64,000 bases of DNA from a virus. Shown here one piece after another: positions 1 to 64,000 of the stretch (its first letter is position 1; every line of letters starts with the position of its first letter). The notes under the pieces were generated by a model. The model did no database searches. It saw only the letters and a program-made list of their open reading frames with translations, and was not told the origin of the DNA. The DNA is taken from the IMG/VR virus record IMGVR_UViG_3300020027_000004, positions 1 through 64,000 of that record; one strand, given 5' to 3'. Made by a program: the position numbers and the translations under genes.

Positions 1-107
1 TGAGCTGTCGGCTCCCCACCGATGAGCGTCCAGAACTCGAACGGCGGGCACAGCACGCTCGACGGCGGCTCGGGCTCGCCCGGTTCCTGTGGAGCGTAGA
101 GCCACAC
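1..107 (-). CDS. Partial gene of unknown function, cut by the left edge
   Basis: N-terminal part of a minus-strand gene that continues beyond the window. The GTG start follows the TAG of the upstream gene directly (TAGGTG), the same junction as at 625/626, so it is probably co-translated with the operon. The 35 visible residues begin MWLYAPQEPGEPEPP and are rich in Pro and Glu. No family is recognised. Confidence 0.5.
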   Translation of the reverse strand, partial: MWLYAPQEPGEPEPPSSVLCPPFEFWTLIGGEPTA

Positions 108-341
108 CTATGGTGATTCCACGTCCGCATCGAGCGCAGCGCGGAGTTCGGCACGGAGGTTGTGAAGGCGGCGGATCTCGTCCGCTGCCTCATCGCGCAT
201 CGCACGACGCTCGGCGAGCTCGTGCGGCCAGGTTGACTCGGACGCCCAGATGTTGAGGTGGTGCATGTGTTCCCGGATGTCGCGAAGATCTTGCTCCAGC
301 TCCGCGAGCGTCCATTCGTAGCTCGTGCCTCTGACAGCCAT
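108..341 (-). CDS. Small helical protein of unknown function (77 aa)
   Basis: The frame stays open further upstream, but ATG 341 is chosen because it follows the end of the preceding gene (344) by two bases, as elsewhere in this operon. The protein is highly charged (many Glu, Arg and Asp) and looks fully alpha-helical, with regular Leu/Ala spacing in the second half (residues 40-70) that could form a short coiled coil. No domain is recognised. It is one of the last visible genes of the early operon. Confidence 0.6.
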   Translation of the reverse strand: MAVRGTSYEWTLAELEQDLRDIREHMHHLNIWASESTWPHELAERRAMRDEAADEIRRLHNLRAELRAALDADVESP

Positions 342-343
342 CG

Positions 344-625
344 CTAGTCCTCGCGCCCGCGGCCGGTGGCTTCGAGAAGCGCATCGCTCGGGCGCGGCGC
401 GAGGTGAAGTGCGAGTGTCCAAACGCCTCCGTACCCCTGGATCAATCCAAGAGCGCGCATGTCGCTCAGCAACGCGATGGTATCGCCGCGATGCCGTTGG
501 CACAACTTGCGCGCGAGCGTGGCCTCGGTGAGCGTGCGGTCGCGAGCCATCTCGAGGGCGCGCAGCACCGTGATGGCGCGCGGCTTGAGCGTGCCAGGCG
601 CATCGAAATCGAGTACCGCGGACAC
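344..625 (-). CDS. Small winged-helix-like protein (93 aa)
   Basis: Starts at GTG 625, directly behind the TAG of the upstream gene. Residues about 18-70 fit a winged helix-turn-helix: a helix around AITVLRALEMAR, a second helix with TLARKLCQRHRGD, a recognition-like helix SDMRALGLI, and a short wing GYGGVWTL. This suggests DNA binding and perhaps local regulation. That is inferred from pattern only; no named family is recognised. Confidence 0.6.
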   Translation of the reverse strand: MSAVLDFDAPGTLKPRAITVLRALEMARDRTLTEATLARKLCQRHRGDTIALLSDMRALGLIQGYGGVWTLALHLAPRPSDALLEATGRGRED

Positions 626-841
626 CTACTGTTCGCTTCCAGCGCAGCGGTTGATCTCGTCGGCGATAAACCCGCGCTCCCACAGTGCGTTGCTCACGTT
701 GAGCGCCACGTGGCAGACACGGCGCCAGCGTGCGGGCGAGAACGGCGCGCCCCCAGCGCGAAACTCAGCCTCGGTAACCTCGGGGAGCGAATCGCGGAAC
801 GCGATGATCTCTGCGCGCGTGATGTACGCTGCGGTTTTCAT
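626..841 (-). CDS. Small protein of unknown function (71 aa)
   Basis: ATG 841 overlaps the end of the upstream gene (838) by four bases (ATGA), which fixes the start. It begins MKTAAYITRAEIIAFRDSLP, and a Trp/Arg-rich middle is followed by a helical C-terminus. No domain is recognised. The tight coupling supports it as a genuine operon member. Confidence 0.6.
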   Translation of the reverse strand: MKTAAYITRAEIIAFRDSLPEVTEAEFRAGGAPFSPARWRRVCHVALNVSNALWERGFIADEINRCAGSEQ

Positions 842-1260
842 CGCACGACTCCCAGTGCGAAGTTCCGCGCGCACGACAGGTGCCAGTAGCACGCGCACGA
901 GCCGCACATCTTCCGCGGGTCGAGCGAGTTCCACCCAATCGCCTTGCCGTTCCTCACTTCCAGTTGCGGGTCGATGCAGTTGCGTTGCCCGGCGTTGTCG
1001 CACTTGACGCGCGTCGCAATGTCGAGCGGTTCGTCGATCGCGCCGGCGAGCTGGCGATCGATGATGCTCTTGGGTGCGTACGCTCGGCGGTTGAGCTCGC
1101 CAGCGACGCACGCTCGGGCGAACGCCACGAGTTCTGCGCTGTGCCCGAGGTTGCCGAGCGCCTGATCGCAGAGCACCGCGAGTTGTGCGCGGCCTTCGCG
1201 TTCGGCTAGATCGCGAAACCCCTTGATGGTGTCGTCGGTGATGTTCTCGTGCGTGATCAT
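838..1260 (-). CDS. Unknown protein with Cys-rich C-terminus (140 aa)
   Basis: The first 70 residues look helical. The last third carries a run of cysteines (CDN, NCID, CGSCACYWHLSC) that could hold zinc. Start and stop overlap their neighbours by four bases each. It is one of many small putative zinc proteins in this phage; no family is assigned. Confidence 0.6.
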   Translation of the reverse strand: MITHENITDDTIKGFRDLAEREGRAQLAVLCDQALGNLGHSAELVAFARACVAGELNRRAYAPKSIIDRQLAGAIDEPLDIATRVKCDNAGQRNCIDPQLEVRNGKAIGWNSLDPRKMCGSCACYWHLSCARNFALGVVR

Positions 1261-1532
1261 GTCGGTCCCTCGGTTGGTGGTTCGGTGGTGGATGTGTTGC
1301 CCCAGTGTTCGGCGTAGATGAATCGACCGATGATGGTGTGCGCATCAACAGCGCACTTCGGACAAAGATCGTACTCACACCGCGGGATCGGATGGCCGCC
1401 GGACTGGATGAGTTCGCCCCATCCTTCGGGTGCTGATGGCGATCCGAACGAGCCGCTTGCCGGAGTCTCCCGCGCTTCCGCTCCGCATCCCTCACGATCG
1501 CACCTATAGATCTCGACCTTGTGCCGACTCAC
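1257..1532 (-). CDS. Small zinc-ribbon-like protein (91 aa)
   Basis: Contains two cysteine pairs, CDREGC near the N-terminus (residues about 11-16) and CEYDLCPKC near residues 52-60, consistent with one zinc-binding ribbon. The Thr/Pro/Glu-rich tail looks disordered. It is coupled to both neighbours by four-base overlaps. Function unknown. Confidence 0.6.
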   Translation of the reverse strand: MSRHKVEIYRCDREGCGAEARETPASGSFGSPSAPEGWGELIQSGGHPIPRCEYDLCPKCAVDAHTIIGRFIYAEHWGNTSTTEPPTEGPT

Positions 1533-1987
1533 GGCTGCGCTCCAGCAATCGCGCGGCGGATCGCCTCTTCGATGGCGCAGCCGCCGCAGCCCTGGCTACG
1601 GTGAATGCGCAGCGTTTCCTCGAGTTGCGTCCGCGTCAACCCGTGGAGGTTGAACACCGTAAGGCGGATGGTCGACTCGACGATCGCCGCCTGCATCGAG
1701 TCGTAGAACGCTGGATCGAGCTGGCGCACGGTCTCGCTGGCTTGGGTGATCGGGCGCATCGCATCGAGGATGCGGCGTTGCGCTCCTCCCATGTCGGCCA
1801 CGGCGATCGCGTGCGCCTCGAAGCGGCCAGCGCGGAGATTCTCGATGAGGTTCTCGGCGATGGCCCGCTGGACATCGCACGCGACCAGGAGCGTGACCGC
1901 TAGCTTGTCGGCGAGCGACTTGGAGATCGCGACGGTGGCGGACGATGGCGGCTTCGTCGCCGCGAACTTGGTGGCATCGGTGGTCAT
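1529..1987 (-). CDS. Unknown protein (152 aa)
   Basis: The frame is open upstream, but ATG 1987 (MTTDATKFAATKP) is preferred because it clears the end of the radC-like gene at 1998, while earlier starts would overlap it. The body is helical, with a Cys cluster CGGC at residues about 138-141. No family recognised. Confidence 0.6.
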   Translation of the reverse strand: MTTDATKFAATKPPSSATVAISKSLADKLAVTLLVACDVQRAIAENLIENLRAGRFEAHAIAVADMGGAQRRILDAMRPITQASETVRQLDPAFYDSMQAAIVESTIRLTVFNLHGLTRTQLEETLRIHRSQGCGGCAIEEAIRRAIAGAQP

Positions 1988-1997
1988 GAGGTCGGTC

Positions 1998-2600
1998 CTA
2001 TGGTTCGAGTTCAGCGATAGAGCGGTAGCCGCCCGTCGCAATCACGACGTGATCGAGCATCGGGATACCGAGGAGGTCACCGCACTGGCGCAGGCGCTTG
2101 GTGATAGCGAAGTCATCCGCGCTCGGAGTGGGGTCACCGCTCGGGTGGTTGTGCACGAAGATGACGCCAGCTGCGGCGATGCGAACCGCAGGCCGGAACG
2201 CCTCGCGTGGGTGAACCTCCACGCTCGTGAGCGTGCCGCGCGCCACCTCGACAACATCGAGGATCTTGTTACGCACGTCGATCAGCACCGCGTAGAACAC
2301 CTCTTGCTGGATGGCGACCGCGCCGCGCGCCACCATCAGCTGATGGACATCAGCGGGTGTGGCCACAAACTGGCGTATGTCGGTGGCGCGCGTGACTGCA
2401 CGCCGACCCACCTCGAACGCAGCGCGCAACCGGATGGCCGTCTTCTCCGGCACGCCAGCGGCCACCAACTCGCTCGTGGTCGCACTTGCGACGGCTGCCA
2501 GCCCGCCGAGGTTGGTGAGCAACTTCGCTGCCACGGATGCGCGCACGCCAGCGGCGGTCAGGATCTCGGCGTCGGTTGCGATGTTGTAGCCCATGATCAA
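1998..2600 (-). CDS. radC: RadC-like JAB1/MPN metalloprotein
   Basis: About 200 aa, close to the usual RadC length of 220-230. The N-terminal third has the helix-hairpin-helix-like region seen in RadC (LLTNLGGLAAVA). The C-terminal domain has the JAMM metal site: a Glu in SVEVHPREAF, then HNHPSGDPTPSADD, giving HxH, the conserved Ser and Asp. RadC proteins are predicted metal-dependent hydrolases, often found beside phage or mobile-element recombination genes. Their biochemical role is unsettled, and the old DNA-repair assignment is not well supported. Here it lies in the recombination/replication operon. Confidence 0.9.
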   Translation of the reverse strand: MIMGYNIATDAEILTAAGVRASVAAKLLTNLGGLAAVASATTSELVAAGVPEKTAIRLRAAFEVGRRAVTRATDIRQFVATPADVHQLMVARGAVAIQQEVFYAVLIDVRNKILDVVEVARGTLTSVEVHPREAFRPAVRIAAAGVIFVHNHPSGDPTPSADDFAITKRLRQCGDLLGIPMLDHVVIATGGYRSIAELEP

Positions 2601-2806
2601 TCAACCACGTGCCACGTGAAAGCCGGGCCGTCGGTGCGTGCGATCTGCACAAGCCCGCTCGGGACGTAAGCCCACGAGCGAACGCGCCCGTCGTCACCGA
2701 TCGTGTCGTCGGCGAGGCCGCCATACGAGCCGTCGTCCAACTCGACGACGCGGGCGCTCGATGACGCCTCGAGCGCAGCCTCGGTCGTGGTGTATCCGGT
2801 CGTCAT
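2597..2806 (-). CDS. Small acidic protein of unknown function (69 aa)
   Basis: Start chosen at ATG 2806, which shares one base with the TAA of the upstream gene (TAATG); an in-frame ATG at 2821 would overlap more. The sequence is acidic and beta-rich (VVELDDGSYGGL, RVRSWAYVPSGLVQI). It resembles no family I know. Confidence 0.55.
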   Translation of the reverse strand: MTTGYTTTEAALEASSSARVVELDDGSYGGLADDTIGDDGRVRSWAYVPSGLVQIARTDGPAFTWHVVD

Positions 2807-3042
2807 TAGATCGCCCTCCACGCGTACCGCCCGCCGCTGACAGCCAGTGTCGCCTCGATCAGATCATCGACCGTCCAGTCGCGATCGCTCTTGGCCGGGC
2901 ACGCCGCGACAACCTGGCCGCGGGCCTGCATTGTGTCGCCCCATGCACCGATCGGGCAGCCGACCAGGCACGAGAGCGCACGGTGGAGTTCGGACGTCGG
3001 TACGTGTCGAGCAACGTGCACCGCCTGTGCGAGGGTCATCAT
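2806..3042 (-). CDS. Small protein of unknown function (78 aa)
   Basis: Begins MMTLAQAVHVARHVP. ATG 3042 overlaps the upstream TGA (ATGA). It has a Cys pair (CLVGC) and a later Cys; helix content looks high. Unknown function. Confidence 0.55.
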   Translation of the reverse strand: MMTLAQAVHVARHVPTSELHRALSCLVGCPIGAWGDTMQARGQVVAACPAKSDRDWTVDDLIEATLAVSGGRYAWRAI

Positions 3043-3329
3043 GACGCCCTCCAGTCCGGCTTCTCGCCGCCGCCTCGGATCGTGATCCGGCCGAGGTCTC
3101 GCTCGCCCCGGATCACCTTGATCATGCCGTGGTCGAGCCAGTGCGAGACCTGATCGACCGCAGCGGCGAGTTCCTCGATCGAGGCATCCTCGCTCGCTTC
3201 GACAGCGGCGCCTTGCTCGGTGCCGTTGTCGTCGCGGTAGCGGCACCACCAGCCTTCGGGGTCGCCCTGGCGGTCCCAATAAAGCTCGGCCTCGTGCATC
3301 TTGCTGACCTTGGTGCGAATCGTTGCCAT
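3039..3329 (-). CDS. Small protein of unknown function (96 aa), first gene of its segment
   Basis: Begins MATIRTKVSKMHEAELYWDR. A promoter-like -35/-10 pair ends five bases before the ATG, so this gene may start its own transcript, probably leaderless because no Shine-Dalgarno site is visible. Acidic middle (EASEDASIEELAAAVDQV), otherwise unremarkable. Confidence 0.6.
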   Translation of the reverse strand: MATIRTKVSKMHEAELYWDRQGDPEGWWCRYRDDNGTEQGAAVEASEDASIEELAAAVDQVSHWLDHGMIKVIRGERDLGRITIRGGGEKPDWRAS

Positions 3330-3334
3330 GCCTC

Positions 3335-3363
3335 AATCTAGGGCATGGCCGGTTCCCGTGCAA
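3335..3363 (-). promoter_or_regulatory. Promoter candidate, leaderless type
   Basis: On the minus strand TTGCAC (3358-3363), 17 bases, then TAGATT (3335-3340), ending five bases before ATG 3329. The -10 belongs to the TAnnnT set described in the findings. Confidence 0.5.
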
Positions 3364-3408
3364 GAGTTTTAACAACAAACTTTCATCGCACGGGATCGGC
3401 GTGTCACT

Positions 3409-5427
3409 TCACACGCTTGGCTCGGGTAGCTCCGGGTCATCGTCATCATCCACGACATCGATCGGCATCTCGGCACCGGGGAGGCCGTCAACGATGGCGC
3501 GGATGCGAGCGCTCGCGAGCTCGTGGAACTCCGCTTCCTTCTCGAAGCCTACGAAGCGGAAGCCTTCGATCAACGCGGCCACGGCGGTGGTCCCCGAGCC
3601 GGTGAACATGTCGAGAACGAGGCCGCCGGGTGGCGTGATCAATCGGCAGAGCCAGCGCATGAGGGACACCGGCTTCACGGTGGGGTGCCAATTTCGAGCT
3701 CCACCGGTGCGGCCAGCTCCGGCTCGCGGGTTGTTCAGGCCAGCGCTCCCATCCTTGCGATCCGTTGCTTCGCCGGCGGTGCGCGGCTCTAGGTGATCGA
3801 GCCCGGCATCCTTCTCCGAGCGCGCGGCCTTCGCGGTGTAGAAGAACCGTGAGGCGCCACCGATATCGGAGTGGCCAGAGGACACTTTCCCCCCGTCGAC
3901 TCGTGGTCCCTCGAACGCACCGGTGGTTGATGCGAACGCATTGGTGGAATTGTTGCGAGGTGCATCGCTCGAACGCGTGATCCCGCTCTGCTCGTCCAGC
4001 ATGCGGATCGGGCAATCCTCCGCGCACGCGTAGAAGCCATCCGTTACGGTGCACTCGAACGCGTGCTCCAGCGCGAGGTTCGCGGGCCAGCGTCCAACGC
4101 GCGTTCCTGCATCCACACGGCCGGTGTTACCGCCACCCATCGAAAAATTCTCCGAGATCACCCCATTGCCGTCCGAACGAGTCGCCTTCATCAACTCGGT
4201 TCCGATGCGGCATCCGTCGATATTGAGCGCGCCCGTGCCATGCTCGAGCACGTTCTCCGCGTACGTTCCATCCAGCGGTTTGCGCGCAAGGATCCAATGC
4301 TCCGCGGCTGGCTTCAGCGCGGTGCCCCATCCTTGCAAGGCGGCGGCGGCCGCCGGGGTTACCGGATCACCGAGTTTGATTCCGCTCCAGCCATCCACAC
4401 CAGCCCATCCATCGCGCGGCTTGTCGTCGGTGGACATGCGACGCATTACCGAGCCTGGAGCCGGTACCGTGCCAACCACTTCGCGTTCCGCACCAAGATG
4501 CGCATCGATCGCCTTGCTCACGTCCAGCGATTTCGGAAATCCAGATCCGAACAGATGCATCACTACATCGCGAATCTCGAACTCGGCATCCTCGATCGCG
4601 CACGCCGTCCAGTGGCTCGTTCGCGGGATAGCCCACGAGAGGATGTGCCCCCCAGGCTTGAGCACGCGGAACGCTTCCACCATCCTCGCGTTGAGCCACG
4701 CGATCCATTGTTTGCGCCCGCCCTTGTCGCCATCCCAATCCTTTCCCATGAACGAGATCCCCGCGGGCGGGTCGGTAACGATGGCGTCCACGCTGTTGTC
4801 GTCGAGCTTCCGCAGCCCATCGAGACAATCGCCGAGGTGGAGCGTCCAGTCATCATGCGAGAGTTCGCGCGAGCGAGCGCCGAGCAACCGCTCGTGAGCT
4901 CCGATCGTGACCTTGCGCGGACCGCTAGGATCCTGGCCATCGTCATCGCCGAGCTCGGTGAGATCGCCAGCGAGCGCATCCAGATCATCGGCGGTGAGTC
5001 CCGAGAGCGCTGCGGCCTCGTCGTATTCGATCTCGCCGGCCTGGAGCGCGTCCTCCATCCACGCGTTGAGCGCATCCATGCCCCATTCAGCTTCATGCCG
5101 GAGCCCGAGCATGATCTTCCTGCCCTCGGCAACGCTCGAGACATCGAGGATCAGCGCCTTCACCTTCTTGGTGCGCGGATACTTTTCGAGGATGCGCTCG
5201 ATTCGTCCGTGTCCGTCGATGAGCTCCCATTCGGTGCGCGAGATCTCGCGCACGAGGATCGGCTTGACGTAACCGTTGATGTCGAGCGAGGCATCGAGGA
5301 GCTCGCGATCGCGGTCGGTGCGATCTACCGGGTTGCCCGCGGAGAACCCGCGGATCTTGGAGATCGGGATCTCCTTCAGAGCCTTGATTCTGTCGCGGAG
5401 GATCTTCGGGGGCGGATTCTTGCTCAT
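3409..5427 (-). CDS. ParB-like domain fused to N4/N6 DNA methyltransferase
   Basis: 672 aa from ATG 5427, which overlaps the upstream TGA and has AGGAG upstream. Residues about 1-110 are a ParB/Srx-like nuclease-fold domain (IPISKIRGFSAGNPV, DGHGRIERI). The rest is a beta-type N6-adenine/N4-cytosine methyltransferase: catalytic motif IV is TDPPAGISFMGKDW (DPPA instead of the usual DPPY/W), and the AdoMet motif I, DMFTGSGTTAVAALIEG, is near the C-terminus. Phage enzymes of this architecture methylate their own DNA, usually to evade host restriction. The last residues are very acidic (DDDDDPELPEP). Target sequence unknown. Confidence 0.88.
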   Translation of the reverse strand: MSKNPPPKILRDRIKALKEIPISKIRGFSAGNPVDRTDRDRELLDASLDINGYVKPILVREISRTEWELIDGHGRIERILEKYPRTKKVKALILDVSSVAEGRKIMLGLRHEAEWGMDALNAWMEDALQAGEIEYDEAAALSGLTADDLDALAGDLTELGDDDGQDPSGPRKVTIGAHERLLGARSRELSHDDWTLHLGDCLDGLRKLDDNSVDAIVTDPPAGISFMGKDWDGDKGGRKQWIAWLNARMVEAFRVLKPGGHILSWAIPRTSHWTACAIEDAEFEIRDVVMHLFGSGFPKSLDVSKAIDAHLGAEREVVGTVPAPGSVMRRMSTDDKPRDGWAGVDGWSGIKLGDPVTPAAAAALQGWGTALKPAAEHWILARKPLDGTYAENVLEHGTGALNIDGCRIGTELMKATRSDGNGVISENFSMGGGNTGRVDAGTRVGRWPANLALEHAFECTVTDGFYACAEDCPIRMLDEQSGITRSSDAPRNNSTNAFASTTGAFEGPRVDGGKVSSGHSDIGGASRFFYTAKAARSEKDAGLDHLEPRTAGEATDRKDGSAGLNNPRAGAGRTGGARNWHPTVKPVSLMRWLCRLITPPGGLVLDMFTGSGTTAVAALIEGFRFVGFEKEAEFHELASARIRAIVDGLPGAEMPIDVVDDDDDPELPEPSV

Positions 5428-5657
5428 GGCGATGGGTCTCCTGGCTCGGGTTTGTCGCGACAGTACCGGCATCGCCGGCGCACTGCATTGGTGGGGCCGA
5501 TGACGTCGTTTTTGCGGAGCACCGTGTGGCCACACTCGAGGATCTCGGTATGCGCTCCGTGCTCGTTCACCCCCTCGCTCGTCACGAGGCGGAGAGGTCC
5601 GATAGCGCGGCCCCGTCGCCGCAAAGCGCTCTCGCGGCGGAGAAACCGCCCGCTCAT
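5424..5657 (-). CDS. Small zinc-finger-like protein (77 aa)
   Basis: Residues about 40-67 contain ECGHTV and then RCRYCRD, a C-x-H...C-x-x-C arrangement typical of small phage zinc ribbons. The basic N-terminus (RFLRRESALRRRGR) could contact nucleic acid. It overlaps both the HerA-like gene and the methyltransferase gene by four bases, so its product should be made together with them. Confidence 0.6.
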   Translation of the reverse strand: MSGRFLRRESALRRRGRAIGPLRLVTSEGVNEHGAHTEILECGHTVLRKNDVIGPTNAVRRRCRYCRDKPEPGDPSP

Positions 5658-7492
5658 TCGAGAAACAGGACGGGCTCGGCGCGCACCATACCGCCCGTCG
5701 GATAGTCGAGGACACCGAGCGAGCGGAGCGATCCAAGATTGTTGCCGAACGCGCCACCACCGGGGCTCGCACCAGCCATCTCAGCGAGCTCGGCCTTCGA
5801 TACCGCGGTGGGGTAGGCCGTGATCAGCGCATCGATGATGCGCCACTTGGCCGGCGACACCATCCCCCGGATGAGTTCGTGCATCTCCGCAGCGGTTTGT
5901 GGTGCGCGCGTTCGATCAGCGAGGCGAGCTCCGGCATCGGTGAGAGCTACCGTGCCAGGGATCGGATAGTCGATCAGCCCAGCGGTACGGAGCGCCCCCA
6001 GGTTGTTACCGAACGCACCGCCCTTCGGCGAAGCATTGGAGAATAGCGCCACCTGTTTTTTGGGCGCGGCCGGTTGCCGGCGCACGGACGAGAGGAGCGC
6101 GAGCCCGTCAAGGATGCGTTGCTTGGCGGGCGTGATCCCCTCGGGGCGCGAGCCGTTCGACCCATTCGCGTGAGCCGCGCCGTTTGCGCCGTTTGCATGC
6201 GTCGGAGCGGACCTACGCGACGAGGGGTGTGGCAGCGATGCCGCCACGACTTTGCGCACGAGATTGCTGATGACCGCCGGAGGCGTGACGGGCGCAGCGT
6301 CCCACGTGGCCTGCCGTATGGCTCCCTGGAGCACTTCGCCGAGCGTGACGAGGTCTGCGGATGCGCCCGCAGCCTCACCGCCGACGGTCTCGAGGCGACT
6401 CGCTACCTTCTCAACCCGCGCGAGCGCGGCCTCGATGCGCTTCAGGTCGGCGGGCTTGAGCACCGAGCGCTCGCGGACCTTGCCGGGCTTGCCCGGCTTC
6501 GCTGCGAGCTGGCGCTGGAGTTCAACAACCCGCGCCTTGAGCGCCTTCGGATCGTTCTCCTTCGCGCGCTCGACCACCTCAGCCATTCGCTCTTGATACT
6601 TCGCGAGGTCGACCTTCGCTCCTGCGCCGGATGCGCGTACCTCCTTGCCGGCCTCGGGCGTCTTGGACGAGTCGAACGTTCTGCGCTTGCGGATCTCGGC
6701 GATCCCCTCGAACTCGAGCCAGCCCGGCGAGACCACCAGCGCAGTTCCGCGAGGCAAGCTCCGCAGCTTCTCTCCGAAGTCTTTGAGGCTCGCTTTCTCT
6801 ACGTGCTCGCCGAGCCAATCCAGAACCGCGCGCATCGAATTGGGCCCTGCGATGCGGAACGCGAACACGCAATCGGCGAGTTCGGCTACATCCTTGTTCA
6901 GCCTCGCGCTCCGCTGCGTGACGAGCGTGACGCCGATGCCGACGTTGCGCCCCTCCTCGACGATCACCGCGATCGCGCCCATGCACGCGGCGACCTCACT
7001 CTCGCCGTGGCGGACAATCTGCGGAGCGAAACGCGCGGCCTCGTCGATTACTTGCATGACCGGGCGACGCTTCTCCCCTTGACGCTGGTAGAGACGTTTC
7101 GCGTACGCGGTCACGAAGCGGACGCGTTCCGCGATCGACCACATGGAGCCATCTGCGCGGCGCGAAATGTCGATGATGACGCTCTCGTTCTCATCGACTA
7201 CGAGGTCAGCGACGACAGCGCCCGCGGTCGGCTCGATCGGCATGTCGCCATGAATGCCGCCGAGGATCAGCGCCTTGATTCCGGGCCCCTTCCCATCGGC
7301 GCTATGGCGCAAGCCCCACCAAACTCCCATCGGGTCGATGACGGCGAAGCGTAGGCCGGTTACCGCGAACTCCTCGACGAGCACGCTTGCTAGGTTGGTC
7401 TTCCCCATGCCCTTGCCGCCGTAGACAACGATCGTCGAAGTCACTGCGTCGAGCGGAAGCGACAGGTTCGGTGCGATCTTCATCTTGGCCAT
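5654..7492 (-). CDS. HerA/FtsK-like P-loop ATPase with duplicated winged-helix tail
   Basis: 612 aa. Walker A is YGGKGMGKTN (residues about 24-33), followed by HerA-like motifs: Walker B VMQVIDEAARFAP and the sensor-like VTLVTQRSARLNKDV. Such ring ATPases pump or unwind DNA, usually with a nuclease partner (NurA in archaea). The middle is charged and partly coiled. The C-terminal third contains two related winged-helix units, each with GGAFGNNLG, LRT or LRS, and a DYP wing (around residues 490-525 and 570-603). Start ATG 7492 has GGAGGA upstream. It may load or move DNA during replication or recombination; the exact role is inferred. Confidence 0.75.
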   Translation of the reverse strand: MAKMKIAPNLSLPLDAVTSTIVVYGGKGMGKTNLASVLVEEFAVTGLRFAVIDPMGVWWGLRHSADGKGPGIKALILGGIHGDMPIEPTAGAVVADLVVDENESVIIDISRRADGSMWSIAERVRFVTAYAKRLYQRQGEKRRPVMQVIDEAARFAPQIVRHGESEVAACMGAIAVIVEEGRNVGIGVTLVTQRSARLNKDVAELADCVFAFRIAGPNSMRAVLDWLGEHVEKASLKDFGEKLRSLPRGTALVVSPGWLEFEGIAEIRKRRTFDSSKTPEAGKEVRASGAGAKVDLAKYQERMAEVVERAKENDPKALKARVVELQRQLAAKPGKPGKVRERSVLKPADLKRIEAALARVEKVASRLETVGGEAAGASADLVTLGEVLQGAIRQATWDAAPVTPPAVISNLVRKVVAASLPHPSSRRSAPTHANGANGAAHANGSNGSRPEGITPAKQRILDGLALLSSVRRQPAAPKKQVALFSNASPKGGAFGNNLGALRTAGLIDYPIPGTVALTDAGARLADRTRAPQTAAEMHELIRGMVSPAKWRIIDALITAYPTAVSKAELAEMAGASPGGGAFGNNLGSLRSLGVLDYPTGGMVRAEPVLFLE

Positions 7493-7498
7493 GACGCG

Positions 7499-7960
7499 TT
7501 ATCCTCCCTCGGTCTGACGTTCTAGCAGTATCTTGCGCGCGGCATCGGCGAACTTGGCCAGCGCCATCGCATCGTGTTCGGCGCGCTGGTATTCGCGCTC
7601 GAGCATCGCGAGCGGCAGCGATTCAAGATACGCGATGGTCTGTGCCTCGACCCGTCGCGCGTCGACGAACTCTAGGAACTTGCCGAGCCGCGCGATAAAT
7701 CGCGTCCACTTTCCGACGTCGAAGTGCGTCTCGTCGTTCGTCCAGAACAGCGCGCGAGCTCGCTCGGCTCGACGGTTGAACTCGTCGGTGTCTGGGATGT
7801 CAGGAATCGCAGAGCGCTCCTCGTTGAGACCAGGCGGGTAGCGCTCGAGGACCATCGCCTTTGCGATCGAGTAATACGCCTGGCGTTTCGTCGCGAAGAT
7901 CTTGCCGCGCGGCAAGACGCGCAGTCCGACCGCGGGGCGCGGGATCGGGCGGGTTGTCAT
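7499..7960 (-). CDS. Unknown protein (153 aa)
   Basis: ATG 7960 overlaps the upstream TGA (ATGA), ruling out the longer open frame. Basic N-terminus (MTTRPIPRPAVGLRVLPRGK), then helical with a Trp/His-rich centre (ALFWTNDETHFDVGKWTRF). It lies immediately before the HerA-like ATPase gene and may work with it; no family recognised. Confidence 0.6.
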   Translation of the reverse strand: MTTRPIPRPAVGLRVLPRGKIFATKRQAYYSIAKAMVLERYPPGLNEERSAIPDIPDTDEFNRRAERARALFWTNDETHFDVGKWTRFIARLGKFLEFVDARRVEAQTIAYLESLPLAMLEREYQRAEHDAMALAKFADAARKILLERQTEGG

Positions 7961-8913
7961 GTGTCGCCCGACAGGATTTGCGTTGGCAACATGTGATTGT
8001 GGCCGTGAATCTTCCACTCGACAAAGAGACGAGGTTGCAGATTGACGAGCCGAAGCGGCCCGATGAACGAGCGGTGGCTTCGGATGCGCTCTAGATACCA
8101 CCTCTGACGCTCGGGATCCGCCGCGATGCTTTCGTGCCATTGCTGATGAAATGCAGTGTCAGCGGCGACAATCGCGGCTTCTAGGTGTGATCTCTCTTGC
8201 AAGTAGTCGCCACGTTCATGGACCGCAATCGCGGCCACCAGCGCACGCTTCTCTTTGGCGGCAGCACGCTTCTCTTTGGCGGCAGCGGTCGCAGCACGGC
8301 GCTTCCGAACGCGTTCCTCGCACTGGGGACATTCGGTTGCTTCCAGGTTCGCATCACCGAGGTAGTCCGCGAGCGCCTGCGCGAGCTGGAACTCCGGCGG
8401 AGTGGACTTGCCGTGCTCATCGTACTCATCGTATGAGCGCGGCCTGCCACCACGAAGCAACCACGGCCGCTCGTTAAGCCACGCGGCCATGGCCAGGCGT
8501 AGCGCTGCGTCAGGCTTCGGGGGCTCGCGACTCGGCCGAAGCCGCATGAGTTCGGCGGTGGCACGGAGCATCGTGCGCTCCACGCGGCCTTCGCGCTCGT
8601 CTGCGGTCTCCTCCGGTGAGACGATCTGGAGCTCGTCCGGATCGACCACTGCAACGCACGCCGGAGGGACGACGCCACTGCGGTAGCGGCTCTGTCTTCT
8701 GCGCATCTTGGTTACGACCCCGCGCGCATCACTCAACGTGTAGTAGACAGCCTTCCGAATCATCCAGCCCGAACTGTCGACGCGACCGGTCTGCGCGCAA
8801 GGGCGACACGGCGCATCGTGGCCCTCAGCGTCGTACTCCACGAAGCCGGCCCCTTCGCAGTTCGGACACGAGGCCTCCTCGGGAACGAGCACGAGGTAGC
8901 GTGGTTCGCTCAT
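7957..8913 (-). CDS. Unknown protein with N-terminal zinc finger (318 aa)
   Basis: Start ATG 8913 overlaps the upstream TGA. Residues about 15-45 hold a DnaJ-type CxxC pair (CPNCEGAG, then CRPCAQTG). Near residue 220 is another CPQC, then a lysine/alanine-rich stretch made by a 21-bp tandem DNA repeat (8243-8284) encoding two copies of AAAKEKR. The C-terminus is mixed. Function unknown; nucleic-acid binding is plausible. Confidence 0.6.
   Translation of the reverse strand: MSEPRYLVLVPEEASCPNCEGAGFVEYDAEGHDAPCRPCAQTGRVDSSGWMIRKAVYYTLSDARGVVTKMRRRQSRYRSGVVPPACVAVVDPDELQIVSPEETADEREGRVERTMLRATAELMRLRPSREPPKPDAALRLAMAAWLNERPWLLRGGRPRSYDEYDEHGKSTPPEFQLAQALADYLGDANLEATECPQCEERVRKRRAATAAAKEKRAAAKEKRALVAAIAVHERGDYLQERSHLEAAIVAADTAFHQQWHESIAADPERQRWYLERIRSHRSFIGPLRLVNLQPRLFVEWKIHGHNHMLPTQILSGDT
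8243..8284. repeat. 21-bp perfect tandem duplication inside a gene
   Basis: The unit beginning gcacgcttctctttggcggc occurs twice, head to tail, in frame within the gene at 7957-8913. Slippage would add or remove a seven-residue AAAKEKR unit. Confidence 0.9.
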
Positions 8914-9404
8914 CGCATATCCAATCTCCGACGGTCCTCGTCTGCGATTCGTCGCACCCATCGCGAGAGGTCGAGCGAGTTTGGTTCCTTGAGCATCATG
9001 CTCTCAAGCGTGGCGAAGCCTTTGGCGAGTTCGGCATCGCTGGCGTAGCCCCTGAGGTATGTGAACCAGTCAGGACCGATCCACGTGAGCCACATCCGAC
9101 AACCATCGCCCGGGCCCTTCTGGATCCAATTGCCACGCTCGACGCGCGAGACCAGCGCGCTTCCTTCGCAGACATGGCACGGCTCGAGGGAACGTTTCCC
9201 ATCGACGCACGCCCAGCACCGGTCATCGGTGCGGTCAGTGCTGTAGCGTCCGAAGTCGAGATTGTACGCGGTCCCCTTCGCTCCGATCGCGTGATAGCGG
9301 CCCATGAACTTCGCTTGCGGTGCCTCGCGCTCGTCGCAGAGCCATCGCAGCATGCGCGCGACGTACGTCTTCGCCAGCATCGGTGGCATCCGATGCTCGG
9401 TCAC
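8910..9404 (-). CDS. Unknown zinc-finger-like protein (164 aa)
   Basis: Residues 60-90 contain CWACVDGKRSLEPCHVCEG, a clear CxxC...CxxC zinc knuckle. The remainder is Trp-rich (DGCRMWLTWIGPDWF). Four-base overlaps on both sides. Function unknown. Confidence 0.6.
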   Translation of the reverse strand: MTEHRMPPMLAKTYVARMLRWLCDEREAPQAKFMGRYHAIGAKGTAYNLDFGRYSTDRTDDRCWACVDGKRSLEPCHVCEGSALVSRVERGNWIQKGPGDGCRMWLTWIGPDWFTYLRGYASDAELAKGFATLESMMLKEPNSLDLSRWVRRIADEDRRRLDMR

Positions 9405-9739
9405 CGTCTGGCCAACTCTGCGATCCGCTGGATCAGCGCCTCAAGCACGGCGCGGCCATCGGTCTCACCGAGGAGCATCATCGCGCGCTCGAGCGCTTCG
9501 ACATCGCTCATTGTTGACTGATTGACGAGCGTTTCCGCTTCGCCTTCCACCTCGAGATGCTCGACGTAGACACGCGCAGTGAACGTGGCCATGAGCCGCT
9601 GATCAGCGGCCGAGCACTCGATGCGGAGGCTCGTCAGGTCCTGGAGTCGAACGCCATCGATCTCGATGACCGCATCGGTGATGCGGCCCTCCGGCGCCCG
9701 CAACACCAGGCGTACGTGGTTCATCGGTGGTGCGCTCAC
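9401..9739 (-). CDS. Unknown protein (112 aa)
   Basis: N-terminal half is beta-rich (VRLVLRAPEGRITDAVIEIDGV), C-terminal half helical (VEALERAMMLLGETDGRAVLEAL). Coupled to both neighbours by four-base overlaps. No family recognised. Confidence 0.6.
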   Translation of the reverse strand: MSAPPMNHVRLVLRAPEGRITDAVIEIDGVRLQDLTSLRIECSAADQRLMATFTARVYVEHLEVEGEAETLVNQSTMSDVEALERAMMLLGETDGRAVLEALIQRIAELARR

Positions 9740-10329
9740 GCTCCGTCCCTCCTGCGCGCGAGTTCGTGACGCACGGCATTCGCGCGCTCGGCGAGCCGCA
9801 CGCTGTCGGCCTCAAGCGATTGCTCCATCGCGTCCAGTTCCTCGATCGAGCAACCGTGGAGCGACGTTTCGATCGGCTTGCACTGGTGGTTGTCGTCGTA
9901 GTCGAACCGGATGCGGTGACCGAGCTTCGCGATGTCGACCGAGCGATCTTGGTTCACCGGAACCGTGGTCTCGATCTCATCCTTGCACGCGCGGCATCGC
10001 TGGACGATCACGACTCGGCGCTCGCGATCCTTGCGCTCAATGGTGAGCGCTCTGCCGGTGAGTTTCGAGAACGTCACCACGAACCTGACGAGCTGCGCGC
10101 CCGTGTCGGGCTCGAGCACCTCGCCTCGCTTCGAGGCCATCAAGGCGTGGCGAGCGGCACCGTCGTTCATCGCGGCGATGCGAGCGCTTCCCTCGTCGTG
10201 CTGGGCCTGGCGTTCTCGCTCCGCGAACTCCTCATCGTAGCGAATGCCATCGCGCCGAGCTTGCCGCGTTAGGGTAGCGACACGTGATGCGATGCTGGCT
10301 CCTGGCGGGCGACCGCGCGACCTAGCCAC
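9736..10329 (-). CDS. Unknown protein with a central CxxC (197 aa)
   Basis: GTG start at 10329 overlaps the TAG of the small upstream gene. Basic, helical N-terminus (residues 1-60), CRACKDEIE near residue 112, and a C-terminal helical hairpin (SIEELDAMEQSLEAD). No domain assigned. Confidence 0.6.
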   Translation of the reverse strand: MARSRGRPPGASIASRVATLTRQARRDGIRYDEEFAERERQAQHDEGSARIAAMNDGAARHALMASKRGEVLEPDTGAQLVRFVVTFSKLTGRALTIERKDRERRVVIVQRCRACKDEIETTVPVNQDRSVDIAKLGHRIRFDYDDNHQCKPIETSLHGCSIEELDAMEQSLEADSVRLAERANAVRHELARRRDGA

Positions 10330-10462
10330 GAGCGGCCTTCCATCGTTCGGCGTGCGCGCGAACCGCAGCCGCTACCTGATGGCATGCCGCGCCGATGTTG
10401 CTCATCGACGAGCGGCGATCCTCGTTGCGCATGATGATCTCGTAACGGTTAAGCCCACGCAC
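10322..10462 (-). CDS. Very small protein of unknown function (46 aa)
   Basis: GTG at 10462 has GAGGA seven bases upstream and overlaps the end of the HNH gene; ATG at 10438 is an alternative that avoids the overlap. The last 36 residues (MRNEDRRSSMSN... ending WKAARG) look helical and basic. The stop overlaps the next GTG. Function unknown. Confidence 0.4.
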   Translation of the reverse strand: MRGLNRYEIIMRNEDRRSSMSNIGAACHQVAAAVRAHAERWKAARG

Positions 10463-10931
10463 GAGGAGTCCTCATTTCCGATGGCGCCGATGGCGCTAGC
10501 ATCGCTCGAAGGATTGGCCTGATGGTCTCGAGATCCCATCGCCACTTCGCGATGTTCACCGAGAACAGAACGAGCTGAACATTGCCGCGCTCGTAACCGC
10601 GGCGTGGGTCTATGCGGTCCACGCTCGGGTAGTACGGTGAGTTGCGACCGGACGCATCTAGCTTGAATGGCAACCGTGTCACCGCACAACGTGCATCTTG
10701 GCGACCGTACATCGACAGGATGTATTGCTCGTCTAGATCGAATCGCACCCCGGATTTCTTGGTGCGGGATCTGATTCGGCTGATTGTTGTCCTCACGAAA
10801 CTAGCCAGGGCCGACCTCCAGCGACTCCGCGCTGCGCGATGCCGACAAGTGACGGAGCAAAATTTCTGTCGATGACCTTGACGTCCTCCGGCGTGAAACG
10901 GCTCGCCGCAATGCTGACAGGTAACGCTCAC
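10449..10931 (-). CDS. HNH-type endonuclease-like protein (160 aa)
   Basis: Start GTG 10931 overlaps the upstream TGA (GTGA) and has GAGGAG seven bases before it. N-terminal zinc knuckle VTCQHCGEPFH...KFCSVTCRH, then a C-terminal block with SVDRIDPRRGYERGNVQLV, the pattern of HNH nucleases that bind structured intervals of phage genomes (the D-R-I-D and G-N-V-Q-L parts). A free-standing homing-type nuclease is the likely identity; substrate unknown. Confidence 0.65.
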   Translation of the reverse strand: MSVTCQHCGEPFHAGGRQGHRQKFCSVTCRHRAARSRWRSALASFVRTTISRIRSRTKKSGVRFDLDEQYILSMYGRQDARCAVTRLPFKLDASGRNSPYYPSVDRIDPRRGYERGNVQLVLFSVNIAKWRWDLETIRPILRAMLAPSAPSEMRTPRAWA

Positions 10932-11131
10932 GTTCCAGCTCCTCGTTTTTGTGGGTGTCGAAAACAGTCGTCGTAGTCGCTCGCCCAGCAAATCTCCTTG
11001 GCCCATTCGGGATCGGCAGCGGGCTTGCCGTCCGGGAACTCGGAGCGCCAGCGTTGGAGATCATCCATCGTGTGCTGACGGCGCCCGCAGCGGCAGTGGC
11101 CTTCCTTCGGAATGAACATCACGCCCTTCAT
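10928..11131 (-). CDS. Small protein of unknown function (67 aa)
   Basis: Begins MKGVMFIPKEGHCRCGRR; Cys residues at CRCG and later CW and CF. ATG 11131 overlaps the upstream TGA. Trp- and Asp-rich C-terminal half. Function unknown. Confidence 0.5.
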   Translation of the reverse strand: MKGVMFIPKEGHCRCGRRQHTMDDLQRWRSEFPDGKPAADPEWAKEICWASDYDDCFRHPQKRGAGT

Positions 11132-11322
11132 CGCGCCTTGATCTCGGCCTCGATCTCGCGGCCGATGACGTACGTACGTCGCGCTGCCGCCGTGTCCTTG
11201 ACGCGGAACGAGAGGTCATCGCAGTTGGACCATGGTGACTCGCACGTGATTGCGAGATGGCTGTTGCCGAACGGCTTGGGTGGCAGGTGTTCGACCTTGC
11301 GGATGGTGGTCTTGATCTTCAT
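11128..11322 (-). CDS. Small beta-rich protein of unknown function (64 aa)
   Basis: Begins MKIKTTIRKVEHLPPKPFGN and continues with alternating hydrophobic/charged strands. Overlaps both neighbours by four bases. No family recognised. Confidence 0.55.
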   Translation of the reverse strand: MKIKTTIRKVEHLPPKPFGNSHLAITCESPWSNCDDLSFRVKDTAAARRTYVIGREIEAEIKAR

Positions 11323-11783
11323 CGAGCGGGCATCCTTTCGAGTTCGGCGAGGAGGCGGGGAAGCGGGGAATACGACTTCGCGTAGTCCTCGATCCAGATC
11401 GCGTCATCCAGCACATCGACGAGCACGGCGCGGCCTCGCGCTGTCGTGCGATGGAACCATCGCCACCCGCGCTTGCTGGTGACCATCACGCCACAGGTAG
11501 GGACATCAGGAAACGAGACGGATGCGAACTGCGTAGCTGTGATGTCCACGATGACGCCATCAACCACGTTGAACGCGTGAAACCCGATCCATCCATCGCT
11601 CGCGCGCAGGGAGCGAAGATTTCCTATCCGATGCGCGAGCATCAGGCTGGCGAGAACGCAGAAACCTGCCAGGTCTGAACCTCCACCCCAAGCGGCGCGC
11701 GACACACGGAGCAATGCGCAGCGGACGCGGCGAGCGTGCTCGATTGCCTGCGCGAGCTCGCGACTGGGAGCGAAGTCGATCAC
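11319..11783 (-). CDS. Transglutaminase-like cysteine-peptidase fold protein (154 aa)
   Basis: Start GTG 11783 overlaps the TGA of the ATPase gene. Residues about 35-95 contain a Cys in DLAGFCVLAS, a His in WIGFHAFNVVDG and an Asp in VIVDITATQF. This matches the order and spacing of the Cys-His-Asp triad of transglutaminase-like (papain-fold) proteins, which process or cross-link proteins. The match is by motif only. Its place between the SMC-like ATPase and the HNH gene gives no clear partner. Confidence 0.5.
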   Translation of the reverse strand: MIDFAPSRELAQAIEHARRVRCALLRVSRAAWGGGSDLAGFCVLASLMLAHRIGNLRSLRASDGWIGFHAFNVVDGVIVDITATQFASVSFPDVPTCGVMVTSKRGWRWFHRTTARGRAVLVDVLDDAIWIEDYAKSYSPLPRLLAELERMPAR

Positions 11784-13096
11784 CCGACTCTCCCATCGTG
11801 GATGATGATCGCGCCCGGGTCGGCGTTCCCGACGCGTTCGAGCCAGTAACGCGTGCCGGTGGATTCGGCGTGCGCCTTGACGAGCGCTAGGCTGTCCTCG
11901 TCCAATACGGCCGCATCGCGCACCCACACATCATTCAGGCCCGGGTTCGCAGCGACCGCGAGCGCCAACGCGACCCGCAACTTCTCGGCGCCCGATGCCT
12001 GCCCGAGCGGAACGCCGTTGAGCGTCACTTGCTCGAGGTCGATCCCGATGCCATCGACGGGGAGCTTCGCCGCAGCGAGGATCTCCAGCTTGCGGCGATC
12101 GATCTTCTCGATCGTGGCGGTGAGTTCGTCGTACTGCGTTCCGAGCGCGTTCAGGTCTACCTCCGCCTTCGCGCGGCGATCGTTCTGGGTCTTCGCGGCG
12201 TACACGCGAGCGTTGTGCTCGTTGGCACCGCGGAGATCGCGGTCCACCTGTTCGCGCCGCGGCTGGACGGCTTGCCATGCGCTCGCGGCCTCGTCGAGCG
12301 CGGCATTCTTCGCTGCCTCCACCGCGCGACACCGCGTCGCACGTTCCTCGTGCGCAGGCACGCTGGCCTCGAGTAGCCGCAGCTTCTCGCGCACTGCCTC
12401 GATTTCTGCGTTGAGCGTGACGAGCGCCTTCGTTGCGATCTGCGTCTCGCGAGCGGCGGCCGCGTGCGCGGCACCCAGCCCGTCAACAGCGCGCTGTTGC
12501 TCGGCCAGTCGAGTTCGCTCCTCCGAGAGCTGCGCGACGTCAACCGGCTGCTGCGTCTCGATCTCGGGCGGTAGGCGCTCGAACTCTCCCTTGGCCTTCG
12601 TGTGGTCACGCCCGATCTCGGTGCGCTCCGTGAACAGGCGCTCTCGCTTCGCGTCGAGGTTCCCGATCCGGTTGTCGCCATCGATCAGCCGCAACAGCGT
12701 GGCCCGTTGCTCCTTGGCAGGGAGCGCCAGGAACAAGAGCGGATCTAGGAAGCGCCCGCTCACGAGCTCGTCGAGCGTTTTTTGCGGGCTCTTGATCGGG
12801 CCGTGCCGATCGCGGACCTCGAGAGCGCTCGTCCCATCGGGCTGAATCACGCGGTTGATCGTGAGCTCGCCGTCGTTCAGCTCGACGTAGATCGTCGCCT
12901 CGTCGGCACCGTGCCGCACGGGATCCGACGGCGCGGCGCGCTTCCCACCGAACGCGGCCGACAGCGCGTCCAAGAGCGATGTCTTGCCTTGGCGGTTGCG
13001 CCCGCCGATGACGATAAGCGCGCGATCCGCATCGGGCGTGATCTTCACTTCCTCGATGCGCTTGAACGAACTGACCTCGACACATGAAATTCGCAC
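11780..13096 (-). CDS. SMC/Rad50-like ATPase (438 aa)
   Basis: Begins RISCVEVSSFKRIEEVKI, as in RecF/Rad50 heads. Walker A GGRNRQGKTSLLDAL is near residue 33, a coiled coil spans roughly 170-330, and the C-terminal half-head has SGAEKLRVALALAVA (an ABC signature-like element) followed by VLDED (Walker B/D-loop). It is short for Rad50. Phage homologues sit beside exonucleases and help process DNA ends (T4 gp46 is the named analogue). GTG start with AAGGAAA upstream. It lies directly after the recombination pair. Confidence 0.8.
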   Translation of the reverse strand: MRISCVEVSSFKRIEEVKITPDADRALIVIGGRNRQGKTSLLDALSAAFGGKRAAPSDPVRHGADEATIYVELNDGELTINRVIQPDGTSALEVRDRHGPIKSPQKTLDELVSGRFLDPLLFLALPAKEQRATLLRLIDGDNRIGNLDAKRERLFTERTEIGRDHTKAKGEFERLPPEIETQQPVDVAQLSEERTRLAEQQRAVDGLGAAHAAAARETQIATKALVTLNAEIEAVREKLRLLEASVPAHEERATRCRAVEAAKNAALDEAASAWQAVQPRREQVDRDLRGANEHNARVYAAKTQNDRRAKAEVDLNALGTQYDELTATIEKIDRRKLEILAAAKLPVDGIGIDLEQVTLNGVPLGQASGAEKLRVALALAVAANPGLNDVWVRDAAVLDEDSLALVKAHAESTGTRYWLERVGNADPGAIIIHDGRVG

Positions 13097-13108
13097 GTTC
13101 GTTTCCTT

Positions 13109-14485
13109 TCAGGCGCGAGAGCACGCGTAACAGAGCACGCCAGGTGGTGCCGTCTTCGGACACTCGAGCGGCACCCCACAGTGACCACATGCGCGTTCCT
13201 CCAGTTCGGGATCTTGCGGGGGCTGATCCTCCTGGTCCTCCGCGAGCTCACCCTCATCGTCTTCGGTATTGCGAGGTACCACGGTCATCGAGAATCCCGG
13301 TTGCGCGGGCGGGGGCTTGGATTCGGCCTTGGGCTCCGGCTTCTGCTCCTGCTTCGGCTCGGGTGGCGTCGCGTTCGCCGGCGCGGGCGCGGGCTTCCCC
13401 TTGATCTGCTCCTTGGCCGCTGCGGTTCCCTTGCCCGCGCTCTTGGCCTTCGAGCTCGCCAGCGGTGCGGTTGCGTTCGCGACGAATGCCGCAGCCGCGC
13501 TCGTGGGAAGCGGCGCGGAGCCCTTGGCCGTCGCGCCTGCAGCCTGGTCGCGCTCGTCCTGAACCGAGCGCATCGCTTCCGCCCACGTGATCTCACCCTC
13601 GCGAATCGCCGAGATGAGTTGGCTCATCGTAACGTATTCCGGCTTGGTGGTCTCCGCGATCGGATGGCCGAGGTATTGCTCGATCGAGCTCGGCTTGATC
13701 CCGAACTCCGCGAACGCATCGAGCATGCGCTTGCGACCCGCCGCCGGATCCTTCGCATCCTTGTCGGCCTTCACCGCCTTGCAGATGCGGAAAGCCTCGT
13801 CCTTGATCTCGCCGGGGACGATGCGGAGGATGAGCGTGCGCGACGTCTTCGAGATCATCGCCGCTTCCTTGACGTTCACCTCATCGTCCGATGCCTCGAC
13901 GATGAACACGCGATCACCGTACGAGTTCGTTCGCTCTCCGAGCGCCCGCTGGTTCTTCTTGAGCTGCTTTCGCTCGACGGTCTTTTTGATCGTGAGGTCA
14001 CGAGACCAGGTGAGGTTCGACTCGTAGTCGGTGACCGTGACGCGCACGATACGATCGGTGGCGCTGTCATAGATGGTCTGCACATCGGGTTGCAGGTTCC
14101 CCATGCACCGAGCCGCGATCTCCGCGAACCGGATCGACAGGCCCTCGACGAACTTTTGCTCCCACTGCCCGGTTTGCTCGTTCTTCTCGCGGCCGACCGG
14201 GCGCGCGTAGACCGCAACCTCCGCGAATCCGGGACGCTTGCATTCGGCGATGATGTTCTGACGCACGTCATCCATCTGGCGCGGCTTGCGCATCGCCATG
14301 ATCCAGCGCGATTCGGCGCCTGCTCTCGCTTGCGCGATGAGCGCTTCGGTTGCAGCGTTGCCCATGGATACCGATGTCTCCGCGAAGCCGCGACGTTGGA
14401 TAGCGCCGGCGCTGTGGGTGCCGTTGCGGGCTAGGCCGTTGTCCTCGGTCTCGGTCATGTCGGTGGTCTCGGTGTCATCGCTCAT
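13109..14485 (-). CDS. Candidate single-strand annealing/recombination protein (458 aa)
   Basis: No RecT, Bet, Erf or Rad52 signature is evident. Residues about 40-290 form a conserved-looking core (SIRFAEIAARCMGNLQP, RVTVTDYESNLTWSRDLTIKKTVERK, REGEITWAEAMRSV). This is followed by a long Ala/Pro/Lys/Glu-rich linker (about 310-400), an acidic patch, and a C-terminal zinc ribbon CGHCGVPLECP...CYAC. It lies immediately downstream of a YqaJ exonuclease and upstream of an SMC-like ATPase, the position where a single-strand annealing protein is expected, and the disordered acidic tail could bind SSB-like partners. The function is an inference from context. Confidence 0.5.
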   Translation of the reverse strand: MSDDTETTDMTETEDNGLARNGTHSAGAIQRRGFAETSVSMGNAATEALIAQARAGAESRWIMAMRKPRQMDDVRQNIIAECKRPGFAEVAVYARPVGREKNEQTGQWEQKFVEGLSIRFAEIAARCMGNLQPDVQTIYDSATDRIVRVTVTDYESNLTWSRDLTIKKTVERKQLKKNQRALGERTNSYGDRVFIVEASDDEVNVKEAAMISKTSRTLILRIVPGEIKDEAFRICKAVKADKDAKDPAAGRKRMLDAFAEFGIKPSSIEQYLGHPIAETTKPEYVTMSQLISAIREGEITWAEAMRSVQDERDQAAGATAKGSAPLPTSAAAAFVANATAPLASSKAKSAGKGTAAAKEQIKGKPAPAPANATPPEPKQEQKPEPKAESKPPPAQPGFSMTVVPRNTEDDEGELAEDQEDQPPQDPELEERACGHCGVPLECPKTAPPGVLCYACSRA

Positions 14486-14488
14486 CTG

Positions 14489-15634
14489 TCAGTTCTCCTC
14501 GGTTGCGTTGTCGGGTTGGGTTGCGGTCTCGGTGGTCTTGGTCTTCGAGCGTTGCCAGGCGTACGGCCAGCGGAACGTGCGTGCACCAGTTACCACGCGG
14601 GTGTGATCTTGTTCGATGATGTCGGAGGCCAGCTCTGAGAGTGTCGCCTCGATGGCTGCGAGCGCAGCTAGGCCGTCATCGTTGGCGCATAGCCGGATGT
14701 CCTCTAGCGCGGGGCCAGCACCATCGAGCGCGAGCTGTGCTCGCTGGCGCATCTCGAGCACGACGGCAGCGTGGTTAACCTTGGTGCCATCGCGGTTGTG
14801 CTTCCAGGTGATCTTCTGCGGCTTGCGATGCTCGATCGACTTCCACGTGATGCCAGGCGCATCGCCGATCTTCAGCTTCAGCTGTTGCTGTGCGACCTCG
14901 AGCTCGTCTTCGGCGTGCGCGATGGCCGCGTGGAACTCGTGAGCGTGCTGGATGAGCGCGAGCGTCTCGGCATCGTCGGTGATGTCCACGAGCGCCGCAG
15001 TGGTCTCCTTCCACCGGCTCTGGAGAAAGTCGGTGAACCCCTTGCTTCCGTCGGGATCGGGCATCTCGCCGCCCTCGATGTTGTCGATGCGGAACCTCTC
15101 CGCACGTTCGACCATCATCGCGATTAGATCGTCGTCGCGGTCGATGATGTAGTCGGTCGGCTTCCCATCGATGAACGCGCAGAGGTCCCACCGTTCCAGT
15201 CCGGTGACGGCCATCCCCCATTCGCACTGGAGCAACTCCCAGAGCGGCACCTCATCGGTGTTCGGCGCGCCGTACATCCAGGCGAACCGCCACACGTGCG
15301 TCTTGATCTCGAGCCCCTTCGTCGCGTTGATGGCGCCATCGGGATACACGAGGCCGTCCGGGCTGGCGATGATCCAGGGGAAGCGTGGATGCGCGAGCGT
15401 CCCAACGCGTTCGACGCGCACCCCATGGCGCGTCTCGTAGTCGTTACGGATGAGCGGCTCGAGGCGCTGGCCCCACAAGCTGGCTTCGGTGTCCGGGCTC
15501 GGCGGGATCTCGCCGCGCTTTTCCTGGAAGACGGTGATCGGGCTCTTGTACGGGTTCACGCCGCACACCGCAGAGATGTCCGTGGCCGTGATTCCGCCGA
15601 GCCGTCGCTCGATTTGCGAGGGTGAGAGGCTCAC
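14489..15634 (-). CDS. YqaJ-family viral exonuclease (381 aa)
   Basis: GTG 15634 overlaps the TGA of the RHH gene, so longer starts are rejected. The N-terminal 200 residues carry the YqaJ/lambda-Exo fold: GGITATDISAVCGVNPYKSP, an acidic residue in EPLIRNDYE, ASPDGLV, then the catalytic LEIKT. A helical region (about 250-320) and a basic C-terminus follow. These nucleases resect double-strand ends for phage recombination with an annealing protein, here probably the next gene. Confidence 0.88.
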   Translation of the reverse strand: MSLSPSQIERRLGGITATDISAVCGVNPYKSPITVFQEKRGEIPPSPDTEASLWGQRLEPLIRNDYETRHGVRVERVGTLAHPRFPWIIASPDGLVYPDGAINATKGLEIKTHVWRFAWMYGAPNTDEVPLWELLQCEWGMAVTGLERWDLCAFIDGKPTDYIIDRDDDLIAMMVERAERFRIDNIEGGEMPDPDGSKGFTDFLQSRWKETTAALVDITDDAETLALIQHAHEFHAAIAHAEDELEVAQQQLKLKIGDAPGITWKSIEHRKPQKITWKHNRDGTKVNHAAVVLEMRQRAQLALDGAGPALEDIRLCANDDGLAALAAIEATLSELASDIIEQDHTRVVTGARTFRWPYAWQRSKTKTTETATQPDNATEEN

Positions 15635-15894
15635 GCGCGAGCTCCGTTCGCGCTGCGCTTCGCCCTGCGCACCATCTCGCGTGCGGTGTTCGTCGCCTTC
15701 GCCTTGCGAATCCGCGCCACGATGTTCGGAGAGACGTGATGCACGTCGATCCCCGCGGCCGCCGGGCGCGCTGCGATGATCAGGTCGGAGACCCAGTGCG
15801 AGAACGTTTTGCCATCGCTCTCTGCCTGTGCGGTCGCGATGGTGAACAGCTTGCGGTTGATCGACACCGAGCGTCGCGATTGTTTCTTCGCCAT
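15631..15894 (-). CDS. Ribbon-helix-helix DNA-binding protein (87 aa)
   Basis: Begins MAKKQSRRSVSINRKLFTIA. The strand SVSIN followed by helices FTIATAQAESDG and SHWVSDLIIAA is the Arc/CopG/MetJ fold. Such dimers bind operators with the N-terminal strand. It is the first gene of the 16-kb minus-strand operon, preceded by its own TAGGGT element and facing the plus-strand operon, so it is a good candidate for the autoregulator of the divergent region. The C-terminus (RKAKATNTAREMVRRAKR) is strongly basic. Confidence 0.7.
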   Translation of the reverse strand: MAKKQSRRSVSINRKLFTIATAQAESDGKTFSHWVSDLIIAARPAAAGIDVHHVSPNIVARIRKAKATNTAREMVRRAKRSANGARA

Positions 15895-15900
15895 GGAGCG

Positions 15901-15906
15901 ACCCTA
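15901..15906 (-). promoter_or_regulatory. -10 element TAGGGT for the early minus-strand operon
   Basis: On the minus strand TAGGGT ends six bases before ATG 15894; no Shine-Dalgarno site lies between. No good -35 match is visible. Confidence 0.45.
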
Positions 15907-15965
15907 CGCCAGCCGTCTGACATCCTATGCCGATCTCGGTATGGGTGCCATCGGAGTCATGGGGG

Positions 15966-15976
15966 TATGATAGGGT
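15966..15976 (+). promoter_or_regulatory. -10 element TATGATAGGGT for the plus-strand operon
   Basis: Overlapping TATGAT and TAGGGT hexamers. The second ends seven bases before ATG 15984. With the opposing element at 15901-15906 it defines an 89-bp divergent control region. Confidence 0.45.
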
Positions 15977-15983
15977 CTCGCGC

Positions 15984-16301
15984 ATGCCCAAACGCTCCCC
16001 CCTGCCGCGGGTCAAGTCGCCCCGGCTGAACCCAGGTCTCGATGCCGATTCGACCATCAAGCGGCTCGTGTGCTCGAGGTTGCTCGACCAGCTATCTGGA
16101 CCACAAGCGGTGGTCTACCTCAAGCTCCTGGTGGCCGTGTCCAACCAGCGCACGACGCGGGTGGTTGTCGCGAACGCCGAGCTCCATCAGAACCGCGATG
16201 GGCGCACCGCCGCGCAGGCGCTCCGCGAGCTCGAGAGCAAACACGGGCTGTGCAGGATCCATTGGGACGACAAGCATCAGCGCTCGATCGAGGTGCGGTG
16301 A
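15984..16301 (+). CDS. Winged-helix-like protein leading the plus-strand operon (105 aa)
   Basis: ATG 15984 is chosen because TAGGGT ends seven bases upstream. Residues 30-100 fit a winged helix (AVVYLKLLVAVS, ANAELHQNRDGRTAAQAL, LESKHGLCRIHW, wing SIEV). The basic N-terminus PKRSPLPRVKSPRL is probably flexible. As first gene opposite an RHH gene it may regulate the lytic plus-strand operon; this is inferred from position and fold. Confidence 0.6.
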   Translation: MPKRSPLPRVKSPRLNPGLDADSTIKRLVCSRLLDQLSGPQAVVYLKLLVAVSNQRTTRVVVANAELHQNRDGRTAAQALRELESKHGLCRIHWDDKHQRSIEVR

Positions 16302-16906
16302 TGGCTGAGCCGGTCAAGCCAGCGTTGCCGCGCGTACTCGGCAGCGGACCGCTCGCCGATTCGATGCGCGCCACGATCGCTGCGGACCCCGACCGCTATC
16401 GCCCGGAAACGTGGGGCATGGATCCCGTCAACACGTGCCCGTGTTGTGACCAGGAGATCTTTCGGTGCACCACGCGCCACACCGGATGGCGCTCGGGATT
16501 CGCGTCGCTCGCTAACGTGGTGCATCCGTCTTACAACGCGGAGACGCGCGAACCGGATCCGGACGGGATCCTGTTCTCGTGCTGTTGCGTGGCTCCGAAT
16601 TGGGGACCGGCGCACAACGCACAGAATGGGGATTGCGAAGGTCTCGGACCGGCGAACGATGACCCGCCAGAAGTGAGGATCGAAATCCGCGCGGCTGAGA
16701 TTGCAGCGAGTGGCGCCGACATCGCGGGCGGAAAGTGGCGCTCGTTCCACTGGTACGAGGGATGCGGCTGGGACAACGCGGTCGCTGATGTGGATGTGAC
16801 CGATCCCGGGCATGACCACTGTGACAACGGCGAACCAGAGGACGGCCCGAAGCATCTCGCCGGGTTCCTGGCGCGCGTCATCGTCGAGGAGCCGAGCGAT
16901 GACTAA
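16301..16906 (+). CDS. Cys/Trp-rich protein of unknown function (201 aa)
   Basis: ATG overlaps the preceding TGA by one base (TGATG). Zinc-like CPCCDQEIFRC near residue 45, then a CCC run (SCCCVAPNWGPAHN) and an acidic C-terminus. No family recognised; probably a structured metal-binding protein. Confidence 0.6.
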   Translation: MAEPVKPALPRVLGSGPLADSMRATIAADPDRYRPETWGMDPVNTCPCCDQEIFRCTTRHTGWRSGFASLANVVHPSYNAETREPDPDGILFSCCCVAPNWGPAHNAQNGDCEGLGPANDDPPEVRIEIRAAEIAASGADIAGGKWRSFHWYEGCGWDNAVADVDVTDPGHDHCDNGEPEDGPKHLAGFLARVIVEEPSDD

Positions 16907-17210
16907 CCGGTGGCCCGAGATCAACGAGGCGCCAGTGCCGTGCCCGCGATGCGATCGCATCCCTCGATCTCACAGCGCATACGATATGGGGACTCGCTTC
17001 GCGCCGCTAAGAGAGCCGGTGGTCGGTTATCGCTTCGAGTGCCGACGCTGGTTCGGCCTCCGCCCCTGCTTCGGTAGCCAGCTCGAGATGTGCTGGAACA
17101 CCAAGGACTGGAGCGATCTCGCACGACGTCGTGCGGCCGCCGACTGGAACGATCTCGTGAAGCGCTTCGAGCTCGCGGCGCTTGCAGACAAGGCGGTGCG
17201 CGGTGGCTGA
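16899..17210 (+). CDS. Lar-like small zinc protein (103 aa)
   Basis: CPRCDR near the N-terminus, FECRRW in the middle, and the ending RRRAAADWNDLVKRF, which recalls the A...WN motif of Lar-type restriction-alleviation proteins. The CxxCG pairs are imperfect, so this is tentative. If correct it would modulate type I restriction. It overlaps the upstream gene by eight bases. Confidence 0.4.
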   Translation: MTNRWPEINEAPVPCPRCDRIPRSHSAYDMGTRFAPLREPVVGYRFECRRWFGLRPCFGSQLEMCWNTKDWSDLARRRAAADWNDLVKRFELAALADKAVRGG

Positions 17211-17736
17211 TATCGACGAGGCGCTGCGGCTGGCGCGGGCCAAGGTGGAGCGTGCTGACGAAGATCTCGTGATCTTGGAAGAACCGTCTGATCTTCCTTC
17301 GATGAAGGCGCTCATCCGTATGAGCGGGCTCGCACGTCGGCACTCCAACGACGCTGAGTTACTCGCGCAGGCGCTGATCGAAGCGAGCGAGCGTCTGGCC
17401 GCCGCGCAAGCCGAGCGCGATCAATCGCTGGCCACCATCGATCTGCTGAACAACTGGAACGCCAGCGAACGAGAAGCGGAAGCCAAACTCCGCGCCACAC
17501 TCACCGCCGAGCGGGATGAGGCCGTGGATGCGTTGGCGCGCGATACCGATCACGCGTGGCGTTCAAATTGGGAGGCGCAACTGGGAGACGAGCGCGACGA
17601 GGCGAGGCGCGAGGTCGAGCGGTTGACGCGCGCACAGGCCGTCACCGAGCAAGCGCTCGACATAGCACTGCGCGAGATCGCACGGCTGCGGCTGAGCGAG
17701 AGCGAGCGCAGCGCAGTCAAGAGCGAGGCGGGATGA
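17203..17736 (+). CDS. Coiled-coil protein of unknown function (177 aa)
   Basis: GTG 17203 is embedded in the end of the upstream gene. Almost entirely helical with heptad-like Leu/Ala spacing (ALIEASERLAAAQAERDQSL; REVERLTRAQAVTEQAL), so a coiled-coil dimer is likely. Function unknown. Confidence 0.6.
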   Translation: MADIDEALRLARAKVERADEDLVILEEPSDLPSMKALIRMSGLARRHSNDAELLAQALIEASERLAAAQAERDQSLATIDLLNNWNASEREAEAKLRATLTAERDEAVDALARDTDHAWRSNWEAQLGDERDEARREVERLTRAQAVTEQALDIALREIARLRLSESERSAVKSEAG

Positions 17737-18041
17737 AGGTCGTGGTTGATGTATCCGTCGGACGCCGCGGCGTGCGACGCCTTCGCGATGCCGGACACGA
17801 GGTCATCGAGGCCGAACACGGCGAGATGGATCGCGCGTGGTTCCTGCGCGCTGGTCGCGATGTCGAGGCGGTGATCTCTCCGGACCGCGATCTCGAGGTG
17901 CTTTGCAACGACGCCGGCGTGGTCACGCCGAACCGCGCGAAGCGTCGCGCTGAGCAGTTCCACCACCACGATGAGGACCTCGCGTGCCTCGCGTGCGGCA
18001 CGGACTCGTCAGTCGGTTGCATCGCTGGAGTGCGGTCGTGA
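17733..18041 (+). CDS. DUF5615-like PIN-fold protein (102 aa)
   Basis: Begins MKVVVDVSVGRRGVRRLRDAG, and continues HEVIEAEHGEMDRAWFLRAG...AVISPDRDLEVL. This is the pattern of DUF5615/Mut7-C PIN-like proteins: an early Asp, GHxV, and an (T/S)xDRD acid cluster. Family members are usually toxin-like or RNA-processing nucleases, often paired with a small antitoxin. No antitoxin is obvious here. The C-terminal third is Cys/His-rich (CLACG). ATG overlaps the upstream TGA. Confidence 0.6.
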   Translation: MKVVVDVSVGRRGVRRLRDAGHEVIEAEHGEMDRAWFLRAGRDVEAVISPDRDLEVLCNDAGVVTPNRAKRRAEQFHHHDEDLACLACGTDSSVGCIAGVRS

Positions 18042-18604
18042 GCCGATGGACGTGCATCGATTGCGGCGACACGAGCGATGACGAGGACGCCGACTGCTCG
18101 TGCGATGACACCTGCACCGAGCACATCGAGACGATCAAGCGGCTGCGCGCCGAGATCGTCTCGCTCCGAACTAGACGGGATGAGCTACTCGCAACCATCG
18201 TTCGCGTCACGAACGAGACCCCGTTCCCCGATGAGGTGTTGGGAGTCGCAGCGCGCTGCGATGCTCGCCGAGATAGGGAGCCTGCGAGCGCAACTGGCGG
18301 ACGCGGGGCGCTCGCGATGAGCGGTTCGCTACCAACCGCAGCGTGCTCGAGGTGCGGCGGGACCGGGATCATGGTGCTGCCGCGGCGCGCTGCTGCCACG
18401 TTCGATCACGTGACGAACGAGTGGCAGACCACCGATGTGATTCGCCTCGCGGTCGATCCGCACCTCTCCATCCCTGGCATCACCCAGCGCCTCTACCGGC
18501 TCGTGGCGATGGGCGCGATCGAACGGCGCTATCCGTACGGCAGCTCACCTCGCGGGAAGCATCGCCAGTGCGAGTGGCGGAGGATTCAAACGACGTGCGG
18601 ATGA
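18038..18604 (+). CDS. Zinc-ribbon/coiled-coil/winged-helix open frame, probably two genes
   Basis: Continuous 188-codon frame from GTG 18038 (GTGA overlap with the PIN gene). Residues 1-70 are a CxxC region and a coiled coil (TWxCIDCGD, IKRLRAEIVSLRTRRDELL). Residues 95-188 start at an internal ATG (18317, MSGSLPTAACSRCGGTG) and form a zinc knuckle plus winged helix (TTDVIRLAVDPHL, GITQRLYRLVAMGAIERRY). The bridge (about 62-93) looks like out-of-frame sequence, whereas another frame at 18231-18320 encodes a natural-looking helix (MLAEIGSLRAQLADAG) and ends in the ATGA of 18317. So the reading is uncertain here. Confidence 0.5.
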   Translation: MSRWTCIDCGDTSDDEDADCSCDDTCTEHIETIKRLRAEIVSLRTRRDELLATIVRVTNETPFPDEVLGVAARCDARRDREPASATGGRGALAMSGSLPTAACSRCGGTGIMVLPRRAAATFDHVTNEWQTTDVIRLAVDPHLSIPGITQRLYRLVAMGAIERRYPYGSSPRGKHRQCEWRRIQTTCG

Positions 18605-18678
18605 GCGCGCGAATCACAGGATTTCAACAGCGGCTGTCCCGTCGGAAAACACCGGAGTTATTCACATGCGGATCTTGA
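18601..18678 (+). CDS. Very small protein (25 aa)
   Basis: MSARITGFQQRLSRRKTPEL and five more residues. ATG overlaps the upstream TGA (ATGA) and the frame ends inside the start of the ASCH gene. It may only serve translational coupling. Confidence 0.35.
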   Translation: MSARITGFQQRLSRRKTPELFTCGS

Positions 18679-19109
18679 GCTTCAGCCAGCCCTGGTGCTG
18701 GGGCATCTTCAACGCGTCGAAACGGATCGAGAACCGCAGCTGGCTCCCTCCGATCGAGTGCATCGGCCAGCGGTTCATCATCCACGCCGCGAAGTCATGG
18801 GATGCCGATGCGATCGGGTTCTTCCTCCGGCTCGGGCTGGACGGGTTCCCCGGTCGCAAGGATCTCTATCCGAGCGCGTGCGTGGTCGGTGTCGCGACCA
18901 TCACGCGGTGCGTGACGAAGGTGGACACGCTGCCGCCCGATCAGCACCGGTGGTATTTCGGTCCGTGCGGGTGGCTCCTCGAAGACGTGCGCGAGCTGGC
19001 CGCCGACGATCGCATACCGTGGAAGGGAGCGCAGGGTCTCCGCCACGCCACACCCGAGCTCGTCGAGCGGGTCAACGCGGTGTTGCCGCGCGCGAGGATC
19101 TGCGCGTGA
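18666..19109 (+). CDS. ASCH/PUA-like domain protein (147 aa)
   Basis: Begins RILSFSQPWCWGIFNASKRIENRSW, with residues 2-26 matching the start of ASCH domains (xSFxQPWxxxIxxGxKxxENRSW), and RFIIHAAKSWD follows. ASCH domains are PUA-related beta barrels thought to bind RNA or modified bases, common in phages. The C-terminal part (SACVVGVATITRCV) completes the barrel. Specific ligand unknown. Confidence 0.8.
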   Translation: MRILSFSQPWCWGIFNASKRIENRSWLPPIECIGQRFIIHAAKSWDADAIGFFLRLGLDGFPGRKDLYPSACVVGVATITRCVTKVDTLPPDQHRWYFGPCGWLLEDVRELAADDRIPWKGAQGLRHATPELVERVNAVLPRARICA

Positions 19110-19396
19110 AGACCCGCGAGCAGATTCTCGAGAAGCAACGCGCGAACTCGAAGGCTCGCCGCGCTGAGCTCGCTGGCGATGGCTGGTGTCTCAACAATCG
19201 CGCGCACGGGCTCGCGACCCACGGCAAGCTGTGCCGCAAGTGCCGCGCGAAGCACCGCAAGGTGCCGCTCGAGATGGTGTCGGAGGTGATTCCGCGGCCG
19301 CCAGCGACAGCAACCGAGGTGCAGGAGTTCGTGTACGAGTCGGATCTCGAGGATGCGTTCGTGGCCATCAACGTGCGCGTGCGTGGTGCAGCGTGA
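19106..19396 (+). CDS. Small Cys-containing protein (96 aa)
   Basis: GTG start overlapping the ASCH stop. Contains GWCLNNRAHGLATHGKLCRK and a CRAKHRK pair, suggesting a small zinc-binding knuckle with a basic flank; acidic C-terminus. Unknown function. Confidence 0.55.
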   Translation: MKTREQILEKQRANSKARRAELAGDGWCLNNRAHGLATHGKLCRKCRAKHRKVPLEMVSEVIPRPPATATEVQEFVYESDLEDAFVAINVRVRGAA

Positions 19397-20022
19397 GCGA
19401 TTCGGCGGCGTCGATTCTCGACGATCGCGCGCTCACGAAGGAGGAACGCGAGGCGATCGCCGACGAGCCGAGGCGTGGCGTCTGGATCGAATCGCACAAC
19501 GGATTCGTGATCGGCGACGGGCGCCCGCTCACCCAGCACGAGACTGATTGCACGATCGTCCGCGAGTTGCTGCGCTCCGCCAAATGGCGCGATGTCTTCG
19601 CGCACGAGGAGAACTCGCTCGCCATCGTCGAGCCCTGGCTCCACCAGATTCGGCTCGACGCAGAGGCGGGGCACCGAGAGCGCCAGAAAATGGCCGGGTT
19701 CCCGCGCGGCAATCCAGAGAAGCGCTACGTGGTTCCTAGTCAGCAGCGTTGTGGGCTGCATTCGGATGACTTGATCCGACTGCTGAGCTTCCGCGTGTGG
19801 GGAAATCGCGATCGCGACCTCGGAAAGACTCTCGCGGTCATTCTCGGGGTGGCGCGTTCGGGCGCAGGCGCCAGCGCTGGCGAGATCGTGCGGTCGATGC
19901 ATGATTTCTGCCGTCAGGCTGATCTTGCCGAGGCGGAGAACATGGCGGAGACGTTCGCCGTTCTCGCGCCAGCGATCGTCGAGATCGATCGGTTCGGCGC
20001 CCGCTTCTACGACTGGCCGTAG
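19393..20022 (+). CDS. Unknown protein (209 aa)
   Basis: GTG 19393 overlaps the preceding TGA. Acidic N-terminus (ILDDRALTKEEREAIADEP), then predicted helical with a His/Arg-rich middle. No domain recognised. It is the last gene before a 163-bp non-coding gap. Confidence 0.55.
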   Translation: MSDSAASILDDRALTKEEREAIADEPRRGVWIESHNGFVIGDGRPLTQHETDCTIVRELLRSAKWRDVFAHEENSLAIVEPWLHQIRLDAEAGHRERQKMAGFPRGNPEKRYVVPSQQRCGLHSDDLIRLLSFRVWGNRDRDLGKTLAVILGVARSGAGASAGEIVRSMHDFCRQADLAEAENMAETFAVLAPAIVEIDRFGARFYDWP

Positions 20023-20049
20023 TTCGCGACCGGCACGATCCCCGCTGAT

Positions 20050-20120
20050 CTCCGGACGCTCCGGACCACTCCCGAACGTCACCCCGATGTGCGAGGGTGG
20101 CGGCTGGAAGCAATCCGGAC
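20050..20120. repeat. Three copies of TCCGGAC in the gap before the replication genes
   Basis: CTCCGGAC at 20050-20057 and 20059-20066 in direct repeat with a nine-base period, and TCCGGAC again at 20114-20120. Could be operator half-sites; no binding protein is identified. Confidence 0.35.
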
Positions 20121-20134
20121 CCCGAAAACTCGGA

Positions 20135-20158
20135 CGGCCCCCAAGCAACGAGGGGCCG
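20135..20158 (+). terminator. GC hairpin without T-tract in the 5' leader of the replication operon
   Basis: CGGCCCC (20135-20141) pairs with GGGGCCG (20152-20158) across a ten-base loop. No T run follows, so it is more likely a leader structure or weak terminator than a strong intrinsic terminator. Confidence 0.35.
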
Positions 20159-20185
20159 GTGACTTCGATTAGGAGGATCGACTCG

Positions 20186-20632
20186 ATGACCGTATCCCAT
20201 CGCCCTGACACCGCAACGCCGACCCCGCGGCGCCTCAAGTTCTCCCAGCCGGATCCCGAGCCTCGCTCCAGCTCTCGCGCGCGCCGTCCGCCTCGAGACC
20301 CCTCGAAGCCAAAGGGGCCAAGCCCCGAGGAGGCCCAGGCTGCCGCCAAGATCGCGCGCGCTGCGCGGGGCGAGCGGTTCAAGGTCCCGCCCTGGGAGCG
20401 GCCGCGGTTGCCGCACGGAGCTCGGTTCGAGCTCGACTATGACGCGGAGGCGATCCGCTGGTCGGGAACCCTCACGGCGGGCGGGATCACGGTGGCCGGA
20501 GACTCCGGCTCGGTGATGAATCTCATGTCCGCGCTGGACGAGAAATACCGCTTCAAGGCGGCATCCGTCGCGTCAGCATCGAGGGGCGGCACGCCGGCGC
20601 CGAGCGACACATCCGATCCCGAGGTGCGGTGA
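20186..20632 (+). CDS. Unknown protein, first gene of replication cluster (148 aa)
   Basis: ATG 20186 has a strong AGGAGG nine bases upstream, so this gene is translated by a normal Shine-Dalgarno mechanism. N-terminal half is disordered and Pro/Arg/Ser-rich; the C-terminal half contains a compact beta region (IRWSGTLTAGGITVAGDSG) followed by a helix with NLMSALDEKYRF. No family recognised. Confidence 0.65.
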   Translation: MTVSHRPDTATPTPRRLKFSQPDPEPRSSSRARRPPRDPSKPKGPSPEEAQAAAKIARAARGERFKVPPWERPRLPHGARFELDYDAEAIRWSGTLTAGGITVAGDSGSVMNLMSALDEKYRFKAASVASASRGGTPAPSDTSDPEVR

Positions 20633-21174
20633 TGCGGAAGGCGAGCCACATCGAGCGCCTGCTTTTGGCCGCGCTTCAGCAGTCGATGGCCGGGGATAAT
20701 TTCGTCGATGTGACGAACGAGTGGGACACGCCCATCAGATTCGAGGCGGACGAACTCGGGCGTTCATGGCCCAAGGAGGATTCCCCGTTTTACGGGGTGG
20801 TGAACTCGTGGGAAACCGCGTTGCTCCGCCAGGCTACCATCGTCGGATACGACGCCGATGTCTTGATCTGGAGCACTGCGGTGACGCTGGTCATCGAGTG
20901 TGATGGAAGGGAATTCCACGAGAGGACGGTTCAACAGGCGTCGTACGATCGCGCACGTGATCGGGCGCTGCTTCGAGTTGGAGTCGATGCGGTCATTCGA
21001 TTTACCGGTAGCGACATCGTGCGGGACGCGAATTCCTGCGCGCGCGAGAGTCGGGAAACCTTCGAGACCATCGTTTCCAAACGTGACGCGATGCGGGCGC
21101 ATTGGGAGGGCTTTGCCACCATAGCGACCATCCGGACGGTGTCCGAAAGGCTGAAGCGTCGGGGTGTGGGATGA
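20632..21174 (+). CDS. DUF559/Vsr-like PD-(D/E)XK nuclease candidate (180 aa)
   Basis: ATG 20632 (TGATG with the upstream stop); a GTG three bases earlier is possible. It contains the ordered elements of very-short-patch/DUF559 nucleases: Glu in SHIERLLLAAL, Asp in DADVLIWS, the catalytic IECDGREFHE, then YDRARDRALLRVGVDAVIRFTG. Such proteins nick or cleave DNA in repair or defence; here it lies just before the replication initiator. Confidence 0.65.
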   Translation: MRKASHIERLLLAALQQSMAGDNFVDVTNEWDTPIRFEADELGRSWPKEDSPFYGVVNSWETALLRQATIVGYDADVLIWSTAVTLVIECDGREFHERTVQQASYDRARDRALLRVGVDAVIRFTGSDIVRDANSCARESRETFETIVSKRDAMRAHWEGFATIATIRTVSERLKRRGVG

Positions 21175-22559
21175 CGCGCTATCGCAAGATCGAAACCGCG
21201 ATGTGGTGCGACCGCCGATTCCGCGCGCTCACCGCGCCACCGCCCAACGCGCGGGACCTCTGGATTTACCTTCTGTGCGGGCCGCGAACCACCATCTTTC
21301 CCGGGGTCGTGGTCGCCACCGAGGCGGTCATCGCGGATGATCTCCGGTGGTCAGTGAGCGGCCTTCGTGGCGCATGGGCGGAAATTGAGTCGCACGGGAT
21401 GGCGGTCGCTGACTGGGAGGCTGGCGTCATCCTCCTTCCGAAGGCACTTCAGGATGGCGCTGGTTTGCCACGCGAGAGCGCCAAGCCAGGTTCGCCGAAC
21501 CAGCTTCGGCACTGGGCTAGAACGTGGGTCGAAGTGCCGGAGTGCGATCTCAAGTGTGGGTACTTGGATCAGCTTCAACGGTTCGCCGAATCGCTGGACG
21601 CTAATCGCTCCGATGACGAAAAACCCTATACAAACGCATTTCTGAACTCGTTCGAGACGAGTCTCAGACGAGTTCGAGACTCGTCCCCGACGAGTAGGGG
21701 GACTCGTCCTCGACCCGCGCGCGATCCTGATCCTGATCTCTCCCCTGTTTTAGGGGGTGGGGTTTCGGGGTTTTGGTCTCCGGATCTCGGCGTTCCGGAG
21801 CCTCCGGATCCCCACGGCGATCGGTCGGATGATCTCGTACACGACCGTACACATAGCAGGCCTACGGTGACCCAGGGTACAATTACAGGGTCACATGGTA
21901 ACGGGGAACACATAGCCGAGGTCGAGCCGTCGCATGCACCGGTGCCTACTGCCGTACCGGTACCGTACACCGGTAGTTTCGCGCAGGAGCGCTCGGAACC
22001 TGACCCCGGCAATCCCGCGGGGAAATCCGGAAACGCGCTCCTGGGGCAAACCAGAGGCCTCTCCGTGCAAGCCAGCGATGCCGCTCCGGATCCCGAGGTC
22101 ATGGCGCGGAGGGCTCTGGTACACGGGTTCCCAGCGCGGGTGAACGCGCTGCGGGTGGCGGTGGCTGCCGCGCGCAAGGTATCTCCTGGTCGGCCGGTGT
22201 CTCTCATGGGCCGGGGCGAGGTGGAGCTCATGGCCCGGCTTCGCGAAAGCGTGGACCCAGCTGGCGACTTGGAGCACGTGCTCGAGATAGCCGCAGCCGA
22301 GGCACGGACCCCACGCGGTCAGCTGCGGTGGCTGTCCTGGTCGCTGGCCGAGCCGAAGTCGTGGGCGCTCTTGCTGGCCACCACGGCCGCCGACGTCGCG
22401 GACCGCGCCGAACGCGAGCGGCTCCAGGCCGAGCGCGACGAGCGGCGCAAGCCACGCGACGTGTTCGCCGAGATCGACGCGGCCTTTGAGCGGCAGTTTC
22501 CTGGCGAGAGTGGCAATGTCGATGGTTGTCAGACTGGCGATGTAGTTTCCGCGAAATGA
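21171..22559 (+). CDS. Lambda O-like replication initiator (462 aa)
   Basis: Residues 1-115 match the N-terminal winged-helix domain of phage replisome organisers (TAMWCDRRFRALTAPPPNARDLWIYLL, VVATEAVIADDLRW, GAWAEIESHGMAVAD, then VILLPKALQ). Residues about 150-290 are a low-complexity linker whose DNA contains a phased repeat array and a G-rich run, resembling the lambda arrangement where the origin lies inside gene O. The C-terminus (about 300-462) is helical and probably recruits the helicase loader encoded next. ATG overlaps the upstream TGA. Confidence 0.75.
   Translation: MTRYRKIETAMWCDRRFRALTAPPPNARDLWIYLLCGPRTTIFPGVVVATEAVIADDLRWSVSGLRGAWAEIESHGMAVADWEAGVILLPKALQDGAGLPRESAKPGSPNQLRHWARTWVEVPECDLKCGYLDQLQRFAESLDANRSDDEKPYTNAFLNSFETSLRRVRDSSPTSRGTRPRPARDPDPDLSPVLGGGVSGFWSPDLGVPEPPDPHGDRSDDLVHDRTHSRPTVTQGTITGSHGNGEHIAEVEPSHAPVPTAVPVPYTGSFAQERSEPDPGNPAGKSGNALLGQTRGLSVQASDAAPDPEVMARRALVHGFPARVNALRVAVAAARKVSPGRPVSLMGRGEVELMARLRESVDPAGDLEHVLEIAAAEARTPRGQLRWLSWSLAEPKSWALLLATTAADVADRAERERLQAERDERRKPRDVFAEIDAAFERQFPGESGNVDGCQTGDVVSAK
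21617..21780. other. Candidate replication origin inside the initiator gene
   Basis: Six ACGAGT/ACTCGT half-sites start at 21646, 21657, 21668, 21679, 21690 and 21702, separated by 5-6 bases, that is one per helical turn. Their orientations are -, +, +, -, +, -. An AT-rich patch (about 21617-21643, the richest in the neighbourhood) flanks one side, and GATCCT repeats plus a G-run tract (21753-21776) the other. The site lies in the linker-coding part of an O-like initiator, as in lambda. Function is inferred from position and pattern. Confidence 0.6.
21753..21776 (+). repeat. G-run tract with quadruplex potential
   Basis: Runs of 5, 4, 4 and 2 guanines separated by T, TTTC and TTTT. Immediately preceded by CCCCTgttttAGGGG, a small hairpin. 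Confidence 0.5.
21867..21894. repeat. 7-bp inverted repeat GTGACCC/GGGTCAC
   Basis: Arms 21867-21873 and 21888-21894 with a 14-base AT-richer loop, downstream of the phased array. The word ACACATAGC is also duplicated (21849-21857 and 21908-21916). Confidence 0.5.
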
Positions 22560-23212
22560 CTCCCTCCGAAGCGAGAGACGTAGTCAAATTCTTAATGGCC
22601 GGATACCCGACACAACGCACGTTCATGAGCGCGACGGACATCGACGGGATGCTCGCGTTCTACGTCGCGGGGCTTGTGGACCTCGATGCCGCACCGACGC
22701 GCGCGGCCATCATCCGGCTCTCGCGCTCGGCGAAGAAGATCCCGACGGTGGCGGAGATTCGCGCGGAGGTCGTCGGCGTGCTCGCGCGCGGAGCTCGTCG
22801 CACCGGGCTCGAAGCCTGGGGCGAAGTGCTCGCGGCGGTCTCGAAATACGGCTCGCATCGCTGGCCCGGGATCGATTTCCAGTGGGGTGACCCGGTGGTC
22901 GCGCGCGTGGTCGCGGCGTTGAACTGGAGCGACATCTGCGCGAGCGAGGCCACCACGATGGTCGCGACGCGCGCACGGTTCATCGACGCGTACGAGGCCA
23001 TCGCGAAGGCCGAGCGCACCGAGGCGCAGGCATCCAACGGCGCCCGCAACGCACAACTCCAGCGCGCCGAGCTCGCACCGGCGCCAGCGCGCCACGAGCT
23101 CGAGCAACGTCGCGAGCCCGACGAGCCGGAGGACATGGGGCGGTTGCTCAAGCTCGTGATGGAGGAGGGGTTCGAGAAGGCGAGCGAGACGCTCAAGCGC
23201 GGTGGTGGATGA
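22556..23212 (+). CDS. Helicase-loader-like replication protein (218 aa)
   Basis: ATG 22556 overlaps the initiator stop. The N-terminal 90 residues match the pattern of G39P/lambda P-type loaders (MTPSEARDVVKFLMAGYPTQ, DGMLAFYVAGLVDLD, then KIPTVAEIRAEV). These deliver the host DnaB helicase to an initiator-bound origin. The C-terminus is helical, Glu/Ala/Arg-rich and ends near EDMGRLLKLVMEEGFEKA. It directly follows the O-like gene, as P follows O in lambda. Confidence 0.7.
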   Translation: MTPSEARDVVKFLMAGYPTQRTFMSATDIDGMLAFYVAGLVDLDAAPTRAAIIRLSRSAKKIPTVAEIRAEVVGVLARGARRTGLEAWGEVLAAVSKYGSHRWPGIDFQWGDPVVARVVAALNWSDICASEATTMVATRARFIDAYEAIAKAERTEAQASNGARNAQLQRAELAPAPARHELEQRREPDEPEDMGRLLKLVMEEGFEKASETLKRGGG

Positions 23213-23370
23213 GCGACACCCGCACACGCGTCCCGTGCTCCGGTTGTCGTCGAGCGATCGTTATTCCTCCATGGCGCGAGCGTTCGTTCCCTCGTTCGGA
23301 GCGTTGGTGTATCGCGTGCTCCGGGTTCACGCCACGCGATCTACGCAACGCGTTCGTTGGGAAGCGATGA
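23209..23370 (+). CDS. Very small zinc-finger protein (53 aa)
   Basis: MSDTRTRVPCSGCRRAIVIP then a CIACSGF pair: a complete C-x-x-C...C-x-x-C zinc ribbon. ATG and TGA overlap both neighbours by four bases. The frame through here is short but clearly better than the longer alternative frame. Confidence 0.6.
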   Translation: MSDTRTRVPCSGCRRAIVIPPWRERSFPRSERWCIACSGFTPRDLRNAFVGKR

Positions 23371-23606
23371 GCGAGGCTGACAGCAAGCGGCTTCGGTACC
23401 TCTTGCACGAGGTCGGGATCACGCTCGACGAGCCCACGCCAGGTCGAGCACCGCAAGAGGCCACCGAGGAGCGCATCGACCGCGACGAGATACGTCGTAT
23501 CTTGATCGAGCGCGGCGCTCCGGACGATGCTTCCACGGATTGGCTGGTCGATAGCTGTCCGAGCATGGCAGCCGCGCGCGCGTTCACACCACCGAGGAGA
23601 ATCTGA
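23367..23606 (+). CDS. Small acidic helical protein (79 aa)
   Basis: Starts at ATG 23367 inside the ATGA of the zinc gene. Begins MSEADSKRLRYLLHEVGITL; helical and charged. Unknown function. Confidence 0.55.
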   Translation: MSEADSKRLRYLLHEVGITLDEPTPGRAPQEATEERIDRDEIRRILIERGAPDDASTDWLVDSCPSMAAARAFTPPRRI

Positions 23607-23953
23607 TGGACGGACACTCGAAGGAATCGATGGCCACGTTGCGCAACATGCGCGAGGAGATCGATCACGTGCTCATCGGTCACCAGGACAGCACCGGGAT
23701 GGATTGCTCGATCGATCTTGGCTATCCCGAAGGCCATCACTGTTGCTACACGTGCAACCGCGTGGGCGCGATGCTCGCGGCGTGGCGGAAGGAAACCAGC
23801 GACGATCCGCTTCCGACGCCCACTCCGATCCAGTTCGACACGCCACCATGGATCGAAACGATCAACCGAACCGAGCGGAAGGTGACGGCAGTGGAGGAGT
23901 TGTGTACCGAGATGCTTCGCGAGTTCGCGTTGCGCAAGGCCACCGGCCGGTGA
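23606..23953 (+). CDS. Unknown protein with CC/CxxC centre (115 aa)
   Basis: ATG shares a base with the preceding TGA. Helical N-terminus, GHHCCYTCNRVG in the middle, amphipathic helix at the C-terminus (VEELCTEMLREFALRK). Function unknown. Confidence 0.55.
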   Translation: MDGHSKESMATLRNMREEIDHVLIGHQDSTGMDCSIDLGYPEGHHCCYTCNRVGAMLAAWRKETSDDPLPTPTPIQFDTPPWIETINRTERKVTAVEELCTEMLREFALRKATGR

Positions 23954-24489
23954 GCGAGGTGTTCGCGTTCGTTCCGGTCACTCGGCGTTGGCGCGCGTCT
24001 CCGACCGCGAAGCGCGCGCAAGGTGCACCAACGCTGCGATGGCTTCGCTCGGCCGCCAAGCGCTGGTCGCATCCGGCATCGTTCTCTCCCTCCATCATGT
24101 GGAACCGCTGGGGTCCAGCGCACGAGCTCGGACATGTGCTCGTTGCTGGCGATGACGATGGTCGCTACCACTTCGCCTACGGGCTCTGCGGCATCGAAAC
24201 ATGCGACTGCACCAACGAGTGGTGTCTCGTCGTCGAGTGCGCCTCGATGATCATCTCTCGCGCGCTTCTCACCGCAGCCGGTTACCCGGACGTGGCCGAA
24301 CTCGAGCATCGCCAGACCGAAGGCGTGGAGTTCGTGGTGCTTCATCGCCGGCGAGCTCGCGCGTTGCTCAAGCGCATCGGGCTATGGCCTGTGCCCGTCA
24401 CGATCTTGGATCTGGAGAGCGCTCTCGAACGGCGATGTGCGCCAGCGCCCGCTGACGGAAACCTCACCGAGCCTACAGGGAACACATGA
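23950..24489 (+). CDS. Zincin-like HELGH metallopeptidase domain protein (179 aa)
   Basis: GTG 23950 overlaps the preceding TGA. WGPAHELGHVLVAG carries an HExxH zinc motif, and a downstream helix VECASMIISRALL supplies a candidate third ligand Glu, the layout of ImmA/IrrE-type metallopeptidases. Those proteins cleave repressors and often control prophage induction; whether this one does is unknown. A Cys cluster CDCTNEWC lies between. Confidence 0.5.
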   Translation: MSEVFAFVPVTRRWRASPTAKRAQGAPTLRWLRSAAKRWSHPASFSPSIMWNRWGPAHELGHVLVAGDDDGRYHFAYGLCGIETCDCTNEWCLVVECASMIISRALLTAAGYPDVAELEHRQTEGVEFVVLHRRRARALLKRIGLWPVPVTILDLESALERRCAPAPADGNLTEPTGNT

Positions 24490-24917
24490 CAGCAGCGAAC
24501 AAGATAAACGGCCACCATGCACCGATGCCCGCACAAGCCAAGCAACACGATCAAGATACGCCATCCTGGATCACGCGGTTGTTGCACGACGATCCCGAGG
24601 GATGGTGCCGCTTGCGTGGATTGCAAGCGATGCTCGCGTTACCGCCGACGAACCAGCGCCGGCGCGTCGTGGAAGTCGAGGTGGAGCGCGGGGTCTGGGA
24701 ACCAATCGACGAGCTCAGTATCGATCCCGAGCATCTCGTGCTCGCACAGTCAGGGGCGGAACTCGCGCACATCGCTGGCGAGCTCATGGCGCGCCGTGCA
24801 CGCCTCGAGTGGCGAATCGTTCCGAGCTCGGGGATCCCGCAATGGCGCATGGCCGCGCGCGGGGTGCGTGAGCACTTCGCCGACTACCGCGATCCGACGC
24901 GCGAGGCTGGGCCCTGA
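24486..24917 (+). CDS. Unknown protein (143 aa)
   Basis: ATG overlaps the preceding TGA. Disordered first 25 residues, then a beta-rich block RRVVEVEVERGVWEPIDELS and a helical end. No domain recognised. Confidence 0.55.
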   Translation: MTAANKINGHHAPMPAQAKQHDQDTPSWITRLLHDDPEGWCRLRGLQAMLALPPTNQRRRVVEVEVERGVWEPIDELSIDPEHLVLAQSGAELAHIAGELMARRARLEWRIVPSSGIPQWRMAARGVREHFADYRDPTREAGP

Positions 24918-25471
24918 TGTCCTCGAACGCGCAGCGGCATCTGACTCGGGTCGAGGCCGCGAAGCAACGCGCGGCGATCGCAGCGGAGGCGCGGCGCAAA
25001 GAGCGAGCGGATGCGAAACGCTCTGCCATTCGCGCGCTCATCGATCCGTTCCGCGAGCACGCGAGCATCGTGCTCGATGCACTCCTAGCCGACCAGGACG
25101 AGAACGGTCGGCGAGATGTCGCCGCGCTTCACGATGACATCGATAATTTGATCGATGTTGCTTTGCGGCATGCACGCGAGCGCTTTCCTCAGAGCCGATT
25201 CGAAACCGCATACATGTGGCGCGGTCGCGGTGGCGGATTCGGTGACGAGCGCGGCGATGTCTACTGCCGCTTCTGCGGCGAGCTCCAGCTCCCGAACATG
25301 CGGCGCACTAACGCATGGCGCAAGCGCGGCACGTTCAAGGAGATGCCGTGGACCCACCTGGCCATCTGCGCGCTGAAACACCTCGCGTTCGATCTTGATG
25401 TCGTCACGCCAGGAACGATGAAGCTACCGATCGACTCGCTCCCCAACCTCGAACCGAACGAGAGCCCATGA
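24917..25471 (+). CDS. Unknown protein with zinc-like pair (184 aa)
   Basis: Basic coiled N-terminus (residues 1-45), helical centre, then VYCRFCGELQLPNMRR near residue 115, a CxxCG motif. A later Cys (AICALKH) might complete the site. No family recognised. Confidence 0.55.
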   Translation: MSSNAQRHLTRVEAAKQRAAIAAEARRKERADAKRSAIRALIDPFREHASIVLDALLADQDENGRRDVAALHDDIDNLIDVALRHARERFPQSRFETAYMWRGRGGGFGDERGDVYCRFCGELQLPNMRRTNAWRKRGTFKEMPWTHLAICALKHLAFDLDVVTPGTMKLPIDSLPNLEPNESP

Positions 25472-26052
25472 ACCGAGAACGCCTGATCGAGATCGCACGC
25501 GCGAGCGCCAAGGCCAAGCCACAGAGCTACTACGCCGAGCCGTTCGAGCCGCACGAATGGGTCATCGACGCGATGCTTGGAGCGATGAAGGAGGCGGCAG
25601 CGTTCATCGAGACCGAGCTCCGCGCATCCGGTAGAGCATACGCGCGCAAGCTGGTAGATGAGGCGGCCGCGGATTCAAGCGTGGTGGGTGCGATACGCCT
25701 TGCTCACGAGCAAGTGACGAAGGAGCGCGAACGCGAACGCGCCGCGAAGGATGCCGCGTACCACGAGCGGAACCAGTGCGTGGCCGCGCTCGTCACGATG
25801 GCCACGATGCTCGGCTGGCGCCACGGCCTCGGACTTCACGACGAGTCGGATGCGAGTTGGGACCGCGAGTGGATGCACATCGTGTTCATCGACCTGCCGA
25901 CGGGCCAGGTGTCGTGGCACATCCACGATCGCGGGCTGCCGATGTTCCAGCACCTGAAGCCGTATCCCGGCACATGGGATGGCCACACCACCGACGAGAA
26001 GTATCAGCGGCTCGCCAAGCTCGAGGCGTGGCGCAGGGAGACCGCAGGATGA
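25468..26052 (+). CDS. Phage protein with WDGHTTDEKYQRL domain (194 aa)
   Basis: The C-terminal third contains WMHIVFIDLPTGQVSWHIHD and a Y-x-G-x-WDGHTTDEKYQRL ending, a short domain I recognise as recurrent in phage genomes but without known function. The N-terminal 120 residues are helical. ATG overlaps the preceding TGA. Confidence 0.65.
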   Translation: MNRERLIEIARASAKAKPQSYYAEPFEPHEWVIDAMLGAMKEAAAFIETELRASGRAYARKLVDEAAADSSVVGAIRLAHEQVTKERERERAAKDAAYHERNQCVAALVTMATMLGWRHGLGLHDESDASWDREWMHIVFIDLPTGQVSWHIHDRGLPMFQHLKPYPGTWDGHTTDEKYQRLAKLEAWRRETAG

Positions 26053-26234
26053 TGGAGCGTCAGGGCGAGGAGCTGCGGCCGCTCGCGCGAAGCGGGTGGC
26101 ACGAGAGGCGTCCGGAACAGATCGCGATCGCGCCCTCTGAGCTGCGGGGCGCCTGGCTCGCGTGGTGCGCGAGGCACTCACGACTCGTCCGCCTTCTTTG
26201 CGCCGGCCTGCAACCGAGCGCGCCTCGCAAGTAG
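26049..26234 (+). CDS. Small protein, end of plus-strand operon (61 aa)
   Basis: MMERQGEELRPLARSGWHER and a Trp/Arg-rich continuation. The stop lies inside the convergent membrane-protein gene, overlapping it by 57 bases. Marginal but coupled to its upstream neighbour. Confidence 0.45.
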   Translation: MMERQGEELRPLARSGWHERRPEQIAIAPSELRGAWLAWCARHSRLVRLLCAGLQPSAPRK

Positions 26235-26417
26235 CGCCTTGTCGGGTGTCGGCGGCAGCCGCTCTCCACGAAGCGTGGCGTCGCGAATATCCTCAAGCGT
26301 CCTCGCGATACGACCCAGGCGAGACACCGTCATGGCCGACCAGATGATCCAGAGGATCCAGCTGGTGAACATGAGGGCGCCAATCACGAGGCCGACGCCG
26401 AAACCGATTGTCATCAC
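26178..26417 (-). CDS. Single-pass membrane protein (79 aa)
   Basis: Begins MMTIGFGVGLVIGALMFTSW and continues with Leu/Ile/Trp, forming one strong transmembrane helix at residues 3-30, then a basic cytoplasmic tail with RLGRIARTLEDIRD. ATGA overlap with the recombinase gene makes them one operon. Function unknown. Confidence 0.6.
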   Translation of the reverse strand: MMTIGFGVGLVIGALMFTSWILWIIWSAMTVSRLGRIARTLEDIRDATLRGERLPPTPDKALLARRARLQAGAKKADES

Positions 26418-27154
26418 GACCGCACCGCCCGTTGAGTGCTTCGTCGCTTGGTGCTGGTGGGTCCCATGGCTTGCTTCACTCCACCCTCCGGGTTGTTCGC
26501 GTCAGCCGCGCGCAGCCGCGCGACGCCGACGGTACAGCGCAGTTCCTTTGCGATCGTTGACCACGACTTGCCTTGACGCCGCAACTCGATGACAGCCGCC
26601 GATGAGGGACCGTTCACCGGAGGCCGGCCGAGCCGTTTCCCCGACCGACGAGCGCGATCAAGTCCGAGCATGGTGCGCTCCCGAATCAGCGTGCGCTCGA
26701 ACGTTGCAACACCCGCGAGCACGGTGAGGATCAGGCCGCTGATTGCATCGCCGCCAGGCTTCACGTCGATTCCCTGCGAGGTCGCGACGAAGCGCACGCC
26801 AGCGTCCTTGAGCGCCTCGATGTTCGCGAGCACATCGAGAGTTGAGCGTCCCCAGCGATCCATCTTCCACACCGCGACCGCATCAATCTCTCCCTTGCGG
26901 GCAGCTTCGAGCACGCGCTGGAGACCTGGGCGACCGTTCCACGCACCGCTCGCCGACTCCTCGATACACAGCGCCACGACTCCACCGTGACGGTCGACCC
27001 ACGATTCAAGTTCTGCCCGAGCGAGACCCTGATCTTGGTCGAGCGTGGATACGCGGTGGTAGATCGCCACACGTATCGCCCCCCTTGTAGAAAACGGGGG
27101 GTCAATGCGGGTGCCCTGTACTGCCCGCTTCCGGCGATTTGCGGCCATGGGCAT
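26414..27154 (-). CDS. Small serine recombinase (resolvase/invertase family, 246 aa)
   Basis: Catalytic domain from about residue 28: RVAIYHRVSTLDQDQ with the nucleophile Ser, then SGAWNGRPGLQRVLEAAR, KMDRWGRSTLDVL, and FERTLIRERTMLGLDRARRSG. A short C-terminal HTH follows (SSAAVIELRRQGKSWSTIAKEL). Length fits resolvases/invertases, not large integrases. A GTG at about 27072 could be the true start since the first 27 residues are outside the family. It lies opposite an HTH gene with palindromes between. Confidence 0.85.
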   Translation of the reverse strand: MPMAANRRKRAVQGTRIDPPFSTRGAIRVAIYHRVSTLDQDQGLARAELESWVDRHGGVVALCIEESASGAWNGRPGLQRVLEAARKGEIDAVAVWKMDRWGRSTLDVLANIEALKDAGVRFVATSQGIDVKPGGDAISGLILTVLAGVATFERTLIRERTMLGLDRARRSGKRLGRPPVNGPSSAAVIELRRQGKSWSTIAKELRCTVGVARLRAADANNPEGGVKQAMGPTSTKRRSTQRAVRS

Positions 27155-27185
27155 AGCTTGTCAAATACGGTCGGTTATTACAAGA

Positions 27186-27201
27186 CCGCCCGAGCGGGCG
27201 G
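27186..27201. repeat. Perfect palindrome CCGCCCG-ag-CGGGCGG
   Basis: 7-bp arms with a two-base centre, in the gap between the divergent recombinase and HTH genes. Candidate operator or recombinase site. Confidence 0.5.
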
Positions 27202-27246
27202 GATCAGACCGGCAGCGGGGTGGGAGTTGCAATCCGGATTGGAATA

Positions 27247-27260
27247 TGGGCATATGCCCA
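27247..27260. promoter_or_regulatory. Perfect 14-bp palindrome before the HTH gene
   Basis: TGGGCATATGCCCA ends three bases before ATG 27264; the related TGGGCAT is repeated in the recombinase start at 27148-27154. Likely operator for the HTH protein or recombinase site. Confidence 0.5.
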
Positions 27261-27263
27261 CGC

Positions 27264-27884
27264 ATGAAGTCAACGTGGGTAACGACAGCGGCTGCGGCGG
27301 AGATTTTGGGCCTTCAGGTCGTTCGCGTGCAGCAACTCGACGAACACCTACGGCCGGAACGAGTCGACGCTGGCGCGACCCGGCCGGATGGGATCCGCAT
27401 CTACCGCCGGGACGTGATCGAGGCATACGCGAAGGCCCGCGCCGATGGTGCAGGACATCGTCAGCTTCGATGCGACGCGAGCGATCCCAGAGCCGACAAG
27501 CGGGACGAGGAAGATCTCAACGCCATGCAGCTCCATCGGCGGATCGCCGAGTACTACCGGTCGGTGGGCAACGACGAAGCTGCGATCGAGGCCGACGAGG
27601 TCGTGTTCAAGCTCGAGCGCGACGTCGCGGCTCGCGGAATCGCAGCTCAGCAAGAACTCGCCGCTCACGCGCAGCTGGTCGCGCAGCTCGAAGAGTTGGG
27701 TGTCGAGCTGAGTGCCGAGCAGCTGAAGCGAAGCTCGCGATACCTGCAAGGTCGGCTCGAGGATCGAGCACGCGTTGCGATCGCTCAGCCTGATCCAGGC
27801 GCTCCCGCCGCACCTGACGTTCCCCGGCACCGGGTGCGCCTCCGGCGTCGAGGGCGGCCGCGCGGTGTCGCTCGCGAGCGCTGA
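27264..27884 (+). CDS. MerR/Xis-like HTH protein with coiled coil (206 aa)
   Basis: ATG 27264 follows the palindrome. Residues 3-52 match the MerR/excisionase HTH (WVTTAAAAEILGLQVVRVQQL...RIYRRDVIEAYA). Residues 80-160 are a charged helical region likely to dimerise; the last 40 residues are Arg/Pro-rich. It may control the divergent recombinase; this is inferred from arrangement. Confidence 0.7.
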   Translation: MKSTWVTTAAAAEILGLQVVRVQQLDEHLRPERVDAGATRPDGIRIYRRDVIEAYAKARADGAGHRQLRCDASDPRADKRDEEDLNAMQLHRRIAEYYRSVGNDEAAIEADEVVFKLERDVAARGIAAQQELAAHAQLVAQLEELGVELSAEQLKRSSRYLQGRLEDRARVAIAQPDPGAPAAPDVPRHRVRLRRRGRPRGVARER

Positions 27885-27992
27885 GCGGCGAGTCGTCGTC
27901 CGCGCTGGTATCCGAATGCTCGCGACCATCGACGCGATCAACTCGCCGCGATGCGCGAGTACGTAGCAGCCGAGCGCAACAATCATCGCCGG

Positions 27993-28628
27993 CTAGGGCA
28001 TGTCGATCACGAGCCAGCCGGGCTCGTTGTGGTTCGGTCCGCCGAGCCAGCCGTGCATCCGCTGCGGAGACCCAATACCGATCGATGGCGTGACCACGAT
28101 GTCCGGTAGCGTGCCCGTGCGCGTCCATCCTGGGCCATTGCTTGCCGGGCCGTCGATCAGCCACTCGCCCGCTGGCGTCTTGCACACGATGGATTCTCGC
28201 GGCCCGTTCCGCTGATATCCGTCGATGTCGTTGAACGAGCCAGAGTCGTATAGAGCGCCCGCTGGCGCGTTGCTGATGGTCACGAGCTCGCCGGTATCGC
28301 TGCGCTTGTAGAGGCGCGAGCGGCTCTCCTGGCGCGCGTCATCGGCGCGGAACACGAAGCCGCACACGCACCGTTCCGGCCATCGCGCATCGTCGATCGA
28401 CACGGTCTTGCCCGTGTGGTCTCCGTCGAGCGATGACTCGATGGTCCCGCGCTCACGCCCGATCGAGATCTCCGCATCGTGATGGTTCCAGGTAACGACG
28501 TCTCCGCCGGGGTAGCGCGGCGCCGTCCGACCGCATGGCCCGGTGTCGCCATCCAATGCGAATCGACGGAGACTGAGCAAGATCTCGTCAGTGGACGTGA
28601 GCAGGAAACAGCGGATGCGTGACGGCAT
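27993..28628 (-). CDS. Phage protein with DGPASNG/WTRTG motif (211 aa)
   Basis: Zinc-like CVCGFVFRADDARQ near residue 87, LYDSGSFNDIDGYQ, and a C-terminal DGPASNGPGWTRTG...PSIG...HGWLGGPNHNEPG. I recognise this as a widespread phage protein family of unknown function. TACTCT ends five bases before the ATG. Confidence 0.7.
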   Translation of the reverse strand: MPSRIRCFLLTSTDEILLSLRRFALDGDTGPCGRTAPRYPGGDVVTWNHHDAEISIGRERGTIESSLDGDHTGKTVSIDDARWPERCVCGFVFRADDARQESRSRLYKRSDTGELVTISNAPAGALYDSGSFNDIDGYQRNGPRESIVCKTPAGEWLIDGPASNGPGWTRTGTLPDIVVTPSIGIGSPQRMHGWLGGPNHNEPGWLVIDMP

Positions 28629-28633
28629 GCCAG

Positions 28634-28639
28634 AGAGTA
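28634..28639 (-). promoter_or_regulatory. -10 element TACTCT for the gene ending at 27993
   Basis: On the minus strand, five bases before ATG 28628; the opposing TACGAT at 28667-28672 serves ATG 28682, another short divergent pair. Confidence 0.4.
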
Positions 28640-28666
28640 GCGCGATCCCCTGATGTCAGAGCGCGC

Positions 28667-28672
28667 TACGAT
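28667..28672 (+). promoter_or_regulatory. -10 element TACGAT for the accessory operon
   Basis: Nine bases before ATG 28682; no Shine-Dalgarno site between. Confidence 0.4.
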
Positions 28673-28681
28673 GATGCCGCT

Positions 28682-28954
28682 ATGGCTACAAAGCTCGAGC
28701 TATCCACCACCCAAGTAAACTGGCGCCGCGCCGCCATCACCGGCAAGGCATTCACGAGCGCACACGTGACGTGCCGTTTTGCCGACCTCCTCGATCCCGA
28801 GTTTCGGGCCTGGATTATCCAGGTGCGCTCGCGCATCGAGGCCGGTGGCGAGTTCAAGATCCAGATCCCGCCCACGGACGCGGACGACATCATCAAGTCA
28901 AAACTGTTTGCGCCCGCCGCCGAACTTGAGATGGATGCCGTCAGACCGGTTTGA
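28682..28954 (+). CDS. Small protein of unknown function (90 aa)
   Basis: Begins MATKLELSTTQVNWRRAAIT; mixed beta/helix, acidic C-terminus. First gene of the accessory operon. No family recognised. Confidence 0.55.
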   Translation: MATKLELSTTQVNWRRAAITGKAFTSAHVTCRFADLLDPEFRAWIIQVRSRIEAGGEFKIQIPPTDADDIIKSKLFAPAAELEMDAVRPV

Positions 28955-28968
28955 TACACCTGAAGCGG

Positions 28969-29196
28969 ATGACGAAGGCTGAGCGTATCACCCGAGCACA
29001 GGCCGAGTTGATGTGCCCGGTGGTTCCCCGGACGGCCCACGAGCACAACCTCGTTGCACTGTGGTGGGATCTCGAGTCGATGCGCGATGGCAATCCGCTG
29101 TGCTCGTTGAGCGCGATGAAGATGGCCGACAGGTTGCGCGCGCGATCCGTGATGGTCGCCACGAAGTCAGAGAGCAGGGTGGCCGTATGCCGGTGA
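28969..29196 (+). CDS. Small protein of unknown function (75 aa)
   Basis: ATG 28969 chosen; a TTG at 28951 would overlap the preceding stop and is also possible. MTKAERITRAQAELMCPVVP start; helical. Overlaps the next gene by ten bases. Confidence 0.5.
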   Translation: MTKAERITRAQAELMCPVVPRTAHEHNLVALWWDLESMRDGNPLCSLSAMKMADRLRARSVMVATKSESRVAVCR

Positions 29197-29366
29197 TCCT
29201 GGCGCGTGTGTGGTGCACGCTCGTCGGTCACAAGTGGCGCGTGCTCGCGGTCAACGCGGAGCTCGCGGGCTCGGACCCGCTCGTCGGAACGTTCGCGCTG
29301 TGCCTCCGGTGTCCAACCGTCTGGGATGACCTCGAAGGCCAGCGAACGGTAAGGACAGAGCGATGA
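29187..29366 (+). CDS. Small Cys-pair protein (59 aa)
   Basis: MPVILARVWCTLVGHKWRVL then LCLRCPTVWDD: a C...H...CxxC zinc-ribbon-like core. Stop overlaps the next ATG. Confidence 0.5.
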   Translation: MPVILARVWCTLVGHKWRVLAVNAELAGSDPLVGTFALCLRCPTVWDDLEGQRTVRTER

Positions 29367-29650
29367 GTGACATTCTCGATCTCGAGGTGTGGATCAAGCG
29401 CAAGCGCATCAGCGACTGCACCCACGCTGCTGCCGATGTGGACGAGGCTGCGGCCTCGCTCACGTGCCAGTTCTGTGGTGTCGAGCTCGATCCGTGGTGG
29501 TTCCTGCGCAAGATGGCGCGCGATCTCTCTGTTGCGAAGTTCACGCTCCACCAAGCCAACAAAGAGGCGAAGCGACTGGCCGAGGAGATCGACGAACTCA
29601 CGCGCCAACGGAACAACCTGCGCGCGCAGATTCGGCGGGCCGAGCGATGA
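29363..29650 (+). CDS. Zinc knuckle plus coiled coil (95 aa)
   Basis: TCQFCGVELDPWWFLRKMA is a CxxCG knuckle I recognise in small phage proteins, followed by a coiled coil (ANKEAKRLAEEIDELTRQRNN). Function unknown. ATGA overlap upstream. Confidence 0.6.
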   Translation: MSDILDLEVWIKRKRISDCTHAAADVDEAAASLTCQFCGVELDPWWFLRKMARDLSVAKFTLHQANKEAKRLAEEIDELTRQRNNLRAQIRRAER

Positions 29651-29832
29651 GCCGCGAGCTCGTCAACTTCCTCGGGTGGTGCGTGATCCGCGGGGTTGTG
29701 TTCGTCATGCTCGATCGTGCGCTGGTGCACGACGCGGAGACATCGTTCGCATTCTGGTGCGCGTTCTCGCTCGTGGACCTCGTGCGCATCACGGATGGTG
29801 CGGTGGACCGCCACCGCGAAAGGGATCGCTGA
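29647..29832 (+). CDS. Small membrane protein (61 aa)
   Basis: One or two hydrophobic helices (FLGWCVIRGVVFVML; TSFAFWCAFSLVDLV) and a basic end. ATGA overlap with the previous gene. Function unknown. Confidence 0.5.
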   Translation: MSRELVNFLGWCVIRGVVFVMLDRALVHDAETSFAFWCAFSLVDLVRITDGAVDRHRERDR

Positions 29833-30083
29833 TGAGACAACCGCGACAGCAAGCAAACGTTGGCGATGTCTTCGGGCGACTTACCATCATCGCGATCGTA
29901 CGTCTCCCACCGCACAGCCACCCGCTTTCAGCAAGGCGGCTTACCGAATTGCTGGTGTTGGAGATTCGCGGCCGGTTCGATCATGGGCAACGGAGCTCGA
30001 CCGCGATCGCGAAGTGGATGGGGATCGACAGATATCTCGTTCGCGCCGTGCTCGAAGGCCGGTCATGGGTGGATGTCCAATGA
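29832..30083 (+). CDS. Small HTH-like protein (83 aa)
   Basis: ATG shares a base with the previous TGA. VGDVFGRLTIIAIV resembles the first strands of several phage HNH-associated proteins, and the C-terminal STAIAKWMGIDRYLVRAVLEG is a helix-turn-helix-like stretch. Possibly DNA binding. Confidence 0.5.
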   Translation: MRQPRQQANVGDVFGRLTIIAIVRLPPHSHPLSARRLTELLVLEIRGRFDHGQRSSTAIAKWMGIDRYLVRAVLEGRSWVDVQ

Positions 30084-30367
30084 GGATGAGCATTCGCCAA
30101 TTGCACGAGACGGCATATCGGAAGCGGATGGGGATGGTCGGCGTGCTTTCCGTTTGTATCTGCGCATTCCCCGTCGTCAAAGAGGAGACCGGTACCGAGC
30201 ACAGCAAGCACTGCCCCGCGCACCAGATGATCCTGGCCCAGCGCGAACTCGCCGCAGGTGAGTCGTCAATCGTGATCGATGAGGCCATCGCAGAAGCCTC
30301 ATCGTTCGAGGTCGAGCGCTTGAGCAACCTCGTGGGCAAGCGGCGCAAGGCGAGGACGGCACCATGA
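30080..30367 (+). CDS. Small protein of unknown function (95 aa)
   Basis: MRMSIRQLHETAYRKRMGMV; a Cys-containing hydrophobic patch (VCICAF, HCPAHQ) and helical tail. No family recognised. Confidence 0.5.
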   Translation: MRMSIRQLHETAYRKRMGMVGVLSVCICAFPVVKEETGTEHSKHCPAHQMILAQRELAAGESSIVIDEAIAEASSFEVERLSNLVGKRRKARTAP

Positions 30368-30723
30368 TCCGCACGTGGATGGTGGAGATGGCCGTGGTCA
30401 CGGTGGTCTTGGCGACCGTCGCGATCGCGAGCGGAGGTGGAGCGGTCGAGCTGCTCGGCGCGACCGCTGTGGTGCTCACGTTCGGGCACGCGCAAGTAGC
30501 TGAGCGACTCGCAGAACGTGATGCTGCGCGTGTGCGCCCGAGCGTCGCCTGCCATCGCTGGGCTGTGCGCTACCTGCTCGCCAAGGAGACCATGTGGTGC
30601 GCATACTTCGTGATGCACCGCTCGTGGTCAGCGCTCGCCGGCGTCGGCTTGTTCCTCGCGTACCCGGCGTGGCGGCGATGGTGGCGAGCCCGGCATCCGC
30701 TCGCAAGAGTCGAGGTTGCGTGA
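30364..30723 (+). CDS. Membrane protein (119 aa), holin-like by topology
   Basis: Three hydrophobic helices at about residues 5-24, 28-42 and 88-106, with basic loops. Size and topology would fit a holin, but holins lack sequence signatures and the lysis-enzyme candidate is 3 kb away. ATGA overlap upstream. Confidence 0.5.
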   Translation: MIRTWMVEMAVVTVVLATVAIASGGGAVELLGATAVVLTFGHAQVAERLAERDAARVRPSVACHRWAVRYLLAKETMWCAYFVMHRSWSALAGVGLFLAYPAWRRWWRARHPLARVEVA

Positions 30724-30923
30724 GCGGGCGAGAGGAACGCGCGGCGATCATCCGGGCTGCGCACCTGGAACCGATCCCTGAGGGTGTGCTGGTTTGGTGT
30801 GGCGGCCTAGGATCTGCCGTGCACAACGAGCGGCTGCCATCGCTCAAGATGGCCATCAACGAGGCGAAAGTGTCTCTCGCGTGGCGCGAGTGGCGAAGAC
30901 TTCGCCGCGGCGGACCACCATGA
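30720..30923 (+). CDS. Small protein, paralogue of next gene (67 aa)
   Basis: GTG overlaps the preceding TGA. Contains LVWCGGLGSAVH and INEAKVSLAWREW, aligning with FIGGLSQPVHH and VNATKVALAYRSL of the following gene, so the two are diverged tandem copies. Function unknown. Confidence 0.5.
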   Translation: MSGREERAAIIRAAHLEPIPEGVLVWCGGLGSAVHNERLPSLKMAINEAKVSLAWREWRRLRRGGPP

Positions 30924-31222
30924 GCGCACGTGTTCGCGAACGCCGCGCAGCAATCGCGCGGCTCGTGGCATCGGCGGAGGTCGAGGCGACCGAGGGAGCG
31001 AGCTACGTGATCGTGTTCATCGGCGGTCTGAGCCAGCCCGTCCACCACGATGTTGATGGGTTCGTTCAGCGTCCATCGTTCGCGGTCCGCGTCAACGCCA
31101 CGAAGGTCGCGCTCGCGTATCGAAGCCTGCGGCCGCGCCAAATCATGACGGGTGGTCTTGCGCGCGTTGGAGGCGTGATTGCGATCTACCCACGCTCGTT
31201 GTCATACCTCGACGGTATCTAG
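30920..31222 (+). CDS. Small protein, paralogue of previous gene (100 aa)
   Basis: ERRAAIARLVASAEVEAT start parallels EERAAIIRAAHLEPI of the previous gene; beta-rich middle and a Gly-rich end. Function unknown. ATGA overlap upstream. Confidence 0.5.
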   Translation: MSARVRERRAAIARLVASAEVEATEGASYVIVFIGGLSQPVHHDVDGFVQRPSFAVRVNATKVALAYRSLRPRQIMTGGLARVGGVIAIYPRSLSYLDGI

Positions 31223-31228
31223 GGACCT

Positions 31229-31750
31229 ATGACCGAACGCCTGACCGATGAGGAACGCAACGCCACCGTTTCATTCTGCGTCACGTGCTTCGCCGACTCG
31301 CTCGATGGATCGTGGGGCTCCGGCGTACTCGATGGCGGCCACTGCCTCAACTGCGGTGCTGGCGGCGGAACCGTCGAGATGAAGCGCTGGCAGGTGGAGG
31401 AGATTCGCCGGAACGCGAGCTGGGTCGGCCGGCGCTACTACCCGAGCTCGGAAGATCGCGAGCTCGCGCAAGAGCGGCTGTCCCTCCTTGCGCTCGTGCC
31501 GAAGTTCGTGGGGCGGAGCGCGAAGCAAGACACCAAGCATCCCCAAACGTGGTGGGTCACCCAACGTACGCCGACCGGACACCCGCTCGAAACTCGGTCG
31601 GTGTCGCAAGCCTTCACCGCCAACTCTGCGGATGAGGCGCTCGACTTCTCGCGGCTGAGCTCGTTGCCGTACGTGTCCCCGTCTGCGTTCGGCGATGCAG
31701 ACGATGCTGCGACCGCATCGGGTGCACGCGATGGCGGAGGACCTCCGTGA
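31229..31750 (+). CDS. Zinc-ribbon protein (173 aa)
   Basis: SFCVTCFADS and HCLNCGAGGG near residues 15-50 form a four-Cys ribbon. The middle is basic (WVGRRYYPSSEDREL); the C-terminus is Ser/Ala/Asp-rich and probably disordered. Function unknown. Confidence 0.6.
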   Translation: MTERLTDEERNATVSFCVTCFADSLDGSWGSGVLDGGHCLNCGAGGGTVEMKRWQVEEIRRNASWVGRRYYPSSEDRELAQERLSLLALVPKFVGRSAKQDTKHPQTWWVTQRTPTGHPLETRSVSQAFTANSADEALDFSRLSSLPYVSPSAFGDADDAATASGARDGGGPP

Positions 31751-32262
31751 CGGAGCCACCGCGCGAGATGATCGATATCGCCGTGTCCATGGCGCGGAAA
31801 TCTCCGTGCGCCAATAGCAAGCGGGGCGCGGTCGTGTTCGACCCGAAGGCGATCAGCGGTAGGGACGGGCATCCGGTGGTCTTCGGCGTTGGCTACAACG
31901 GCGCGCCGCTCGGTCGGTGCGATGCATCGCCCGAGTGCATTCGCGACTGCGCGAAGCGATGCGTTCATGCTGAAGCCAGAGCGCTCCGCTCCCTTCGGGA
32001 ATCGCCCGCCAGCGACGACATCGACCGATACGACATGCTCCACGTGAAGATCGGAGACCATGGCTACCTAGTGGCCGGTGGTGGCCCATCGTGCTGGCAG
32101 TGCTCGCGGGAGATCTTGGAGTCGGGAATCGCGGGGATGTGGCTCTTCGAAATCAGGGCGCCGCTCCCAGGGCGAAGTGATCCATCGGAGGTCTGGGTTC
32201 GCTACACCCCGCTGGAGTTCCACCAGGCCACGCTCAAGGCGTGCGGGATCTACGATCCGTGA
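31747..32262 (+). CDS. dCMP/cytidine deaminase-like enzyme (171 aa)
   Basis: GTG start with GTGA overlap. The zinc site is CVHAEARAL (His74, Glu76) and GPSCWQC (Cys116, Cys119), and the N-terminus (MIDIAVSMARKSPCANSKRGAVV, then GVGYNGAP) fits the dCMP deaminase family. These enzymes convert dCMP to dUMP and feed thymidylate synthesis during phage replication. A thymidylate synthase is not in the window. Confidence 0.8.
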   Translation: MTEPPREMIDIAVSMARKSPCANSKRGAVVFDPKAISGRDGHPVVFGVGYNGAPLGRCDASPECIRDCAKRCVHAEARALRSLRESPASDDIDRYDMLHVKIGDHGYLVAGGGPSCWQCSREILESGIAGMWLFEIRAPLPGRSDPSEVWVRYTPLEFHQATLKACGIYDP

Positions 32263-32336
32263 GCGACATCCAGATCCCAGACCCGCTGGAACTACGCGTG
32301 CGCCAGCTCGAACACCAACAGCCGGAGAGACCATGA
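32259..32336 (+). CDS. Very small peptide (25 aa)
   Basis: MSDIQIPDPLELRVRQLEHQ and five more residues; GTG and TGA overlap both neighbours. It may be a coupling peptide or an independent gene. Confidence 0.35.
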   Translation: MSDIQIPDPLELRVRQLEHQQPERP

Positions 32337-32545
32337 GCAAGAGACCAGATCTCGCGAGCGTTCCCGATCACATCCACGTGGTGGTGTGGCGAGAACCGAG
32401 CGTGGTGCTCGGCGTGGAGGGCGTGTTCGAGCGGAGCCAGGTGATCCGCCGAGCGTCGTGCTCGCAGTGCGGGTGGAGCGGTCGGTACTGGGATGGCGAC
32501 CCGATTCCACCGTGCCCGAACTGCGACCCGAAACCGGGGGCATGA
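32333..32545 (+). CDS. Small zinc-ribbon protein (70 aa)
   Basis: SCSQCGWSGRYW...CPNCDPKPG: a standard rubredoxin-like zinc ribbon at the C-terminus. Function unknown. Confidence 0.6.
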   Translation: MSKRPDLASVPDHIHVVVWREPSVVLGVEGVFERSQVIRRASCSQCGWSGRYWDGDPIPPCPNCDPKPGA

Positions 32546-33363
32546 TGCTCGGTCTCATCCGCAAGCGACACGAAGGGCCGGGCTGGATCGTGATGTCCGA
32601 ACTTGCGAACGGCACGGGCTCGAATGTCAGCCGCCACGCCGATGCGGTGGCGCTGGGAATCTGGCCGAGCCGCGGCTACGAGCTCCATGGTTATGAGATC
32701 AAGTGCTCTCGAGGAGACGTCCAGAAAGAGATCAACGACCCCCGCAAGGCCGATGCGGTTGGCAAGTACTGCGATTTCTGGTGGCTCGTGGTTTCCGACA
32801 TCAAGATCATCGACGGCATCACGCTCCCATCAACGTGGGGCGTGCTCACGCCAAAGAACCGCGTGCTCCGTGCCGTCACCAAGGCGCCGAAGCTCAAGCC
32901 GAAGCCGGTTGATCGCGCGTTCGTCGCTGCGATGATCCGCAACGTGACCAACTCTTGGGTGCCGAGCCACGAGCACAACGCGCTTAAGGAGAAGCAACGC
33001 GACGAGCTCAAGGCCGAGCTCGAGCGCGATCGCCAGTACGTGGCCGGCAATGCCGAAATGGAGAACCGGCGGCTCCAAAGCCAGATCGAGGCCTTCGAGA
33101 AGGCATCCGGCGTGAAGCTGGACGCGTGGCAAGCGGGACAAATCGGCGAAGCCGTCAAGCTCGCGCTGGAGGCTCGCGGCGTGACGGGCGAGGAAGCATC
33201 GAAGCGTCGGGCGCAGTATCTGGACAACACCGCCGGTCACCTCGAGCACGTTGCGCGCAACGCACGCGATGCTGCGAAGGCGATCCGCGAGATGACGGAT
33301 GCCGATGACCAGCGCGAGCTGCCGCTCGACATGGTGCCGCGCATCGGCGGCCTTCACGGATGA
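32542..33363 (+). CDS. PD-(D/E)XK nuclease-like protein with coiled-coil tail (273 aa)
   Basis: Residues 30-110 show HADAVALGIW...YELHGYEIKCSRGDVQKEINDPRKADAVGKYCDFWWLVV, broken here into its parts: an Asp, then E-x-K in YEIKCS, matching MmcB-type/phage PD-(D/E)XK folds. Residues 140-230 are a coiled coil. ATG 32542 overlaps the upstream TGA. Probable DNA nuclease or DNA-binding remnant. Confidence 0.65.
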   Translation: MMLGLIRKRHEGPGWIVMSELANGTGSNVSRHADAVALGIWPSRGYELHGYEIKCSRGDVQKEINDPRKADAVGKYCDFWWLVVSDIKIIDGITLPSTWGVLTPKNRVLRAVTKAPKLKPKPVDRAFVAAMIRNVTNSWVPSHEHNALKEKQRDELKAELERDRQYVAGNAEMENRRLQSQIEAFEKASGVKLDAWQAGQIGEAVKLALEARGVTGEEASKRRAQYLDNTAGHLEHVARNARDAAKAIREMTDADDQRELPLDMVPRIGGLHG

Positions 33364-33557
33364 GCGCTTGGGTGCGAAGGCCGGACGGCGGATGGGCGCA
33401 CGCTCCGCGGTTCAAGGTGGTGATCAACCGTGTGATGCGAGCGCTCCAAACTCGCCGGCGGCCAACGAGGCTTTGGGTGCTCGTCACGGTTTGCGATGTA
33501 ACCACCGACCCGCCAACCGCCATCGGATACCGGTTCGGGCGCGTGCTGCACCTGTGA
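33360..33557 (+). CDS. Small basic protein (65 aa)
   Basis: MSAWVRRPDGGWAHAPRFKV start, basic, beta-rich C-terminus (LWVLVTVCDVTT). ATGA overlap upstream. Unknown. Confidence 0.5.
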   Translation: MSAWVRRPDGGWAHAPRFKVVINRVMRALQTRRRPTRLWVLVTVCDVTTDPPTAIGYRFGRVLHL

Positions 33558-33575
33558 TGCGGTACAAGATCCCGT

Positions 33576-33800
33576 ATGGGAGCAAGATTCGAGATTCGGT
33601 CCGACAAGAGCGGACAGCCCTACTTCGTGCTCATCTCGAGCAACGGCAAGGTGCTGGTCAAGAGTGAGTCCTACGCCTCGAAAGCGATGTGCCAACGCGG
33701 ATACACCGCAGTGAGGCGATACGCACCGAAGGCCACCGTCGTGGACGTGACGGCTCGTGCTACGAGGACAAATGCGAAGTCGAAGAAACGAAGCCGCTGA
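33576..33800 (+). CDS. DUF1508/YegP-like protein (74 aa)
   Basis: FEIRSDKSGQPYFVLISSNG then VLVKSESYASKAMCQRGYTAVRR is one YegP unit (DUF1508), a small beta-beta-alpha fold of unknown function. Basic C-terminal tail NAKSKKRSR. Confidence 0.75.
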   Translation: MGARFEIRSDKSGQPYFVLISSNGKVLVKSESYASKAMCQRGYTAVRRYAPKATVVDVTARATRTNAKSKKRSR

Positions 33801-33815
33801 CACTTGGGGGCGTGC

Positions 33816-34367
33816 GTGATCGCGCTCCTGCTCGGGTGGATCTTGTCGCTCGCATCGGATGCGGAGGCGCTACGCCGGACGGCGCCGGCGTACCTGTCGT
33901 ACGCGGCCGCGGTGGAACATGTCGCGGCTGCAGACCTGGCGGGCCTCGCGTTCGATGTCGATCCGGTCTTGCTCCTCTCAATTTCACACCACGAATCGCG
34001 CTACCGGCACGACACCATCACTCCAGAGCGCGGAGGGAAATTCTCCTGCGGAGCAATGACTCCAATTCCAACATACGACCGCGCCGCGTGCGCGCGAGCT
34101 CGAGCCTCGGTGCTCGCGAGCTACCTCGCCGGAGCTCGCCATCTCCGCGAGTGGCTCGATACCCCGAGGTGTCGCGGCGGTACCGGTTGCGCATCGCTCG
34201 GCTACGCCGGGGGCTACCGGCTGATCAAGCGGTGCGCTCGGGGGCCGGTGGTTCGGAAGCGCGGAGCTGCTCAGCGCGACATCTGCCGCACGCCGGAGGT
34301 GTTCGAGCACCGCGCCGCGCTCATCCGCCGCGAGCGAGCGCGAGCTCGAACCGGGGCCGGTGTGTGA
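33816..34367 (+). CDS. Exported lytic-transglycosylase-like protein (183 aa)
   Basis: GTG 33816, preceded by GGGGG, gives a signal peptide (VIALLLGWILSLASDAEA); TTG 33804 is an alternative. The body has LLLSISHHESRYRHDT with the catalytic-Glu context of soluble transglycosylases, and later CGAMTPIPTYDRA. A C-terminal domain carries four Cys (CRGGTGCASLGYAGGY). Likely cleaves host peptidoglycan for lysis or entry. Confidence 0.6.
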   Translation: MIALLLGWILSLASDAEALRRTAPAYLSYAAAVEHVAAADLAGLAFDVDPVLLLSISHHESRYRHDTITPERGGKFSCGAMTPIPTYDRAACARARASVLASYLAGARHLREWLDTPRCRGGTGCASLGYAGGYRLIKRCARGPVVRKRGAAQRDICRTPEVFEHRAALIRRERARARTGAGV

Positions 34368-34690
34368 ATTTCCGGATCCGATTCGGATCCGTTTTCTTGC
34401 CGCCGGATTTCTGGCTTAACGTCATCCCCATACCCGAGGTGGGTTGCTGGCTCTGGATGCGCCACGTCAACCCGAAGGGTTACGGCACGCACGGCCGCCG
34501 AGCTCGCTACTCGAGATCGCGCCTTGTGCACCGCTACACGTTCGAGATCTTCGTAGGCCCGGTCCCGTCCGGTCATGAACTCGATCATCACGGGTGCCAG
34601 GTGCGGCTATGCTGCTACCCAATGCACCTCGAGCCCGTGACGCACGCGGAGAATGTTCGGCGATCGATCGCAACGAGGCGCGCGGCGTGA
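34364..34690 (+). CDS. HNH endonuclease (108 aa)
   Basis: GTG overlaps the previous TGA. GCWLWMRHVNPKGYG, then SRLVHRYTFEIFVGPVPSG, HELDHHGCQVRLCCYP and HLEPVTHAENVRRS is the classic HNH/homing pattern (H...N/D...H with Cys pairs). Free-standing nuclease inserted in the operon. Confidence 0.8.
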   Translation: MNFRIRFGSVFLPPDFWLNVIPIPEVGCWLWMRHVNPKGYGTHGRRARYSRSRLVHRYTFEIFVGPVPSGHELDHHGCQVRLCCYPMHLEPVTHAENVRRSIATRRAA

Positions 34691-34917
34691 GCGCGCCGGG
34701 GAACCTCTACGAGCACCATGGCCGCTCGCAGAGCATCAACTATTCATCTGCGATGCGATTCCGACGTGAGATCGCGGATGGCGTGGAGTGCCTCGTCGAC
34801 ACGGAGACTGGTCGCGTGTTCTCGGGTGGCGAGTTGGTTCGCGTGGTGGCGGATGGTCCGATCGTTGGAGTGTCCGTGGGCCACATCATCATTGATGATC
34901 CGTGCGGTGAACCGTGA
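34687..34917 (+). CDS. Small beta-rich protein (76 aa)
   Basis: GTGA overlap with the HNH gene. Begins MSAPGNLYEHHGRSQSINYS; ends VSVGHIIIDDPCGEP. Unknown. Confidence 0.5.
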   Translation: MSAPGNLYEHHGRSQSINYSSAMRFRREIADGVECLVDTETGRVFSGGELVRVVADGPIVGVSVGHIIIDDPCGEP

Positions 34918-35132
34918 GGCTCGGCCGCTATCCGATGCGTCGGCTCGCATGGCGTGACGCGGCCACCGGAGCGGTTGGCTACGCGGTGATCCGCATCGAC
35001 GAGCTCTTACCCGGCGTGCGCACCGAGTCGCTGATCATCGATGACGTGGTGGAGATGGACATCTCCGTGCGCAGTGTCGGACCCGGGGACGGCGGTCTTG
35101 GCGTCATCGTCACTGCGCACGAGGTATCGTGA
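34914..35132 (+). CDS. Small beta-rich protein (72 aa)
   Basis: GTG start overlapping the previous TGA. RIDELLPGVRTESLIIDDVV and an acidic end; some similarity in style to the preceding gene (IIxDDxV). Unknown. Confidence 0.5.
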   Translation: MRLGRYPMRRLAWRDAATGAVGYAVIRIDELLPGVRTESLIIDDVVEMDISVRSVGPGDGGLGVIVTAHEVS

Positions 35133-35578
35133 CCTCGCCAGCGCATGAGCTCCTGCGGTTGTTCCGCGGCATGGAGGGTGCCGAACAGCTCGCACCGTTG
35201 ATCGTCGATGAGGAGGGTGGCTCCAAGTCGGGGTTCGATGTGGTGACGCTGCGCGTGCTGGCAGCATGGATGATGACCTCGCATCGGTGGACCGAGCCGA
35301 AGGGCGCGCCACCGGACGGCGGGATGCCCACCGCGAGCTCGTGGTCGTGGCTCTGGAGCTCGTACAAGATGGACGTCGGCGGGGTGGCGGCGGGCGCGGA
35401 TACGACGCGCGAGGTCGCGCGCGAGCGGCTCGAGGTGCTTCGTCACAACCGTTTGGTGTACCCGGATGGCTCGTGCACGCGGTTCCTCCTGGCCGCCGTG
35501 CGCGTACACGTGGGGAAGCGCCTCAATCCGTCGGGAAAGCGCAAGGAGAAGGCCAAGGAGCCCACCGAGGCAAACTAG
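35129..35578 (+). CDS. Unknown protein (149 aa)
   Basis: GTG start. Helical N-terminus (AHELLRLFRGMEG), a Trp-rich centre (SSWSWLWSSYKMDVGG), and a helix followed by a basic tail (KRKEKAKEP). The centre with EVARERLEVLRHNRLVYPDG could be a winged helix. Tentative. Confidence 0.5.
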   Translation: MTSPAHELLRLFRGMEGAEQLAPLIVDEEGGSKSGFDVVTLRVLAAWMMTSHRWTEPKGAPPDGGMPTASSWSWLWSSYKMDVGGVAAGADTTREVARERLEVLRHNRLVYPDGSCTRFLLAAVRVHVGKRLNPSGKRKEKAKEPTEAN

Positions 35579-35629
35579 CTACCCCATCGCTGCCCTACAC
35601 GTTTTGGCACTCCGGACGATCCATTGAGC

Positions 35630-35971
35630 ATGAACATCCTGCTCATCGAAGACGACGCCGCCCTTCAGATGATGACCAGCCGGTGGCTCCGCCGCGTGTA
35701 TCCACACGCGGTGGTGACCGTGGCCGGCTCGGTCGCGGAGGCGCTGGATCTCCTGGGTGATGGTTCGTTCGATCTTGTGGTGAGCGACTTCGACCTGGGT
35801 GACGCGACGGGTGCGGATGTCGTCGCGTGGATGCATGACCATCGCCCCGAACTCGTGGCGCGCCTGGTGTTCTTCTCCGGTAACTCTGCCGCTGGCGAGC
35901 TCGGCCGCCCCCATGCGATGAAGCCGTGCACGATGGACGAGTTCCGCGCGGTTCTCGCTGTGGTAGGTTGA
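35630..35971 (+). CDS. Stand-alone response-regulator receiver domain (113 aa)
   Basis: ATG 35630 (a TTG at 35624 is possible). A complete REC domain: Asp8/Asp9 in LLIEDDAAL, phospho-acceptor Asp53 in DLVVSDFDLGDATGA, Ser83 in FFSGN and Lys98 in AMKPC. There is no output domain, as in CheY or Spo0F. Its function may be to intercept a host phosphorelay or chemotaxis signal. A hairpin terminator lies 34 bases downstream. Confidence 0.88.
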   Translation: MNILLIEDDAALQMMTSRWLRRVYPHAVVTVAGSVAEALDLLGDGSFDLVVSDFDLGDATGADVVAWMHDHRPELVARLVFFSGNSAAGELGRPHAMKPCTMDEFRAVLAVVG

Positions 35972-36004
35972 AGATTCCCTGCCAGGGGTTTCGCAATGGT
36001 CGGG

Positions 36005-36040
36005 CGCCTCATCGAATGGTCGATGGGGCGTTCGGCTTTT
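36005..36040 (+). terminator. Intrinsic terminator after the receiver gene
   Basis: 11-bp stem (CGCCTCATCGA, 36005-36015; TCGATGGGGCG, 36020-36030) with one G-T pair and a four-base loop, followed by ttcggctttt. Confidence 0.7.
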
Positions 36041-36072
36041 CGGAGTCGTCGCACGGCGCCGCGCGGTCATGA

Positions 36073-36078
36073 TAGCGT
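36073..36078 (+). promoter_or_regulatory. -10 element TAGCGT for gene 36085
   Basis: Six bases before ATG 36085, no Shine-Dalgarno site. Confidence 0.45.
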
Positions 36079-36084
36079 TCGCCC

Positions 36085-36318
36085 ATGTCCTGGAACATCT
36101 CGCTCGGTGGCACCAAGGCGGAAGTGCTCAAGGGTCTGGCCGAGAAGCGGCTGAATCCCGAGGCACCTGACCACGCGCAATTCGAGGCCGCGAAGGCGCT
36201 CATCGTCGGCGAGGTCGAGGCGGTGGAGGATAGCCGACCGAGCGTCAACGTGTCGGCCTACGGTCACGTGGGCGGGCCCGAATCGGCGCGCCAGCTCTCG
36301 ATCTCGATCAACAGCTGA
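36085..36318 (+). CDS. Small phage protein (77 aa)
   Basis: MSWNISLGGTKAEVLKGLAE start, ends HVGGPESARQLSISI. Probably a small structural-module protein; a similar N-terminus recurs in phages by memory, function unknown. Confidence 0.55.
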   Translation: MSWNISLGGTKAEVLKGLAEKRLNPEAPDHAQFEAAKALIVGEVEAVEDSRPSVNVSAYGHVGGPESARQLSISINS

Positions 36319-36427
36319 TCGTCTTCGCAACGCTCGGCCACCGAGGGCCGGTTCAATGCCGGCGCGGTGCGCGATTTGTCCGGGGGCGCGATCCCAGTTA
36401 GGACGCCAGCCGAGCAACCAACGCCAA

Positions 36428-36456
36428 GACCGCTCGCGATCGCGCCGCGAGCGGTC
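36428..36456 (+). terminator. Strong 11-bp hairpin before the leader peptide
   Basis: GACCGCTCGCG (36428-36438) pairs perfectly with CGCGAGCGGTC (36446-36456), loop of seven, followed by accttg. Terminator-like though the T run is short. Confidence 0.5.
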
Positions 36457-36476
36457 ACCTTGTCAGCGTGCTGCGG

Positions 36477-36482
36477 TAGCGT
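36477..36482 (+). promoter_or_regulatory. -10 element TAGCGT before the leader peptide
   Basis: Seven bases before ATG 36490. Confidence 0.4.
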
Positions 36483-36489
36483 GCTCGTC

Positions 36490-36537
36490 ATGCACAAGCA
36501 ATTGCCGAGGACCCGGAGAACCAGGAGCCAGTCGTGA
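36490..36537 (+). CDS. 15-residue leader peptide
   Basis: MHKQLPRTRRTRSQS, with stop TGA overlapping the GTG of the next gene (GTGA). A TAGCGT element seven bases upstream makes it the first translated frame of the transcript. Probably couples initiation of the DUF gene that follows. Confidence 0.45.
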   Translation: MHKQLPRTRRTRSQS

Positions 36538-36824
36538 GGTTTCGCAAGAAACCAGTCGTGGTCGAGGCATTCCAGTTCTCCTCGCCAGAGAGCGCGCGGC
36601 AAATCGTCGAGTGGAGCGCTGGCGCGGTGAAGATGGGCACCGAGATCCGCAACCACTCGACCGAGCATCCCGATGGCTTCGACTACCCATGCCTGTTGGT
36701 CGCGACACGCGAAGGAACGATGACAGCGAGCGTCGGTGATTGGGTTGTGAAAGGAATCCGGGGCGAGTTCTATCCCGTGAAGCCGGACATCTTCGAGATG
36801 ACCTACGAAGCGGTGATCGGATGA
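36534..36824 (+). CDS. Conserved phage protein (96 aa)
   Basis: FRKKPVVVEAFQFSSPES at the start and GDWVVKGIRGEFYPVKPDIF at the end match a common phage protein family of unknown function. GTG start coupled to the leader peptide. Confidence 0.75.
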   Translation: MRFRKKPVVVEAFQFSSPESARQIVEWSAGAVKMGTEIRNHSTEHPDGFDYPCLLVATREGTMTASVGDWVVKGIRGEFYPVKPDIFEMTYEAVIG

Positions 36825-37042
36825 GCCACACGCGCAGCGCGATCAAGCGCGCGGTCGAGGAGTGGGAAGGTGGCGACCCGAGGAAGGCGCACGCCACTCT
36901 CGATCAAGTGATGGGGGATCCGTTCTTCGTGCGTGAGATCAAGATGGCGAACGTGCCGCGCGATTTCATGGCTGCGTTCTTCGCAGTGAGCGGCTCCGAG
37001 TCCGAGGGTTTCAAGCTCACGCTTCGGCCGGTGTCATCATGA
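36821..37042 (+). CDS. Small protein (73 aa)
   Basis: MSHTRSAIKRAVEEWEGGDP; helical, unremarkable. ATGA overlaps on both sides. Unknown. Confidence 0.55.
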   Translation: MSHTRSAIKRAVEEWEGGDPRKAHATLDQVMGDPFFVREIKMANVPRDFMAAFFAVSGSESEGFKLTLRPVSS

Positions 37043-37395
37043 GGGATGTCGAGTTCCGCGGCTCCAGCGATGACACGTTCGGCTGGTACGAGCCGAAGAC
37101 GAGACGGGGCGATGATCACGACGACTGCGCGAACTCCAAGCTCCGCTCGTTCCTCGTGGACTCACCATCAACTGGCAAGGTGATCGTCGCCGGTGTCTAC
37201 GGCAAATGTCCGGGCGCCACCTGGGCGGTCGGGATGTCGCCAGCCGATGAGGACGTTCCGCTACCACCATGGGCGGTGCGTCCCGTGTGGAGCGTCGATG
37301 GCTACACCACCGTGTTGCATCTCGAGGTTCCGGACGACACCACGATCACGCTCGTCTCGATCGATGGCGAGAAGCCGGAGAGCGAAGATGGGTGA
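37039..37395 (+). CDS. Unknown protein (118 aa)
   Basis: MRDVEFRGSSDDTFGWYEPK; Pro/Trp-rich centre (PLPPWAVRPVW) and an acidic C-terminal strand. Unknown. Confidence 0.55.
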   Translation: MRDVEFRGSSDDTFGWYEPKTRRGDDHDDCANSKLRSFLVDSPSTGKVIVAGVYGKCPGATWAVGMSPADEDVPLPPWAVRPVWSVDGYTTVLHLEVPDDTTITLVSIDGEKPESEDG

Positions 37396-37576
37396 CCTCC
37401 TCAAGATGCAGTGGCGCGTTGGCCGGAAGCTCGGCCGCACGATCTACGCGCAGCTCTATCCCGAACCGAGTGATGACGACGTTTTGATCGGGATGTTCGA
37501 TTCTCCGCGGCTCGCCGCGGAATGCGTCCGCTCGCACAACGCAGTTCTGGAAGCGGCCGGGGCGGTTTACGGATGA
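37388..37576 (+). CDS. Small conserved phage protein (62 aa)
   Basis: VGRKLGRTIYAQLYPEPSDD and DSPRLAAECVRSHNAVLEA resemble small proteins of unknown function common in actinophages and other phages. Overlaps the previous gene by eight bases. Confidence 0.6.
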   Translation: MGDLLKMQWRVGRKLGRTIYAQLYPEPSDDDVLIGMFDSPRLAAECVRSHNAVLEAAGAVYG

Positions 37577-38214
37577 AGGCGATAGATATCGAACTCGGCA
37601 CCCGGAAAGGTCGACTCGTGATTGTGGCGCGGGCTGGCATCTCCGATGCCGGGGCCGTGCTTTGGAAAGCGGCATGCGACTGCGGTCGTGATGCAATCGT
37701 AATCGGGTACGCGTTCATGCGAGGAGCGTACGTTTCTTGTGGGTGCGAGAAGGCGCAACGAGCTGGGGATCGAACGCGCACTCACGGGCAAAGCAAATCC
37801 AGGACGTACAAGTCATGGCTCATGATGTGGGATCGATGCAGAAGGCCGGGAAACAACCGATTCGCGTCTTACGGAGGCCGCGGGATCACGGTCTGCGAGC
37901 GCTGGCGGACCTTCGATAATTTCCTCGCGGATATGGGCGAGCGCCCCGATGGAACATCGATCGACCGCTTCCCGAACCGCGATGGCAACTACGAGCCGGG
38001 AAATTGTCGATGGGGCACATCAACCGAGCAAGCGAGAAACAGAAGCGACAACATCGCGAGTCACGATCTCATCCAAGAGATCCGCGGTCGCATAGAGCAC
38101 GGAGAATCAAATCGCTCGGTCGCTCGTCGGATGGGGCTCCAGGAAGCATATGTGTCAGCGGTGGTCCATCAACGAATATGGGCAGACTCCTCGCCGTCGA
38201 CTCGCGACAGGTAG
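37573..38214 (+). CDS. HNH-related phage endonuclease-like protein with HTH tail (213 aa)
   Basis: ATG overlaps the previous TGA. N-terminal beta unit with CDCG and SCGCEK; then YKSWLMMWDRCRRPGNNRFASYGGRGI, TVCERWRTFDNFLADMG and SIDRFPNRDGNYEPGNCRW, a family related to HNH/AP2 homing proteins. The C-terminus has a resolvase-type HTH (SNRSVARRMGLQEAYVSAVV). Likely a selfish insertion. Confidence 0.7.
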   Translation: MKAIDIELGTRKGRLVIVARAGISDAGAVLWKAACDCGRDAIVIGYAFMRGAYVSCGCEKAQRAGDRTRTHGQSKSRTYKSWLMMWDRCRRPGNNRFASYGGRGITVCERWRTFDNFLADMGERPDGTSIDRFPNRDGNYEPGNCRWGTSTEQARNRSDNIASHDLIQEIRGRIEHGESNRSVARRMGLQEAYVSAVVHQRIWADSSPSTRDR

Positions 38215-38304
38215 AGCCGCGAGCTCGCCGGACCGCCACCGGGAACGAAGCGGCGCGGAGCCGCTGGGGCTCACTACGTTCCCGATGGCGAGAATCACTG
38301 GTAG

Positions 38305-38475
38305 CTACGGCTTCGCCTTGTCGAGCTCGCGCTGCCGCTCGTTCTCACGTTCGCGTGCTTCGCGCTGTTCGCGGCGTTGTTCCTCCGCGGGGTCGTTCGT
38401 TTGGATCGGTCCCGGCTCACGCTCCGGGTGAGCGGGGTCTGGATTCGGCTGGTTCTGGTTCGGTGGGTTCGGCAT
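38305..38475 (-). CDS. Proline-rich/coiled-coil small protein on the opposite strand (56 aa)
   Basis: MPNPPNQNQPNPDPAHPERE then a charged helix (EEQRREQREARERENERQ). The start resembles that of the gene at 42043 (MPNPNRPNQPN). It lies convergent to the HNH-like gene; CGGGAACG/CGTTCCCG arms flank the gap between them. Marginal. Confidence 0.45.
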   Translation of the reverse strand: MPNPPNQNQPNPDPAHPEREPGPIQTNDPAEEQRREQREARERENERQRELDKAKP

Positions 38476-38581
38476 GGGCGGAGATTGTTGCAACGCCCAC
38501 ACCGCCGAACTCGAGCATGGGTATCGCCCGGTTGCTGCGCGCTCAGCGTGCGGTGGCGCTCGTGCTGTCACATCCGCGCGC

Positions 38582-38587
38582 TACCAT
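38582..38587 (+). promoter_or_regulatory. -10 element TACCAT for gene 38594
   Basis: Six bases before ATG 38594. Confidence 0.4.
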
Positions 38588-38593
38588 CGGCGC

Positions 38594-38668
38594 ATGGCTG
38601 AGGTTGCGATCGCCCGCGTTAGAGCTCCGTGGCGCATCCCAGGCCCCGGGATGCGTGTGAGTCGATGA
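38594..38668 (+). CDS. Very small protein (24 aa)
   Basis: MAEVAIARVRAPWRIPGPGM plus four residues. Leaderless-type start; stop overlaps the next ATG. Confidence 0.35.
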   Translation: MAEVAIARVRAPWRIPGPGMRVSR

Positions 38669-38814
38669 GCACCGAGGAGGTGAGCGACATCCTTGCAGCC
38701 GATGGTAACGATGGCTGGTATTGGTCGATGCACTACCTGTTCGCGTGCATTCGCCTCACGGTGCGCCAGCAATCGCGCAACGCGGTGACCGGCAAGCCGT
38801 CGCCGAGGACCTAA
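38665..38814 (+). CDS. Small protein (49 aa)
   Basis: MSTEEVSDILAADGNDGWYW; a Trp-rich helix then a basic tail. ATGA-coupled to the previous frame. Unknown. Confidence 0.45.
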   Translation: MSTEEVSDILAADGNDGWYWSMHYLFACIRLTVRQQSRNAVTGKPSPRT

Positions 38815-38837
38815 GCGACGCATTGATCTTGATCTGG

Positions 38838-38843
38838 TAGGGT
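38838..38843 (+). promoter_or_regulatory. -10 element TAGGGT for the terminase genes
   Basis: Eleven bases before GTG 38855; TTG 38843 overlaps it and is therefore unlikely as a start. Confidence 0.4.
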
Positions 38844-38854
38844 TGATCGAAGTC

Positions 38855-39379
38855 GTGACCCGAGAGAAGTCGAAGAACCCCAAGACCGGCCGAAGCGGGC
38901 CATCGAATCGGGTGCTGGTCGCGATGAAGTTAATTAGCGAGATGCGGTACGGCCAGGCGCGCGTTGCGCTGATGGAGCAATTCGGCATCGCGCGCACCAC
39001 CGCGACGAACGATCTCACCGAGGCCACGCGGTTGCTCGGCGAGGAACTCGAGACGCAGAAGCCGTATCTCGCCGGCGTGCTCGTCAATCGACTCCTCCGC
39101 GTGATGGATCGCGCGGAAGCGAAGGGGAAGGACATCGCGGCGGTCCGCGCTGCTGAAGCAGTGGCGAAGATCGCCGGCCTCATCGTCAACGAGCACGGCA
39201 CCAACATCAACGTAATCGGTGGGAACAACGTTTCTATCGAGCAGCTCGCTCACGTCAAGGTCCTCCAGATGACGCAGCCGCAACGCATGCACCGCGAGCA
39301 AGAGCTGGCCGCGCGAGAGGCCGCATTGCTGGGAGCGTCGAGCGAGCCGAGCGAGCCAAGCGAAGGCGATGGCAATTGA
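38855..39379 (+). CDS. terS: Terminase small subunit-like protein (174 aa)
   Basis: GTG 38855. An HTH-like region (YGQARVALMEQFGIARTTATND) followed by helices and an extended C-terminus with NVSIEQLAHV. Identity rests on position directly before terL and on the HTH plus oligomerisation layout of TerS proteins, which recognise the packaging site. Confidence 0.65.
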   Translation: MTREKSKNPKTGRSGPSNRVLVAMKLISEMRYGQARVALMEQFGIARTTATNDLTEATRLLGEELETQKPYLAGVLVNRLLRVMDRAEAKGKDIAAVRAAEAVAKIAGLIVNEHGTNINVIGGNNVSIEQLAHVKVLQMTQPQRMHREQELAAREAALLGASSEPSEPSEGDGN

Positions 39380-41900
39380 AACGCTGCCGCTCTCCGATGA
39401 GGAGCGCGCCGAGCTCGAAGCGCTACGAGCTCACCGAATGCAGGCGGAGACGTTCCGCGAGTTTGTGCGGCGGTACGCTCCGCGGTTCTGGCCGGTGCCG
39501 CGACACCTCGCGCCGCTCTACAACCTGATCGAACGCACTCGCTTCGAGCGTGTTTTCGCGTGCGTGTCGATGCCACCTCGCCACGGAAAGCGACTTGCCC
39601 ACGACACCCCGATTCTGACGCCGGAGGGCTGGCGAACACACGGAGATCTAGCGGTCGGAGATGACGTGTTCGCGCCGGACGGCTCGGTCACGAAGGTGTC
39701 CGAGGTGTTCGCCGATGGTGCGTGTGATCTACTAATCACGTTCGATGATGGAGAGCGTTTCGTTACCCATGGCGAGCATCAGTGGAGCGTTCTTCGCCGA
39801 GGCGGGAAAGCTGAGGAGGTCATCGACACCAACGCGATGATCGAGTCTGGTCTCCAGGCCCGCGACGGGGAGAAGTGGCGATATCGGTTCTCGGTCCGTT
39901 ACACCGAACCACTGCAAGGCGTTGAGCGGTCGCTACCGTTTGATCCGTACGTGCTCGGTTACTGGCTCGGCAACGGAACCACTGGAATCGCGAAGGTCAC
40001 CGCCGGGCCTGATGATGCGCCACACGTGATCAATCAGCTGAGCGCTAGGGGCGCCATGCTCGGTCCGCGCTTCGTGCATTCGGCCACACGGTGCGTGACC
40101 CAGACGATCCGCAATGCCCCAGCGTGGACCGACAAGCGGATCCCAGTGGAGTATCTGACGGCATCTCTCGCTCAACGTCGAGCGCTCATGGCTGGGCTCG
40201 TCGATAGCGATGGGCACGTCGAACGCGAGACCGGTCGCGTTCGTTACGTCACCACGCTCCCAGATCTCGCGCGTGATGTGGAGGTGCTCGTCTCCTCGCT
40301 CGGCTACCGACCTAGCGCCACCACGCAAGCCCCCCACACCGGCTTCGCTCAAGGCCGCGACGTCATCGGTCGCCTAGATGTCCACACGGTTCAGTGGACT
40401 CCGCATGACGGGGAACCGCCCGGGACGCTGGAGCGAAAGCGCTTCGCCAAGGTCGGAGTTCGGCGCAGACGATCAATCATCAGCATCGAACGCACCACGC
40501 CGGTTCCTGGGAAGTGCATCCAGGTGGAGCACCCGGATCATCTCTATCTCGTGGGCGAGCGGCTCGTTCCGACGCATAACAGCCTCACGCTAATGCTGGC
40601 GCTCGCCTGGCGGATCATGCTCGATCCGGTCTCGCGAAACTTCTACACGAGCTACGGACAGTCGCTCTCTAACGATGCAGGACGCAGCGTGCGCGGCATG
40701 ATGCAGGAGCTCGGCGTCCCGCTCGACCGCAGCTCGAGCGCGATCGATTCGTGGAGCACGACCTACGGTGGCGGACTGCGAAGCACCGCGCTCGGCGGTC
40801 CCATCACCGGCAAGGGATGCAACGGCGGCCTGATCGTTGTCGACGACATCATCAAGGGCTGGAAGGCAGCGCGCTCGAAGCTCACGCGAGACGAGGCCTA
40901 CAATTACATTGTGAATGACGTGATGTCGCGCCTCGAGGGCGGCTCGAGCATCATCCTCGTCGGTACGCGCTGGGATGAGGATGATCCGATCGGCCGGATC
41001 ATCCGCGATGGTCTCGGCAAGCGGAAGTGGGAGATCATCAACATGCCGGCGATCCACGACGCCTCTGGCGAACCGATCGACGAGCAGATCTACCCGGAGC
41101 TGGCGATGCCGCTCTGGGACACGATCGACGAGGCGCATCCGAACAGCCCGGCTGCGGCACTCGAGCACTACGCCGACATCAGAGCTCGAAACGAGTTCAC
41201 GTGGTGGGCACTGATGCAGGGCATCCCTCGGTCCGAGGCCACGCGACTCTTTGGCGACCCCGCACGCTTCACGATGCCGCTCGACTGGAAGGGGAAGCGC
41301 TCCGTGCTCTGGCTCGATCCGGCCGCGAGCGCCAAGACCTCGGCAGACTTCGGCGCGCTCGGCGCGTTCGCTGGCGATGGCTACGGTCCCAAGGCACGGA
41401 TGTTCATCAACGAGATCGGGAAACGGCGCGTGTCGATCCCGCAGATCACCCGCGAGGCGCTCGCGTGGCAGAAGCGTTACAAGCTACCGCTGGGCGTCGA
41501 GGCCATCGGGGCCTTCGAGGCGATTCCCGCGATCATGCGCGAGACCGAGCCGGACCTCGACGTCATCGCTCAGAACAGCGTGATCGGCGACAAGTTCACG
41601 CGCGCTCTCGGCGTCTCTGGTGCGTGGAACAACGGACGCGTGCTCGTGCCGATGGGCATCGACGCTAACGGCCACGCGATCGTCACTACGGATCGCTACT
41701 CGTGGAAGAACCTCGACGGGTCCATCCAAGCCGTTCCGGTCGGCGGAGTGGAGTGGGTCCCGGACTACATTCGGGTCATGAAAGCGTTCACGGGCGTCGA
41801 TGGCGGCGAGGATGATGTGGTCGATATCAGCGCGCACGCGTGGAACTACCTCCACGGCATCGGTGACGACATCGCGCGCTGGGAAGCGCTATCTCGTTGA
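39369..41900 (+). CDS. terL: Terminase large subunit interrupted by an intein
   Basis: 843 aa unspliced, 513 aa after removal of the 330-residue intein (residues 75-404). The N-extein ends in SMPPRHGK and the C-extein begins SLTLMLALAWR, so the insertion splits the Walker A motif PPRHGK/S exactly. Downstream are Walker B LIVVDDIIKG, GTRWDEDDPIGR, and the nuclease domain (WLDPAASAKTSADFG). The product cleaves and pumps DNA into the prohead with TerS. Without splicing the ATP site is destroyed, so splicing must work. Confidence 0.93.
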   Translation: MAIETLPLSDEERAELEALRAHRMQAETFREFVRRYAPRFWPVPRHLAPLYNLIERTRFERVFACVSMPPRHGKRLAHDTPILTPEGWRTHGDLAVGDDVFAPDGSVTKVSEVFADGACDLLITFDDGERFVTHGEHQWSVLRRGGKAEEVIDTNAMIESGLQARDGEKWRYRFSVRYTEPLQGVERSLPFDPYVLGYWLGNGTTGIAKVTAGPDDAPHVINQLSARGAMLGPRFVHSATRCVTQTIRNAPAWTDKRIPVEYLTASLAQRRALMAGLVDSDGHVERETGRVRYVTTLPDLARDVEVLVSSLGYRPSATTQAPHTGFAQGRDVIGRLDVHTVQWTPHDGEPPGTLERKRFAKVGVRRRRSIISIERTTPVPGKCIQVEHPDHLYLVGERLVPTHNSLTLMLALAWRIMLDPVSRNFYTSYGQSLSNDAGRSVRGMMQELGVPLDRSSSAIDSWSTTYGGGLRSTALGGPITGKGCNGGLIVVDDIIKGWKAARSKLTRDEAYNYIVNDVMSRLEGGSSIILVGTRWDEDDPIGRIIRDGLGKRKWEIINMPAIHDASGEPIDEQIYPELAMPLWDTIDEAHPNSPAAALEHYADIRARNEFTWWALMQGIPRSEATRLFGDPARFTMPLDWKGKRSVLWLDPAASAKTSADFGALGAFAGDGYGPKARMFINEIGKRRVSIPQITREALAWQKRYKLPLGVEAIGAFEAIPAIMRETEPDLDVIAQNSVIGDKFTRALGVSGAWNNGRVLVPMGIDANGHAIVTTDRYSWKNLDGSIQAVPVGGVEWVPDYIRVMKAFTGVDGGEDDVVDISAHAWNYLHGIGDDIARWEALSR
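39591..40580 (+). mobile_element. Class 3 intein with LAGLIDADG homing domain in terL
   Basis: 330 residues. Position 1 is Arg (cga) instead of Cys, Ser or Ala, but the class 3 set is present: block A DTPILTPEGW, Trp in block B (GEHQWSV), the block F nucleophile Cys (GKCIQVEHPDHLYLVG), and block G VPTHN with Thr before HN, then +1 Ser. Two LAGLIDADG-like motifs lie between: YVLGYWLGNGTTG and LMAGLVDSDGHV. The first has Asn where the metal-binding Asp is normal. Confidence 0.88.
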
Positions 41901-41912
41901 CTCATTGATGCC

Positions 41913-41942
41913 TTGAACAAGATGAGCTGGGAGCGCTAGACT
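41913..41942 (+). promoter_or_regulatory. Promoter candidate for a short transcript
   Basis: TTGAAC, 18 bases, TAGACT. The start of transcription would be about 41949, only about 25 bases before a strong terminator. Confidence 0.4.
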
Positions 41943-41975
41943 CGCGAAGTCACGTTCTCTCTTCGGTGTGGGAAT

Positions 41976-42013
41976 GCCCCCGGTGGTCGCCATCCACCGG
42001 GGGCTCTGTTTTT
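41976..42013 (+). terminator. Strong intrinsic terminator after terL
   Basis: GCCCCCGGTGG (41976-41986) pairs perfectly with CCACCGGGGGC (41994-42004), seven-base loop, then tctgttttt. Confidence 0.9.
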
Positions 42014-42027
42014 CGGCATCGCGTGTG

Positions 42028-42033
42028 TATGCT
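42028..42033 (+). promoter_or_regulatory. -10 element TATGCT for gene 42043
   Basis: Nine bases before ATG 42043, directly after the terminator. Confidence 0.45.
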
Positions 42034-42042
42034 GTCCTCACC

Positions 42043-42585
42043 ATGCCGAATCCGAACCGCCCGAACCAGCCCAACGCTCCGACTCCACCCGCACGCACCG
42101 CTGAAGGGACCGCGCCACATGGCTCGGCCACCGATGACTCCAGCCCGCCCGATGCCAAGACCGTATTGGCTGGTGCACCGGGTTCGGCGCATGGCTCGCC
42201 AACTCCGCTGGCGAGCGCCACGCGTCCCGCCAGCCAAGCGCCCACGCGCGAGCACCGGACCGAGGATGCCCCGCGGCCGAAGGTGGTTTACCAGGCGATG
42301 CGCGGCGCGCATCGCGAGTTCGCTCAGCAAGCGTTCGAGGACTACTCCGCGAACGCTGATGGCAAGACGCACGACGGGAAGCAGATCCCGAACTTCAACG
42401 GGCTGACCGATTCGGTTCGTGACAACTGGGCCGCAGCGGTTCGCGGTCCCGTCGAGCGCATCGAGATGCTCGATGCCGAGATCGAAGGGTTGCGTACGCA
42501 GGTCGCAACGCTCCAGCGCGAAGCGAAGATCTCGAAGAAGCCGTGGCAGGATCGCGAGAAGCCCGAGCCCGAGCGCCGCGGCTAG
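42043..42585 (+). CDS. Proline/threonine-rich protein with coiled coil (180 aa)
   Basis: First 85 residues are disordered and Pro/Ser/Thr/Ala-rich. Residues 90-165 contain YQAMRGAHREFAQQAFEDYS and a helical coiled coil (VERIEMLDAEIEGLRTQVAT). Position between terL and portal suggests a packaging or head-assembly accessory. No family recognised. Confidence 0.55.
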   Translation: MPNPNRPNQPNAPTPPARTAEGTAPHGSATDDSSPPDAKTVLAGAPGSAHGSPTPLASATRPASQAPTREHRTEDAPRPKVVYQAMRGAHREFAQQAFEDYSANADGKTHDGKQIPNFNGLTDSVRDNWAAAVRGPVERIEMLDAEIEGLRTQVATLQREAKISKKPWQDREKPEPERRG

Positions 42586-42619
42586 ATCGAACGCGCGCGG
42601 GGATGTCGGCGCCGAGTGG

Positions 42620-42625
42620 TAGGGT
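42620..42625 (+). promoter_or_regulatory. -10 element TAGGGT for the portal gene
   Basis: Six bases before ATG 42632, no Shine-Dalgarno site. Confidence 0.5.
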
Positions 42626-42631
42626 GAGTCC

Positions 42632-44200
42632 ATGTCCTGGCTCACGAGCTTCTTCACTCGCTCGCCCGCAGTATCTCCGCAAGCGGTCGCCATCGATGCG
42701 GCAGTAAACGCGCTGCCGCGCGCCGCGCGAAACGATGCGTGGGCGAACCTGATCACTGCGATCGGCACGTCTCGCGACAAGAGCACCGCATCCGAGTTCC
42801 GCCTCAAGGTGGTGACGGATATCGAGGCGAAGCAGCGGTGGCGCGGTGACGACATCGCGAAGAAGGTGATCGAGTCGAAGCCCCGCGATCGCATGCGGCG
42901 CGGGTTCGAGCTCGACCTCGGAGACAAGGAGATGTCCGAGGCGGTTTGCTCGATGTTCGAAGATCTGCGGCTCAATTGGTTCTTTGCCAGAGCTGGCATG
43001 TTCGAGAACGCACTCGGTGGGGCCGCGCTGTTCCCGGTGATCAACGATGCGCGCTCCCACGAGGAGCCCATCAACGAGAAGGGCATCCCGAAGATCTCCC
43101 ACTTCAAGCTGTTCGAGCCACGCGAGCTCGAGCCCTTCAAGTACTACGACGAGGACGCCGCGCATCCGAAGTTCAACCAGGTGGAGTTGTGGCGCACGCG
43201 AGCGACCACCCTCCGCGGAGGGCGTGCGAACAAGAGCGGCCTCGTCATCCACGAGTCTCGGCTCGTGATCTTCCCGGGAATCATCGTCGGTAACGATGAT
43301 CAGGAGGGATGCTCGCCGGGGTTCGGCGACAACATGATGACCCTGGTCGATACAGTGCTCTCGCAGTTCGGGATGTCGTGGGGCGCGCTGGTGCTCCTCA
43401 TCCAAGAGTTCTCGCAGGGCGTGTATCGGATGAAGGGGCTCAAGAGCGTGCTCGATTCCGATCGCGATGATCTCTATCAGAAGCGCGTCATCAACATGGA
43501 CATCGCGAAGTCGATTCTCCACGCGCTGGTGATCGACATGGACGACGACTTCAAGCGAGACACCGTATCGCTTGCGGGCATTGCTGACGTCTTCATCCAG
43601 ATGATGGTGCGCGTCTCCGCTGCTGCCGATCACCCGATGACGCGGCTGTTTGGAATCTCGCCCGCTGGCTTGAACGCGACCGGAGAAAGCGACCTCGAGA
43701 CGTGGGATGACAAGGTGGAGGCATGGGGCGACGAACACATGCCGCAGTTCGAGCGGATCATCCGGCTCGGGCTCCTCTCGCACGATGGTCCAACGAAGGG
43801 CAAGGAGCCCGACGTGTGGTCAGCGAAGTTCCGCCCGATGCGGCAGATGTCCGAGAAGGAGCAGGCCGAGCTCCGCGGCGTGGTCGCCGAGACCGATGAG
43901 CGATACATCAACGCGGAGGTGGTGTCTCGCGAGGAAGTGGCGAAGTCACGGTGGGGTGGCGACACCTGGTCGATGGAGATGTCGATCGACTGGGGTGCGC
44001 GCAAGCGGCAAGAGATGGCCGCGGATCCCGTCGTCCCGAATCCAGATATGGAACCGACGATCGAGATCGTGGACCCGAACATCGCCGGATCGAACGTGGG
44101 GACGGTCCCTGATCCAACGACGGGAACCGACCCGAAGGCCAAGCCGAAGCAACCGACGAACGGCGCGCGCTCACCCGAACGGATGAACTCGGCGGAGTAG
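42632..44200 (+). CDS. Portal protein, DUF1073-type (522 aa)
   Basis: Portal hallmarks: DIAKKVIESKPRDRMRRGFE near residue 75, WFFARAGMFENALGGAALFP, FEPRELEPFKYY, a long helical clip/wing region, and MTRLFGISPAGLNATGESD near residue 335. The C-terminal 80 residues are Pro/Thr-rich. Forms the dodecameric head vertex for DNA entry and docks TerL. DUF1073 assignment is by memory of the family layout. Confidence 0.85.
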   Translation: MSWLTSFFTRSPAVSPQAVAIDAAVNALPRAARNDAWANLITAIGTSRDKSTASEFRLKVVTDIEAKQRWRGDDIAKKVIESKPRDRMRRGFELDLGDKEMSEAVCSMFEDLRLNWFFARAGMFENALGGAALFPVINDARSHEEPINEKGIPKISHFKLFEPRELEPFKYYDEDAAHPKFNQVELWRTRATTLRGGRANKSGLVIHESRLVIFPGIIVGNDDQEGCSPGFGDNMMTLVDTVLSQFGMSWGALVLLIQEFSQGVYRMKGLKSVLDSDRDDLYQKRVINMDIAKSILHALVIDMDDDFKRDTVSLAGIADVFIQMMVRVSAAADHPMTRLFGISPAGLNATGESDLETWDDKVEAWGDEHMPQFERIIRLGLLSHDGPTKGKEPDVWSAKFRPMRQMSEKEQAELRGVVAETDERYINAEVVSREEVAKSRWGGDTWSMEMSIDWGARKRQEMAADPVVPNPDMEPTIEIVDPNIAGSNVGTVPDPTTGTDPKAKPKQPTNGARSPERMNSAE

Positions 44201-44204
44201 CTCG

Positions 44205-45128
44205 GTGCTCGAACTCCAGACGCTCATCCACACCGATGCCGATGATGCTGCCAGCACGGTGGCGGCATACGCGGCGATGGGCATGGTCAGCCCGCGTCGC
44301 GTCGTGCCCGCCGGCGCGTATCCCATGCGGTTGGAGGAGGAGTACGCCGGTCGCATCCTCGACATCGCAACCGCGACGCACAACCAGCTCGCGCCGTTGC
44401 TCGAGGTGATGCCGGGCCTGCTCGCTCGCTCGCGGCTGAGCCTCGACTCTGCGAACCGCGTTGACGCTGGCGAACCGAAGTTCGCGCGCGCGCTCGTGGA
44501 GCAAGCTCGCACGCGTGTTCGCCAGGGCATCACGAGGGAGCAACACGAGCAACTCGCCGCGTACTACGGCGGCCGCACCAGCGCGGTGCAACGCGCGACA
44601 CTCGCGCGGCAGCTGAAGGCCGGGCTTGGCATCGACATCCCGATCAGCGATCGGCGGACGCCGGAGATCCTCGAGTACTTCACGAACGAGAATGCCGAGC
44701 TCATCACCTCGATCCCGGAGCAATACCTCTCCGACGTCGCGTCGCTCACCGCGCGCGCGTTCACCAACCGGATGTCACCGGATACGTTCGCGGCCGAACT
44801 CCTTGCGCGATACGACATCACCGAGAACCGCGCGCGCTTCATCGCACGAGATCAGATCGGCAAGCTCCACGGTCAACTCGCCGCGTATCGCCAGAGCTCG
44901 CTCGGGATCACGCACTACTTCTGGATCGATCGTCGAGACAACCGCGTGCGACCAGCGCATCGCGCTCGACACGGGAAGCGATTCGCCTACGCGAAGCCAC
45001 CGAAGGGGGGGCACCCAGGTGAGGACTTCGGCTGCCGATGCGTGAACCGCCCCGATCTTTCGGCGGTGATCGAGCGCATCAATGCGATGCGTCCTCCTCG
45101 GCAGCCGACCATCCGCGCTCGTCGATAG
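44205..45128 (+). CDS. Mu gpF/SPP1 gp7-like minor head protein (307 aa)
   Basis: GTG start. C-terminal motif region: RARFIARDQIGKLHGQLAAYRQ, HYFWIDRRDNRVRPAHRARHGK, then GHPGEDFGCRCVNRPDL (DxR...H...G...CRC), typical of the phage head-morphogenesis family. It follows the portal, as usual. Needed for correct head assembly and DNA delivery in studied phages. Confidence 0.88.
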   Translation: MLELQTLIHTDADDAASTVAAYAAMGMVSPRRVVPAGAYPMRLEEEYAGRILDIATATHNQLAPLLEVMPGLLARSRLSLDSANRVDAGEPKFARALVEQARTRVRQGITREQHEQLAAYYGGRTSAVQRATLARQLKAGLGIDIPISDRRTPEILEYFTNENAELITSIPEQYLSDVASLTARAFTNRMSPDTFAAELLARYDITENRARFIARDQIGKLHGQLAAYRQSSLGITHYFWIDRRDNRVRPAHRARHGKRFAYAKPPKGGHPGEDFGCRCVNRPDLSAVIERINAMRPPRQPTIRARR

Positions 45129-45149
45129 CTAGGGGTCGGAGCATCGCCG

Positions 45150-45167
45150 CACGCTAGCCCTAGCGTG
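45150..45167. repeat. 18-bp near-perfect palindrome before the capsid operon
   Basis: CACGCTAG-CC-CTAGCGTG, eight-base arms. Followed at once by a -35 like TTGTGC, so an operator is as likely as a terminator. Confidence 0.55.
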
Positions 45168-45174
45168 TCGGCAC

Positions 45175-45203
45175 TTGTGCACGTGGATCCGCCCTGTTAG
45201 GGT
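45175..45203 (+). promoter_or_regulatory. Promoter for the protease-scaffold-capsid operon
   Basis: TTGTGC (45175-45180), 17 bases, TAGGGT (45198-45203). The first start codon, GTG 45216, is 12 bases on. Confidence 0.5.
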
Positions 45204-45215
45204 GGCCACAGATCA

Positions 45216-46664
45216 GTGAGGGTCGCTCGCACCGACATTGGAACGCTCCGCAAGCCGGAAATCACCGCTCAGGGATTTTTGAAGGTGGAGGGGTACGCGA
45301 GCAAGGCCGGCGTGTTCGTGTACCACCGCGGCGATGGGACCGAGGTCCGCGAGCTCCGGCCGCGTGACGAAGTGTTCTCGCTGAAGGCGCTCAGCAGCTA
45401 CGAGGGCGCGCCGCTCACGCTCCACCATCCGAGCGAGAAGGTCACCGCGAAGAACGCGAAGCGCCACTCCATCGGCACGGTGCTCCAGCCCGCGCGCCGC
45501 GATGGCGATCACGTTGCGGTGACGATGATGATCTGCGATGCCGATGCGATCGAGGCCGCGAAGCGAGGCACTTCGCAGCTCTCGAGCGGCTACACGGTGG
45601 AGATCGAAGACAAGGCCGGAATCGATCCCGAGTTCGGCCGCTACGATTGCGTCCAGCGCAACATCGAGATCAACCACCAGGCGCTCGTTGATCGTGCTCG
45701 AGCTGGCGACACCGCGCGCATCCGGCTCGATCGCGCTGATGACGGCTACATGATCGGAGCGGCGGTGCTCACGTCCATCGTGGATGGTCACCAGCACTCG
45801 CTCGACATGAGCGACACCCGCAACGGCATCGGGTCCACGTCGTGGGCGAACTCCGAAGGTTCGGAGAGCGGCCACTCACACGAGTGGGTCCGTAACACGG
45901 ACGGTTCGATCGCGATCGCGGTCAACGAAGGCCACACGCACACGCTTCTCTCCGCCAGCGACAAGACCGACGGGCGTTCCAAGCCCACCAAAACGAAAGG
46001 ACAGGGTATGCCGCCCGACAAGTCGAAGTCGAACAAGACCGACGCAACGCCGAACCTGGAGAATATCCTCCAGGCGGCGAAGGTCGAACTCGCCACGGTC
46101 CGCACGCGCGCGGACTCGGCGGAGGCCGAACTGGCCAAGCAACAGACCCGCGCGGACGTGGCGGAGGGCCAGGTGGTGGAGCTCCGCAAGCTGCTCGAGG
46201 ACGCGCAGGCGGATCGCAACGATGTTGCGGCAGCCGAAGAGCGCGCCGCGCAGATCCGCGTTCTCGAGGACGAGAAGAAGGAGCTCCAGGAGAAGCTCGA
46301 TGCCGCGAACGACCCGGAGGCGATGCGCCTCGCGGTGAAGGCGCGCGTCTCGCTCGAGCGCATCTCGGGCCCCGTCCTCAACCTCGACTCGATGGACGAC
46401 ATGACCGACCGCGAGATCATGATCGCCACCCTCGAGAAGTGCGGCCGCAAGGATCTCGCGGACGAGCCGGACGCGAAGATCGCCGGCCGGTTCTCCGAAC
46501 TGATGTCGAATCGGTCTTCGAACCAGAAGGAGCTCGACAAGCTCATTCTGTCGGCGAAGAAGCCCGAGCCGCGCAGCGACGTTCGGAGCAAGCGCGAGGA
46601 GTACCTCGAGAAGCAGAACAACAGCTGGAAGCCCGCGCAAGGCTCCACGCAGAAGGGGGCGTAA
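45216..46664 (+). CDS. DUF2213-type maturation protease fused to scaffold (482 aa)
   Basis: Residues 1-190 form the protease-like domain (GFLKVEGYASKAGVFVYHRG, FSLKALSSYEGAPLTLHHPS, GTSQLSSGYTVEIED). Residues 185-240 are a His-rich link (VDGHQHSLDMSD, GHSHEW, NEGHTHTL). Residues 265-482 are a charged coiled-coil scaffold ending in RSDVRSKREEYLEKQNN. An in-frame ATG at 46008 with AAAGGA seven bases upstream probably starts a separate scaffold product. GTG start 45216. Confidence 0.82.
   Translation: MRVARTDIGTLRKPEITAQGFLKVEGYASKAGVFVYHRGDGTEVRELRPRDEVFSLKALSSYEGAPLTLHHPSEKVTAKNAKRHSIGTVLQPARRDGDHVAVTMMICDADAIEAAKRGTSQLSSGYTVEIEDKAGIDPEFGRYDCVQRNIEINHQALVDRARAGDTARIRLDRADDGYMIGAAVLTSIVDGHQHSLDMSDTRNGIGSTSWANSEGSESGHSHEWVRNTDGSIAIAVNEGHTHTLLSASDKTDGRSKPTKTKGQGMPPDKSKSNKTDATPNLENILQAAKVELATVRTRADSAEAELAKQQTRADVAEGQVVELRKLLEDAQADRNDVAAAEERAAQIRVLEDEKKELQEKLDAANDPEAMRLAVKARVSLERISGPVLNLDSMDDMTDREIMIATLEKCGRKDLADEPDAKIAGRFSELMSNRSSNQKELDKLILSAKKPEPRSDVRSKREEYLEKQNNSWKPAQGSTQKGA
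46008..46664 (+). CDS. Probable nested in-frame scaffold protein (218 aa)
   Basis: Internal ATG (MPPDKSKSNKTDATPN) of the protease-scaffold gene, preceded by aaacgaaagg and acagggt. It covers exactly the coiled-coil scaffold part. Lambda C/Nu3 is the known precedent for such nested scaffolds. Made inside the head shell and removed before packaging in those systems. Confidence 0.5.
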   Translation: MPPDKSKSNKTDATPNLENILQAAKVELATVRTRADSAEAELAKQQTRADVAEGQVVELRKLLEDAQADRNDVAAAEERAAQIRVLEDEKKELQEKLDAANDPEAMRLAVKARVSLERISGPVLNLDSMDDMTDREIMIATLEKCGRKDLADEPDAKIAGRFSELMSNRSSNQKELDKLILSAKKPEPRSDVRSKREEYLEKQNNSWKPAQGSTQKGA

Positions 46665-46669
46665 GCGCC

Positions 46670-47188
46670 ATGCCGCAGACTTCGATCACGCCGGAAGGCC
46701 AAGCGTTCGCCGGAATGCTCGCCGATGCCGGCTACAAGGACACCGTCACCGGTGTCAACCTCGAGGCCTCCGCAGAGATGCGGTTCGGCATCGCGGTGAA
46801 GCAGCACGCCACGAAGAAGGATGGCGCGCAGCTCATCACCGCCGTCACATCGCGGCTCAAGGGCATCGTCCAGCACAACCACTGGTTTGCGAAGCCGGAG
46901 GAGCTCGGCGATATCGGTCTCAAGCCGAAGACGACGCTCGGTCTTCTCCGCAAGGGGAGGATCTGGGTGCCCGTCGAGGCACAGCCGGCCGCGCTCACCG
47001 ACGAGGTGCACGTGCGGGCCGTCGCCTCGGGCGGCAACACGATCATCGGTGCGTTCACGCCGACCGCGGAAGCGGACGCGACGATCGACATCACTCCGTT
47101 TGCTTCCTGGGTGGACCTCGGTTCGAGCGGTATCGCTTGCATCGAAGTCGACTTCCCGAACTCGGCGCTCGCTACGGCGGACGCGTAA
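46670..47188 (+). CDS. Head decoration-like protein (172 aa)
   Basis: Begins MPQTSITPEGQAFAGMLADA; contains beta-rich stretches (GLLRKGRIWVPVEAQPAALT, EVHVRAVASGGNT, WVDLGSSGIACIEV). Lies between scaffold and major capsid, where phages of this type carry a small decoration or cement protein. Family not named. Confidence 0.6.
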   Translation: MPQTSITPEGQAFAGMLADAGYKDTVTGVNLEASAEMRFGIAVKQHATKKDGAQLITAVTSRLKGIVQHNHWFAKPEELGDIGLKPKTTLGLLRKGRIWVPVEAQPAALTDEVHVRAVASGGNTIIGAFTPTAEADATIDITPFASWVDLGSSGIACIEVDFPNSALATADA

Positions 47189-47224
47189 CCCGAGCCCGCA
47201 GGACGCAGGAAGGAACCACCGACC

Positions 47225-48193
47225 ATGCCACCGACCTCTGCAACGAATCTCCGCCTGGACGCTCAAGACAGCGTCTGGCTCCGCCGCGAGCTCGAGTTCA
47301 TCGAGGGCGAGACCTACGATCAGATCTTCCCGGAAAACCGGGGACGTTCGATCATCCCGACCCAGGGGAACATCCCCGACTGGGCCAAGATCTTCACCTG
47401 GCGAGAGCGCTCCGCGTTCGGCAAGGCGAAGATCGTCAGCAACATGTCCGACGACATCCCTCGCGTGGATGTCGCTCGCACCGAGCACTCGAAGACGATC
47501 AAGGTCATCGCCGACGCATACGGCTATGACATCTTCGACATCAAGGCCGCGATCGCGACGGGCATCCGCCTCGACGCCGACAAGGCGATCCAGGCGCGCC
47601 GCGCGATCGAGACCGAGACCGATCGCATCCTCGCGGTCGGCGACGTCGATCACAACCTCAACGGGCTGCTGACGCTCGATACCGTCGGCTCGATCACGCC
47701 GACGGTCGCCACCACCAAGACGGGTGGCGGAACGAACTGGAGCGCTGCCGCGACAGCGAAGGAGATCTCGAACGACATCACCAAGCTGATCAACGCGATC
47801 CTGACGAAGCTCCAGGGGGCGCACAGCACGCCGATGTTCCAGAAGTTCCGCATCGTGATGCCCGATGCGAACTACCTCCAGCTCATCTCGCGGACGATCG
47901 GAGTCGACGAGAACAAGTCGCTCCTGTCGTACGTGATGATGAACCCGTACATCGAGAGCATCGTCCCGTGGTGGCGCACGGTCGGTGCAGCCGCGAACGG
48001 CGTGGACGATCGCATCGTCGCGTTCCCCGCCGACAAGGCGGTTGTGGCCGGCATCGTCCCGATGGAGTTCTCGCCCCAGGAGCCGGAGAAGCGGAATCTC
48101 GAGTACGTGGTGGATTGCGTCGCGACGTGCGGCGGCGTGGTCAGCCGATACCCGATGGCGATCGGCTACATGGACGCAGTGGACGTGGTCTAG
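47225..48193 (+). CDS. Major capsid protein, DUF2184-type (322 aa)
   Basis: AAGGAACC precedes the ATG. HK97-fold features by pattern: an E-loop region (PTQGNIPDWAKIFTWRERSA), VDVARTEHSKTIKVIADAYG, AIETETDRILAVGD and a C-terminal RNLEYVVDCVATCGGVVSRYP matching DUF2184-like capsid proteins. Its place after scaffold and before the connectors supports it. Forms the icosahedral shell. Confidence 0.85.
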   Translation: MPPTSATNLRLDAQDSVWLRRELEFIEGETYDQIFPENRGRSIIPTQGNIPDWAKIFTWRERSAFGKAKIVSNMSDDIPRVDVARTEHSKTIKVIADAYGYDIFDIKAAIATGIRLDADKAIQARRAIETETDRILAVGDVDHNLNGLLTLDTVGSITPTVATTKTGGGTNWSAAATAKEISNDITKLINAILTKLQGAHSTPMFQKFRIVMPDANYLQLISRTIGVDENKSLLSYVMMNPYIESIVPWWRTVGAAANGVDDRIVAFPADKAVVAGIVPMEFSPQEPEKRNLEYVVDCVATCGGVVSRYPMAIGYMDAVDVV

Positions 48194-48231
48194 CTGTACG
48201 CGTCGTTCGTCGACGAGCGACGCGTTCTCAC

Positions 48232-48303
48232 TGCGGGCAAGAGAAACGGTAACTCGCCAGGCCCATAACCTGGAGACACCCGGTTCGATTCCGGGGCCCG
48301 CTA
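48232..48303 (+). tRNA. tRNA with CAT anticodon, initiator-like
   Basis: Cloverleaf by eye: acceptor TGCGGGC/GCCCGCT (first pair T-T mismatch), three-pair D stem GAG/CTC with GG in the loop, anticodon stem CCAGG/CCTGG around CCCATAA (CAT at 48264-48266), five-base variable loop, and T stem CCCGG/CCGGG with loop TTCGATT. CCA is not encoded. The unpaired 1-72 position and the A11-T24 pair are features of bacterial initiator tRNA. Unusual: C at position 33 and A at position 8. Confidence 0.8.
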
Positions 48304-48324
48304 CCCAACGTAACTAGGAGCCAC

Positions 48325-48888
48325 ATGTCGATCCTCGTCCCCATCTTCGATGGCATCGGCCCAACCCGGATGGTGGTGGGGGAGGATGCTGCCGATTTTG
48401 GCGTCGAGCTCGAGGTCGGAAAGATCTACGTGTACACCGCCACCGTGGCCTCTTACGTGAGGCAAGGGCGCTCGGTCGCGGTCGTGGCGAGCGTCAATCC
48501 CACAGCGGACACGTTCACGTTTGCCGCGCCGCACGCGTGGCTCACCGGCCACGGACCGACCCGGCTCACGAACTCGGGTGGCGCGTTGCCAGGTGGAACC
48601 GACAACGCGACGAACTACTGGACGATTCGCGTGAGCGACACGGAGCTGGCGCTGGCGAGCTCCAAGGCGAACGCCGAAGCCGGAACGAGGGTCCCGCTTT
48701 CGAGCGCTGGAACGGGCACCCACTCGCTCCTGGATGACGCCGGTCCGAGCCAGGGCTCGCTCTACCTACCGGCCGGGCAATCGATGCCGATCGTCGGCAG
48801 CGTTTACGGCCGGCGACTGTCCGCGGTGCGCCTCGGTGACGAGGATGGCGAGGCCACTCTGACCGCAGCGACCGTCTATCCGGGCTGA
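48325..48888 (+). CDS. Virion protein, beta-rich (187 aa)
   Basis: TAGGAG nine bases upstream. HGPTRLTNSGGALPGGTDNA followed by TNYWTIRVSDTELALASSKA is a repeated-looking virion domain I recognise from tailed-phage structural proteins. The C-terminus is Gly/Ala-rich. Exact role unclear. Confidence 0.6.
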   Translation: MSILVPIFDGIGPTRMVVGEDAADFGVELEVGKIYVYTATVASYVRQGRSVAVVASVNPTADTFTFAAPHAWLTGHGPTRLTNSGGALPGGTDNATNYWTIRVSDTELALASSKANAEAGTRVPLSSAGTGTHSLLDDAGPSQGSLYLPAGQSMPIVGSVYGRRLSAVRLGDEDGEATLTAATVYPG

Positions 48889-48896
48889 GGGAATCA

Positions 48897-49313
48897 ATGA
48901 GCAAGTCAGACACCCTCGAACAGCAACTCCTCGAAGCCATCTTCAAGGATCCATCGTTCACCGCGCTCGGATCGATCACGCTTGGCGCGAACCTCTACCT
49001 CGCGCTCCACACCGCCGATCCCGGAGATGCAGGGACCCAGGCCACCAGCGAGATCGTATACACGGGCTACGCGCGCGCAGCTGTCGCGCGCGGCGCGGGG
49101 TTCACCCGCACCGGATCATCGGTTTCTCCAGCCGCGGATGTCGTGTTCCCTGGTTCGACTTCCGGTGGCGTGACGGCCACGCACTTCAGCGTCGGCATCG
49201 CGAGCTCGGGTGCAACCGCGATCCTGTACTCGGGGGCGCTGAGCCCGACGATCGCGATCGTGAACGGAGTCTCGCCAGTCATCGACAGCGCGACCACCAT
49301 CGCCGAGGACTAA
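48897..49313 (+). CDS. Virion protein with LALHTADPGDAG motif (138 aa)
   Basis: LYLALHTADPGDAGTQATSE then IVYTGYARAAVARGAG is a common motif of small phage structural proteins (often annotated as tail fibre or neck). Beta-rich remainder. GGGAATCA precedes the ATG. Confidence 0.65.
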   Translation: MSKSDTLEQQLLEAIFKDPSFTALGSITLGANLYLALHTADPGDAGTQATSEIVYTGYARAAVARGAGFTRTGSSVSPAADVVFPGSTSGGVTATHFSVGIASSGATAILYSGALSPTIAIVNGVSPVIDSATTIAED

Positions 49314-49316
49314 CCG

Positions 49317-50255
49317 GTGAGCCTGTGGGGCAACATGGGGCGGTGGGGGCGGTGGGGCGATTGGGGAGCCGGCCTATCGACGCCGCACGTGCGGAGCGAG
49401 TCACGCGGTGACGTGCAAGGCCAAGCGACCGTCACCGGGGTTGGCGGTGCGCTCGCGCAGGGAGTAGGTGGAGCTGCCGGAGTCACCACACTCTCCGGCG
49501 TGGGCGATGCATTGGTGCTCTACGCGAGCGACGCGCTTAGCGGCCGGCCGGTGCCCTCGAATGCAACGCAGTGGGCGGCCTTCATCGCGCGCCACTCCCT
49601 GTCGCTCGCGGTGCCGAACTATCTGCACCTCTGCCAAGAGCCAGGCGGTGACCTCGCCGATGCGATCGGAGCACTCACGCTCACGGCTTCGGGCACCGTG
49701 CAGTATTCCAAGCCAGCCACGGGGTGGTCTCGCGTTGGCGTCGGCGGAAACGGCGTGATCGGCGAGTTCACCCACGCGGTCGGTCCGACGCCATCGACCA
49801 CGAGCATCGCGCGCTTCTATTGGATCGCGATCGACATCGGCTCCGGTGCCGATTTTGCGATCCGCAGTGCGGGCGCGAACGGCACCAACATCAACAATTG
49901 GGGCCTGGGCGTGTTGCGAACCTCCGGCGTCGAAGCGTTCCGGATCCGCGGTCCCGGTGGCCAGCTCGATACGAGCGCTCTCTCGGTCTACGAGAGCGTG
50001 CATCCGATCCTCGTCGTAAATGACATCGCGAACACTAGGCTGCGGTTCTACTCGGGCCAGGAAAAGTTGTCGCCCACCTACGGCGTGGCCAGTGCGACCA
50101 CGAGATACGGGATTGGCGGTGTCGGTGGCTCTACCTTCGGACCGATCACCGTCCTCTACGAGTGTGGGTGGTCTGGCGCTGGCGCGGAGATCAGCGACGC
50201 GAACGCCAAGGCTTTCATCGAGTCTATGAAAGGAACCTCCGTTCCATGGTCATGA
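49317..50255 (+). CDS. LamG-like virion surface protein (312 aa)
   Basis: GTG start. Trp/Gly-rich N-terminus (SLWGNMGRWGRWGDWGAG), then NATQWAAFIARHSLSLAVPN, CQEPGGDLADAIGALTLTAS and a beta-sandwich of the concanavalin/LamG kind. It shares a module (xxQWAxxxARxxSPLxHxxxCQ) with the genes at 60253 and 62253. Probably a fibre or adhesin binding the host surface. Confidence 0.65.
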   Translation: MSLWGNMGRWGRWGDWGAGLSTPHVRSESRGDVQGQATVTGVGGALAQGVGGAAGVTTLSGVGDALVLYASDALSGRPVPSNATQWAAFIARHSLSLAVPNYLHLCQEPGGDLADAIGALTLTASGTVQYSKPATGWSRVGVGGNGVIGEFTHAVGPTPSTTSIARFYWIAIDIGSGADFAIRSAGANGTNINNWGLGVLRTSGVEAFRIRGPGGQLDTSALSVYESVHPILVVNDIANTRLRFYSGQEKLSPTYGVASATTRYGIGGVGGSTFGPITVLYECGWSGAGAEISDANAKAFIESMKGTSVPWS

Positions 50256-52285
50256 GCCACGCTGAGACGCTCGCTGCCGCGAAGGCCATCGGCGCGAGTT
50301 CGGGTGGCGACATCATGACGGTGGGTTGTCGCGCGACAGCGAACGATGGTTACTTCGGTCACTTCGTGCACGACGCTTCCGATAGCGTGAGCACGTTCCC
50401 ATCGGATGGGCTCGGATTCGTCGATGCGATGAACCGACGGTGGAAGCGTCTCTATGACGACGTGAAGAACGCACGGTGGTTCGGAGTGCGTAACGATGAC
50501 GTCGCGGCCGACACCGCTCTCAGCGACGCGCTCAACTCCGGCGGCAAGTTGATAGTGCCGCGAGGCACGTATCGCGTCACCACGCCGATCGTTGTGGCGT
50601 CCTCGGTGGAGATCGTCGGCTGCGGACCAACGCGTACGATCTTCAAGCCGGATCTCGGGATCGCAGGGGGCGGTGCAACGGCATTCTCCATGCTCGCCAA
50701 CCACATCACGGTGCGTGATCTTGGCGTGGTCGGAACGGGGATAACGATGTCGCCGATCACGTCCTCGCGCCACGCGTTCGTGAGCGGCTCGGGGAGCGTA
50801 TTCGCGCATCACCGTTACAAGAACATTGGCTTCACGGATTGGTCATACACAGACGGCAAGATCGTGTACGACAACAAAGCGGTTGCCCATTGCATATACG
50901 CGCAGTGGATGGACGACGTTCTCGTCGAGGATTGCTATCTGGACCGCTGCACCGGAGCGTTTTTCATCGCGAAGAACAGCACCGACATTTCGGTCCAACG
51001 CAATCAGATCAAGAGCGCTGGATGGTACCCGGTCCACCTTCGTACCGATGTCGTCGGCTTCGATGTCGGGCACAACCATATCGATATGTCGGGCCTGCCA
51101 AGCGGTGCGATGTGGGGTGCAGGCGTCGACCTCATGAGCAACGAAGGCGCGAACAACGGACCGATCAAGGAAGGCGCTATCCACGACAACCGTTTTTCTG
51201 GTTACTTCGCGTATGGCGCGGTGATTCGGATCGCAAGCGCGGAGAACGTGCATTGCTTCCGCAACCGGTTCCGCGATCTGAAGATCGGGTCGTGGGTTGT
51301 CGGCATCGGGACCCTCAGCGTGATCCGCGTGGTGACGCGCGGCACCGACGAGTTTGGATTCATGCCGCCATGCGGCGACGTCCACATCTACGAGAACGAC
51401 ATAGACGCGCCGGAGGCAACCGACCCCGCCGGTAACTACGTCGGAATCTACGCGAGCAACGACTGGCATACCGTGCGAGATCCACTCCGTGGCCTATGGA
51501 TCAATCGCAACGAGGTGAGGTCGATCGACGAGGCTCACTACTTCGACAACGCAGTGATCGTTCACGGTGTCCGTGGCGGGATCGAGGACGTGTGGATCGA
51601 GGACAACCTGCTCATCTCGAAGACTCGAGCAGGATCGATCGGCTCTGGCGCGCTGGCGATAGCTGCGTTCGATGACGCTGGACGTGTGATGAAGGTGCGT
51701 GTTGGTGGCAACACGCTTCGAGACATCGGCACGCCGATCAACACGGCCAACCTAGCGATCGGAATCGGCGCCGGGGTTGACGATATCGTGTTCACCAAGC
51801 CGAACATCATCGAGAACTATTTCGATGGGGTGCGCATGCTCGCTGCGACGGCGCCGAATACAGCCGGAGCTAACATCTACGGTCAGTATGACCAGGTGTT
51901 CAAGAACATGAACCCGGCTGGAAAGCTCGTCCGCGTCAACTCCGGTAGCTACGCTGATAGATCCGATCTCATCGCCACCGAAGCAGAGTTGCTGGACAGG
52001 TTCTCCGTCATCAACACCAGCGGACTCAAGCGCGCCGGACTCATGGTCCTCCTGTCGGAGCCACCTTTTCAGGTTGCGATCGCCTCGGGTCCGACGAACA
52101 TCGCTCCTTGGTATCAGTCGAGCGGCAACCAACTCGGAGTGACGCCGGCCATCGCCAGCGAGAGCAAGGTCACCACGGAATCGCCGAGAGTCGTGATGGC
52201 CAGTAAGCAGGCTGCGGCAGACCTCAAGAGCTCGGTCCCCGATGCCGAGTTGGCCAGCGTGACCCCGAAGGCGACGATCCGCTAA
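50246..52285 (+). CDS. Right-handed beta-helix tailspike (679 aa)
   Basis: N-terminal part (residues 40-130) matches pectate-lyase-3-type tailspikes: NARWFGVRNDDVAADTALSD, SGGKLIVPRGTYRVTTPIVV, EIVGCGPTRTIFKPD. A long run of short beta-strand rungs (NHIDMS, IHDNRFSG, IYENDID, INRNEV, IEDNLLIS) forms the beta helix up to about residue 500. The C-terminal 150 residues are different, perhaps a trimerisation or chaperone part. Likely binds and degrades a surface polysaccharide. ATG 50252 is an alternative start. Confidence 0.85.
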   Translation: MVMSHAETLAAAKAIGASSGGDIMTVGCRATANDGYFGHFVHDASDSVSTFPSDGLGFVDAMNRRWKRLYDDVKNARWFGVRNDDVAADTALSDALNSGGKLIVPRGTYRVTTPIVVASSVEIVGCGPTRTIFKPDLGIAGGGATAFSMLANHITVRDLGVVGTGITMSPITSSRHAFVSGSGSVFAHHRYKNIGFTDWSYTDGKIVYDNKAVAHCIYAQWMDDVLVEDCYLDRCTGAFFIAKNSTDISVQRNQIKSAGWYPVHLRTDVVGFDVGHNHIDMSGLPSGAMWGAGVDLMSNEGANNGPIKEGAIHDNRFSGYFAYGAVIRIASAENVHCFRNRFRDLKIGSWVVGIGTLSVIRVVTRGTDEFGFMPPCGDVHIYENDIDAPEATDPAGNYVGIYASNDWHTVRDPLRGLWINRNEVRSIDEAHYFDNAVIVHGVRGGIEDVWIEDNLLISKTRAGSIGSGALAIAAFDDAGRVMKVRVGGNTLRDIGTPINTANLAIGIGAGVDDIVFTKPNIIENYFDGVRMLAATAPNTAGANIYGQYDQVFKNMNPAGKLVRVNSGSYADRSDLIATEAELLDRFSVINTSGLKRAGLMVLLSEPPFQVAIASGPTNIAPWYQSSGNQLGVTPAIASESKVTTESPRVVMASKQAAADLKSSVPDAELASVTPKATIR

Positions 52286-52293
52286 TCGTCGCC
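52270..52293. terminator. Hairpin over convergent gene ends
   Basis: GGCGACGAT (52270-52278) and ATCGTCGCC (52285-52293), loop ccgcta, which contains the overlapping stop codons of the tailspike and the minus-strand gene. Lacks a T-tract on both strands. Confidence 0.5.
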
Positions 52294-52581
52294 GAGCTGC
52301 GGCTCGACGACCCACACGAGCCCGCTGATCGTCTGAACCTTGCCGGTATCGTCGGTCACCACCAATTGGCCTCGATGATGGCCGGCCTGATCGAGATCGC
52401 CGGCTTCCCAGATGCGTCGCGCACTCGTGGCGCCGATAACCTCGAGCGCAACCATCGAGATGGTTCCGTCTGGCTTCTGCCACCGCAATTGCACGCTCGC
52501 CGCATCCATCAACGAACCCTCTGCGGCAGCTGTGATTTCCATCGGCGGGGAGGTGTCTCCGCGGGTGGGGCTGTAGCTCAT
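52282..52581 (-). CDS. Ig-like/BppU-like virion protein in reverse orientation (99 aa)
   Basis: PPMEITAAAEGSLMDAASVQ, then VQLRWQKPDGTISMVALEVI and HHRGQLVVTDDTGKVQTISG resembles the beta-sandwich N-terminal domains of phage baseplate/receptor proteins (xxVxLRWxxPDG... GxxxxxxxVTDxxGxxxT). It faces the opposite way to its neighbours. Start ATG 52581 has TAGACT six bases upstream; it ends four bases into the tailspike gene. Confidence 0.6.
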   Translation of the reverse strand: MSYSPTRGDTSPPMEITAAAEGSLMDAASVQLRWQKPDGTISMVALEVIGATSARRIWEAGDLDQAGHHRGQLVVTDDTGKVQTISGLVWVVEPQLGDD

Positions 52582-52587
52582 GTGTTG

Positions 52588-52593
52588 AGTCTA
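52588..52593 (-). promoter_or_regulatory. -10 element TAGACT for the reverse gene
   Basis: Minus strand, six bases before ATG 52581, within the 36-bp gap shared with the next promoter. Confidence 0.5.
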
Positions 52594-52605
52594 TCGTGCA
52601 TGCGG

Positions 52606-52611
52606 TAGGAT
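52606..52611 (+). promoter_or_regulatory. -10 element TAGGAT for the connector genes
   Basis: Six bases before ATG 52618. Confidence 0.5.
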
Positions 52612-52617
52612 TGTGCC

Positions 52618-53004
52618 ATGGCCGCGATCCTATGGAGCGATGTGGTGGCGCTCGACGCCGAACTCGCAGGCGTCTCGGCTGCAGCGCAGGCCCTCTTTCT
52701 GGCGTGGGCGAACGAGGAGCTGGAAGTCTCGAACTTCCGGCTCGGAGAGATCGACCCGAAGCTCAAGCTCGCGCGCGCGTTCCTCGCGGCGCACTTCGGT
52801 CGGCTCTGGTTCGATAACGCGGACGATGACGGCACCGCCGGACCCATCAAGTCGAAGACGATCACCAGCGACAGCATGACCGTGACATACGGCAACGATG
52901 GCTCGAGCGCGACCACTGAGGAGTCGCTGGCTAGCACCGAGTGGGGGAATGCGTATCTGTTCGTGATGCGTGCGCAGCCCACGCGCGCGGGGTTCACGAC
53001 CTGA
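52618..53004 (+). CDS. Head-tail connector, gp6-like/DUF4054 type (128 aa)
   Basis: MAAILWSDVVALDAELAGVS, LFLAWANEELEVSNFRLGE, KLARAFLAAHFGRLWFD and a C-terminal WGNAYLFVMRAQPTRAGFTT match small head-tail adaptors. It binds the portal ring. Leaderless-type start. Confidence 0.75.
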   Translation: MAAILWSDVVALDAELAGVSAAAQALFLAWANEELEVSNFRLGEIDPKLKLARAFLAAHFGRLWFDNADDDGTAGPIKSKTITSDSMTVTYGNDGSSATTEESLASTEWGNAYLFVMRAQPTRAGFTT

Positions 53005-53423
53005 TGACGACCGTGCTCGGCATCGACTGGGCCGCCGACATGGCCGAGGTGTTCGGGGGTGACATCTACGATGCGACCTTCGTGCGCTTCGGCGTGGGCA
53101 CGTACGACGACGAACATCCATCGGGCCCGACGAACCCAACCCCAGCGACGTACACCGCGAAGGGTCGCGCCTCGAGCTACAAGAAACGCTATGTCGATGG
53201 CGAGCTCATCATCAAGGGCGACTACCGCGTGATGTTGCTGCGGGGAACGATCAAGACGTCGCCAGCGGCCGCGGTATCGGATGTGATGCCGAATGTCGGA
53301 TCGACCGTGACCATCCCACCACCTGGCAAGGCGGTAGCGGAGCTCGGCACCGTGGTTGGAATCGAGGCAGTCACCGAAGCATTCATCACGCTCCAGGTGC
53401 GTGGGAGCTCGAGCCAGACCTGA
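53004..53423 (+). CDS. Head-tail joining (stopper)-like protein (139 aa)
   Basis: ATG shares a base with the previous TGA. Beta-rich (YRVMLLRGTIKTSPAAAVSD, STVTIPPPGKAVAEL). Size and position between adaptor and tail component fit a stopper or head-tail joining protein; no named signature. Confidence 0.6.
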   Translation: MTTVLGIDWAADMAEVFGGDIYDATFVRFGVGTYDDEHPSGPTNPTPATYTAKGRASSYKKRYVDGELIIKGDYRVMLLRGTIKTSPAAAVSDVMPNVGSTVTIPPPGKAVAELGTVVGIEAVTEAFITLQVRGSSSQT

Positions 53424-53863
53424 TGGGAAACGCGGCGCAAATCGGGCGCGAGCTGCGCGCGGAGTTGAGCAAGACGATCCGAGACGTCATGCTCCTGGCC
53501 GCGGACAACCTGATGAACGCAACCCCGGTGGACACGGGCCACGCCTCGAGCAACTGGGTGCTCTCGCTCGGGTCGCCATATACCGGCATCGATGGATCGC
53601 GCCAGGCGGTCTCAACGGTGGAACAGGATCGCGGCATCGATGCGGTGACGGGCTACGACATCGGCCGCGATGGTCCGATCTACCTCCGAAACAACGTGCT
53701 CTATCTCCAGTTTCTCGATCAGGGCCACAGCCAGCAAGCGCCCGCCGGCTTCGTCGGTCAAGCGTTCATGGCAGCATCGCGCCGAGCTCCACACGGGCGC
53801 AAGACGAGCACGAAGAAGATGCTGCGCTCGATGGCTCGGAGCGCGTACGTGAAGACCTACTGA
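53423..53863 (+). CDS. HK97 gp10-like tail component (146 aa)
   Basis: NATPVDTGHASSNWVLSLG and LQFLDQGHSQQAPAGFV are the signature of gp10-like tail-completion proteins that seal the head-tail joint. ATG overlaps the previous TGA. Confidence 0.85.
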   Translation: MGNAAQIGRELRAELSKTIRDVMLLAADNLMNATPVDTGHASSNWVLSLGSPYTGIDGSRQAVSTVEQDRGIDAVTGYDIGRDGPIYLRNNVLYLQFLDQGHSQQAPAGFVGQAFMAASRRAPHGRKTSTKKMLRSMARSAYVKTY

Positions 53864-53864
53864 C

Positions 53865-54305
53865 ATGACGCAAGACGAGGCATCGGATCAGATCTTCAAG
53901 CGCTGGCGGGCGATGTGGCCATCGCTGTCCGGTGACGTGCCCTACTCGCTCGACAACATCATCACGCCGGATGCGTATCCGCACGCGCGCGTGGCGATCG
54001 TTTCGCTCGACTCGAACCCGTACACGATTGCGAGGTCCGGCAACGCGAAGGTTGAGCGTGAGGGTCTCATCCAGGTGATGCTCCACGGACAGGTCGGCAT
54101 CGGCCGGCGCGAGCTCGATCTCCTGGCCAATCACGTACGCGCCATCTTCGAGCGCAAGCGATTCGGGGGAAGCCCTGGGTCAGCGTTCGCGGAGGGGATC
54201 GTCACCACCCAAACATCCACGTCTGAGCTCCGCCGCGATCGCGAGAGCCCGCACGTCTGGATCCTCACCGCGTCAACGGATTTCCGGTTCTACGACCGGG
54301 GATGA
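53865..54305 (+). CDS. Tail terminator-like protein, DUF4128 type (146 aa)
   Basis: IFKRWRAMWPSLSGDVPYSL, AKVEREGLIQVMLHGQVGIG, LDLLANHVRAIFERKRF and a C-terminal beta hairpin fit tail terminators of the gpU class. Caps the tail tube before head attachment. Confidence 0.7.
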   Translation: MTQDEASDQIFKRWRAMWPSLSGDVPYSLDNIITPDAYPHARVAIVSLDSNPYTIARSGNAKVEREGLIQVMLHGQVGIGRRELDLLANHVRAIFERKRFGGSPGSAFAEGIVTTQTSTSELRRDRESPHVWILTASTDFRFYDRG

Positions 54306-54338
54306 TAGATTCGCCCCAACCGCAAGGAGCCCCAGACG

Positions 54339-56156
54339 ATGCTCGTTCTAACCGACGGTACCAACCTCTCAGTGGTCGAAGAAACCACCCTCGGGGCCCC
54401 CACGCCACCCACTACAAACTGGCTCACGCTCGAGCCGAACAGCTACGGCAATTACGGGCCGGCGTACAAGAAAGAGCCGCGAGCTCCGATCACGAAGCAC
54501 TTGCAGAGGGTCGGACGCCCGATGCTCGTGGACGAGGACTCGGCGATCCCATTCGAGGGCGACATCACCAAGAACATGATCGACGCGTTCGCGTCGGGCG
54601 TCTATCGCGTGGTGCCGAAGCATTCGGGCGGAACCGGCCAAAGCAAGTTCCCGGTGTCGGCGGTGACCGCGACCGGCTACACGGTTCCCGGGCTCGGCAA
54701 CTTCGCGGAGCGCACACTGATCGTGGCGCGCGGCTTTCGCAATCCGCTGAACAACGGTCCCAAGATGGTGGGCCCCGGATCGACGCTCACCGAGACCAAG
54801 ACCGCCGGCCTTGTGATCGAAGCGTCGCCACCGGCGAACGCGGAGATCGAGGTGGTCGGATGGCGCGGGGCTCCCAGCGATCTGGCGCTCGATGCCGATG
54901 GCAACATGACATCCGTCGCGGTCAACTTCACCCAACGCGGGCTCAACCAGTATCAGTGGGTCTACATCGGCGATCCAAACGAGGATCTCCTTGGCTTCGA
55001 TACGGTCGAGTTTCAGGGCGCGGCTCGGCTGTTCGAGATCGCCGCGAACAAACTCACATTCGATCGACGGAGTTGGTACGTGGACCGCGGCGAGCTCGAC
55101 CTCGATACGGTGACCGCGAACGTGGACACGATCATCCAGGCGCGAGATCGCGGGGCGGCGGTGTTCGTCGAGTTCATCAACGATGCGGTTGCCGCTGCTG
55201 GCACCATCGAGGATGACGAGCTCACCAACACGGTCACCATCCACTTCAAGAGCTCGGTTACGGCCACGACCGTGGCGCAGGTCGAAGCGCTGATCGCCAC
55301 GTCCACGCTGATCGAGGTGCAGACCGCGGGAACGGGTGCGACGTCGCTCGCCGCTGGCGATGTCTTGGCTCCGACCCAGCTCGGGTTCGTGGCCGATGGC
55401 GCCGATGCTGGAACCGGCAAGACGATCGACATCTACTACACGCGTTGGTGGCGCAACGTGCACGGCCAGCACGATGACTTTATCCCGGTGTCCTACGCGT
55501 TCGAGATGATGTATCCGAACCTCGGGGCATCCGGCGAAGACAAGTACGAGTACCTGCTCGGCAACATGATCGACGAGTGGGTCTGGAACATCCCGCTGAC
55601 CGCGAAGGCTACGATCAATGCGAGCTTCATCGGCACGCACACGCAAAAGCCGACGGTGACGCGCAAGACGGGACCGGCGTCGGCAATCGAGCCGAACGCC
55701 AACGCCGGCGTGTCGACGGCCACCGACATCCAGCGGCTTCGCATCAGCGACGCGGACGAGCTCGGAGTAGCCTCCGATCTTCAGAGCCTGAAGATCACCA
55801 TCAAGAACAACGTCTCGCCACAGAAGCAGCTCGCGCGGCTCGGCGCGGGTCACATGAACTACGGTTCGCAAGATGTGAGCGTGGAGACCGAGATCATCTT
55901 CACGGATGACGAGCCGATCCTCGCAGTGGTGGACAACCGCCCATGCAACCTGGATGTGCTGGTGCGAAACGACGACTTCGGCGCGCTGATCGACATCCAG
56001 GCGATGACGTTCGACACCACCGATCGCAAGCTCGAGAAGAACAAGAGCATCATCCTCACCTCGAAGACCACCGGCTACATGGACAACCTGTCGGGCTCGA
56101 CCGGATCGCTCTCGATGTTCGGCTATCTGCCGCGGTTGCCGGACGTCACCGAATAG
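54339..56156 (+). CDS. Large tail tube protein (605 aa)
   Basis: AAGGAG 13 bases upstream. The first 130 residues match tail-tube proteins (VLTDGTNLSVVEETTLGAPT, SYGNYGPAYKKEPRAPITK, EGDITKNMIDAFASG). The rest contains several beta domains, suggesting decoration or Ig-like insertions; typical tube proteins are only 200-300 aa. It polymerises around the tape measure to form the tail channel. Confidence 0.8.
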   Translation: MLVLTDGTNLSVVEETTLGAPTPPTTNWLTLEPNSYGNYGPAYKKEPRAPITKHLQRVGRPMLVDEDSAIPFEGDITKNMIDAFASGVYRVVPKHSGGTGQSKFPVSAVTATGYTVPGLGNFAERTLIVARGFRNPLNNGPKMVGPGSTLTETKTAGLVIEASPPANAEIEVVGWRGAPSDLALDADGNMTSVAVNFTQRGLNQYQWVYIGDPNEDLLGFDTVEFQGAARLFEIAANKLTFDRRSWYVDRGELDLDTVTANVDTIIQARDRGAAVFVEFINDAVAAAGTIEDDELTNTVTIHFKSSVTATTVAQVEALIATSTLIEVQTAGTGATSLAAGDVLAPTQLGFVADGADAGTGKTIDIYYTRWWRNVHGQHDDFIPVSYAFEMMYPNLGASGEDKYEYLLGNMIDEWVWNIPLTAKATINASFIGTHTQKPTVTRKTGPASAIEPNANAGVSTATDIQRLRISDADELGVASDLQSLKITIKNNVSPQKQLARLGAGHMNYGSQDVSVETEIIFTDDEPILAVVDNRPCNLDVLVRNDDFGALIDIQAMTFDTTDRKLEKNKSIILTSKTTGYMDNLSGSTGSLSMFGYLPRLPDVTE

Positions 56157-56260
56157 TCGGCGCGGCCGCGCTGGCTACCGCCTGATCGAAGGCGGTTCCG
56201 AGGAGCCCCTGGGCTCACCGGCAAGCGGCGCCCACAAAAGCTACCGCTCGACACCGAGGC

Positions 56261-56294
56261 GGCCACCCGTGCACAGGGTGGCCGTTCTCCTTTT
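56261..56294 (+). terminator. Intrinsic terminator after the tail tube gene
   Basis: GGCCACCC (56261-56268) pairs with GGGTGGCC (56276-56283), seven-base loop, followed by gttctcctttt. Confidence 0.85.
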
Positions 56295-56345
56295 CGGAAC
56301 GCGTCGCACGGCGCCGGCGGGACGCGACCCGTCGCTCCGAGCAGC

Positions 56346-56639
56346 TCAGCCGCGCTTCCAAACATCGAGCGCAGCGGTGAAGGCTGCCAGCGCGAGCTCG
56401 CCGCGAGGAGCGATACGATACGGACGCCGCGGCGGACCGCTCTCGCCTGCGGGCGTCGGGGCGTTGCGGACCACCACCAACCCCTTCTCCTCCATGCGCC
56501 CGAGAAGCACATAGATTGCGTTCTTTGAGAGAACGCCGCGCGACCGCTTCACGAGCTCGAGCCCGTAGAGATCTCCGGTCGTCAACTGCGTTAGAACGAT
56601 CCGCTCCGATGTGCTCAAGCTAGGTGGAATGCCGCGCAT
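56346..56639 (-). CDS. PadR-family winged-helix regulator (97 aa)
   Basis: ERIVLTQLTTGDLYGLELVKRSRGVLSKNAIYVLLGRMEEKGLV, given here in parts: LYGLELVKRS, KNAIYVLLGRMEEKGLV and the wing RRPYRIAPRGELAL. This is the PadR wHTH followed by a short helix. It lies in reverse inside the tail operon, so it is a separate regulatory insertion (moron) with its own promoter. Confidence 0.8.
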   Translation of the reverse strand: MRGIPPSLSTSERIVLTQLTTGDLYGLELVKRSRGVLSKNAIYVLLGRMEEKGLVVVRNAPTPAGESGPPRRPYRIAPRGELALAAFTAALDVWKRG

Positions 56640-56647
56640 CTAACGCC

Positions 56648-56657
56648 ACGCTAGCAT
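56648..56657. promoter_or_regulatory. Divergent -10 elements around a GCTAGC centre
   Basis: Minus strand TAGCGT (56648-56653) is eight bases before ATG 56639; plus strand TAGCAT (56652-56657) faces the chaperone gene. Confidence 0.45.
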
Positions 56658-56723
56658 CTAACGGCAGGACAGACATGGCGATACAGGATCGACAGGATCG
56701 ATTCGACGTGCGATTGCTCGTGC

Positions 56724-57161
56724 ATGGCATTCGGCAAGATTCGCAACGCGGGTCTGATTCCCGGCAAGACCGTTCCGCTCGTCCTCAACATGTTGCCAGG
56801 CGAACCGGTGGTGAATGTCGAGCACCTCGGCACGTCCAACACGAGCTTCATCAACGATCAGGTTGCGAGGGCAAGCCACCACAAGGCGGTGACGAGAACT
56901 GCGTCCACTGGCGCGCCGATGTCCGAACTCGAGCGCGAGCGAGTAGACCGCGAAAATCGCGAGTTCATCATCAAGCATGTCATCCGCAAGCTGGAGGCGA
57001 AGCACGACGACGGACGTGATGCGACCGATGCAGATATCCCGGAGTTCGTGCAGAGCCTGCCGCCGGATGTCGTGACCACGATTCTCGTGTTCGCATTCAA
57101 CGCGGAGAACTTCCGCGAGCGCGTCATCGAGAGCGCGCCGAAGGCTCTCGCGGAAAAATAG
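56724..57161 (+). CDS. Tail-assembly chaperone (145 aa), frameshift donor
   Basis: Helical C-terminal region (REFIIKHVIRKLEAKHDD, LPPDVVTTILVFAFNAENF, ESAPKALAEK). It ends GCG GAA AAA TAG. Position before the tape measure and the linked downstream frame identify it as the G-type chaperone, which coats the tape measure during assembly. No Shine-Dalgarno site is seen before ATG 56724. Confidence 0.75.
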   Translation: MAFGKIRNAGLIPGKTVPLVLNMLPGEPVVNVEHLGTSNTSFINDQVARASHHKAVTRTASTGAPMSELERERVDRENREFIIKHVIRKLEAKHDDGRDATDADIPEFVQSLPPDVVTTILVFAFNAENFRERVIESAPKALAEK

Positions 57162-57568
57162 TTGCCCGTCTCGACTGGGAGTCGGAGGCCGGCGACATCC
57201 GCCGGTCGATCGAGCAGGGCAAAAAGAAGAAGCCACCGCGGAAGCCGACCGCCGACCAAGTAGCATTCCTCGAGTCCGAGCCGGAACTCGATGGTGGATG
57301 CTTGATCATTACGCGCGCTTACCGCGAGCTGTCGACGTGCCGCAGCTACGGAATGGGCATCGGGCCGATACCTTGGTGGTGCATGGTAGCGTGGTGCGAC
57401 TGGAACGATCTCGACCGCGACATCGCCGAACACCTGATCACAGTCATCATGATCGTCGACAACGAGATCGTTAGCCGCGCAGCCGCTCGAGCGAAGGCTC
57501 GACATCCGGCCACCGGCCAAGAGAAGCCACCTGCGCCACCGCGAGCGGTGAGGAGGCGACCGAGATAG
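57158..57568 (+). CDS. Frameshifted chaperone C-terminal part (T domain, 136 aa)
   Basis: Continuous frame from ATA 57158 (one base before the chaperone stop) without an ATG, GTG or early TTG start. It encodes IVARLDWESEAGDIRRSIEQ, then a lysine-rich link (GKKKKPPRKP) and a helical domain (DNEIVSRAAARAKARHP). A -1 slip on the five A residues at 57154-57158 would create a 281-residue fusion, as in lambda G/GT. Confidence 0.75.
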   Translation: MVARLDWESEAGDIRRSIEQGKKKKPPRKPTADQVAFLESEPELDGGCLIITRAYRELSTCRSYGMGIGPIPWWCMVAWCDWNDLDRDIAEHLITVIMIVDNEIVSRAAARAKARHPATGQEKPPAPPRAVRRRPR

Positions 57569-57570
57569 CC

Positions 57571-60249
57571 ATGTCGTTCGACTTTCAAATCAAGGCTGAC
57601 CCGTCGCAGGCCATCGCGGCATCGAAGCAACTCGAAGACCGGCTTCATGGCATCGAAACGAAGGCAACCGCAACCGGACGCGCTGTTGATGGTGCGTTCA
57701 AGACGCAGGCGTTTCGCGATGCATCTGGCCGCTTCCTTGCGACATCGGTATCGGTATCCTCATTGCGTACTGGCGTCCAGAACGCTGCGGTTGCTTCCGA
57801 GGTGTACAACGCGCGGCTCCGCGCCAGCGTGGTGCACTCGCAGCAGCTGGCCCAGCAAACGAGCGCGCTGGAGAAAGGGTTCGCCCAACTCGCGGAGCAG
57901 CTCCAGCGCGAAAAGGACATGCTCGACACCATCCACGGGCCCGCGCTTCGTCATCAGCAAGACCTGATGACGCTCGATGCACTCTACCGCCGTGGTTCGA
58001 TCTCCGCGCGCGAGCTTGTGGAGCAACAGCGCAAGCTGATGGTGGGCCGGTTCGGCTCTGGCGGACCTGCGGGCATCGCGCCGGCGTTCACCAACGATGC
58101 AGCCGCATCCGCTGGTCGTAACCCGTTCGGCGGTGGAGCCTTCGCTGGAGCTGGCGCATCGGTGAGCTCGCTCGCTGCACCGGTGGCGGTGGCCGCTGCA
58201 ACGATCAAGGTCGCGGAACTCGCTGACGACTACCAGGCGCTCCAGAATCGTCTCCGCGGCGTGTCCGATGGTGAGGACCAGGTGGCGGCCGCGATGTTGC
58301 GCGCGCACGACATCGCAGGCACGACATACCAGAGCACCGCCACCGTCGTGGAGGCGTATGCGTCGATGAAGAACGCCACCGAGGACATCGGTTTGACGAG
58401 CGCACAGACCTTCGTTCTCGTCGAGAACCTCGGCAAAGCCGTTCGCGCCGGCGGACGCGACGGAGCCACCTCTGCGGCTGGCATGATGCAATTCACGCAA
58501 GCGCTCCAGAGCGGCCGGCTCGGCGGTGACGAGTTCCGGTCGGTGATGGAGAACCTGCCCGGTGTCGTCGAGGTGCTCACGAAGGGGCTAGGTAAGACGA
58601 AAGCCGAACTCCGCCTGATGGCCGAGCAAGGGCTCATCACCGACAAGGTGCTGGTCAAGCTTTTCCTCGAGTCGAACGCGGGTCTGGACTCGGTGAACAA
58701 CCGCCTCACCAAGATGCGACCGACGATGTCTCAGGGGTGGCAGGGGCTCAAGAACGACGTTACCGGCTGGGTCGGCGAGGCGTTCCAGTGGGCCGATGAC
58801 AAGTTCAACGCGGCCAACATCGCAACTCTTGAGTATTGGCGCGGTGAGGCCGAGCGCGTGAACAAGGCAATCGCCGAACTCACCGCCACCGAACGAGCTC
58901 GGTGGCTCTCGATGGGACAGGGTACCGAGCAGGAGCGAGTGGCGGCTGGCGTGGTGGTCGATGCGATCGATCTCGAGGTTCGCTCGCTCGAATTGCTCGA
59001 CAATAAGTCGGTCGATGTCGTGCTCCGGCTCATCCGTCTGAAGGCTCAGCACAACGAGGCCGCAAAGGAGATGGCCACGGCCAAGGCGGCCGCGGACAAA
59101 TTCGCCAAGTCGCTACAAGATCTGCTCAAGTTCGGCGATGCCGCAGCGCCGAGTGTCACCAAGGGGATGGACACAATCGCCGCTGGCATCGAGGCCACGA
59201 ACCAGGTGGTTGGCAACTGGACATCATCCTTGCGCGGCGCGACCGGCGAGCTCTCACGCGAGGGGAAGTTACTCAAGGAGATCGAGGGCCCGCTCAAGGA
59301 GTACACGGCGAACACCGCCAGCCTCGAAGGCTTGCTCGAGCGCGGCCGCATCACCGCATCGCAGTATGACGCGCAACTCCGCAAGCTGATCGATACGTAC
59401 GCTGGCAGCGAGATTCGTCAGCTTCTCGATTTTTCGACGAAGCCGGTGCAGATGATCTCCACCGCGAAAGGCAACGTGCCGCGCGCCTCGTTCGAGGCGG
59501 ACCAGCGGACCACGCGCGAATCCGACGCGAAGGTCGATGAGATCTTCACGGACACCTCGTGGCAAGCGCAGGCGGTCCCGCAGTTCCAGGCCATCAACGC
59601 CGAAGTCAACGCGATGGGAGACGCCGCCGGTCGCGTGTTGAACGTGCTCTCGCAGAACAACGAGCAAACCACGCTCTGGCGCCTGAAGATGGAGTCACTC
59701 GGCGAGACGTTCGATGAACGTGTGGTGCGTGGTGTCGAGGGTGGTCTAAACAAGATCTGGGCGGACGTTTCCGACGTGAGCGGCCAGGTCGAATCGATGA
59801 TGGTCGGAGCGTTTGGCAAGATCGAGGACTCGATCGTTGGGATGGTCACCACTGGGAAGTTCGAGTGGAAGGGCATGGTCGATCAGATGCTGCAAGACCT
59901 CACTCGTCTTGCTCTGCGCCAGCTCATCATGTCCGGTCTCAACGCTACCGGGATCATGCCAGCGCTTTCGTTCGGTGGCGCGCATGCGACTGGCGGTAGC
60001 TACACCGTTGGCGGCTCGGGCGGCAGTGATTCACAGCCGGTGCTGTTCCATCTCACGCCAGGAGAGCGCGTCGACTTCACGCCCAAGGGTGAATCGCCGG
60101 GTGGCGGTGGCTCGACGAGCAACACGACGATCATTCAGTTCGACAAGCGCGACCTGCTGCCGTTCCTAAACACCCCGGACGGCAAGCGCGAGCTCCACAG
60201 CTTCGTTCGCTCCAACCCGGCCATGATTCGCTCGCTGATCGGGAATTGA
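57571..60249 (+). CDS. Tape measure protein (892 aa)
   Basis: N-terminal coiled coil (1-200), then the TMP domain: LADDYQALQNRLRGVSDGED, VVEAYASMKNATEDIGLTSA, GGDEFRSVMENLPGVVEVLT, SQGWQGLKNDVTGWVGEAF. A central helical part (390-650) and a C-terminus like lambda H (LTRLALRQLIMSGLNATGIM, GGSYTVGGSGGSDSQPVLFH, LTPGERVDFTPKGE) follow. It sets tail length and is ejected into the host. Confidence 0.93.
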   Translation: MSFDFQIKADPSQAIAASKQLEDRLHGIETKATATGRAVDGAFKTQAFRDASGRFLATSVSVSSLRTGVQNAAVASEVYNARLRASVVHSQQLAQQTSALEKGFAQLAEQLQREKDMLDTIHGPALRHQQDLMTLDALYRRGSISARELVEQQRKLMVGRFGSGGPAGIAPAFTNDAAASAGRNPFGGGAFAGAGASVSSLAAPVAVAAATIKVAELADDYQALQNRLRGVSDGEDQVAAAMLRAHDIAGTTYQSTATVVEAYASMKNATEDIGLTSAQTFVLVENLGKAVRAGGRDGATSAAGMMQFTQALQSGRLGGDEFRSVMENLPGVVEVLTKGLGKTKAELRLMAEQGLITDKVLVKLFLESNAGLDSVNNRLTKMRPTMSQGWQGLKNDVTGWVGEAFQWADDKFNAANIATLEYWRGEAERVNKAIAELTATERARWLSMGQGTEQERVAAGVVVDAIDLEVRSLELLDNKSVDVVLRLIRLKAQHNEAAKEMATAKAAADKFAKSLQDLLKFGDAAAPSVTKGMDTIAAGIEATNQVVGNWTSSLRGATGELSREGKLLKEIEGPLKEYTANTASLEGLLERGRITASQYDAQLRKLIDTYAGSEIRQLLDFSTKPVQMISTAKGNVPRASFEADQRTTRESDAKVDEIFTDTSWQAQAVPQFQAINAEVNAMGDAAGRVLNVLSQNNEQTTLWRLKMESLGETFDERVVRGVEGGLNKIWADVSDVSGQVESMMVGAFGKIEDSIVGMVTTGKFEWKGMVDQMLQDLTRLALRQLIMSGLNATGIMPALSFGGAHATGGSYTVGGSGGSDSQPVLFHLTPGERVDFTPKGESPGGGGSTSNTTIIQFDKRDLLPFLNTPDGKRELHSFVRSNPAMIRSLIGN

Positions 60250-60252
60250 CCC

Positions 60253-61149
60253 ATGGCGATCGACACTGACGCGACAAGCGGTAAGGGCGTGCCGAGCTCG
60301 GGCTCGCAATGGGCCGAAGCACTAGCTCGGCTGTCGAGCCCGCTCCATCACTGGGATTGCCAGGATACGGCGAGTCCGCTGGTCGACTCGATCAATGCGG
60401 CTGACCTAGCGTGGGGCGGTGCAACGGCTGCGTATCAGAAGACGATTCCCGGATGGACCCGCAAGGGAGTCGGCTACGGCAGCGGCAGTGCGGGTGGGTG
60501 GGTCGGAACTGGCGTTGGCACTGATCCATCACTCGGCGATGACGGCTCCGGCCCGGGCTCGGTGCTGATCTTCATGCTCGGTCGCCAGCGTATCACCGGG
60601 CCGCCCGCTGGAGGATTCGATCCACCCGGCGGTTTCTCGCCACCGGATGCCTATTCGTACTCCGTCATCTACAGCAACCTTTGGCTTTCGGTCGGCACCA
60701 TCACCGCCAGCTTGACCAACAGCCAAACGAGATATCGCGTGGTCTCGGGCGGAGTTTCGAAAGTCGTCCTCGCGACACCGGACGACTCGCACGCCGATGA
60801 TGCTGTCCACGCGTTCTTGATGCAGGCCCGTGAGCTAGATGTGAACTCGGTTGAGATCTCGCTCGATACGGATCTCGTCAGTCTCGAGGTGCAGGCCGGG
60901 ACGGCGCCGAGCCCCGTGCAACTCGATGCCGTGAGCTCGTTCACGCTTCAAGCGAATCACGAGATCGGGGGGCCTATCAACTTCGATTACCTTGATTGCT
61001 GGATCTGGCGAGGCGTTGCTCCGCTCGATGCTGACGAGCGCAACGACTTGCTCGTCACGCTCGGCTATCGAACTCCATCTGTGGGTGGAAGCGGGACGGT
61101 GATAGGCTCGCGCGTGATTGGGTCTCCCCTCATCAGGAAGCATCGATGA
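60253..61149 (+). CDS. LamG-like virion surface protein (298 aa), paralogue of 62253
   Basis: MAIDTDATSGKGVPSSGSQW, LHHWDCQDTASPLVDSINAA, YQKTIPGWTRKGVGYGSGSA and a beta-sandwich ending DYLDCWIWRGVAPLDADERN. The same modules recur at 62253, so one copy arose by duplication. Probable tail tip or fibre adhesin. Confidence 0.7.
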   Translation: MAIDTDATSGKGVPSSGSQWAEALARLSSPLHHWDCQDTASPLVDSINAADLAWGGATAAYQKTIPGWTRKGVGYGSGSAGGWVGTGVGTDPSLGDDGSGPGSVLIFMLGRQRITGPPAGGFDPPGGFSPPDAYSYSVIYSNLWLSVGTITASLTNSQTRYRVVSGGVSKVVLATPDDSHADDAVHAFLMQARELDVNSVEISLDTDLVSLEVQAGTAPSPVQLDAVSSFTLQANHEIGGPINFDYLDCWIWRGVAPLDADERNDLLVTLGYRTPSVGGSGTVIGSRVIGSPLIRKHR

Positions 61150-62243
61150 TAATCAAGCTCGCGGATACGGTTCGGTTCTGCTTCGGCACCTCGGATGCTG
61201 CCGGAGTGGCGACCGACGCGGACTCCACGCCGAGCGTGGTCGTGCTCGAGCAGGGAACCGCTCTCGGCTACTCGCCGACGGTCACGAACATCGCCACCGG
61301 GCTCTATGAGGTAGCGATCGAGTGCTCTGGTGCCAACGGTTTCGACGCCGAGAAGGAATACAGCGCCTACGCCGAAGCGATCGTTGGCGGTGACACCGGC
61401 CGTGATGGCATCGGCTCGTGGCGTGTCGTCGCGGAGGACCTCGCCGACGTCTTGGCGCGCGTCACGAGCGTTCGAGCTGGGTACCTCGACAATCTCAACG
61501 TGGGTGGGGCGCTCGCGAGCTCAGCCGAGGTGCTGGCGATCCAGAACAACACCCGTGTGTCGCGCAGCGTGCCCGACCGCATCGCCATCCCGAACGCGGG
61601 CTCGCGCACCTACCGCGTGGAGATCATGCTCTACGATGATGCCGGCAACATGGAGGCCCCGGACTCGGCTCCCACGATCGCGCTCGTTAACCAGGCCGGC
61701 ACGAGTCGCACCTCGAGGCTCGACAGCACGACGATGGCTCTCATCGCCCCTGGCCACTACCGATCGATCTACACGTCAACCGCGGGCGATGCGGTGGAGC
61801 AACTCCTGTGGACGTTCTCCGTGCTCGAAGGTGCGGTGACGCGCCTCTACCCCGCGGCGTCATCGGTCGAGGCGGAGGCGAGCTCGGCGCCGAGCGTCAA
61901 CGTCACCCAGTGGAACGGTACCGCGGTTGCGGCTCCGACCGTCGCCGGCATCCCGAAGGTGGAGCTCGCATCGATGGCGACGGATGCGATCAGTGCTGCT
62001 GGTGTGAGCGCAGCCGCGGTGACGAAGATCGCCACCGGTATCTGGGCTGCGGTGAGCGAAGGCTCCGCGACCTACGGCGATTCGATCCGGTATCTCGCCG
62101 GTGTCGTCGGCGGGAAGGTTCAGAACTTCCTCACCGGCACGCTCGTGTTCAAGAGCCCGTTCAATCCGGCCAAGACCCGCGCCACCGTCACGTGTGACGA
62201 GACCGGACGCTTGAGCTCGACGCCAGGCGACCTCACGCCATAG
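61146..62243 (+). CDS. Virion/tail-tip protein with Ig-like domains (365 aa)
   Basis: ATG overlaps the previous TGA. Several beta domains (VVVLEQGTALGYSPTVTNIA; TYRVEIMLYDDAGNMEAPDS; LDSTTMALIAPGHYRSIYTS) and a repetitive Ala/Val/Thr stretch near residue 280, suggesting a BppU-like or Ig-like surface protein. It sits between two paralogous adhesin genes. Confidence 0.6.
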   Translation: MIIKLADTVRFCFGTSDAAGVATDADSTPSVVVLEQGTALGYSPTVTNIATGLYEVAIECSGANGFDAEKEYSAYAEAIVGGDTGRDGIGSWRVVAEDLADVLARVTSVRAGYLDNLNVGGALASSAEVLAIQNNTRVSRSVPDRIAIPNAGSRTYRVEIMLYDDAGNMEAPDSAPTIALVNQAGTSRTSRLDSTTMALIAPGHYRSIYTSTAGDAVEQLLWTFSVLEGAVTRLYPAASSVEAEASSAPSVNVTQWNGTAVAAPTVAGIPKVELASMATDAISAAGVSAAAVTKIATGIWAAVSEGSATYGDSIRYLAGVVGGKVQNFLTGTLVFKSPFNPAKTRATVTCDETGRLSSTPGDLTP

Positions 62244-62252
62244 GAGAGCGCG

Positions 62253-64000
62253 ATGGCGGTCGATGAAGACTCAACCTCGGGCAAGCTGACGCCAGCGGAT
62301 GGCTCGCAGTGGGCGGAGTTGTTGGCGCGGCTCGGTTCGCCGCTGCATCACTGGGGATGCCAAGACGTGGGGAGCCCGCTCGTCGACTCGATCGGCGGCG
62401 GTGACCTCACGTGGGTCGGTGGCGCCGGTGACGCATACCAGAAGATCATTCCGGGATGGACGCGCAAGGCGTGTGGATATCTCGCTCCGGGTCCAGCGCC
62501 ATTCGGCGACTGGCGCAATACCGGTCTGGGCGATCCGTCAATCGACGATGACGGCACCGGCACGGGATCCGTGCTGATCTTTCTCGTCGGACGCCAGCGG
62601 GTGAGTTCGCCTCCGGCGGGCGGGGTTTACGGGCCGTTCGTGCCTCGTGACAACTACTCCTACATGCTGAGCTACGCCGGCTGTGAACTGTCTGCTGGCA
62701 CGACAACCATCACCGGGACGAACAGCCAGACGCGATACCGAGCGCGCGTGACCGGCGCTGGATCGACGGCAGACGGGATTATCCTTGAATCCCCCGACGG
62801 CTCACACGCTGATAACAACGTGCATGCGTTCCTGATGCAGGTGCGCGAGTTGGACGCAAGCTCGATCGAGATCTCGCTGGACACGGATCTTGTCTCGCTT
62901 GTGGCGCAAGCCGGCTCACCGGGTGCGGGCGCGCTCACGCTCTCGGGCGCTAGCACGCTCATCCTGCCCGCCTACCGTGAGGACGGCGGACCGGTCAACT
63001 TCGATTTCCTCGATGTCTGGATCTGGCGCGGCGAAACGCCGCTGACGCCCGAGGAACGAATCCAGCTCCTCACGGATCTCAAGTGGCGTGAGGCGTACAT
63101 CCCGCCCGGTCTCCGACCGCTCTACTGGGGCCCGATGTTCCCCGACGCGCGTGGACCGATGTTCACTGCGCCAGCGTCGCCAGCAACGCTTGCGCTATCT
63201 GGGCTCGGGCTCTCCAGCGATGCCCTGGTCAACGCGACGATCCGAGCTCGTGCCGCGGGCCCGGCCGGCAACAATATTCGGATCACGTTCGATCCGGTCT
63301 ACGCATTCGGCGATGAGGTCGAGGAGAACATCGGTGGCGACATCGACGTGATCGCTCACTTCGATGGCGACACGGCTACGGCCGGATCGGTGGCGTCGAT
63401 GATCAACGGTCAATCGACACTCGTGGAGATCGTTGGTACGTGGAGCCCCGACGAGGCGATGAGCACCGATGACTCGTTCTCGGAGGTTCATCTCGAGGGA
63501 GGCCAAGATGCGCGCACGCGCGGGCCCCTCGCGTTCTGGGGACCGCACTTCCCGGATCGTCCTGGCGGCCCTGGCGAGGTCGAGGAGTTCATCCCGGGCA
63601 CCGGGCCGGCTGGCGTGGCTACGTTCGCGCTTCAGCTCGAGGACGCGACGCTCCAGCTCACGTGGATCACCAACGTGTTCAAGTCGTACTCCGGTTTGGA
63701 GCGGCGTGCATCGAACCTCGACGATCCGAAGCAGGTCTATTCGGGAAGCACTTATCTGCTCGGGGATGACGCGCTCGAGATTCGCAACCAACTAGCCCGC
63801 TACGCTGCGCTCGGGTCTCCGTTCCTGCTCGGGCTTCCGTTCGAGGAAATCATCATCGAGGGGCCTGGCGAGGATGACGCGCCACGCTCGTTCCGCGTGA
63901 GCGCCGATGCGCTGGAGCTCCTCGACTGGGCCAACCCTGGTCAGCGCGTTGTGGTCATGAGCGCGGATGGCTCGGAGTTCGTCGAGGCCGTGCTCCAGGC
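62253..64000 (+). CDS. LamG-like/tail-tip protein, cut by the right edge (at least 582 aa)
   Basis: No stop before the window end. N-terminal half is the same module as 60253 (GSQWAELLARLGSPLHHWGC, PLVDSIGGGDLTWVGG, YQKIIPGWTRKACGYLAPGP, DVWIWRGETPLTPEERI). Then a GNNIRITFDPVYAFGDEVEE domain, a second WGPHFPDRPGGPGEV part, and a tail-tip-like region (WITNVFKSYSGLERRASNLD, NQLARYAALGSPFLLGLPF). The last part suggests a distal tail or baseplate hub protein, so this may be a modular tail-tip plus adhesin. Confidence 0.75.
   Translation, partial: MAVDEDSTSGKLTPADGSQWAELLARLGSPLHHWGCQDVGSPLVDSIGGGDLTWVGGAGDAYQKIIPGWTRKACGYLAPGPAPFGDWRNTGLGDPSIDDDGTGTGSVLIFLVGRQRVSSPPAGGVYGPFVPRDNYSYMLSYAGCELSAGTTTITGTNSQTRYRARVTGAGSTADGIILESPDGSHADNNVHAFLMQVRELDASSIEISLDTDLVSLVAQAGSPGAGALTLSGASTLILPAYREDGGPVNFDFLDVWIWRGETPLTPEERIQLLTDLKWREAYIPPGLRPLYWGPMFPDARGPMFTAPASPATLALSGLGLSSDALVNATIRARAAGPAGNNIRITFDPVYAFGDEVEENIGGDIDVIAHFDGDTATAGSVASMINGQSTLVEIVGTWSPDEAMSTDDSFSEVHLEGGQDARTRGPLAFWGPHFPDRPGGPGEVEEFIPGTGPAGVATFALQLEDATLQLTWITNVFKSYSGLERRASNLDDPKQVYSGSTYLLGDDALEIRNQLARYAALGSPFLLGLPFEEIIIEGPGEDDAPRSFRVSADALELLDWANPGQRVVVMSADGSEFVEAVLQ

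Follow-up and report, generated by a model that had tools for sequence, protein, structure and literature searches.

A candidate replication origin of the lambda/SPP1 kind within the initiator gene of an environmental tailed phage

In phages lambda and SPP1, an array of repeats that lies inside the initiator gene serves as the replication origin (PMC5043065, PMC6316719). The iteron plasmids P1, F, RK2 and R6K likewise carry phased, initiator-binding repeats adjoining a weak segment, an arrangement that the locus described here resembles (PMC5043065). For most environmental phages, the replication origin has yet to be mapped. Here, the first 64,000 nucleotides (the window) of an 88,002-bp IMG/VR virus record, IMGVR_UViG_3300020027_000004, were analysed. 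Terminase, portal, head-protease and tail genes mark it as a tailed phage. Positions 21613-21738, within the initiator gene, very probably form a replication origin at which the initiator would bind, the DNA would open and a loader would deliver the helicase. The earlier note on this sequence had also proposed a candidate origin within the initiator gene, and the homologues, a lambda control and the neighbouring loader gene all argue in its favour.

An iteron array and weak DNA in the initiator gene

The initiator gene (21171-22559, plus strand) encodes 462 residues, comprising an N-terminal winged-helix-like domain, a low-complexity linker and a C-terminal region of its own. The linker contains six exact copies of ACGAGT/ACTCGT, at 21646-21651 (minus), 21657-21662 (plus), 21668-21673 (plus), 21679-21684 (minus), 21690-21695 (plus) and 21702-21707 (minus). 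The array thus spans 21646-21707 in steps of 11, 11, 11, 11 and 12 bp, with the orientations - + + - + -, and can also be read as three dyads at steps of 22-23 bp. The earlier note gave the same positions, spacings and orientations, and these are exact. When all hexamers were scanned at steps of 10-12 bp, the array was the sole chain of three or more in the 64 kb. The word itself occurs at close to its expected frequency in the window (40 copies against 35.9), and the genome scan that the note had proposed revealed no second cluster, either in the window or in the other 24 kb of the record. A search of IMG/VR for the ACGAGT array returned four chance matches in unrelated contexts and no conserved copy.

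Simulating 300 windows with a Markov model mostly gave longest chains of two or three copies, with five reached once and six never. Similarly, 5000 synonymous permutations of the initiator gene yielded chains of three at most, and none matched the array. By a measure of repeat density, the array scores 38 pairs, compared with 23 at the next-best place in the window and a maximum of 22 among synonymous shuffles; the lambda O gene, used as a positive control for the same measure, reaches 35 pairs, where its shuffles give 16 at most. Furthermore, copies of the 11-bp unit fall in every one of the three frames, and the peptide that they encode, LNSFETSLRRVRDSSPTSRGTRPRP, is without repetition. Because the step drifts through the frames while the peptide does not repeat, the repeated unit is the DNA, and together with the recoding test this bears out the claim that selection acts here on the DNA rather than on the protein.

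The upstream side of the array, including its first copies, overlaps an AT-rich stretch at 21613-21668 that is the least stable in the window and a candidate unwinding element. Positions 21613-21653 and 21602-21652 are the most AT-rich 41-bp and 51-bp stretches of the window, respectively, and nearest-neighbour stability is at its lowest in the 50- and 60-bp stretches that begin at 21619; at 30 and 40 bp, the flank ranks third and second. The AT-rich patch therefore does stand out, as had been noted. Sixteen base pairs after the array, at 21723-21738, there is a tandem tract of 2.7 GATCCT units that had gone unmentioned and that may provide a second entry or unwinding element. It is a weak feature of only 16 bp, and the 64 kb contain just one other exact run of this kind; we infer a chance of about 0.3% that one of two such runs would fall within 100 bp downstream of the array. 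On the minus strand, the tract reads CAGGAT, and by position it is the counterpart of the purine-rich hexamer tract found in relatives of this gene.

Beyond the tract, a CCCCT-GTTTT-AGGGG inverted repeat (21742-21756, plus strand; z only -1.8) opens a G/T-rich strand segment that extends to about 21777. Positions 21747-21777 of the plus strand are almost all G/T (TGTTTTAGGGGGTGGGGTTTCGGGGTTTTGG) and include four G runs, a possible G-quadruplex; C/G runs also follow the tracts of three relatives (L023, L024 and L125). A cluster of GATC (Dam-type) sites at 21723-21834, with seven sites in 125 bp, was considered and rejected, as at least seven arose in 27 of 60 simulations and the cluster is tied elsewhere in the window.

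The initiator, the loader and the replication gene content

The presumed DNA-binding domain of the initiator is encoded by 21171-21560 on the plus strand, and alignments and a tree show it to be homologous in all 83 relatives described below. Residues 1-90 match phrog_1701, a DnaD-like helicase-loader family (E=5e-7), and the protein is 41% identical to the "DNA replication protein O" of Citrobacter phage Chris1 (E=7e-19); the region that matches DnaD-like phage initiators comprises the first 90-130 residues. Searches against Pfam and NCBIfam gave no match, PHROG gave only the DnaD-like family and one unnamed family, and neither a lambda O-family profile nor a Rep-family match was found. An AlphaFold2 model, although confident (pLDDT 81.7), retrieved only winged-helix regulators in a fold search, and these weakly (E>0.03, TM about 0.33), while a search of solved structures with the domain returned only designed proteins and noise. 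The earlier description of an O-like initiator holds insofar as this is a replication initiator with a low-complexity linker, but the relatives that can be recognised are DnaD-like phage initiators, with no lambda O family among the matches. Directly upstream, and overlapping the initiator start, lies a gene for a DUF559/MTES_1575-type endonuclease-like protein (20629-21174, plus strand).

The helicase-loader gene (22556-23212, plus strand) overlaps the initiator stop by 4 bp (ATGA). Its product matches phrog_9804 (E=2e-22), and a profile built from the loader and its relatives matches PDB 1NO1, the G39P protein of SPP1 (E=1e-4). Homologues of the loader also match PF11417 (one of them, L095, at 2.5e-15), for which the window's loader alone falls below the threshold. 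In the fold search, lambda P ranked first and second and G39P third (TM 0.78 over 68 residues, probability 0.92, E=2.3); since all of these fold E-values are 0.13 or worse, the agreement of the three matches outweighs any single one. The gene that had been called P-like is thus a loader gene and resembles lambda P by fold, but by profile its match is G39P.

The 88-kb record yielded neither a DnaB-type helicase nor a family A DNA polymerase nor a tyrosine integrase, which is consistent with use of the host replisome. A RecE-like recombination exonuclease (14489-15892, minus strand; phrog_434, E=4e-62) is encoded in the direction opposite to the replication genes, and in Chris1, too, a gene for exodeoxyribonuclease VIII lies upstream of the initiator. 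A large protein encoded at 3409-5772 on the minus strand has DNA methyltransferase and ParB-like matches (phrog_67, phrog_620). Two genes resemble terminase large subunits, at 39369-41900 (plus) and 5654-7492 (minus), the latter through a partial, weaker match and with a resemblance to FtsK-like proteins as well. GC skew, which the earlier note had suggested as a check, was rejected as a mark of the origin: its minimum lies near 14-15 kb rather than at 21.6 kb, and coincides with the switch in gene direction near 15 kb.

Layout of the initiator linker in relatives

Relatives were scanned in IMG/VR (80 loci) and in GTDB genomes (65 loci); with near-duplicates removed and two named phages included, the set comprises 83 genes besides that of the window. 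They come from Pseudomonadota, Thermodesulfobacteriota, Myxococcota, Planctomycetota, Spirochaetota, Acidobacteriota, Nitrospirota and one Thermoplasmatota bin, although taxon assignments of metagenome-assembled genomes may contain contamination. Searches of IMG/VR for close relatives found none, whether with the full initiator, with the domain by itself or with only the loader.

In these relatives, AAGSCTT cores lie in the linker directly 3' of the domain, with at least two cores in 62 of the 83; outside the linkers, such cores occur at 0.39 per 150 nt. Of about 143 core spacings, 105 are 12 bp. A tandem tract with a 5-7-bp unit is present in 72 of the 83 linkers, compared with 114 of the 1660 random segments examined, and in 69 of the 72 it lies 3' of the last core, the commonest units being CAGGAA and CAGGAG, that is, of the (CAGGAR)n type. 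No AT-rich patch adjoins these arrays (the excess is only about 0.05), and the patch was therefore rejected as a family feature. The initiator of the window has the phrog_1701-family domain and the tandem tract, yet AAGSCTT is absent and ACGAGT, at an 11-bp step, stands in its place. The comparison with homologous phages that had been called for thus finds an array at the same place, but with another word, a 12-bp step and no AT-rich patch. Likewise, the placement of all copies on one face of the helix is true of the 11-bp steps in the window; because a 12-bp step rotates by about 50 degrees per copy, this phasing is not shared by the relatives, and only the close packing is conserved.

Individual linkers vary. 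Two relatives have altered words, CAGSCTG (L115) and AAGSGTT (L024), so that AAGSCTT is a common but not a strict trait of the family. Two more distant initiator-loader pairs (L092, L095), identified by way of the loader, and Moorella phage L006 have short repeats followed by 5-6-bp tandem tracts, that of L092 having a 5-bp step and lying out of frame; because their repeat-cluster statistic is marginal (P of 0.03, 0.24 and 0.08, respectively), the likeness of their initiator linkers to the layout of the relatives is only suggestive. The linkers of L026 and L113 repeat a 12-bp unit about six or seven times with very little variation (TCCGTAAAGCCT; CCGAAAGCCTTA), a regularity that suggests slippage as the source of the expansion. 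An enterobacterial clade (L004, L005) has a 7-bp tract of CAGTAAG/CAGATAA and extra AAGGC words where the gene begins; these may form a second cluster of sites. In a Polyangiaceae linker (L127), the array is absent and an apparent HNH-like segment is found instead.

In many relatives the 12-bp unit is in frame, encoding KAF, KPS or QEQEQ repeats. The synonymous-shuffle test was non-significant in many single relatives for this reason, and was replaced by a test of codon coupling. The core may be spelled AAG-GCT-T or A-AAG-CC-TT, and the Lys/Glu/Gln and Ala codons therefore have to match in their third bases. In the linkers, 251 codon pairs show this agreement and 24 lack it (odds ratio 121, P=2e-48, a value that overstates the independent evidence because the genes are mutually related), whereas the odds ratio in the rest of the gene is 7, probably from codon bias and further cores elsewhere. 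This shows that the DNA is under selection in the linkers of the relatives too.

In a tree of the domain, the window is nested among the AAGSCTT members, although its exact place is uncertain, and it has the longest branch, at 2.1 changes per site. The two relatives with altered words also have long branches, which fits a joint change of initiator and sites. By sequence comparison, the window's candidate origin keeps the layout of its relatives with the word replaced. It is possible, and we offer it tentatively, that these genes represent a widespread, apparently undescribed class of origin, in which an array, a tandem tract for unwinding or helicase entry, and the rest of the initiator follow one another within one coding linker, and that the lineage of the window exchanged the DNA-contact surface and all six sites together, a natural switch of origin specificity. 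In the open-access papers searched, neither the conserved layout nor AAGSCTT iterons nor the QEQEQ tract was found described.

The conserved layout is a more useful result than a single origin call. An array and a tandem tract in the linker of an initiator make up a sequence rule that would mark candidate origins across several phyla, and this rule is testable on cultivable prophages in Citrobacter, Variovorax and Delftia. A homologous initiator with a wholly different site word furthermore makes initiator-site co-evolution directly testable.

Proposed mechanism, alternatives and known systems

In the proposed mechanism, which is modelled on lambda (PMC5043065, PMC7466680) and SPP1 (PMC6316719), the initiator, probably as a dimer on each of the three 22-bp dyads, would bind the close-packed ACGAGT words through its N-terminal winged-helix domain. 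The complex so formed would strain and open a weak neighbour, which may be the upstream AT-rich flank, the downstream hexamer tract or the two together. The loader, whose gene follows immediately, would then deliver the host DnaB helicase, upon which the host replisome would assemble and start. Four observations count against this reading: the position of the GC-skew minimum, the failure to find a close relative with a conserved ACGAGT array, the very long branch of the window's initiator, and the lack of a counterpart to the upstream AT-rich patch in the relatives.

Iteron plasmids employ initiator-binding repeats for control as well, and the array lies inside an operon. Both points would suit an alternative in which the initiator binds the array as an operator, or as a copy-number control element, of the initiator and loader genes, with the origin elsewhere. 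This is improbable: the array lies about 475 bp into the initiator gene, no promoter-like site was found near it, there is no second ACGAGT cluster in the record, and an intragenic array is the origin in both lambda and SPP1 (PMC5043065, PMC6316719).

Considerably less probable is a functionless array, produced by chance or by recent tandem duplication. The 22-bp pieces of the array are 82% alike, and duplication therefore probably contributed to its origin. However, simple duplication does not produce alternating orientations at constant steps, six copies never arose in the simulations, and homologues have their arrays at the same place.

It is harder still to credit that the repeats serve to encode a repeated or disordered peptide linker under selection at the protein level. 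The segment is indeed a low-complexity linker, and in-frame units are found in many relatives, but in the window the unit runs through every frame with a non-repetitive peptide, and in the relatives the cores are used in two frames (103 and 114 copies) with coupled third codon bases. Equally implausible is a recombination, packaging or partition site, for although the window encodes the methyltransferase and ParB-like protein noted above, that gene is 16 kb away, and across phyla the arrays go together with initiator genes, which speaks for a role in replication.

An origin within the initiator gene thus remains the preferred reading, and its nearest counterparts can be compared in turn. The Chris1-type DnaD-like initiators have in common with the window the N-terminal domain, the place of the array and the later hexamer tract. 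They differ in using AAGSCTT, usually at in-frame 12-bp steps, rather than ACGAGT at out-of-frame 11-bp steps, and in having the (CAGGAR)n-type tract on the coding strand, where the GATCCT tract of the window reads CAGGAT on the other strand. Moreover, Chris1 pairs its initiator with a lambda-P-type loader (PF06992), whereas the profile match of the window's loader is G39P. Unlike the array of the window, the iterons of the plasmids are longer and mostly direct repeats.

In lambda, the half-sites lie in the middle of the initiator gene at distances of 11, 9, 11, 13, 11, 12 and 12 bp, compared with 11, 11, 11, 11 and 12 bp here, the O and P genes overlap by 4 bp as do the initiator and loader genes of the window, and an AT-rich segment adjoins the array in both (PMC5043065, PMC7466680). 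However, the lambda word is TCCCTC, its dyads all point in one direction and its weak segment lies downstream of the iterons, as does the tract of the relatives, while the strongest weak segment of the window lies upstream. The lambda ori/O/P layout proposed earlier accordingly fits in its array, weak segment and loader match, yet the 38/oriL/39 region of SPP1 is closer. There, the initiator gene holds its own repeats and the host replisome is used, as envisaged for the window, and the loader gene follows directly with the same 4-bp overlap (PMC6316719). A second origin, oriR, and a DnaB-type helicase gene of its own, gene 40, are particular to SPP1, and neither was found here. The profile match of the loader is G39P, while its fold matches include lambda P as well as G39P, and the putative origin is therefore better modelled on SPP1 38/oriL/39; judged from its sequence, it belongs, as a divergent member, to a kind already known, the lambda/SPP1 type.
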